Of a stretch of 21,874 bases of DNA, positions 1 to 21,874 are shown piece by piece (position 1 is the first letter of the stretch; every line of letters begins with the position of its first letter). The position numbers were made by a program, and so were the translations under genes. A model generated the notes under the pieces. It had not been told where the DNA came from, ran no database searches, and was given only the letters and a program-made list of their open reading frames with translations. The stretch is from a virus: the IMG/VR virus record IMGVR_UViG_3300047202_000074, positions 1 to 21,874 of that record; one strand, given 5' to 3'.

Positions 1-24
1 ATTTTGCTTTTTGTGTATCGTAAC

Positions 25-402
25 TCACTTCGCCCCCGCTATCCGCGCGCCGCCGGCCGGGCGGTGAATCCTTGTCATCCGATTAATCGCCGAATTAAAT
101 GCCTTACCGATTCGCTTGAAGATCGATGGCTTGACGATGGCCTTCGGCTTGGCCGCGCCCTTGAGATTGCGCGCCTCTTCCCGTTCGGCCCGGCGCTTTA
201 GATACGCTTGAAATTTATTCTCGGCCTTGAGCGCCCGCGCGAGCTCGCGATCCCCGCGCGCAACGGCCCGACGTGCGCTATCCATTAAATTGGCCTGGGT
301 CTTCTCTGCCGCTAAAATAGGGTTCGCCTTTTTCCATGTGACCCGCGCTTTCTGCCAGCGCGTCTTTTCGTGACGGATTAAGTCCCGGCGTTGCTTGGTC
401 AT
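25..402 (-). CDS. Small basic early phage protein, function unknown
   Basis: A 125-residue protein, very rich in Lys, Arg and Ala. Residues 1-90 look like a continuous charged helix or coiled coil and the tail is basic (NRMTRIHRPAGG near the end). No family is recognised. I start it at the ATG at 400-402 because that start overlaps the stop of the upstream gene as ATGA, the coupling pattern used throughout this operon. A start 16 codons earlier is possible but would run deep into the upstream gene. It is the leftmost complete gene of the early operon. The strong positive charge suggests nucleic acid binding, which is inference only. Confidence 0.55.
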   Translation of the reverse strand: MTKQRRDLIRHEKTRWQKARVTWKKANPILAAEKTQANLMDSARRAVARGDRELARALKAENKFQAYLKRRAEREEARNLKGAAKPKAIVKPSIFKRIGKAFNSAINRMTRIHRPAGGARIAGAK

Positions 403-605
403 GATGTTTCTCTCTTCTCCGCAACGATTTTGCTCTCGATGAATCCCCAATGTGAGGCTTGAATTTTTAGGGCTTCTTTTTTCGATGAAAATACACGAGC
501 CTCTTCTTTCGTTGCTCCGAACATCGGGCCAATAGAAGTCATTTGTTGGAAATAGGTTTGGTTAGCCTTGAGAATGCATTGAATTCGATAGACTAGACGC
601 GACAT
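399..605 (-). CDS. Small early phage protein, function unknown
   Basis: A 68-residue protein with no recognised domain. The start ATG at 603-605 is preceded by a strong ribosome site (AGAGGAGG, about 6 bases away), which supports a real gene. The C-terminal half carries ARVFSSKKEALKIQ, typical of small mixed alpha/beta phage proteins. The stop overlaps the next gene by ATGA. It sits in the early leftward operon between a coiled-coil protein and a basic protein. No function can be assigned. Confidence 0.6.
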   Translation of the reverse strand: MSRLVYRIQCILKANQTYFQQMTSIGPMFGATKEEARVFSSKKEALKIQASHWGFIESKIVAEKRETS

Positions 606-616
606 GATGTCCTCCT

Positions 617-880
617 CTATATTTTCCTCTTGAGCCGTGTGATATAACCACGAAGGGCAGCGATGCTACGGGACAATCTATTTGCCTTGCATTCCCAATC
701 CTCAGCCCTTCCCCTCCAATAATCTCGATCTGCCCGGAGCGCATCGAAACTTTGGGTCATTTTTTCCATAGCGTCGGCAATGCGGAGCATGGAGCCAGCG
801 TTGATTTGCTCAAGAGTCGGATTACTTTCCGATCCCCAGTCCGTACTCCTCGATATTTCCCGATAACCTTTGAAAGGCAT
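617..880 (-). CDS. Early phage protein with coiled coil, conserved hypothetical
   Basis: An 87-residue protein. Residues 25-87 form a predicted amphipathic helix or coiled coil (SMLRIADAMEKM, then RADRDYWRGRAEDWE) and end in a basic segment with ALRGYITRLKRK. From memory, the pattern of an N-terminal RIADA-EKM segment, a charged coil and a terminal basic ALRG-ITRLKRK occurs in small early proteins of temperate phages of unknown function. The ATG at 878-880 has a GAGGAGG ribosome site. Oligomeric DNA binding or a recombination or replication accessory role would be a guess. Confidence 0.65.
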   Translation of the reverse strand: MPFKGYREISRSTDWGSESNPTLEQINAGSMLRIADAMEKMTQSFDALRADRDYWRGRAEDWECKANRLSRSIAALRGYITRLKRKI

Positions 881-891
881 GATGGCCTCCT

Positions 892-1185
892 CTATTTGAG
901 TTTTGATTCGATGGCGGTTAAACGAGATTCGATTAACTCAAGCCGCTTAGAGAAAACGGCAGCTCCCCTTTTATTCCGTTCCCTCCAATGAGCAGAACGG
1001 CATGGGCCTGAACAATGTTCGGCCGGTTTTAATGGCGATTCTCGTTTTGGACGAAATGGCGTTTTACACCAGCCACAGGGCCGGGCGGGATATTTCGATG
1101 CTTTAGACGTTAACCCCGTTTCGAACGCATTAGAACGCTTATTATCAATATCCTGGGCTATTCCAGGCGATTTTACTGGGCTCAT
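892..1185 (-). CDS. Small protein with Cys cluster, putative zinc finger
   Basis: A 97-residue protein. A Cys-x2-Cys pair (CGWC, about residues 37-40) is followed about 20 residues later by HCSGPCRSAHWRER, giving four Cys with nearby His. This resembles a treble-clef or HNH-like zinc knuckle of the kind found in small phage and anti-repressor proteins. Residues 80-97 form a short coiled-coil-like tail (RLELIESRLTAIESK). I choose the ATG at 1183-1185 because it overlaps the upstream stop as ATGA. The frame stays open to 1347, but that would place 54 extra residues inside the upstream gene. Metal binding is likely; function is unknown. Confidence 0.6.
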   Translation of the reverse strand: MSPVKSPGIAQDIDNKRSNAFETGLTSKASKYPARPCGWCKTPFRPKRESPLKPAEHCSGPCRSAHWRERNKRGAAVFSKRLELIESRLTAIESKLK

Positions 1186-1622
1186 TTGACTCCCTGGGTC
1201 AGCATTTTGAATCCGCCCTGTTTCAAAACCGCATAAAAAGTCTCTTTGCCATTCCAAATATAGGGAAGAAAAACTTGTAAAAATTCGACTTGTCTCATTT
1301 TGATAAGAGACATTTGAATCTCTACCCAATCCTGAATTAACTTCCATGCCGTCCGTTCAGCTTGAGCATGAAGATTTTCGAACGTTCCCGGACGCGGCTT
1401 TTTAACCTGAGATTTAAAAACTTCATAGACAGCCTCAATGTCGGAAGGAAGTCGAATTGATAAAAGCCGCTTTTCGGGTGAAGCAATGGAAAAACAAATC
1501 GCCTTTAATTGGCCGTCGTTATATTCTTTTTGAATTCCTATCGCTCCGCCTTCGATCAATTCCATTTCGATCCGCATGATCGTCCGCTCGACGGGAACGG
1601 AAGATGTGTAATTTTTAATCAT
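1182..1622 (-). CDS. Conserved early phage protein of unknown function (about 145 aa)
   Basis: A 146-residue protein that starts MIKNYTSSVPVERTI, has a middle FSIASPEKR...SIRLPSDIEAVY section and ends with AERTAWKLIQDWVEIQMSLI followed by EFLQVFLPYIWNG. From memory, this N-to-C pattern is widespread in early regions of temperate phages, often near replication or recombination genes, without a proven role. The start ATG overlaps the stop of the CII-like gene as ATGA, and the stop overlaps the next gene the same way. The fold looks like an alpha/beta N-terminal half and a helical C-terminal half. No catalytic motif is seen. Confidence 0.75.
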   Translation of the reverse strand: MIKNYTSSVPVERTIMRIEMELIEGGAIGIQKEYNDGQLKAICFSIASPEKRLLSIRLPSDIEAVYEVFKSQVKKPRPGTFENLHAQAERTAWKLIQDWVEIQMSLIKMRQVEFLQVFLPYIWNGKETFYAVLKQGGFKMLTQGVK

Positions 1623-2098
1623 GCGACTTCGCCTTTGATCTTTTCATTGATTTCCGTCAAAACGTGTTGAAGGACAGCTACCTTCCTGAAGATCGATTTC
1701 GATTCCGCCTTGTCGATCTTGCCGTCTGCGTAGGCTTGCTCAACGATCTCTTGAACCTTCCCGGAGAGGATGGAAACTTCGACTATTTGATGCTCGTTCT
1801 TGCCGTCCTGAATTTCTTTTTCATGAACGACGCGGAAGCCTCTTGGCAAAAAGAATTCGATGAATTCAAGCTCGCTGGGATAATGTTTGAGAACGGCGCG
1901 CGTGAGGTCGCGGACAAAATCTCCGTTGCTTTGAATCGTCCCGTTTAAATGGCGTTGGAACGTGTCCTCTTTTATTTCAAGCTCATGGGCGATGATTTTC
2001 TTATCAAGCCGTCGTCCTTCGCGCTGGAGGTTGAATTTGTAATTCATGAGGCATTGCCAATCCGTTCCGTGGGGAACGTTCGGATTGTTGTTTGACAT
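1619..2098 (-). CDS. CII-like phage regulatory protein
   Basis: A 159-residue protein. The N-terminal half (about residues 18-75) has helix-turn-helix character: DKKIIAHELEIKEDTFQRHLNG reads as a helix, turn and recognition helix. The C-terminal half is helical and charged, likely for oligomerisation. This matches my recollection of the P2/CP76-type CII regulatory family found just after cro and xis genes. Its place, third in the lytic operon after the Cro-like and excisionase-like genes, fits that family. It would act as a transcription activator or repressor at the lysis-lysogeny decision. The ATG at 2096-2098 has AAGGAT about 13 bases upstream. Family assignment is moderate; the DNA-binding assignment is stronger. 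Confidence 0.6.
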   Translation of the reverse strand: MSNNNPNVPHGTDWQCLMNYKFNLQREGRRLDKKIIAHELEIKEDTFQRHLNGTIQSNGDFVRDLTRAVLKHYPSELEFIEFFLPRGFRVVHEKEIQDGKNEHQIVEVSILSGKVQEIVEQAYADGKIDKAESKSIFRKVAVLQHVLTEINEKIKGEVA

Positions 2099-2132
2099 CG
2101 GTTTGTTTATCCTTCCCTTCGCAATGGGATAC

Positions 2133-2360
2133 TCAAAATTTTCGCATCCTAGTCAGATTCCGTTTTTCGTATTCTTCGACATCGCGCAGCCTGAACCGGA
2201 CTTGACGGCCGACCCGGAAGGACTGAACGCCGTGGACGCGATCGCGGATGAGTTCGTCTATGGTGTCTGTGCTGACCTTCCAACGCCGGGCCAAATCCTT
2301 TTTGGTGAGGACGACCTCTGCTATGTCCTGGATGACCGGGGAAGGATTAGCGTGGTTCAC
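2133..2360 (-). CDS. Excisionase-like HTH DNA-binding protein (MerR/HTH_17 type)
   Basis: A 75-residue protein. Residues 17-65 read as the small winged-helix excisionase fold: LTKKDLARRWKVSTDTIDEL gives the two helices and SFRVGRQVRFRLRDVEEYE gives the wing and last helix. Such proteins act as recombination directionality factors or small regulators. It starts with GTG at 2358-2360, which overlaps the upstream stop as GTGA. It lies in the same leftward operon as the Cro-like gene, while the integrase lies in the opposite, lysogenic operon. Expression of the putative Xis would therefore accompany lytic induction. It could instead be a general early regulator. Confidence 0.7.
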   Translation of the reverse strand: MNHANPSPVIQDIAEVVLTKKDLARRWKVSTDTIDELIRDRVHGVQSFRVGRQVRFRLRDVEEYEKRNLTRMRKF

Positions 2361-2581
2361 TGAGACATCCCCAAAACTTCAAGGATTCGTTTTCGCCGTG
2401 GAGCTCGAACAGACTTAATTTTGCCCTGTCTTGCCAAAGTCACCCATCCGCGACTCGCTCCAATCGCTTCGGCTATTTCAGAGGGGCTTTTTTTCGTGAT
2501 GTTTGCCCAGGCAAAAAATCTTTGGATAAGTTCTTCCTGTGGTTCTGGATTTGGGATAAATTTGTTCTTGTTATCGGCCAT
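2357..2581 (-). CDS. Cro-like small HTH regulator, first gene of the lytic operon
   Basis: A 74-residue protein. Residues 15-60 contain a helix-turn-helix: FFAWANITKKSPSEIAEAIG, then ASRGWVTLARQGKI as recognition helix, then a basic stretch (VRAPRRKR). As first gene opposite the repressor it occupies the position of Cro. I choose the ATG at 2579-2581 because a near-consensus promoter (TTGACA at 2615-2620, TATTAT at 2591-2596 on the minus strand) places the transcription start only a few bases before it. An upstream in-frame ATG at 2620 would fall inside the -35 box. No Shine-Dalgarno precedes the chosen start, so the message is probably leaderless or nearly so. Confidence 0.7.
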   Translation of the reverse strand: MADNKNKFIPNPEPQEELIQRFFAWANITKKSPSEIAEAIGASRGWVTLARQGKIKSVRAPRRKRILEVLGMSQ

Positions 2582-2590
2582 TGTGTCTTT

Positions 2591-2620
2591 ATAATAGAAC
2601 AAAAATATATGGTTTGTCAA
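2591..2620 (-). promoter_or_regulatory. Promoter of the lytic (cro-like) operon
   Basis: On the minus strand a perfect -35 box TTGACA (2615-2620) and a -10 box TATTAT (2591-2596, five of six consensus bases) are separated by 18 bases. The expected start point is about 2583-2585, two to four bases before the ATG at 2579-2581. This is the strongest-looking promoter in the window. Confidence 0.75.
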
Positions 2621-2647
2621 GAGGGTAAAACTATTTAAAAAGGCATA

Positions 2648-2676
2648 TTTACAAAATAAGTTTTTTATGGTATTAA
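2648..2676 (+). promoter_or_regulatory. Promoter of the lysogeny operon
   Basis: TTTACA (2648-2653, five of six -35 bases) and TATTAA (2671-2676, four of six -10 bases) are spaced by 17 bases. The predicted start is near 2683, which gives a short leader with a strong ribosome site at 2692-2699. It faces away from the lytic promoter, with 27 bases between the two -35 boxes, so a bound repressor or Cro could affect both. Confidence 0.6.
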
Positions 2677-2682
2677 AAATAC
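2670..2682. promoter_or_regulatory. Candidate operator palindrome over the lysogeny promoter
   Basis: A 13-base perfect inverted repeat, GTATT-AAA-AATAC, covers the -10 box of the rightward promoter. A regulator binding here would block the repressor operon, as expected for a Cro site or for repressor autoregulation. I see no clear second copy in the divergent region, and the sequence is AT-rich, so chance is possible. Confidence 0.35.
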
Positions 2683-2691
2683 GGGGCTTAC

Positions 2692-2719
2692 AAGGAGGAT
2701 ATAAATGATTGACTTTTAG
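2692..2719 (+). promoter_or_regulatory. Strong ribosome site with four-codon leader ORF before the repressor
   Basis: A near-perfect ribosome site, AAGGAGGA (2692-2699), sits five bases before an ATG at 2705-2707. That ATG opens an ORF of only four sense codons (Met-Ile-Asp-Phe) and stops at TAG 2717-2719. The repressor ATG follows eight bases later, in a different frame and without a good ribosome site of its own. The repressor frame is closed upstream by TGA at 2710-2712, so the repressor cannot start at 2705. Translation of the repressor probably depends on reinitiation after this mini-ORF. Confidence 0.6.
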
Positions 2720-2727
2720 AATAGAAA

Positions 2728-3024
2728 ATGAGAAAAATGGAATTAGATGAACATCTGGTAAAATGGTTTTCCATTATCGGCCAGAATGTTATACGGCTCA
2801 GGGGTGGAACGAGTCAGGTAAATTTGGCAAAAAAAGCCAAAGTGGCCCGTAGTTCTATTCGCGCAATAGAAGAGGGGCGGAGCATAAATTTTCAGAATCT
2901 CATTAAAATTGCGGATGCTCTTGGAGTTTCCCCCGCCGATCTTTTCATAACTGATTTAGAACGCGGAGAAATTTCCTATAAGACTAAACTTTTAATGGAT
3001 CTTATCGATATCAAAAAAAAGTAA
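2728..3024 (+). CDS. XRE-family phage repressor (CI-like, HTH only)
   Basis: A 98-residue protein. Residues 17-75 form a classical XRE/lambda-repressor helix-turn-helix: IGQNVIRLR, then SQVNLAKKAKVARSSIRAIE with the recognition helix, then NFQNLIKIADALGVSPADLF. There is no C-terminal LexA/S24 autoprotease domain, so it cannot be inactivated by RecA-stimulated self-cleavage; induction must use another route. It heads the rightward lysogeny operon with lipoprotein, zinc-ribbon and integrase, and faces the Cro-like gene across a divergent promoter. The ATG at 2728 is forced by an upstream in-frame stop at 2710-2712; ATG 2737 is an alternative. Confidence 0.8.
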   Translation: MRKMELDEHLVKWFSIIGQNVIRLRGGTSQVNLAKKAKVARSSIRAIEEGRSINFQNLIKIADALGVSPADLFITDLERGEISYKTKLLMDLIDIKKK

Positions 3025-3036
3025 TTGGGGGGAATC

Positions 3037-3507
3037 ATGAAAAAGTTTTCGCATATCGCGCTTTCTCTTTTTATTTTATTTCTAGCCGGATGCAACGGGA
3101 CGCCTACAACGCCCACTACTACTACCTCCACCTCTACCACCACCACCTCTATTGCCACCACCACTTCTACCACTACCTCTACCACGACCACGACGATTCC
3201 TCCGGTGGGAGCAAATGTCATAATGACCGAAGGGCCAATTTTCATTGATGGCTATTCTTTTTTTACTTATAAAGGGATTGTGAAAAATATCGGCTATGCG
3301 AAGGCATTTAATGTGAAAATTTATATTTATTTAAGAAAAACAAACGGCTATCTTCTTGATTTTGATTATACATATATCGATACGATTTCGACGGATTTAA
3401 ATCAAAACGAAATCGCAGGTTGGTCGATTTTATTTCCGGATTCTGACCATTCAAAAAAGAACGCGATGAATAAATCAAAAACAACCTATAGTATTCAATG
3501 GCAATAA
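3037..3507 (+). CDS. Phage-encoded lipoprotein with Thr/Ser-rich linker, candidate lysogenic conversion gene
   Basis: A 156-residue protein. Residues 1-18 are a lipoprotein signal peptide (MKKF start, hydrophobic LFILFLAG) with the lipobox LAGC and lipidated Cys19. Residues 22-53 are almost only Thr and Ser. Residues 60-156 look like a compact beta domain of the FxLYD kind (GIVKNIGYAKAFNVKIYIYL), found on many bacterial surface lipoproteins. The ATG at 3037 follows GGGGGGA; an earlier ATG at 3025 has no good site. It lies in the repressor operon and is therefore expected to be made by the lysogen, on the cell surface or periplasmic face. Superinfection exclusion is a reasonable guess, but not shown. 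The distal half is clearly more AT-rich than the integrase gene. Confidence 0.7.
   Translation: MKKFSHIALSLFILFLAGCNGTPTTPTTTTSTSTTTTSIATTTSTTTSTTTTTIPPVGANVIMTEGPIFIDGYSFFTYKGIVKNIGYAKAFNVKIYIYLRKTNGYLLDFDYTYIDTISTDLNQNEIAGWSILFPDSDHSKKNAMNKSKTTYSIQWQ
3100..3195 (+). repeat. Threonine-codon low-complexity repeat inside the lipoprotein gene
   Basis: About 96 bases of ACC/ACT/ACG codons broken by TCT/TCC serine codons encode the linker after the lipidated Cys. The tract is a trinucleotide-type repeat, so slippage would lengthen or shorten the linker without a frameshift. It also produces a Val-rich shadow ORF on the other strand. Confidence 0.8.
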
Positions 3508-3541
3508 GGAGCGAAGGTTCAAAAAAAGAAATAGTTATCCC

Positions 3542-3718
3542 ATGCGTTTCCTTATCTTTCCTTGCCCCAACTGCGGCGCGCAGATCATCGCCAGGGATTC
3601 GGCCGACGGGACCGGAATCGTCACCGCCAAATGTTCCCGCTGTAAAAAAGAATTTGAGTATAGAGATATTAACGTTGAGATGATGAAGGCAACCGTGAAG
3701 CCGCTGCGGCCGTCATGA
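3542..3718 (+). CDS. Small zinc-ribbon protein coupled to the integrase
   Basis: A 58-residue protein. Two Cys-x2-Cys knuckles, CPNC (residues 8-11) and CSRC (31-34), are separated by about 20 residues, the layout of a zinc ribbon similar in size to Mu Com-like proteins. The stop TGA at 3716-3718 overlaps the integrase ATG (3715-3717), so the two are translationally coupled. The ribosome site before 3542 is weak; no in-frame ATG, GTG or TTG lies close upstream. It may regulate integrase translation or transcription, or join the recombination complex; these are inferences. The overlapping 61-codon frame at 3498-3683 shows no such motif. Confidence 0.65.
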   Translation: MRFLIFPCPNCGAQIIARDSADGTGIVTAKCSRCKKEFEYRDINVEMMKATVKPLRPS

Positions 3719-4794
3719 TGGGCGTCTATTTACGTAACAAAATTTATTGGTACAAGCGGATGATCGACGGCGTCGCATACTACCGCTCACTTAAAATAAA
3801 GAAGGGTCAGGAATCAATGCTATCGGCCAGGATGGACCAGATCGACGAGGAGATCACGGCTGAGCACTTTGGGCTTATGGCGCCGATATCTGCAGGATCC
3901 ATTACCCTAGCCGAATTCCTCGAAGTCTATAAGAAGCGAAAGGCCGGCAAGGGCTCGCTCGATCGGGATATCCAGCGCCTCAATCATGCCGTCGAACTCA
4001 TGGGAAACAAGCGCCTCATCGCCTATGGCCAGGATGACTTCCAAAAACTCGAAGCCAAACTCCTCGAGGATCGGCGGCATTCAACCGTCAATCGGTATTT
4101 TTCTGTTCTTCATCATCTATTCAGTCTAGCCGTGAAAGAACGGGCGCTTCGATCGAACCCGCTCGACGGCCATGAATATTTTATTGAGGATGCAAAAACC
4201 GGCCGAGCTTTAACTGATGATGAAATCAAAGTCCTCCTCCAAAATCTCAGAAAAATCCGGGACGACGCTCAACCCGGGGGAATAATAAAACCGATACTTT
4301 ATGATCTCGTTAAATTTGGGCTATTGACCGGAGCGCGATTATCGGAAATTCTTTTCCTTCGACATAGCCAGATCGAAAATAACCTGGCCCGTCTTCGGAT
4401 CTCTGAGACGAAATTCCGCAAGCGCGGCCGGCAGCCATCACAACGGGAAAAATTTATATATCTATCTGAATCCGCCCTTGTAATAATTCAGACTCAGCCA
4501 CGGACAAAAGACGATTATGTTTTTTCCATCGGCCGGCGGGATCCCCGCGTTATTTCCAAGGCAATCTATATACTCCGGGATAAACTCGGCATTCCTGAAT
4601 TCACCTTCCATTGGCTTCGGCATACGTTCACGACGCGGGCCGTGGAGCTCGCGGATCCCTCTCTCGTGCGCGAACTCGTGGGGCATAGCGACATGAGAAC
4701 AACGCTCCGATATACCCATCCCGGACAAGCCAAAAAACTGGATGTGACGGCAAAATTGGGGACAAAGATTTGTTCCCTCGATATAAAAGATTGA
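3715..4794 (+). CDS. int: Tyrosine recombinase, phage integrase
   Basis: A 359-residue protein that catalyses site-specific integration and excision. The N-terminal 1-60 is an arm-binding type domain with basic and aromatic residues (YWYKRMIDGVAYYRSL). Residues 62-150 are the SAM-like core-binding domain (SITLAEFLEVYKK). Residues 165-345 are catalytic: Arg208 in TGARLSEI, Lys233 or Lys235 in ETKFRKRG, His299-x-x-Arg302 in HWLRHT, His324 in VGHS and the nucleophile Tyr333 in LRYTH. All six catalytic positions are present, so it should be active. The ATG overlaps the stop of the zinc-ribbon gene. It converges on the late genes, and the tRNA-derived core lies 16 bases past its stop, as expected for int next to attP. 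Confidence 0.95.
   Translation: MMGVYLRNKIYWYKRMIDGVAYYRSLKIKKGQESMLSARMDQIDEEITAEHFGLMAPISAGSITLAEFLEVYKKRKAGKGSLDRDIQRLNHAVELMGNKRLIAYGQDDFQKLEAKLLEDRRHSTVNRYFSVLHHLFSLAVKERALRSNPLDGHEYFIEDAKTGRALTDDEIKVLLQNLRKIRDDAQPGGIIKPILYDLVKFGLLTGARLSEILFLRHSQIENNLARLRISETKFRKRGRQPSQREKFIYLSESALVIIQTQPRTKDDYVFSIGRRDPRVISKAIYILRDKLGIPEFTFHWLRHTFTTRAVELADPSLVRELVGHSDMRTTLRYTHPGQAKKLDVTAKLGTKICSLDIKD
4758..4777. repeat. Inverted repeat near the 3' end of int, candidate integrase arm site
   Basis: GGGGACAAA (4758-4766) and TTTGTTCCC (4769-4777) form an imperfect inverted repeat with a 2-base centre. The related word GGGACAAA recurs at 4903-4910, on the other side of the tRNA-like core. Short repeated words flanking the core are typical of arm-type integrase or Xis sites. 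No T-tract follows, so it does not look like a terminator. Confidence 0.3.
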
Positions 4795-4810
4795 TAATAA
4801 AATAAATCAG

Positions 4811-4834
4811 ATACGGAGGGAGGGGGATTCGAAC
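4811..4834 (-). other. attP: Putative attP core: 3' end of a tRNA gene (probably tRNA-Ser)
   Basis: Read on the minus strand, 4834 to 4811 gives a T-loop GTTCGAATC, a CCCCC half-stem, then TCCCTCC and a discriminator G: the last 21 or so bases of a tRNA. A TCCCTCC-G end implies a GGAGGGA 5' end, typical of tRNA-Ser. The 5' half of the T-stem beside it (GGGCG) pairs with one mismatch, and the rest of the tRNA is absent, so identity to the host gene ends there. This is the usual footprint of a tyrosine-integrase att core, and it lies directly beside int. Phage genes flank it on both sides. Confidence 0.7.
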
Positions 4835-4923
4835 GCCCCTGGTGGCCTACCTTGAATGAATTATTTATCGGGGGAAATGGCCGGAAGAAAGGGGAACGAA
4901 ACGGGACAAAAAGGTTAACTCTG

Positions 4924-6240
4924 TTACAAATTTAGGGACAGCGCCAGCCGCTCGCCGTGGCCGATCGCGATCGCGTCGTCCATGTTCGGCTTCGCACTCC
5001 GCTGATAGGCCGCCGCCGACAGATGCTCGACGTGTCCCTTGCCGTGCGCTCGCATCCAGGCCGCGACCTTTCTCAACTGCGGATTATTCGGCCGACGGTA
5101 TTCGGTTATCGGTGGATTATGATGGTCGTGGAGCCAGAAGTTAAGTCCCTTCGCCGCTCGCATCGTATCCTGGCCATCGTTTGAGCCATACATTCCGAGG
5201 CTCATATATTCCATCATGCCAGCGGAAGTCGACCAACCTTTCGGATGGGGCGCGTTGACTGTTTCCATCGTTCCCGTCCAATGATAGGTTGCTAGTCCCT
5301 CGCCGTTTAGATCGTCTCGTAGGAGTCTTTTAAAATCGCTGGAATCGGTCCATTGAATTTGAATAAATTTATTTTGGACGCCCTCCGCTTTGAGGATCCC
5401 GACCAGCTGGGCCTGCCGGTCGTTCGAAGTCGGCTCGTTGACGCACTCCCAGATGATCGGATAGCCACGCAGGGCCCGGATGAGCCAGCGGGCCTGATCG
5501 TCGCTGATCGTTCCCCGGTATGGCTGCAGGCAGATGATCGCCGTCAGGTCCCGCTCCCGCATGAGGTCGAGCCGTTTTTTGACGACGTTCAGATAGTTGG
5601 GATCCTCGAGTTGCCAGTATTCGAGTGGGTCGTAGGGGTCGCCCGGCTTGCAGGTCGAGACATACCGCTCGGCGTTCACGCGGTCGAGGACCAGGGCGTC
5701 GTAATATCTCGGCAATTGGGCGTCCGGCCATTCGGACGTTTCTTTCATCGCCAGGCCGCCCAGGAGCGAGAAGACGACCACGCGGAGTTTCCCCTTCGGG
5801 TAGGGGTCCGGACATTTCGGGATTGGCTCTTTATGGATATAGCAGACGATAGTCGGTACTTGGCTTTGGGGATACCAGAAATCGATTGGATTGGGACAAT
5901 AGGGATTGATCAAATTTCCCGTATCCTTGCAAATCCGCTTCATAACTAGCGGTTCTTTATGGACAATACAGACGAACGTCGGAACCTGGCTTTCGGGATA
6001 TTCCCGATTCACCGGATTCGGACACCATTGATTGACGAGATCCCCCGTTTGTTCACAGACCAGTCGCCAGGCGGTAGGTTCTGGCGGGTCGGGCGGCTTG
6101 ACATGAAAGGCGCATGGCATTTTCGGCTCGTTGCCCTTGCGGAATTTTTGCCGGATCATAGATGGACAATAGGGATTCGGAATTAGACGCGACACAGCGC
6201 AGACCGTCACTTCAATCCAGGGCTTTTTGAAGATACACAT
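4924..6240 (-). CDS. Tail-associated glycoside hydrolase-like protein with three Cys3His modules
   Basis: A 438-residue protein. Residues 12-140 hold three copies of a module with identical spacing, Cys-x10-Cys-x17-Cys-x2-His (Cys14/25/43-His46, Cys62/73/91-His94, Cys104/115/133-His136), each with a CP after the second Cys. From memory the pattern C-x3-G-x6-CP...P-x3-C-x2-H also occurs at the C-terminus of some class A penicillin-binding proteins. Residues 150-400 look like a TIM-barrel clan-A glycosidase: WECVNEP with candidate acid/base Glu269, YHW at 319-321, and ITEY with candidate nucleophile Glu380. There is no signal peptide, fitting release with the virion or by lysis. It is the last late gene, with a GGAG site before the ATG at 6240. 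Substrate is unknown; a role in degrading host surface polysaccharide or wall is inferred. Confidence 0.65.
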   Translation of the reverse strand: MCIFKKPWIEVTVCAVSRLIPNPYCPSMIRQKFRKGNEPKMPCAFHVKPPDPPEPTAWRLVCEQTGDLVNQWCPNPVNREYPESQVPTFVCIVHKEPLVMKRICKDTGNLINPYCPNPIDFWYPQSQVPTIVCYIHKEPIPKCPDPYPKGKLRVVVFSLLGGLAMKETSEWPDAQLPRYYDALVLDRVNAERYVSTCKPGDPYDPLEYWQLEDPNYLNVVKKRLDLMRERDLTAIICLQPYRGTISDDQARWLIRALRGYPIIWECVNEPTSNDRQAQLVGILKAEGVQNKFIQIQWTDSSDFKRLLRDDLNGEGLATYHWTGTMETVNAPHPKGWSTSAGMMEYMSLGMYGSNDGQDTMRAAKGLNFWLHDHHNPPITEYRRPNNPQLRKVAAWMRAHGKGHVEHLSAAAYQRSAKPNMDDAIAIGHGERLALSLNL

Positions 6241-6257
6241 AACTATCTTTATTTCTC

Positions 6258-6761
6258 CTAAATAAAATATATCGCGGTAATTTGAAATTGTGTATCAGGA
6301 ATAATATCTCCGGCTAGATCAGCCTGTTGACCCGCGACGAATTTTGAAAGGTAAATCTTTGTCTGACCATTCTCGGTTTCAATGAGTCCCTGTATCGCTG
6401 TCGTTGCGGTTGCCGCCAATCCATTGGCATAGACTGACGCGGCAGCCATATATGAATAAATCGAAGCTGGCGGATAATTTCCCTGCAGAAAAGGCAATCC
6501 AGTTATTTTCAATTCTCCCGAAGGTGAATTTACTGAATCAACACTTAAATGTCCGGTGAGTATGACCAATCGACCAATTTTTATGTAATGCAGAGTTCTT
6601 TCGCTCACACCCAGCGTTATTGTCCCAGATGTCGGCACAAGCGTTACGACGGCAGATCCCTCTTTCTGGATATTCTCCCAAAGTTTATGAACTTTCTTCC
6701 AATCGGCCCCGATATGTCCACCAAGGTCGGAAGAACTGGCGATATTACCTTTATTCGACAT
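6258..6761 (-). CDS. Tail fibre or receptor-binding-like small protein
   Basis: A 167-residue protein. Residues 40-90 have a beta-rich pattern TITL...LHYIKIGRLVILTGHLSV followed by SPSGELKITGLPF, which from memory recurs in C-terminal regions of phage tail fibres and neck or appendage proteins. The N-terminal 1-35 is polar and helical and might dock onto the tail tip. It overlaps the end of the tail-hub gene by 11 bases and has a GGAGG ribosome site about 7 bases before its ATG. Position after the tail-tip gene supports a distal tail appendage. The exact role is unproven. Confidence 0.6.
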   Translation of the reverse strand: MSNKGNIASSSDLGGHIGADWKKVHKLWENIQKEGSAVVTLVPTSGTITLGVSERTLHYIKIGRLVILTGHLSVDSVNSPSGELKITGLPFLQGNYPPASIYSYMAAASVYANGLAATATTAIQGLIETENGQTKIYLSKFVAGQQADLAGDIIPDTQFQITAIYFI

Positions 6762-9700
6762 TGATGACCTCCGCCGTTATTGCTGTCTTTCCGGAGCTTA
6801 TGAGTTTTGATATCCCAAGAAGTTTGACCGGAAGATTCGCCGCCGTCCCGGTCAGCGATGGGAACCTGGTTCGATTAAAATAAATGATATCCCCGGGCAG
6901 GCAGGTATAGAGGACGCGAGGAATTGTGAAGGATATTTGCTGGCGCTCCATGACTTCGGCGATGGCCAATCCGACCCCAAGAGCATCTTCAATATCGGAT
7001 AGAGCGACCGTGATGGGGAGCGTTTTATTGACCCCATGCCGCCATGTTATCGACGGCCGGAGTATTTGAGTCACGGCATAAATGTCAGCCGAAGGATCTT
7101 CACCATAAGAAATTTGAATTTCCGAATAAAGTTGATCCTGGCTTTTAATCGCCTTAAAATCGAATACATGGACATTCCAAACGTAAGGCGCACCGGAAGT
7201 TGGGGTCGTCTGTTCGGCCCGAATCCCGAGCCGCCCCTCGCCGTCCTGCATGGTATAAGATTGAATCGTCTGTTCAATAATACGGACAACCTCTCCTGAA
7301 TCTTTGGCCTTTCGAAGATAGAGAGAGAGTGCTTCCGGATGAGCAATTTTGGTCGCATAGATCGCGTCGAGGTCCATGTCGGCGAGTGAACACCCAAGCC
7401 ACATCCGGTAAATATCGAGGAAGATTTCTGCTCCGCTGACATTGGCCTCATCGGCTGTATTGACGTCGCCCGTAAAATTCACGAGGATAATATCCGAAAC
7501 ATCATACGCGAGTTCCCGCGCGAGCGTGATATGACCGCGCTGATAATCGATAAAATAATCCGTACCTGCCTCCAACGTCGTCCCATTCTGAGTGACCGAA
7601 ACTAACTGGACCCGGCCCGCCTGGAATTCGAAAACGCGGCTTCCTACGTTGATGCAGACCGGGACGGCCTTTGTGATGGCCCCGAATCCGAACGGCCTTT
7701 CGGTATCAATACGTTTCTCATCCATCAAAGGAAATAAATCATAAAAATATTTTTCCTTAGGAAGATCGCCCCGAAGTCCGTCCCGAAGGTCGCGAAGATC
7801 AAGGCTCATCCTATGATCATCGATAGAAATGGAATCTATTGAACCCGTATTGATGGGTGCGAACTCGGTATAAATAAAATCCTCACCACCAGCAAGAATT
7901 TTAATCCTTCGATTCAGCCAATGATATTTTGCAAATCTTTGATCGAAATAAAACGCCTTGCGAATCTTACCATTGATGAGATTCGCGGTTCCCGAACTCA
8001 CGGCAAATGTACCTTTATAAAATGGTTGAATCACCTGCGATATATCAGGAATACCGTCGGCCGCAACGAGGGGGAGATAATTATTGCCATTATAGACCGT
8101 CGCCCCGCGCTGCCATGTCGTCAAATAAATCCAGAAGGAACCTGTTATGAGATAATTGGCGGGGTGAATGCCGCCGGTCGTATGAATATAGACTTTCTTA
8201 TTGTCGATATCATGCCAATACGTCCCGGCATACTCCTCGATATCAACAATTGAAGTCTTGGCTGTGAGCGCAACCCCGTTTTCATAAACCGCGATGAGCG
8301 GCGCGCCGTCCTCATCGAATTCCGTCTCATAGGTGAATTCCTGCTCGAGCGTTATCGTCCATCCCGTGAGGTCCATGAGCGGATTCGCCTTAACGAGGAA
8401 AATGAGTCGGGGCTTGCTTCTTTTGATAAGCCTCTCGAACTTCGAGGCGAGATAAACCGCCCGCGTCGTTACCGTTGCGACATTAGAATAGGCCGAATCT
8501 CCGGCCCCATTATAGGCCAGGATTCGGAACCAATAAGGAGTTGAAGGTTTAAGTTCCGAATACACGTCGAGTTCAACATTGTAATATCGACTAATTTTCA
8601 TGCTCTCGACGCCAGCGCAAATCCGCATGATTTCATAAAAATCATCCGGATCGTCCGTCTCACTAACTTCAATGCTATATCCAACTTCTCCGGAAGTCTT
8701 TGTCCATGTCAACCGCGTCCAGGTATCTTGATAATCGTTAGTAGGGATGGCTAGGTTAGTCGGGGGATCGGGAACGTCGGGAACGGTGATTTCGAATTCA
8801 TTACTGTATCCCGAATACTGGGGGTCAGCGTCTTCCGCAAAGGCCCGAACTCTATAGGTATAAGTCGATCCTACGACGCCCCCCGAAAAGGCAAACACAT
8901 CATGATAATACGTCTGATTCGGCTCGAGCGTTGCGATTACAATTCCTGTTTCTTCCCATGAACCCTCGCCCGTATTGCGCTCAATGATGTGGCTATCTTC
9001 GAGGCTGGAATTATCATCAAAGACGCATTCGACGCCGTAAAATCCTTCGACCTTGGCCGCCGTGCAGACAAGATTTGACGGTGGAGAGATTATATCCCAT
9101 GTCCAGGCTGTCGCTATATTGCTGTATTCCGAATAACCGCTTGCATTGTGCGCCCTGACGCGATACCACCATTGAGTCCGTTCAGTCAGTCCCAAATCCT
9201 CATAGGTTGTTATGCCTGCCCCAACAATACCGACTTCTTCGAAATTTGCCGGTTGGTGTTGGAGGTCATATTCCTTGGTGTGTTCAATATGGAAATCCAG
9301 CTCGTTGTCAGAATTGTCTTTCCAGTTGGTCCGAACATTATACATCCCATCCGCGACCGCCGTGAGCATCGTCGGCATTTTCGGAAGATTGCCCATCGTG
9401 AGCCAGAGTGAATTTGAAAACGGCGAATCTCCCGCCGCTGCATTAAAGGCCCGAACCCTAAATTTATATTTCGCATTCGGCGTTAACCCCGTCACGGTAT
9501 AGGTTTTGACGTTGGCCGCCGTGGTATGAATAATATCTTCACCTTGATAAACATTAAACCCATCCTCATTCTGTGAGTTATCGACCCATGATAGTACGGC
9601 CTTAAATGAGGTTGGCGGATCGTCCTCTGCTTGTGCATATCCCGAAAGCCCGGATGGAGCCGGAAGCGGCGTTATCGCATTCGTCTCGTTGCTGTACTCC

Positions 9701-9942
9701 GTATATTCTCCGCCGGTTTCGGCCATGACCCTATAGACATAAGCCGTCCCATCGCTGACGGAGCCATCGAGAATAGATGTATCGAATCCTCCGACAGAAT
9801 ATATTTCCGTAAATTGGCCGCCAGATATTTTCCGTTCAATTCTATTAGTATCGTGATAACCGGCGTTTTTCCAGTTAAGTTCAACTTCTAAACTATTGAT
9901 AGCCGCCGCCGTTAAATCATATGGCGGTCCGAGAATAGACAT
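6751..9942 (-). CDS. Large tail-tip / hub protein with five N-terminal FN3 domains
   Basis: A 1063-residue protein. Residues 1-500 are five fibronectin type III-like repeats, each with a core W, a Tyr corner (YTVTGLTPNAKYKFRVRAF; WWYRVRAHNASGYSEYSN; TPYWFRILAYNGAGDSAYSN) and joining PP-x-NL segments. Residues 500-1063 resemble a siphovirus tail-hub or tail-tip protein: a beta-rich middle (TGWTITLEQEFTYE), a conserved YFIDYQRGHITLAREL stretch and a C-terminal LPGDIIYFNRTRFP...VKLLGISK part typical of baseplate hub folds. It likely forms the distal tail tip and contacts the cell surface. FN3 domains usually lie at the C-terminal end in lambda J-like proteins, so the N-terminal array is unusual. 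The start overlaps the upstream stop as TGATG. Confidence 0.75.
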   Translation of the reverse strand: MSILGPPYDLTAAAINSLEVELNWKNAGYHDTNRIERKISGGQFTEIYSVGGFDTSILDGSVSDGTAYVYRVMAETGGEYTEYSNETNAITPLPAPSGLSGYAQAEDDPPTSFKAVLSWVDNSQNEDGFNVYQGEDIIHTTAANVKTYTVTGLTPNAKYKFRVRAFNAAAGDSPFSNSLWLTMGNLPKMPTMLTAVADGMYNVRTNWKDNSDNELDFHIEHTKEYDLQHQPANFEEVGIVGAGITTYEDLGLTERTQWWYRVRAHNASGYSEYSNIATAWTWDIISPPSNLVCTAAKVEGFYGVECVFDDNSSLEDSHIIERNTGEGSWEETGIVIATLEPNQTYYHDVFAFSGGVVGSTYTYRVRAFAEDADPQYSGYSNEFEITVPDVPDPPTNLAIPTNDYQDTWTRLTWTKTSGEVGYSIEVSETDDPDDFYEIMRICAGVESMKISRYYNVELDVYSELKPSTPYWFRILAYNGAGDSAYSNVATVTTRAVYLASKFERLIKRSKPRLIFLVKANPLMDLTGWTITLEQEFTYETEFDEDGAPLIAVYENGVALTAKTSIVDIEEYAGTYWHDIDNKKVYIHTTGGIHPANYLITGSFWIYLTTWQRGATVYNGNNYLPLVAADGIPDISQVIQPFYKGTFAVSSGTANLINGKIRKAFYFDQRFAKYHWLNRRIKILAGGEDFIYTEFAPINTGSIDSISIDDHRMSLDLRDLRDGLRGDLPKEKYFYDLFPLMDEKRIDTERPFGFGAITKAVPVCINVGSRVFEFQAGRVQLVSVTQNGTTLEAGTDYFIDYQRGHITLARELAYDVSDIILVNFTGDVNTADEANVSGAEIFLDIYRMWLGCSLADMDLDAIYATKIAHPEALSLYLRKAKDSGEVVRIIEQTIQSYTMQDGEGRLGIRAEQTTPTSGAPYVWNVHVFDFKAIKSQDQLYSEIQISYGEDPSADIYAVTQILRPSITWRHGVNKTLPITVALSDIEDALGVGLAIAEVMERQQISFTIPRVLYTCLPGDIIYFNRTRFPSLTGTAANLPVKLLGISKLISSGKTAITAEVINVE

Positions 9943-10700
9943 CAGAGAACCTCAACGGCGTTGAGTTGCCATGTCCAATAATTCACTTTTTCGCAGGTCA
10001 GCAATGTCTGTTCCGTAAGTACGAGCCAATCGCTTTTACTATTTGGATTCCCTGAGTCAAGGCATAATACAAATCCTAAAAATGATGCATTTTCTTTTAT
10101 TAATGTCTCGACCATGACTCCCGAAGTTTGGTCGAGGCCAACGAAAAGTAGATTAATTACAAAAGCCGAAGGCCGTTCTTGCACAGTAAAAATATTGCCC
10201 GAAGGTGAAGATTCGATTTCGGTCTCATTCTTCTGTCCGGCTTGATACGGTACGCTCGGCATCCGGTTGAAATATTCGCCCTTGCCGACGACGATAGTTC
10301 CCACTTGGAGATATCCCGAAGGATTCGTCGCATTTAATATCGAGATTCGGACATAACGGTTCGTCCTGGCCGTCCCGAGAATCTCATAGAGCCAGTTGGC
10401 GTGATGCGTCAGCGTATCCTCATCGGGAGTGGTAAATCCAGAATCATGTGCTCCTACAACTTTGATGACCGTTGCCGGATTTGAGGTTAGATTATGGCCA
10501 AGAAGTGCGATGAAGTTATATTCATATTCCGCTCCCAAATCACAGTCAATCGTCACCGTCTCATCGACATCTTCAGATCGCCAGAATAATTGAGGCGAAT
10601 CGTCCTGCGTATATTCGGCTGAACATTGGGGATCCTCAGATGAGACGGCTTTGATCGTCCCATTCCGCCAGCGGTTCCTATAACAAACGAGGCATGACAT
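9942..10700 (-). CDS. Distal tail-like protein (discoidin-like beta domain)
   Basis: A 252-residue protein located between tape measure and tail-tip genes, the usual position of the distal tail protein. The N-terminal half has an F5/8-type jelly-roll look (DETVTIDCDLGAEYEYNFIALLGHN, then ARTNRYVRISILNATN), as seen in phage distal tail and adhesion modules. The C-terminal half ends in a beta-rich DWLVLTEQTLLTCEKVNYWTWQL segment. The start is TAATG-coupled to the tape measure stop, and the stop is coupled to the hub gene. No enzyme motif is seen. The assignment to distal tail rests on position and fold pattern, not on a clear family match. Confidence 0.6.
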   Translation of the reverse strand: MSCLVCYRNRWRNGTIKAVSSEDPQCSAEYTQDDSPQLFWRSEDVDETVTIDCDLGAEYEYNFIALLGHNLTSNPATVIKVVGAHDSGFTTPDEDTLTHHANWLYEILGTARTNRYVRISILNATNPSGYLQVGTIVVGKGEYFNRMPSVPYQAGQKNETEIESSPSGNIFTVQERPSAFVINLLFVGLDQTSGVMVETLIKENASFLGFVLCLDSGNPNSKSDWLVLTEQTLLTCEKVNYWTWQLNAVEVL

Positions 10701-13033
10701 TATGACATCGCCTTTCCGACTACTCCGAGCAACCCCAATCTGCCCCCCTCGCGGACTGAATTTATGGTGAAATTTTTCATCTCTCGGCTATCGAGGAAAA
10801 TTTGAATTCGATTGATAATGGGTCTTTCTGTCCGATAGCCCCGATCGCTTCCCATGATCGCCTCTCTTAATCGGCGCGGAGAACTGACGATCTCCGCTTC
10901 TCCGGCCTCAGCGACTTCGTAAGTGTTCCCGCCAGCTGAACTCAACATAGCGGGCTTCTTAAAAATCGCGCCAGTTGCCAGGGGGATAGGTTGCGCTTTG
11001 ATAAGTGCGATTTGGATGGCACCGGCCACTTCCGCGATTCCTGCAAGAATGAGATTCCAAGGCGGAATGGCTCCGGTTAAGGCCTTAGTGACGGCCTCTG
11101 CTGTATTGATAACAGCCATCACAATAGCTATGGCCTTCTGTTTCTCACCCTGTTTCCTTTGGATTTCCGCGCGCTTCAATTCAGATTCGGCATTAATTGC
11201 ATCGACTTTTTTATTATAGTCTTCCTCACTCGCCGCCTTCTTTTTATCGGCCCTTTCCTTTGCCAATGCAATCGCGGCTTCTTTCCGCTCGTGAGTCATC
11301 TGACTTTTGTTTATCGCTTCAATTTCCTTTGCTAGTGTGGCGTCAATATTCTCTTCCCTGGTTTTGGCTGTCGTTTGTTCTTTCTTCAATTCACTCTGAT
11401 AAAACTTATCGAGTTTAATCGCCTGATTATTAAGTTTGATCGACCAATTAGTATAAGATTGCGAGACTGCCGTATTAATCCCGCTGAAAGCAGCGTCGAT
11501 GCAGCGTTGAATATTCTCCATTTTTTCTCGGGTTTCCCTTTCCATATCCTCAAGATGTCTAATCCAATCCTCTGTCATGATGCCCATGCCTGCCGCCAAT
11601 TTCCCCAGACTCAATTTCACTCGATCCAAGGGAACGATAGTCTCTCCGAGTTTCAATACAGTTCCTGTGCCAGCAAATCCAAGTCTCCATAAAGCTAATT
11701 CAATAGATTCAACAGTCAACTTGAATCGATTCATCGGAACAGCCGTTTCTCCGAGTTTTCCAGCAAAGATCGCAAGCGCCGTCGGAACTTTTTCGCCAGC
11801 CTGTACTTTTAATTCAATCAATCGTTCAGCTATGGGCCTCAGGTCTGCATTCAAGACAGTCCCTGATTTTGAAGCATTATTAAAAGCCGTTTCTAATTTT
11901 GCAATGGAAGGATGTGTAGCTTCCGTATTATCGGCGAGAGTTTTTAAATTTTTAATAAGTTCGGATATTTTATTGCTTTCATCTACGACAGCGTTCCCGA
12001 CCTCATTGATTGCAGGTTTGGCCGCTTGGGCCGCCGCCGTGATAGCGGCCATTCTTGCACGATAGTCATGTCCGGCTGCCGCAGCCCGTTTTATTGCGGC
12101 CTCGAGCTTTATATTTTGTTCGGCTAATTCTTTATCGGCCTTTGTCAGATTGAAATTCCATTCTGCGATAAATTTTATATCTCCCGCGAACTTCGCGGCC
12201 TCTTTGGCGGCAATAGTTAAAAGCCTCGTAAGATTATCCAACCAGAGTAAGAACTCCGGCGAAGCCGCAAGTTTATCAATCGCTTCCTTCGCGCCTTTCA
12301 TTGCCTTCTGGACCGACTCGTTTTTAACAATGACTCCGCCGGCTGTTTTCAGTAATTCATCCCAGTATTTTTTGAGTTGTTTGAGAGAGCCGCCGAAGGT
12401 TTCCGTTTCTTTCGTCGAGCGCTGATAAAGTTTTTCCAACTGCTCAAGAAATGACGCTTGCTTCTCTTCCGCCGTCAGGTTTTCGGCAACCTTGATTCCG
12501 ACCCGGCTGAGCCCTACCTCTTGTCCTTTCAATCCCAGTACAATCTTCATCGTGGCCGAATGGAGGTCCATTCCCGTGACTGTCGCTAGGCCCATCGCAC
12601 CTTTTATGGCTCGGTCAGTTCCCTGTTGATCGAGATTCACCAGTGTGAGAAGTAGCGTCTGGGCGTCCTGAATCTCCTCATGCGTGTAGAGCGTAACTTT
12701 CGACTTCGCCTGAGCCCAGTCAAGATAATGCTTGAGGTTCCCTTCGACGGTCCGCCCTGTAATTTCTAGGGCGGCTTGAAGGTCCTTCTCTGCCTTTTCT
12801 TCGTCGATTGCGCCTTTAATACTGTCAACGACTAGGTTTTTAAATACGGCATAGGCCTTATGTAGTGCTTTGACAGCGAGTTCACCGATGGCGAATTGTT
12901 TCCACAATCCGCCCATCGTTTTATCGGCAACCCCAGCGCCCTTTTCGACTCCGCTGAGCGAAGTTTCAACGTCCTTTAGATTCTTCGGCGCGCCGTGGGT
13001 ATCGGCATAGACGTCAATGCGGACTTCGCTCAA
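10700..13033 (-). CDS. Tail tape measure protein
   Basis: A 777-residue protein that sets tail length and is ejected with DNA. The N-terminal 1-110 is an alpha/beta segment followed by a helical DKTMGGLWKQFAIGELAV stretch. Residues 110-230 hold a conserved tape-measure core (HEEIQDAQTLLLTLVNL, then AMGLATVTGMDLHSA). Long Ala/Lys/Glu-rich coiled coils cover about 490-635. A hydrophobic Ala/Ile/Val segment lies at about 635-682, a candidate membrane-inserting region. A GNTYEVAEAGEAEIVSSP motif near 705-720 is typical of tape-measure C-termini. At about 0.15 nm per residue this predicts a tail near 115 nm. It is coupled by ATGA to the chaperone upstream. Confidence 0.92.
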   Translation of the reverse strand: MSEVRIDVYADTHGAPKNLKDVETSLSGVEKGAGVADKTMGGLWKQFAIGELAVKALHKAYAVFKNLVVDSIKGAIDEEKAEKDLQAALEITGRTVEGNLKHYLDWAQAKSKVTLYTHEEIQDAQTLLLTLVNLDQQGTDRAIKGAMGLATVTGMDLHSATMKIVLGLKGQEVGLSRVGIKVAENLTAEEKQASFLEQLEKLYQRSTKETETFGGSLKQLKKYWDELLKTAGGVIVKNESVQKAMKGAKEAIDKLAASPEFLLWLDNLTRLLTIAAKEAAKFAGDIKFIAEWNFNLTKADKELAEQNIKLEAAIKRAAAAGHDYRARMAAITAAAQAAKPAINEVGNAVVDESNKISELIKNLKTLADNTEATHPSIAKLETAFNNASKSGTVLNADLRPIAERLIELKVQAGEKVPTALAIFAGKLGETAVPMNRFKLTVESIELALWRLGFAGTGTVLKLGETIVPLDRVKLSLGKLAAGMGIMTEDWIRHLEDMERETREKMENIQRCIDAAFSGINTAVSQSYTNWSIKLNNQAIKLDKFYQSELKKEQTTAKTREENIDATLAKEIEAINKSQMTHERKEAAIALAKERADKKKAASEEDYNKKVDAINAESELKRAEIQRKQGEKQKAIAIVMAVINTAEAVTKALTGAIPPWNLILAGIAEVAGAIQIALIKAQPIPLATGAIFKKPAMLSSAGGNTYEVAEAGEAEIVSSPRRLREAIMGSDRGYRTERPIINRIQIFLDSREMKNFTINSVREGGRLGLLGVVGKAMS

Positions 13034-13764
13034 CTGTTTTCCTCCGCCGTCGCGTTCCGTCTCTGTTTCATTTGCATCTCATAGATGACATTCAATTTAG
13101 CCAATGTGATAAGTCTCTCTTCGCCCTTAAGCCCAAGTCCCCGGATTAGTTCCGCCATGAGTCCATGATCTTTCACAAATGGCGTGACATTCTCATAGTA
13201 CCAATTCACAACGGCTGCCGAATGATCGTCTAGCGGCGGCGGATTTTGCGCCGGATGGCTTCCCTTTCCTATCTCCCCCACCGCCGTCGCCTTGCCCCAT
13301 ATTACGAGCCATGAGAGATAGTCCCTGCGGTCGGAAATAATTTCCATGATGGCCGACCAGAGCCATCCCCCAGTCTTTTCCTCACCATCGCCGGGATCGA
13401 ATCCGCCTGCGGTCGCCTCGGGTTCCACCATTTCCCAAAGGAGCGGTTCAAGCCACGTCGCCTTTTCTTCGTCCGTGCAGGGAATCGGCGCTCCGCTTAT
13501 TGTTAAATCCCAACCGATGATGTGCTTTGAGACAATGGGGATTACATCTTCAAAAATATCGAGGAGTTCAATGCGTTCCCTGGGCGATAATTTTTTTATA
13601 TCCTCTTTGCCTCTAAATTTTTCCGCCCATCCCAAGGCTTGCTTCAGCCTTTCCTTTCCGCCGGCCGGCGTGAGTTCGAGTTTGATAACTGGCGGATCGA
13701 TAAGCTCCGTCTGGAGCGCGAAGGCGTGAAAAACCGACGCTTTCGGAAATTTCAGTTCTGCCAT
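13030..13764 (-). CDS. Putative tail assembly chaperone
   Basis: A 244-residue protein in the slot between tail tube and tape measure, where siphoviruses encode tail assembly chaperones that bind the tape measure during assembly. The sequence is charged and helical, with a Glu/Asp-rich middle (DPGDGEEKTGG at about 125-135) and an Arg/Lys-rich end. Chaperones of this class are often made as two products by a programmed frameshift; here a single long frame covers the whole gap and I see no convincing slippery heptamer or second overlapping frame. The ATG has an AGGAGG site, lies just past the terminator at 13778-13817, and the stop overlaps the tape measure start as ATGA. Assignment is by position. 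Confidence 0.55.
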   Translation of the reverse strand: MAELKFPKASVFHAFALQTELIDPPVIKLELTPAGGKERLKQALGWAEKFRGKEDIKKLSPRERIELLDIFEDVIPIVSKHIIGWDLTISGAPIPCTDEEKATWLEPLLWEMVEPEATAGGFDPGDGEEKTGGWLWSAIMEIISDRRDYLSWLVIWGKATAVGEIGKGSHPAQNPPPLDDHSAAVVNWYYENVTPFVKDHGLMAELIRGLGLKGEERLITLAKLNVIYEMQMKQRRNATAEENS

Positions 13765-13777
13765 GCTTGGCCTCCTA

Positions 13778-13817
13778 AGAAAAATCCGAAGGGCGAACTG
13801 TCCGGCCCGCCCCTCGG
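13778..13817 (-). terminator. Intrinsic terminator between tail tube and chaperone genes
   Basis: In transcript direction, CCGAGGGGCG (13817-13808), a 12-base loop and CGCCCTTCGG (13795-13786) form a 10-base-pair GC-rich stem with one G-U pair, followed directly by ATTTTTCTT. It lies just after the tail tube stop and just before the ribosome site of the chaperone. Such a site would lower expression of downstream tail genes relative to the abundant tube and capsid. Confidence 0.7.
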
Positions 13818-13827
13818 TTCGTTTCGC

Positions 13828-15222
13828 TTACGCCAGATAGCCCGTGCTCTGGAGATTCACGGCCTCGATATAGGGCCGATAGTGTCCGGTCATGCCTGTC
13901 GGGCCGCCTTCTGCAATAGATTCCTCAGCCTCACCTGTCAGGACGGTCGTCATGATGTCGGCGAGCGGAGCGACGGGCGGCTCCGTGAATTTCAGGCGGG
14001 GGAAGGCGTATGTCCGGGAGTAATAAAGGCCAGATCCTGCGACAACCGGCGATGTGAATGTGATGTCCATTTTTTGAGCCGTCATAGCGAGGAACGTCGC
14101 AAGGTAAGCCTGATTGGCTGCGCTATCGCGCGGGAGCGTGACCTTGACGGTCATCTTGAAGCCCTTTTCCCTTGGTAGGATGATGCTATCACTCCCGGCT
14201 GCATGAACATCGTCAATCATCCGCTCATAGGCGATATCGATATCGCTGACCTCGAGGACGTCATTGCTATCCAAGGCCCCATCGGCCTCTGCATTCATGC
14301 GAACAACGCCGTGGCCGAATTTAATTCGGTTGCTCTTATCCCGATAAGTTAGGGCGGTCATTTCGGAGTCCGTATTCGTAGCACCAACGACAACGACCGT
14401 ATCTCCCCGAAGCCCGATGGATCCCTTGAGCAATCCCCCCGCGACCTTGAGGTTGTACTTCATCGGCATAGCAGAGGGCACCTCGAGGATCGTCCCTGGC
14501 CGTTCAACGGCGAACGTGCCGAAAAGACTGATGTAATCGGCCCAATCCATAACGTGCTTATAGACCCCGACGGTTTCCGTATCGGAAGTATAGGTAAGAG
14601 CGCCCGTGTCATCACCGGTTTTGGAATAACCGCAGAGTGTCGCGATGTTGGTCAATGTATTCGTTCCCGATTCCCATAGAAGGTTGAGTTCCCCGGTGGC
14701 TTGCGAGATCGTAAATTTCCCGGTCGTCGCGCTATATGAGCAAACCAATGTGGGAGAAACACCTTGAACTGCATTCAATGCGAATGCGATCGCCGTGGCC
14801 AGTGTCGCTCCCGTATATGTCGTCAAAGAAGCAACGGTTGCATGCAGTTCACTCTCGCCACCCTGATCGAAATCGATCTTGTTATTGGCCGCAGAGACGG
14901 TATATAACTTTCCAGGCGCAGGCGTGGGAGCCGGAGAAGTACCAAAAAGTGCCGCGATCATCGAACCCAACGGGCCGGGATCGTACCGTTCTGAATAATC
15001 CGGAGAAAAATCGATGGCCGCGATAGGCCCCAAGTCGCCGTCCTTCGGCATTATGGCGTCGATATCCTCATGCGCGTTATAGGGTTGCTTGAGTGACGGG
15101 TTGCCGTCGCTCTCAATGAGGATTCCGTTGGTCGTGCCAAGGGCGACCGCGTCACCCCAAGCGCTTCCGAGTTTGAACCCAGCCGCGTAAAACCTTTTTG
15201 ATGGATAAACCGGAGTAGTCAT
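13828..15222 (-). CDS. Major tail tube protein with inserted domain
   Basis: A 464-residue protein resembling the phage tail tube 2 family: an N-terminal MTTPVYPSKRFYAAGFKLG and WGDAVALGT segment, a central IAAIDFSPDYSERY, and a C-terminal beta domain ending PYIEAVNLQSTGYLA. Between about 97 and 218 there is an insertion after a Pro/Ala linker (SPAPTPAPG) carrying GKFTISQATGELNLLWESGT and CGYSKTGDDTGALTYTSD; this motif also appears in other phage tail and flagellar-type proteins. It probably forms the tube of a long flexible tail, with the insertion exposed on the surface. Its start overlaps the 71-residue gene by ATGA, and a strong terminator follows. No sheath protein is next to it, supporting a non-contractile tail. 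Confidence 0.8.
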   Translation of the reverse strand: MTTPVYPSKRFYAAGFKLGSAWGDAVALGTTNGILIESDGNPSLKQPYNAHEDIDAIMPKDGDLGPIAAIDFSPDYSERYDPGPLGSMIAALFGTSPAPTPAPGKLYTVSAANNKIDFDQGGESELHATVASLTTYTGATLATAIAFALNAVQGVSPTLVCSYSATTGKFTISQATGELNLLWESGTNTLTNIATLCGYSKTGDDTGALTYTSDTETVGVYKHVMDWADYISLFGTFAVERPGTILEVPSAMPMKYNLKVAGGLLKGSIGLRGDTVVVVGATNTDSEMTALTYRDKSNRIKFGHGVVRMNAEADGALDSNDVLEVSDIDIAYERMIDDVHAAGSDSIILPREKGFKMTVKVTLPRDSAANQAYLATFLAMTAQKMDITFTSPVVAGSGLYYSRTYAFPRLKFTEPPVAPLADIMTTVLTGEAEESIAEGGPTGMTGHYRPYIEAVNLQSTGYLA

Positions 15223-15434
15223 TTTTCTCTCCCGCCGCTATGCTTTGCGGCCTTTTCTTTCTTCTCGGGTTTCAATATCGGCGCCCCTTCGGATACCATT
15301 TCCGCCGCGCCCTGTTTAACCCATTCCTCCACGACGCTCAATCCGTATGTTTCCACGTCGTGTTCCTTCCCTTTCTCTAATCGCGGCCCCGTACGCGGGA
15401 AGGCCGAGTCGCGGAGCCATACGAATTTTGCCAT
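15219..15434 (-). CDS. Small tail-region protein, function unknown
   Basis: A 71-residue protein just upstream of and coupled to the tail tube gene. It starts MAKFVWLRDSAF and ends in a Lys/Glu-rich tail. Short proteins with an FVWL or KVRVL start and a charged tail are common between tail terminator and tail tube genes. GAGGTG stands about 7 bases before the ATG. No function is recognised. Confidence 0.6.
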   Translation of the reverse strand: MAKFVWLRDSAFPRTGPRLEKGKEHDVETYGLSVVEEWVKQGAAEMVSEGAPILKPEKKEKAAKHSGGREK

Positions 15435-15443
15435 GTTTTCACC

Positions 15444-15872
15444 TCATGAAAGAATTCTTAAATAATCGGCCGTAAAGGCCAGTTTTGAAACGAGATAATC
15501 ATTAAGATATTTTTGCCCCGATGCGTCCGAATCAAGCGCCAGCAGCGGATCCGAATCAAGCACCATGATCGTCGGATCGTTAACCAGGTCGTCTTCGATC
15601 ATTTCTCTGTCGTCTAGGCCCGCTTTCCATGCCGCCCTAGCATCGCGCTTCGTTTTATAAGCAATCCAGATTGCAATTTCTTCGCGCGGGTTCGCATGAT
15701 TATCCATGTGATAGCGGTTCTCAATGATACGGCTTTCGATCCTAAAGGCTTTATCGATGATCGAATCCGGAACACTGTCGAAATCGAAGACGGCATTCGT
15801 CGCCTTAAATTCGAGCGCGGTCATTCGCGTTTCAATGGCCTCAATAAGTATCCGGATTTTGCTTGTTGTCAT
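15444..15872 (-). CDS. Putative tail terminator / tail completion protein
   Basis: A 142-residue protein. Short MTTSKIRILIEAIETRMTAL N-terminal helix followed by an alternating beta and alpha pattern (FDFDSVPDSIIDKAFRIES, then EIAIWIAYKTKRD) fits phage tail terminator proteins, which close the tail and join it to the head. Position directly after the connector gene and before the tail tube supports this. No decisive motif is present. The ATG at 15870-15872 lies 5 bases past the upstream stop with a weak ribosome site, so coupling is likely. Confidence 0.55.
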   Translation of the reverse strand: MTTSKIRILIEAIETRMTALEFKATNAVFDFDSVPDSIIDKAFRIESRIIENRYHMDNHANPREEIAIWIAYKTKRDARAAWKAGLDDREMIEDDLVNDPTIMVLDSDPLLALDSDASGQKYLNDYLVSKLAFTADYLRILS

Positions 15873-15876
15873 GGTG

Positions 15877-16575
15877 TCATCTAATTAGCCATAAATTGCC
15901 GATCCCCTCCGTTTCATCGGTTTCAATCGTCCCGCTTTCATCCTCGTCATACTTGATTTGGAGCGCCGCGAATCTCGCCGTGAACAGTTCGGCGTATTTC
16001 TCGTATCGTTTCCACCAGATGCTTTCGGGGTCTGTCGCAAAGTTGAAGAAGATCATTTCGAAACTCTTAATGATGACAAGTTCCCGAATCTGAGAGCCGT
16101 CAATCAGCATCGCCGGCCGCCGGCCTTTGTCTTTTATCAGCCGCTTGACGGTCGCAAATGCCTCGGCAATCTGGCCGCTATAATTTACTGTCCCCGTCCA
16201 TATCTCATCGGCCAACTGTGGGAAATAAGCCTTGAGATCATCATCCGTGACGTTGCAAATCAGCGCATTGAGAACGACATCGAAAAAGAATATCGCCTTA
16301 TAGACAACGGAAGAAATCGTATAGGCGATTTCCATGACGGCGTTCTCCCAAAGGTCCGCCATCTTCGCGGCCGCAAGTGAATAGGTCATTGTTCCGGTCG
16401 TCCCATTCACGGTCATCGCGGTAGAGGCAAGGATTTCCGTCCCGTCCGGGTCTTTAATGACGACGGCAGCCGCCGATGGCTTAACCTGGACACCAGCCGA
16501 ATAGACTTTGACCTCTATGGGATAAGCCGCGTTTTGCACGGCCTGGTCTTCGCTCAGCTTTACGATATAGCTCAT
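15877..16575 (-). CDS. Putative head-tail connector with N-terminal beta domain
   Basis: A 232-residue protein with two parts. Residues 1-100 are beta-rich (AYPIEVKVYSAGVQVKPSAA, then IKDPDGTEI), like an immunoglobulin-type domain common in phage head-tail proteins. Residues 105-232 are mainly helical (DDDLKAYFPQLADEIWTG), the pattern of gp6-type head-tail adaptors. It starts with ATGA overlap to the 109-residue gene. From its place after the capsid and before the terminator, I infer that it sits at the head-tail junction. The fusion of a beta domain to a connector-like helix bundle is not something I can match to a named family. Confidence 0.5.
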   Translation of the reverse strand: MSYIVKLSEDQAVQNAAYPIEVKVYSAGVQVKPSAAAVVIKDPDGTEILASTAMTVNGTTGTMTYSLAAAKMADLWENAVMEIAYTISSVVYKAIFFFDVVLNALICNVTDDDLKAYFPQLADEIWTGTVNYSGQIAEAFATVKRLIKDKGRRPAMLIDGSQIRELVIIKSFEMIFFNFATDPESIWWKRYEKYAELFTARFAALQIKYDEDESGTIETDETEGIGNLWLIR

Positions 16576-16901
16576 TTTTTCCTGCCTCCCTTTCGGACGC
16601 CCGTTCTTGATTCATTTCCGGCTAGACGCTGGACCAACTTCTCATGTGCCTCGCGGTCCGCCTTATTGACGAAAACTCGCCGTGGTTCATCTTCTGGCGT
16701 AGATGTGGCCGAAAGGGCCCCAGCTGGAGCCCCCTCGGTCTTGATTTCACTTGCGGGTTCGACGATCAGGCAACCAAGTTTAGAGACGAGGAGATTCGCA
16801 TCCGCCTTTGAGCTCGTCGATCCCCTACCGCCGTAGAAGTCAACGCCGCCCCTAAACCCGGTAAAATCCGATCCTGGAAATTGCAGAATATAGGTCGGCA
16901 T
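16572..16901 (-). CDS. Small protein downstream of capsid, function unknown
   Basis: A 109-residue protein with a first half rich in Gly and aromatic residues (FPGSDFTGFRGGVDFYGGRG) and a basic, charged C-terminal end (RVFVNKADREAHEKLVQRLAG, KGGRKK). No family is recognised. An AAGGAGG site stands a few bases before the ATG at 16901. It lies in the head module between the 121-residue capsid-associated protein and the connector. A role as a small head or adaptor component is suggested only by position. Confidence 0.55.
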   Translation of the reverse strand: MPTYILQFPGSDFTGFRGGVDFYGGRGSTSSKADANLLVSKLGCLIVEPASEIKTEGAPAGALSATSTPEDEPRRVFVNKADREAHEKLVQRLAGNESRTGVRKGGRKK

Positions 16902-16910
16902 GGCTCCTCC

Positions 16911-17276
16911 TTATCTCTCGGCCGTGGTGATGAGCATTTCCCAGGTCACGGCCGCCGTGCCCACGACGCCGACATACCGGCTCCACTTCTCGGCCGCCCG
17001 GAAATAGAGCTCATAGATGCCGACGGCGGTAATCTGCGAGAAAACCGCATTGGCGATATCGGCATAGGCATCGGCTACGGCATCGTCGGAACTTTCCTCC
17101 AGGTGGACGTCCAGCGTGCCGCCACTCGCCACGACCGTGACGTTGATGACGGCCTTGACCAGCCCCGTAGGTCCGATCGCCTTGCCCGCGCTCGTCACGG
17201 TGCCAACACCCTGCAGGCCGCTCGATTTGAGGACGAGCTCGTCGTCTTTGATGATTGTGCTTTGTTCGTGACTCAT
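16911..17276 (-). CDS. Putative capsid-associated (decoration-like) protein
   Basis: A 121-residue beta-rich protein immediately after the major capsid gene. It has the pattern GTVTSAGKAIGP, VKAVINVTVVASGGTLDVHL, EESSDDAVADAYADIANAVF, then YELYFRAAEKWSRYVGVVGT. From memory this resembles small phage proteins of the Bbp16 type that follow capsid genes and may decorate or stabilise the head. I start it at the ATG at 17274-17276, which has AAGGAG six bases upstream and lies 10 bases after the capsid stop; the longer frame to 17321 would intrude on the capsid gene. Function is inferred. Confidence 0.6.
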   Translation of the reverse strand: MSHEQSTIIKDDELVLKSSGLQGVGTVTSAGKAIGPTGLVKAVINVTVVASGGTLDVHLEESSDDAVADAYADIANAVFSQITAVGIYELYFRAAEKWSRYVGVVGTAAVTWEMLITTAER

Positions 17277-17286
17277 GACTTTCTCC

Positions 17287-18198
17287 TTAAACGATTCCAG
17301 TGATCTTGGTGACGCCCGCAAGCCTGGCCGCGCACCGGGGATGGAACATGGCCATACCGATCAGCCATTCCAGGCGATACCGATAGACCGGCTTTGAATC
17401 AATTTCGCCGAGGTCTATTCCCTCGGGCTCGCCATTCTGAAGTCCGGACACGTATTGATCGATGCCGAACTTGAAAGCATAGCCCGATCCGCAGACGGCG
17501 CCAGAGCTGCCGCGCGTCTCGTCGAAATCGAGAATGACGTTGCCCAGGTGGTCCTTGTCAACGATTCCGATCGGAATCCCGTCGAATAGCCTGACGCGCT
17601 CGCCCCACTGGTTCTTGTCGATCGAGATGATGGTGCTCCCCGAGTAGAGGCTATCGACCTGGCGGTCGAATGCCTTTCCCCAAACGAGAAGATCCGGCTT
17701 TTCATCGATCGCATCGATGAGCCGGAGGAGCATATTCTTGCTGAGATTCGCGCCATTGTCCCCGGCATAAATGACCTGGTTGCCGGCGAGCCGCTTGTTG
17801 ATGCCGTCGAAGCCCCTTACATCCGTCGCTTCGTCGCCGTCAAAGAACTCCTTTGAGAAACGAAGCGAGGCCGCTTTGGACTGCATCAGAATGTCCGTCG
17901 CCCGCCGGGATGCGCCGTACATTTTGACGAGGGCCTTATCGGTATCCATGTCACCGCCCATGATTTTGATCTTCTCCGTAAAAGGCAGGAGGACGCCGAC
18001 ACTTTCGTCGTACGCTTGGTTGATTCCCCGGAATCCGATCCCGGGGAGAACGCTTTCCTGGTTATAGGCCAGCGCGTTCCCCTGGATGCTCTTGAAAGGC
18101 AAGGCGTCCAGGATGACGGAGGACTTGGCGAACGTCTCGATGACGCCGCTCAGAATGGGGTCCTGCGTCTGTTTACTGTATTCAATGAGAGTCTGCAT
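17287..18198 (-). CDS. Major capsid protein (HK97 fold)
   Basis: A 303-residue protein. Begins MQTLIEYSKQTQDPILSGVI and continues FAKSSVILDALPF...NALAYNQESVLPGIGFRGIN, a start shared by a common group of phage major capsid proteins. KIMGGDMDTDKALVKM near residue 95 and GYAFKFGIDQYVSGLQNG near 250 fit the same group. Length and place after the scaffold support the call. No protease gene is seen nearby, so maturation may not need cleavage. The ATG at 18196-18198 is preceded by GAAAGG. It would form the icosahedral shell. Confidence 0.85.
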   Translation of the reverse strand: MQTLIEYSKQTQDPILSGVIETFAKSSVILDALPFKSIQGNALAYNQESVLPGIGFRGINQAYDESVGVLLPFTEKIKIMGGDMDTDKALVKMYGASRRATDILMQSKAASLRFSKEFFDGDEATDVRGFDGINKRLAGNQVIYAGDNGANLSKNMLLRLIDAIDEKPDLLVWGKAFDRQVDSLYSGSTIISIDKNQWGERVRLFDGIPIGIVDKDHLGNVILDFDETRGSSGAVCGSGYAFKFGIDQYVSGLQNGEPEGIDLGEIDSKPVYRYRLEWLIGMAMFHPRCAARLAGVTKITGIV

Positions 18199-18227
18199 TG
18201 TGGTTTTTTTCCTTTCGGGGGCCGATT

Positions 18228-18845
18228 TTAATTTTTCTTTCCTTCGAGTCCCCGCGTTATCCGGCTGTGGGTACTTTCGCCAGCAACCGGCTGTAAAATT
18301 CCCTTGAGGTGCGGCTTCGGAGTCCCCGGGGGCGGTATCCCGCCAATCTCTGTGAAGAGGTGGGGCTTAGCCTTCGCCAGGGCCGCCACGGCTTCTTTCG
18401 CGCCTTCTACGGTCTCCAAGTCGTCCGAGATTTTGATACCCGCCCTATCGACGGCCAGGACCGCGAGGTCCGGGTCAATCGAGTTCAGGGCGATGGCCTC
18501 ATTCTTGAGGGTCAGGTCCACCAACTTTTTCTTGAAGTTAGTTATGGCCTTCTCGCTCTCGGTTTTCGCACTCTCGGCCAATTCCTTAAATTTACCCTGT
18601 TCCTTCAGGGTCGCCTCTTTCGCCTCAGTCTCAGCCTTTTCTTTGGCTTCGAGTTTCAGGCGATAGCTTTTCGCTTCGGCATTCGCGTCCCGCTTCGTCT
18701 TTAGCAGGGCGGCGATTTCATCGGGGCTCTTCATCAGGGCCGCGATTGTCGGGTCAATGCCGTCGTCGGCCTTACCCTTGTCTTCCTCGGCTTTCTTAGC
18801 CGCATCTTCGGCCGCTTTCTTGGCGGCGTCATCTTGTGTAGCCAT
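18228..18845 (-). CDS. Capsid scaffolding protein
   Basis: A 205-residue protein, highly charged, Ala/Lys/Glu-rich and mainly coiled coil between about 45 and 125 (KTKRDANAEAKSYRLKLEAK), typical of scaffold proteins that guide head assembly and then leave. Residues 125-165 contain IALNSIDPDLAVLAVDRAGI and end in a Pro-rich and then basic C-terminus (GIPPPGTPKPH; HSRITRGLEGKKN), the usual capsid-binding end. The ATG at 18843-18845 has an AGGAGG site. It directly precedes the capsid gene. Confidence 0.85.
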   Translation of the reverse strand: MATQDDAAKKAAEDAAKKAEEDKGKADDGIDPTIAALMKSPDEIAALLKTKRDANAEAKSYRLKLEAKEKAETEAKEATLKEQGKFKELAESAKTESEKAITNFKKKLVDLTLKNEAIALNSIDPDLAVLAVDRAGIKISDDLETVEGAKEAVAALAKAKPHLFTEIGGIPPPGTPKPHLKGILQPVAGESTHSRITRGLEGKKN

Positions 18846-18893
18846 TCTTGGCCTCCTAAAATTTATTCGCTTACCGCTTCGTGCGGTTGAGCT

Positions 18894-19055
18894 TCAATTC
18901 GCCTTCTTCTTGGCCTCTTCGGCCGTGTTATGAATCACCAAATCCCGATCTTCATAATGCTCAACCTTCGGGTCGCATGGGCAGAAAGTGCCGTCTAGAA
19001 TATGCCGATGCTGCTCGTGGATGGGATAAACGTGATACGATTCGCGCCTACTCAT
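18894..19055 (-). CDS. Conserved 53-residue phage protein (CxC motif)
   Basis: A 53-residue protein from an ATG at 19053-19055. It reads YHVYPIHEQHRHILDG, then CPCDPKVE, then DLVIHNTAEEAKKK. From memory a similar short protein with HVxPxNDLKEH, CxCxPxVE and LVxHNSxDGRE is widespread in phage head modules next to scaffold or morphogenesis genes. Its function is unknown. The stop lies 48 bases before the scaffold ATG, and the start is 3 bases from the stop of the 59-residue gene. Confidence 0.7.
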   Translation of the reverse strand: MSRRESYHVYPIHEQHRHILDGTFCPCDPKVEHYEDRDLVIHNTAEEAKKKAN

Positions 19056-19058
19056 CTT

Positions 19059-19238
19059 TTACCTTTCGGCCCAATGAATATAAAGACGGTGAGCATGAAC
19101 CAGAGCTACGCCATCGCAAATAGGGATAATTCCGTTCCCGGCCCATGCTTTGATGTGCCAGCAACCGACACCATATTTTTTTGAGACATAAACTTTATCG
19201 ACTTTTGCGCGAAGATTGACAGAAATATTTAATGGCAT
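19059..19238 (-). CDS. Small 59-residue phage protein, function unknown
   Basis: A 59-residue protein from an ATG that overlaps the stop of the morphogenesis gene as TAATG. It contains KKYGVGCWHIKAWAGNG and HAHRLYIHWAER, so it is aromatic and His-rich, with two isolated Cys. No family is recognised. Tight coupling to both neighbours argues it is real. Confidence 0.55.
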   Translation of the reverse strand: MPLNISVNLRAKVDKVYVSKKYGVGCWHIKAWAGNGIIPICDGVALVHAHRLYIHWAER

Positions 19239-19723
19239 TATCTCCCCCTCGCGGCCTTCGCCAGGACCAAAATCGGGTCGTCATAATGTTTTTTGGTTAA
19301 TTTCTGAACAGCCGATGGAGCAAGGTTCATAAATTCCCTTTTTTCCTGTTTCCCTTTGCCCTCGTTATGAATTTCCGCTAACTCCGATGAACTAATCTTC
19401 GCTCCTGGTTCGCCGACCAATGAAACAAAAACTGCACCATGCCGCGGATTCTCAACCTTGGTCTTAATCGCCCCAAGCATTGTCCCCGATACCTTCAGAT
19501 TCGGTCTTCCTGTTGCTGTCATTCCCTTTTTCTTTTTTGCGTAGTCTTCGCTATACGGTTTGAAACTATGGCCCATGTAATCAAGTCCGCTTGAAGTCTT
19601 AATGAGGACGATATCTTTAATATCGGCAACAATACCTTCCATCGGCTTAGGCGAAGCCAAAAATTCCTCAATGGCAGCGAATTGCCGCTTCACTTCGGCG
19701 ACTCCCGTTATCCTGACACTCAT
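19238..19723 (-). CDS. Virion morphogenesis / tail completion protein (Mu gpG-like)
   Basis: A 161-residue protein matching the phage virion morphogenesis family pattern: FKPYSEDYAKKKKG at 54-67, NLKVSGTML at 75-83, a IHNEGKGK segment near 118-125 and REFMNL at 129-134. Proteins of this family, including Mu gpG and P2 gpS, complete the head-tail joining step. The ATG overlaps the stop of the gpF-like gene as ATGA, and the pairing of a gpF-like and a gpG-like protein side by side is a familiar head-module arrangement. Confidence 0.8.
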   Translation of the reverse strand: MSVRITGVAEVKRQFAAIEEFLASPKPMEGIVADIKDIVLIKTSSGLDYMGHSFKPYSEDYAKKKKGMTATGRPNLKVSGTMLGAIKTKVENPRHGAVFVSLVGEPGAKISSSELAEIHNEGKGKQEKREFMNLAPSAVQKLTKKHYDDPILVLAKAARGR

Positions 19724-20139
19724 TGGCCGCCCTCTAATTTCTTCATTAGCTTTCGTAAATATGCCTCAACCTCATAGGGATCCATATCGTATATTTCAGG
19801 TGGGAGTTTGCCGTAACCGTATTTTTCAATCCATTCGTCCAGGACGTCCTTGAGTCCCGCTTCGGCAGTCGATATTGTGATGATAACGGCAATCTCCGAT
19901 CCTTCTTCGCCCCTGAGTTTTATCAGCTTAGAGATTTCGGGAAATTCGCCTAACATATCGACTCTAATAAGCAAGCAATGACAATCGTCCTCACAATATC
20001 TCGCGGACGACCCCGGGAGTCCCCATTCGGAGGCTGCCCATTCCTCATAAGTCATTGGCTCCTGATCGGCCGCAGCGACGCAGATCGGGCAGGGATTCGA
20101 GCTCAAAATCACATTCTGGAGAAGTTCGCCTTCAGGCAT
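19720..20139 (-). CDS. Protein with Mu gpF / SPP1 gp7-like Cys-His cluster
   Basis: A 139-residue protein. Residues 15-60 carry NPCPICVAAADQEPMTYEEW, then GSSARYCEDDCHCLLIRVDM. The CPxC...P...H/C-C-x-C arrangement is like the C-terminal metal-binding end of Mu gpF and SPP1 gp7 minor head proteins, where the usual ending is HPxCRC. Here the long N-terminal half of those proteins is absent, so it is a stand-alone or split version. I start at the ATG at 20137-20139, which overlaps the upstream stop as TAATG and has AGGGAG upstream; a start at 20166 is possible. It is followed by the gpG-like gene, as in Mu. Confidence 0.6.
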   Translation of the reverse strand: MPEGELLQNVILSSNPCPICVAAADQEPMTYEEWAASEWGLPGSSARYCEDDCHCLLIRVDMLGEFPEISKLIKLRGEEGSEIAVIITISTAEAGLKDVLDEWIEKYGYGKLPPEIYDMDPYEVEAYLRKLMKKLEGGQ

Positions 20140-20399
20140 TACTTCATCTCCCTGGTATAAGTCCAAATATGAATGCGGTTAATAAGTCCCGCGACCTCGC
20201 GCTTGATGGCCTTATTCAACGCTTCGCGCTCCATCGCCCATCGCGATAGTGGATTTTCGCGTATGGCCTTGATGGCCTTCTCATCCAAACCTGCCGCTTT
20301 GTTCTCGGCTATGAATATCTTCATTTTTGCCGCATACTGTTCCAGCAGGAACCGAACCTTAACCCGGAAGACCTCGAGCTGGACGTTTTTATCAGCCAT
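20139..20399 (-). CDS. Small helical head-region protein, function unknown
   Basis: An 86-residue helical, charged protein (EVFRVKVRFLLEQYAAKMKI, then RWAMEREALNKAIKREVAG). From its place just before the gpF-like Cys protein it could be the N-terminal portion of a split gpF-like head protein. I start it at the ATG at 20397-20399, which overlaps the upstream stop by 8 bases; the longer frame to 20504 lies inside the upstream gene and is unlikely. Confidence 0.55.
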   Translation of the reverse strand: MADKNVQLEVFRVKVRFLLEQYAAKMKIFIAENKAAGLDEKAIKAIRENPLSRWAMEREALNKAIKREVAGLINRIHIWTYTREMK

Positions 20400-20616
20400 T
20401 GATAGACTCCGCGAGCTCCATCCCAAGCTCAACCGCTTCTTTAATGCCCCCAAAGATGTCCTGCGCAAGTTCATCCGCGTATTCAGCTGCATAAGCCTTG
20501 CCATCCTTACCTAAAAGCCGGGCTTCATCCATAAATCGGAATTGCATTCCGGCAATTTCCGCCATTCGGTTTTCAATCTTTTGGAGTTTCAGGACGTGGG
20601 CCTTGAGTTCGATCAT
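20392..20616 (-). CDS. Small helical protein, function unknown
   Basis: A 74-residue helical protein, MIELKAHVLKLQKIENRMAE at the start and acidic EAVELGMELAESING at the end. Possible coiled coil at 5-30. Its start overlaps the 44-residue gene as ATGA and its stop overlaps the next start. No family recognised. Confidence 0.55.
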   Translation of the reverse strand: MIELKAHVLKLQKIENRMAEIAGMQFRFMDEARLLGKDGKAYAAEYADELAQDIFGGIKEAVELGMELAESING

Positions 20617-20747
20617 CTTTTTCTCTTCGGCTTCCAGCCATGTTTATAAGCCTGTGCGACTCGTTCAAATCTGGCTCTAGCCTTTTTCGAGCGGAACTGG
20701 ATGACCTTCCCGGATGACATTTTCAATCCGCGTTTGCCGACTTTCAT
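20613..20747 (-). CDS. Very small basic protein (44 residues)
   Basis: A 44-residue basic protein read from the ATG at 20745-20747, MKVGKRGLKMSSGKVIQFRS followed by KKARARFERVAQAYKHGWKP and KRKR. Starts and stops both overlap neighbours by ATGA, which strongly supports it. About one third of residues are Lys or Arg. Probably nucleic-acid or protein binding; no function known. Confidence 0.6.
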   Translation of the reverse strand: MKVGKRGLKMSSGKVIQFRSKKARARFERVAQAYKHGWKPKRKR

Positions 20748-21028
20748 GATGCCTCTATATTCTGTTCAACATCCATATAGACGATTTCACCGTAGCATGA
20801 CCAACCCGACGTTTCCACGTATGCCTGCAACTCCCAGCGGCCCACTTCATCCAAATCTTCCTGCAATATCGAATGGGTAATCTCAGTTAAGCCTCTCAGT
20901 GATGCTTCCCAATAGCCGGTCTCTGCACTTGGCTTTTTATAATAAATCCGTCTCACCGTTGAATTCGAAATATCCTGGAGGACATTCAACACAATATTAA
21001 ATCCCGTTGAATCAACATATATCGCCAT
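20744..21028 (-). CDS. Phage structural protein with Ig-like appearance, function unknown
   Basis: A 94-residue beta-rich protein with RRIYYKKPSAETGYWEASL, then EDLDEVGRWELQAYVETSGW. From memory, small proteins with a YKKP...G-x-W motif followed by DLDxxGxWxLQAYVE are common accessory modules next to phage tail fibre or appendage genes. Here the gene lies on the capsid side of the cluster, one base after the repeat protein and coupled to the 44-residue gene. It may be a partner of the repeat protein. No enzyme motif is seen. Confidence 0.6.
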   Translation of the reverse strand: MAIYVDSTGFNIVLNVLQDISNSTVRRIYYKKPSAETGYWEASLRGLTEITHSILQEDLDEVGRWELQAYVETSGWSCYGEIVYMDVEQNIEAS

Positions 21029-21029
21029 A

Positions 21030-21874
21030 TTAATTCTCGTTAAGCCTGCTTATGAGTATACGTTCAGTTTCGATCTTCGACATTAGGACACACTCCGTCT
21101 CAATCTTAGAAGTTCGCCATACCCTATCGATGGGTATTATCAAGACCAGTTGATGACCGGGGAGTAAAACCAATGCAATATTACCGGCGTAAATCGCCTC
21201 CACAGCTGACGAATAAGATGGTGCGAAAACAATAGGGATATTTCCATCATAGGATTTCTCAAGAAACGCCTTCAAGGTAGAGGGCGAAATCGCCAGTGGA
21301 ATATCACCGGTATAAATCATTTCCAATGCGGAAATATAGGCGGGTGTTAGGACAATAGGAATATCCCCCGCATAGACCGCCTCAAGAATGGCCACATATC
21401 CAGGTAGAACAGCTAAGGGAATATTGCCCTGATAAACCGCGTCTAAAATTGACGAATAGGACGGCGCTATGGCCATCGGAATATTTGCTAAATAAACAGC
21501 ATCGACAATCCCTAGCGGCGCAGAGGGAAGTAAGTTCAGCGCGATAGTTCCCGTATAATCGCAGTTCTTATAAACCACCGCCGTCGTAATCGTATTCGGA
21601 TCGAACCCGCTGTCTATCGACGCCCATGCCCGAACTGACCCACCGTATGCCGAAACGATATGGACGCCGGTTGAGGGAGGGTCGAGGACGTGTTGAGCCA
21701 AAATGTTATCTATGGTTAAAGTGGCATTCGCCCCGCTATTTGCCCCAACCTCCGCATTGTCAGCGTTAAGGGTTTGATATTTTGTATATGTTGCTGGAAC
21801 GCTTTGATAAGAAAATGATAAACTCCCAAAATAATACCGAACATTTGCGGCCGTCTCTGCGACCAAATCAAAAC
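21030..21874 (-). CDS. Tandem-repeat virion protein, 5' end cut by window edge
   Basis: At least 280 residues; the frame stays open to the window edge, and the first in-window start (TTG at 21866) has no ribosome site, so the true start lies outside. Residues about 1-100 (counted from the TTG) form a polar beta-type domain with GANSGANATLTIDNI and VRAWASIDSGFDPNTI. Residues 104-245 are about seven units of a 20-residue repeat (YxGxIPLxLxPxYxxxLEAV). At 254-273 a second short repeat, SKIETE-x-V/I-L, occurs twice. No family is recognised. The repeats suggest a beta-type fibre or spike; together with the coupled 94-residue protein it may form a virion appendage, but its location is on the head side of the cluster. 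Confidence 0.6.
   Translation of the reverse strand, partial: FDLVAETAANVRYYFGSLSFSYQSVPATYTKYQTLNADNAEVGANSGANATLTIDNILAQHVLDPPSTGVHIVSAYGGSVRAWASIDSGFDPNTITTAVVYKNCDYTGTIALNLLPSAPLGIVDAVYLANIPMAIAPSYSSILDAVYQGNIPLAVLPGYVAILEAVYAGDIPIVLTPAYISALEMIYTGDIPLAISPSTLKAFLEKSYDGNIPIVFAPSYSSAVEAIYAGNIALVLLPGHQLVLIIPIDRVWRTSKIETECVLMSKIETERILISRLNEN
21132..21557 (-). repeat. About seven tandem 60-base coding repeats
   Basis: The region encodes units of 20 or 21 residues. On the plus strand the words GGAATATT and AATATC recur every 60 to 63 bases (for example near 21238, 21300, 21360, 21420 and 21480). Units are diverged at the base level but conserve Tyr, Ile-Pro-Leu/Ile and a Pro, so they look old and selected rather than recently copied. 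Confidence 0.8.

Follow-up and report, generated by a model that had tools for sequence, protein, structure and literature searches.

What kind of protein does a phage encode between its tail-fibre gene and its attachment site, when that protein joins cysteine-rich repeats to a glycosidase-like domain? The question is raised by one gene, P0001 (4924..6240, minus strand), an open reading frame of 438 aa with an ATG start and the sequence AGGAGA 13 nt upstream of it, in a virus sequence from IMG/VR of 21,874 nt. This whole stretch, here called the window, is probably a genome fragment. A first-pass annotation had described the product as a tail enzyme in which three identically spaced Cys3His modules precede a clan-A glycosidase-like barrel. 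The databases offered little guidance: P0001 had no match in Pfam, PHROG, NCBIfam or PDB sequences, no sequence match to any glycosidase family model and no recognisable lysin domain, and direct searches of viral contigs, genomes and phages retrieved no relative.

The modules and the family they define

The spacing C-x10-C-x17-C-x2-H occurs exactly three times in P0001, with a proline after the second cysteine each time, and the full pattern reads C-x10-CP-x12-P-x3-C-x2-H. Module 1 (C14, C25, C43, H46) lies at 6103..6201, module 2 (C62, C73, C91, H94) at 5959..6057 and module 3 (C104, C115, C133, H136) at 5833..5931, all on the minus strand, and each was delimited by the pattern, by shuffles and by the alignment of modules. 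One copy or more was found in only 0.02% of P0001 shuffles (n=20,000), which bears out the earlier claim of three identically spaced modules, and the corresponding DNA pattern matched three times in the window and not once in shuffles. The first repeat had also been called diverged, and this holds in so far as its identity to modules 2 and 3 is only 23-28%, against 55% between those two. With Cys and His kept in place, the other positions of module 1 nevertheless matched modules 2 and 3 better than shuffles did (~0.001 and 0.0004), and module 1 shares 50% identity with the only module of a homologue in phage G016. Since module 1 is closer to that module than to its own neighbours, simple decay is not the explanation that the sequences suggest; modules 2 and 3 look instead like an added pair.

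Relatives were gathered by running module DNA patterns over IMG/VR, and this yielded 16 further distinct genes that carry both module and barrel, which brings the family to 17 with the window. All relatives of P0001 are metagenomic. A stand-alone module was found as well, in the form of a 57-aa protein on a phage contig (L071, 647-829, plus strand) that consists of a single Cys3His module. Many other pattern matches were put down to chance on inspection, for example L020, L025, L034, L035, L038, L046, L060, L061, L105 to L107 and L113. Of 12 members scanned, none matched a Pfam family better than E 0.05 or a PHROG at E 0.01. Judged by its sequence, P0001 is a member of a phage protein family that is absent from Pfam, PHROGs and NCBIfam. 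In the alignment of 22 modules, C5, C16, P30, C34 and H37 are invariant, and the consensus of these phage modules is xVxVCxxSxLLPNxxCPxxExRxFxxGxEPTxxCxxH. The module profile had no match in libraries or the PDB, the module alignment had no confirmed match in viral contigs, and tblastn of the module region against phages and plasmids returned either nothing or chance-level matches only. In the predicted structure of the family member L076 the modules are strand pairs with pLDDT near 90, and the model of the window protein, which is poor (pLDDT 44), places strands at the same offsets in all three modules.

The barrels fall into five types. Type A comprises the window and G016, whose protein is an open frame with one module and is 50% identical to P0001; the barrel-like domain of P0001, residues 150-438 (4927..5793, minus strand), was delimited by 51% identity to it over residues 140-434. 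Type B comprises L068, L073, L075, L076, L077, L079 and L119 (the last assigned by its C-terminus), type C comprises L069, L024, L072 and L021, type D comprises L074, L029/L036, L037 and a module-free barrel of G007, and type E has the single member L078. Profile comparison links types B, C and D with one another (E 1e-7 to 1e-9). The hhalign comparison of type A with B, C and D was not significant, and a direct alignment of type A with the other types was discarded, as it misplaced the NE motif. One type C gene, L072 (792-2381, plus strand), has an HNH-endonuclease-like N-terminus (PF01844, E 0.016, below the cut-off) in frame with its barrel and C-terminal module, possibly a fusion or a read-through.

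Proposed terminal anchors, an attP-like site and exchange between phages

The ends of the family proteins bear on where they may reside. A hydrophobic N-terminus ending in Cys is present in 7 of the 16 distinct module proteins examined, G016 included; mostly a Pro-rich linker follows, and four of these N-termini match the lipobox pattern PROSITE PS00013. Signals of this kind typify lipoproteins, not virion proteins. The window protein, which starts MCIFKKPW, has no hydrophobic segment and no lipoprotein signal. Its residues 2-6, CIFKK (6223..6237, minus strand), belong to an element of the form C-x(1-3)-[FW][GKR][KRH], found at the N- or C-terminus of 8 of the 9 signal-less members (the window, with MCIFKK, among them) and in 1 of 547 other ORFs; the ninth signal-less member, L069, has a near-match, MNIRKWLCKIFKS. 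Members with the signal and members with the Cys element occur side by side within each of types A, B, C and D, and the modules are without exception placed between this terminus and the barrel, even in the proteins with mirrored layout (L072, L029, L037). Moreover, L119, which was found afterwards, has the signal and lacks the terminal Cys element, and the type D barrel that G007 carries at the same locus (L017, 4227-5285, minus strand) is without module, signal or Cys element. The rule that a member has either signal or element was noticed post hoc and among related proteins, and we claim no p-value for it. The pattern suggests that the terminal Cys element replaces the lipid anchor, and we propose CIFKK as the putative anchor of the window protein.

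The gene is flanked by tail genes on one side and by an attP-like sequence and an integrase gene on the other. A convergent tyrosine integrase (3715..4794, plus strand; PF00589, phrog_1) is separated from P0001 by a stretch that resembles the 3' end of a tRNA (4815..4845, minus strand), recognised by its sequence; within the window there was neither a whole tRNA gene by ARAGORN nor an Rfam match. On the other side, 17 nt upstream and on the same strand, the preceding gene is tail-fibre-like (6258..6761, minus strand; a weak phrog_14879 match, E 3e-5), followed by a fibronectin-III tail protein (6751..9942, minus strand; PF00041 and tail PHROGs), a large gene placed where a tape measure would be and the major capsid protein (phrog_212), all read from the minus strand. 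P0001 is hence encoded with the tail genes, directly after the tail-fibre-like one, and from the 17-nt gap it is probably transcribed together with them; promoter and terminator scans performed no better than shuffles. The order integrase, tRNA end, barrel gene, tail fibre is observed in G009 and G007 as well, and with this order P0001 would sit at one end of the integrated prophage. Conversion genes are commonly found at prophage ends.

Just upstream of the integrase (2728-3507, plus strand), the window encodes an HTH regulator (PF01381) and then a protein of 160 aa that has a Thr/Ser-rich stretch and the lipobox-like LFLAGC and is possibly a second conversion or exclusion lipoprotein. In two relatives, radical SAM genes lie between the tail and module genes (L069, 6994-8145, plus strand; L076, 12374-13696, minus strand; phrog_1802 E 1e-19, PF04055 E 6e-13).

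Phages whose structural or tail genes are related to those of the window carry other barrels at this place: type D in G007, type B in G009 and type C in G008, G010 and G011. The capsid protein of G007 is 82% identical to that of the window, and G016, which shares the type A barrel, shares no other gene with the window; the capsid alignment had no confirmed match in genome contigs. The cassette thus moves independently, which is the behaviour to be expected if differences between host surfaces exert selection on it. The capsid protein of G006 has 79% identity to that of the window. In this phage a tail protein of 1417 aa (L018, 3-4253, minus strand) combines a CBM_4_9 domain with a barrel-like stretch and may itself contain the glycan function.

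These observations bear on the first-pass view of P0001 as a tail enzyme. Spelled out, it would be a virion-associated depolymerase or receptor-binding protein, fastened to the tail tip by its modules or by the terminal element, whose barrel would cut or bind host exopolysaccharide at adsorption. The position directly downstream of the tail genes, the nine members, the window protein included, that lack a signal peptide, the exchange of barrels among related phages and the existence of a phage-encoded GH5-domain cellulase in Erwinia phage S6 (PMC9544554) are all compatible with it. However, lipoprotein-like signals in 7 of 16 members, the closest homologue among them, make a tail enzyme doubtful, and a location next to the attachment site is usual for conversion genes. 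On balance we place this explanation on the unlikely side.

Predicted barrel fold and active-site positions

The type B protein L076, with a structure predicted from six sequences, is modelled with a complete (beta/alpha)8 order (mean pLDDT 72, pTM 0.71). The nearest folds in the PDB belong to mannosidases and mannanases of GH5 (1uuq, Z 17.7, rmsd 3.9 over 304 residues), and Foldseek pointed to GH140 and GH5. The model of the window protein was built from two sequences, and its own fold matches are only suggestive, although in residues 210-320 strands and helices alternate as they should, despite the low overall pLDDT. We infer the barrel fold of P0001 from the family, its own model being poor and its link to L076 by sequence not significant; the TIM-barrel-like domain proposed earlier is accordingly a prediction for the homologue that may extend to the window.

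Both motifs highlighted in the first-pass annotation are read in the sequence at the positions claimed, WECVNEP at residues 264-270 with Glu269 and ITEY at 378-381 with Glu380. Asn268-Glu269-Pro270 (5431..5439, minus strand), which we propose to hold the general acid at the end of beta4, is conserved in every barrel of types A to D; in the more reliable region of the window model N268-E269 stands at the end of a predicted strand (262-265), as the equivalent Asn-Glu does in L076. Counting strands in L076 puts Asn-Glu after beta4, His330 after beta6, SNDG (Asp362) after beta7 and Glu407 on beta8. The corresponding residues of P0001, on the minus strand, would be His320 at the beta6 position (5281..5283; from the motif order, and conserved in G016), Asp355 of SNDG at beta7 (5176..5178; every barrel of types A to D has DG, the strand is taken from the L076 model) and Glu380 of ITEY, probably on beta8 (5101..5103; motif order, and strand from the L076 model). 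Barrels of types A to D keep the order NE, H, DG, E, with the His not found in G007. The spacings in the window between Glu269, His320, Asp355 and Glu380 (51, 35 and 25) resemble those of Bacillus agaradhaerens Cel5A (E139, H200, E228, W262), so that the nucleophile position falls on Asp355 and not on Glu380. Of the supposed clan-A pair, judged by motif order and by the strands of the L076 model, Glu269 keeps its place on beta4, but Glu380 matches the beta8 Glu and beta7 would carry Asp. With Asp predicted at the nucleophile position, membership of P0001 in clan GH-A is not established.

An Asp at beta7 would fit either an inverting mechanism or a loss of catalysis. If catalysis were lost, P0001 would be a non-catalytic exclusion protein that binds a glycan or receptor on a degenerate glycosidase scaffold. 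Every examined barrel of types A to D has Asp for the clan GH-A nucleophile Glu, and known phage exclusion lipoproteins are binders (PMC3952083), both of which agree with such a role; yet the retention of NE, H, DG and E across barrels less than 25% identical suggests a working site, and a conserved Glu-to-Asp substitution fits inversion. We therefore consider a pure binder unlikely.

Proposed role and closest known systems

We hypothesise that P0001 is an anchored, glycan-directed and exchangeable envelope protein serving conversion or exclusion; its location, substrate and role are read from the features above, and we put this forward tentatively, at a little less than an even chance. The family architecture would be a terminal anchor, one to three Cys3His modules and a GH5-like barrel, or the mirror image. 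The anchor would hold the protein at the host membrane, through a lipoprotein signal in part of the family and through a short Cys-containing end elsewhere; the modules, stabilised by metal or disulfides, could form a membrane-proximal binder or stalk; and the barrel would act on a host-specific surface or wall glycan. This action might protect the lysogen or the released progeny, by receptor removal, superinfection exclusion or release from debris. Given an Asp rather than a Glu at the beta7 position, P0001 is predicted to be an inverting enzyme (Glu269 as acid, Asp355 as base) or else a glycan binder without turnover.

In favour of the anchored envelope protein are the 17 proteins in which module and barrel are joined, the GH5-like barrel model with its conserved NE, H, DG, E order, the signal in 7 of 16 members and the Cys element or a near-match in the other 9, the constant place of the module between anchor end and barrel, and a gene position between tail fibre and attP-like tRNA end at which barrel types are swapped. 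On the other hand, the window protein lacks a signal peptide and the anchor role of its element was recognised post hoc, type A is not significantly linked to the modelled barrel types and its own model is poor, and co-transcription with tail genes would also fit a virion protein. A more specific version, quite unlikely as it stands, is an exchangeable membrane-anchored inverting GH-A-like glycan hydrolase, with Glu on beta4 and Asp on beta7, whose modules, shared with class A penicillin-binding proteins, would guide it to places of wall synthesis; lipid and the C-x(1-3)-[FW][GKR][KRH] element would serve as alternative, interchangeable anchors. That P0001 is an endolysin, a barrel with wall-binding repeats laid out like GH25 lysins, is very unlikely: it is the last late gene, combines barrel and repeats, has an Amidase_3 gene in the same region in G023 and lies in a probable 21.9 kb fragment where no lysis enzyme was seen, but we demote this reading because conventional lysis enzymes coexist in relatives (GH24 in G010, Amidase_3 in G023 and G017, motif matches to Amidase_2 in G011 and to M15 in G007 and G024), and no lysin domain was found in the family.

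As an anchored envelope protein, P0001 would make its family a candidate for reshaping the host cell surface, in a recurrent phage gene whose place, flanked by the tail-fibre gene and the attachment site, is one of exchange. Barrel swaps among phages with related tails point to adaptation to differing host surfaces, and the family perhaps links phage surface modification to wall synthesis.

Among known systems, GH5 and clan GH-A enzymes (the 1uuq exo-mannosidase and the mannanases 3wh9 and 1rh9) resemble the L076 model in fold, with Z of 16 to 18, and the family barrels share with them Asn-Glu after beta4 and His after beta6. They differ in the Asp that replaces the nucleophile Glu on beta7, in the extra Glu on beta8, in an identity of only 8-13% and in the absence of any Pfam match in the family. 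The consensus of the 22 modules fits the pattern C..SG.L...CP......F..G..P...C..H of the C-terminal tails of some class A penicillin-binding proteins, to which the modules may be related; unlike in those proteins, the module lies between anchor end and barrel and there is no transpeptidase domain, and in the literature we found nothing on this likeness. The GH5-domain cellulase of Erwinia phage S6, gp095, which may be a tail enzyme, is likewise phage-encoded and GH5-like in fold (PMC9544554), but its GH5 domain is a recognised one and contains two catalytic Glu, whereas the P0001 family has Cys3His modules, anchor-like ends and the beta7 Asp. Exclusion lipoproteins such as Lpp of mEpimmI and Ltp of TP-J34 are unlike the family in that its members are ~370-530 aa long with a glycosidase-like barrel and that the window member lacks a signal; they resemble it in being phage-encoded and in the lipobox present in part of the family, and exclusion lipoproteins encoded within structural gene clusters have a precedent in mEpimmI Lpp (PMC11893012), the same setting in which the P0001 family gene is found.
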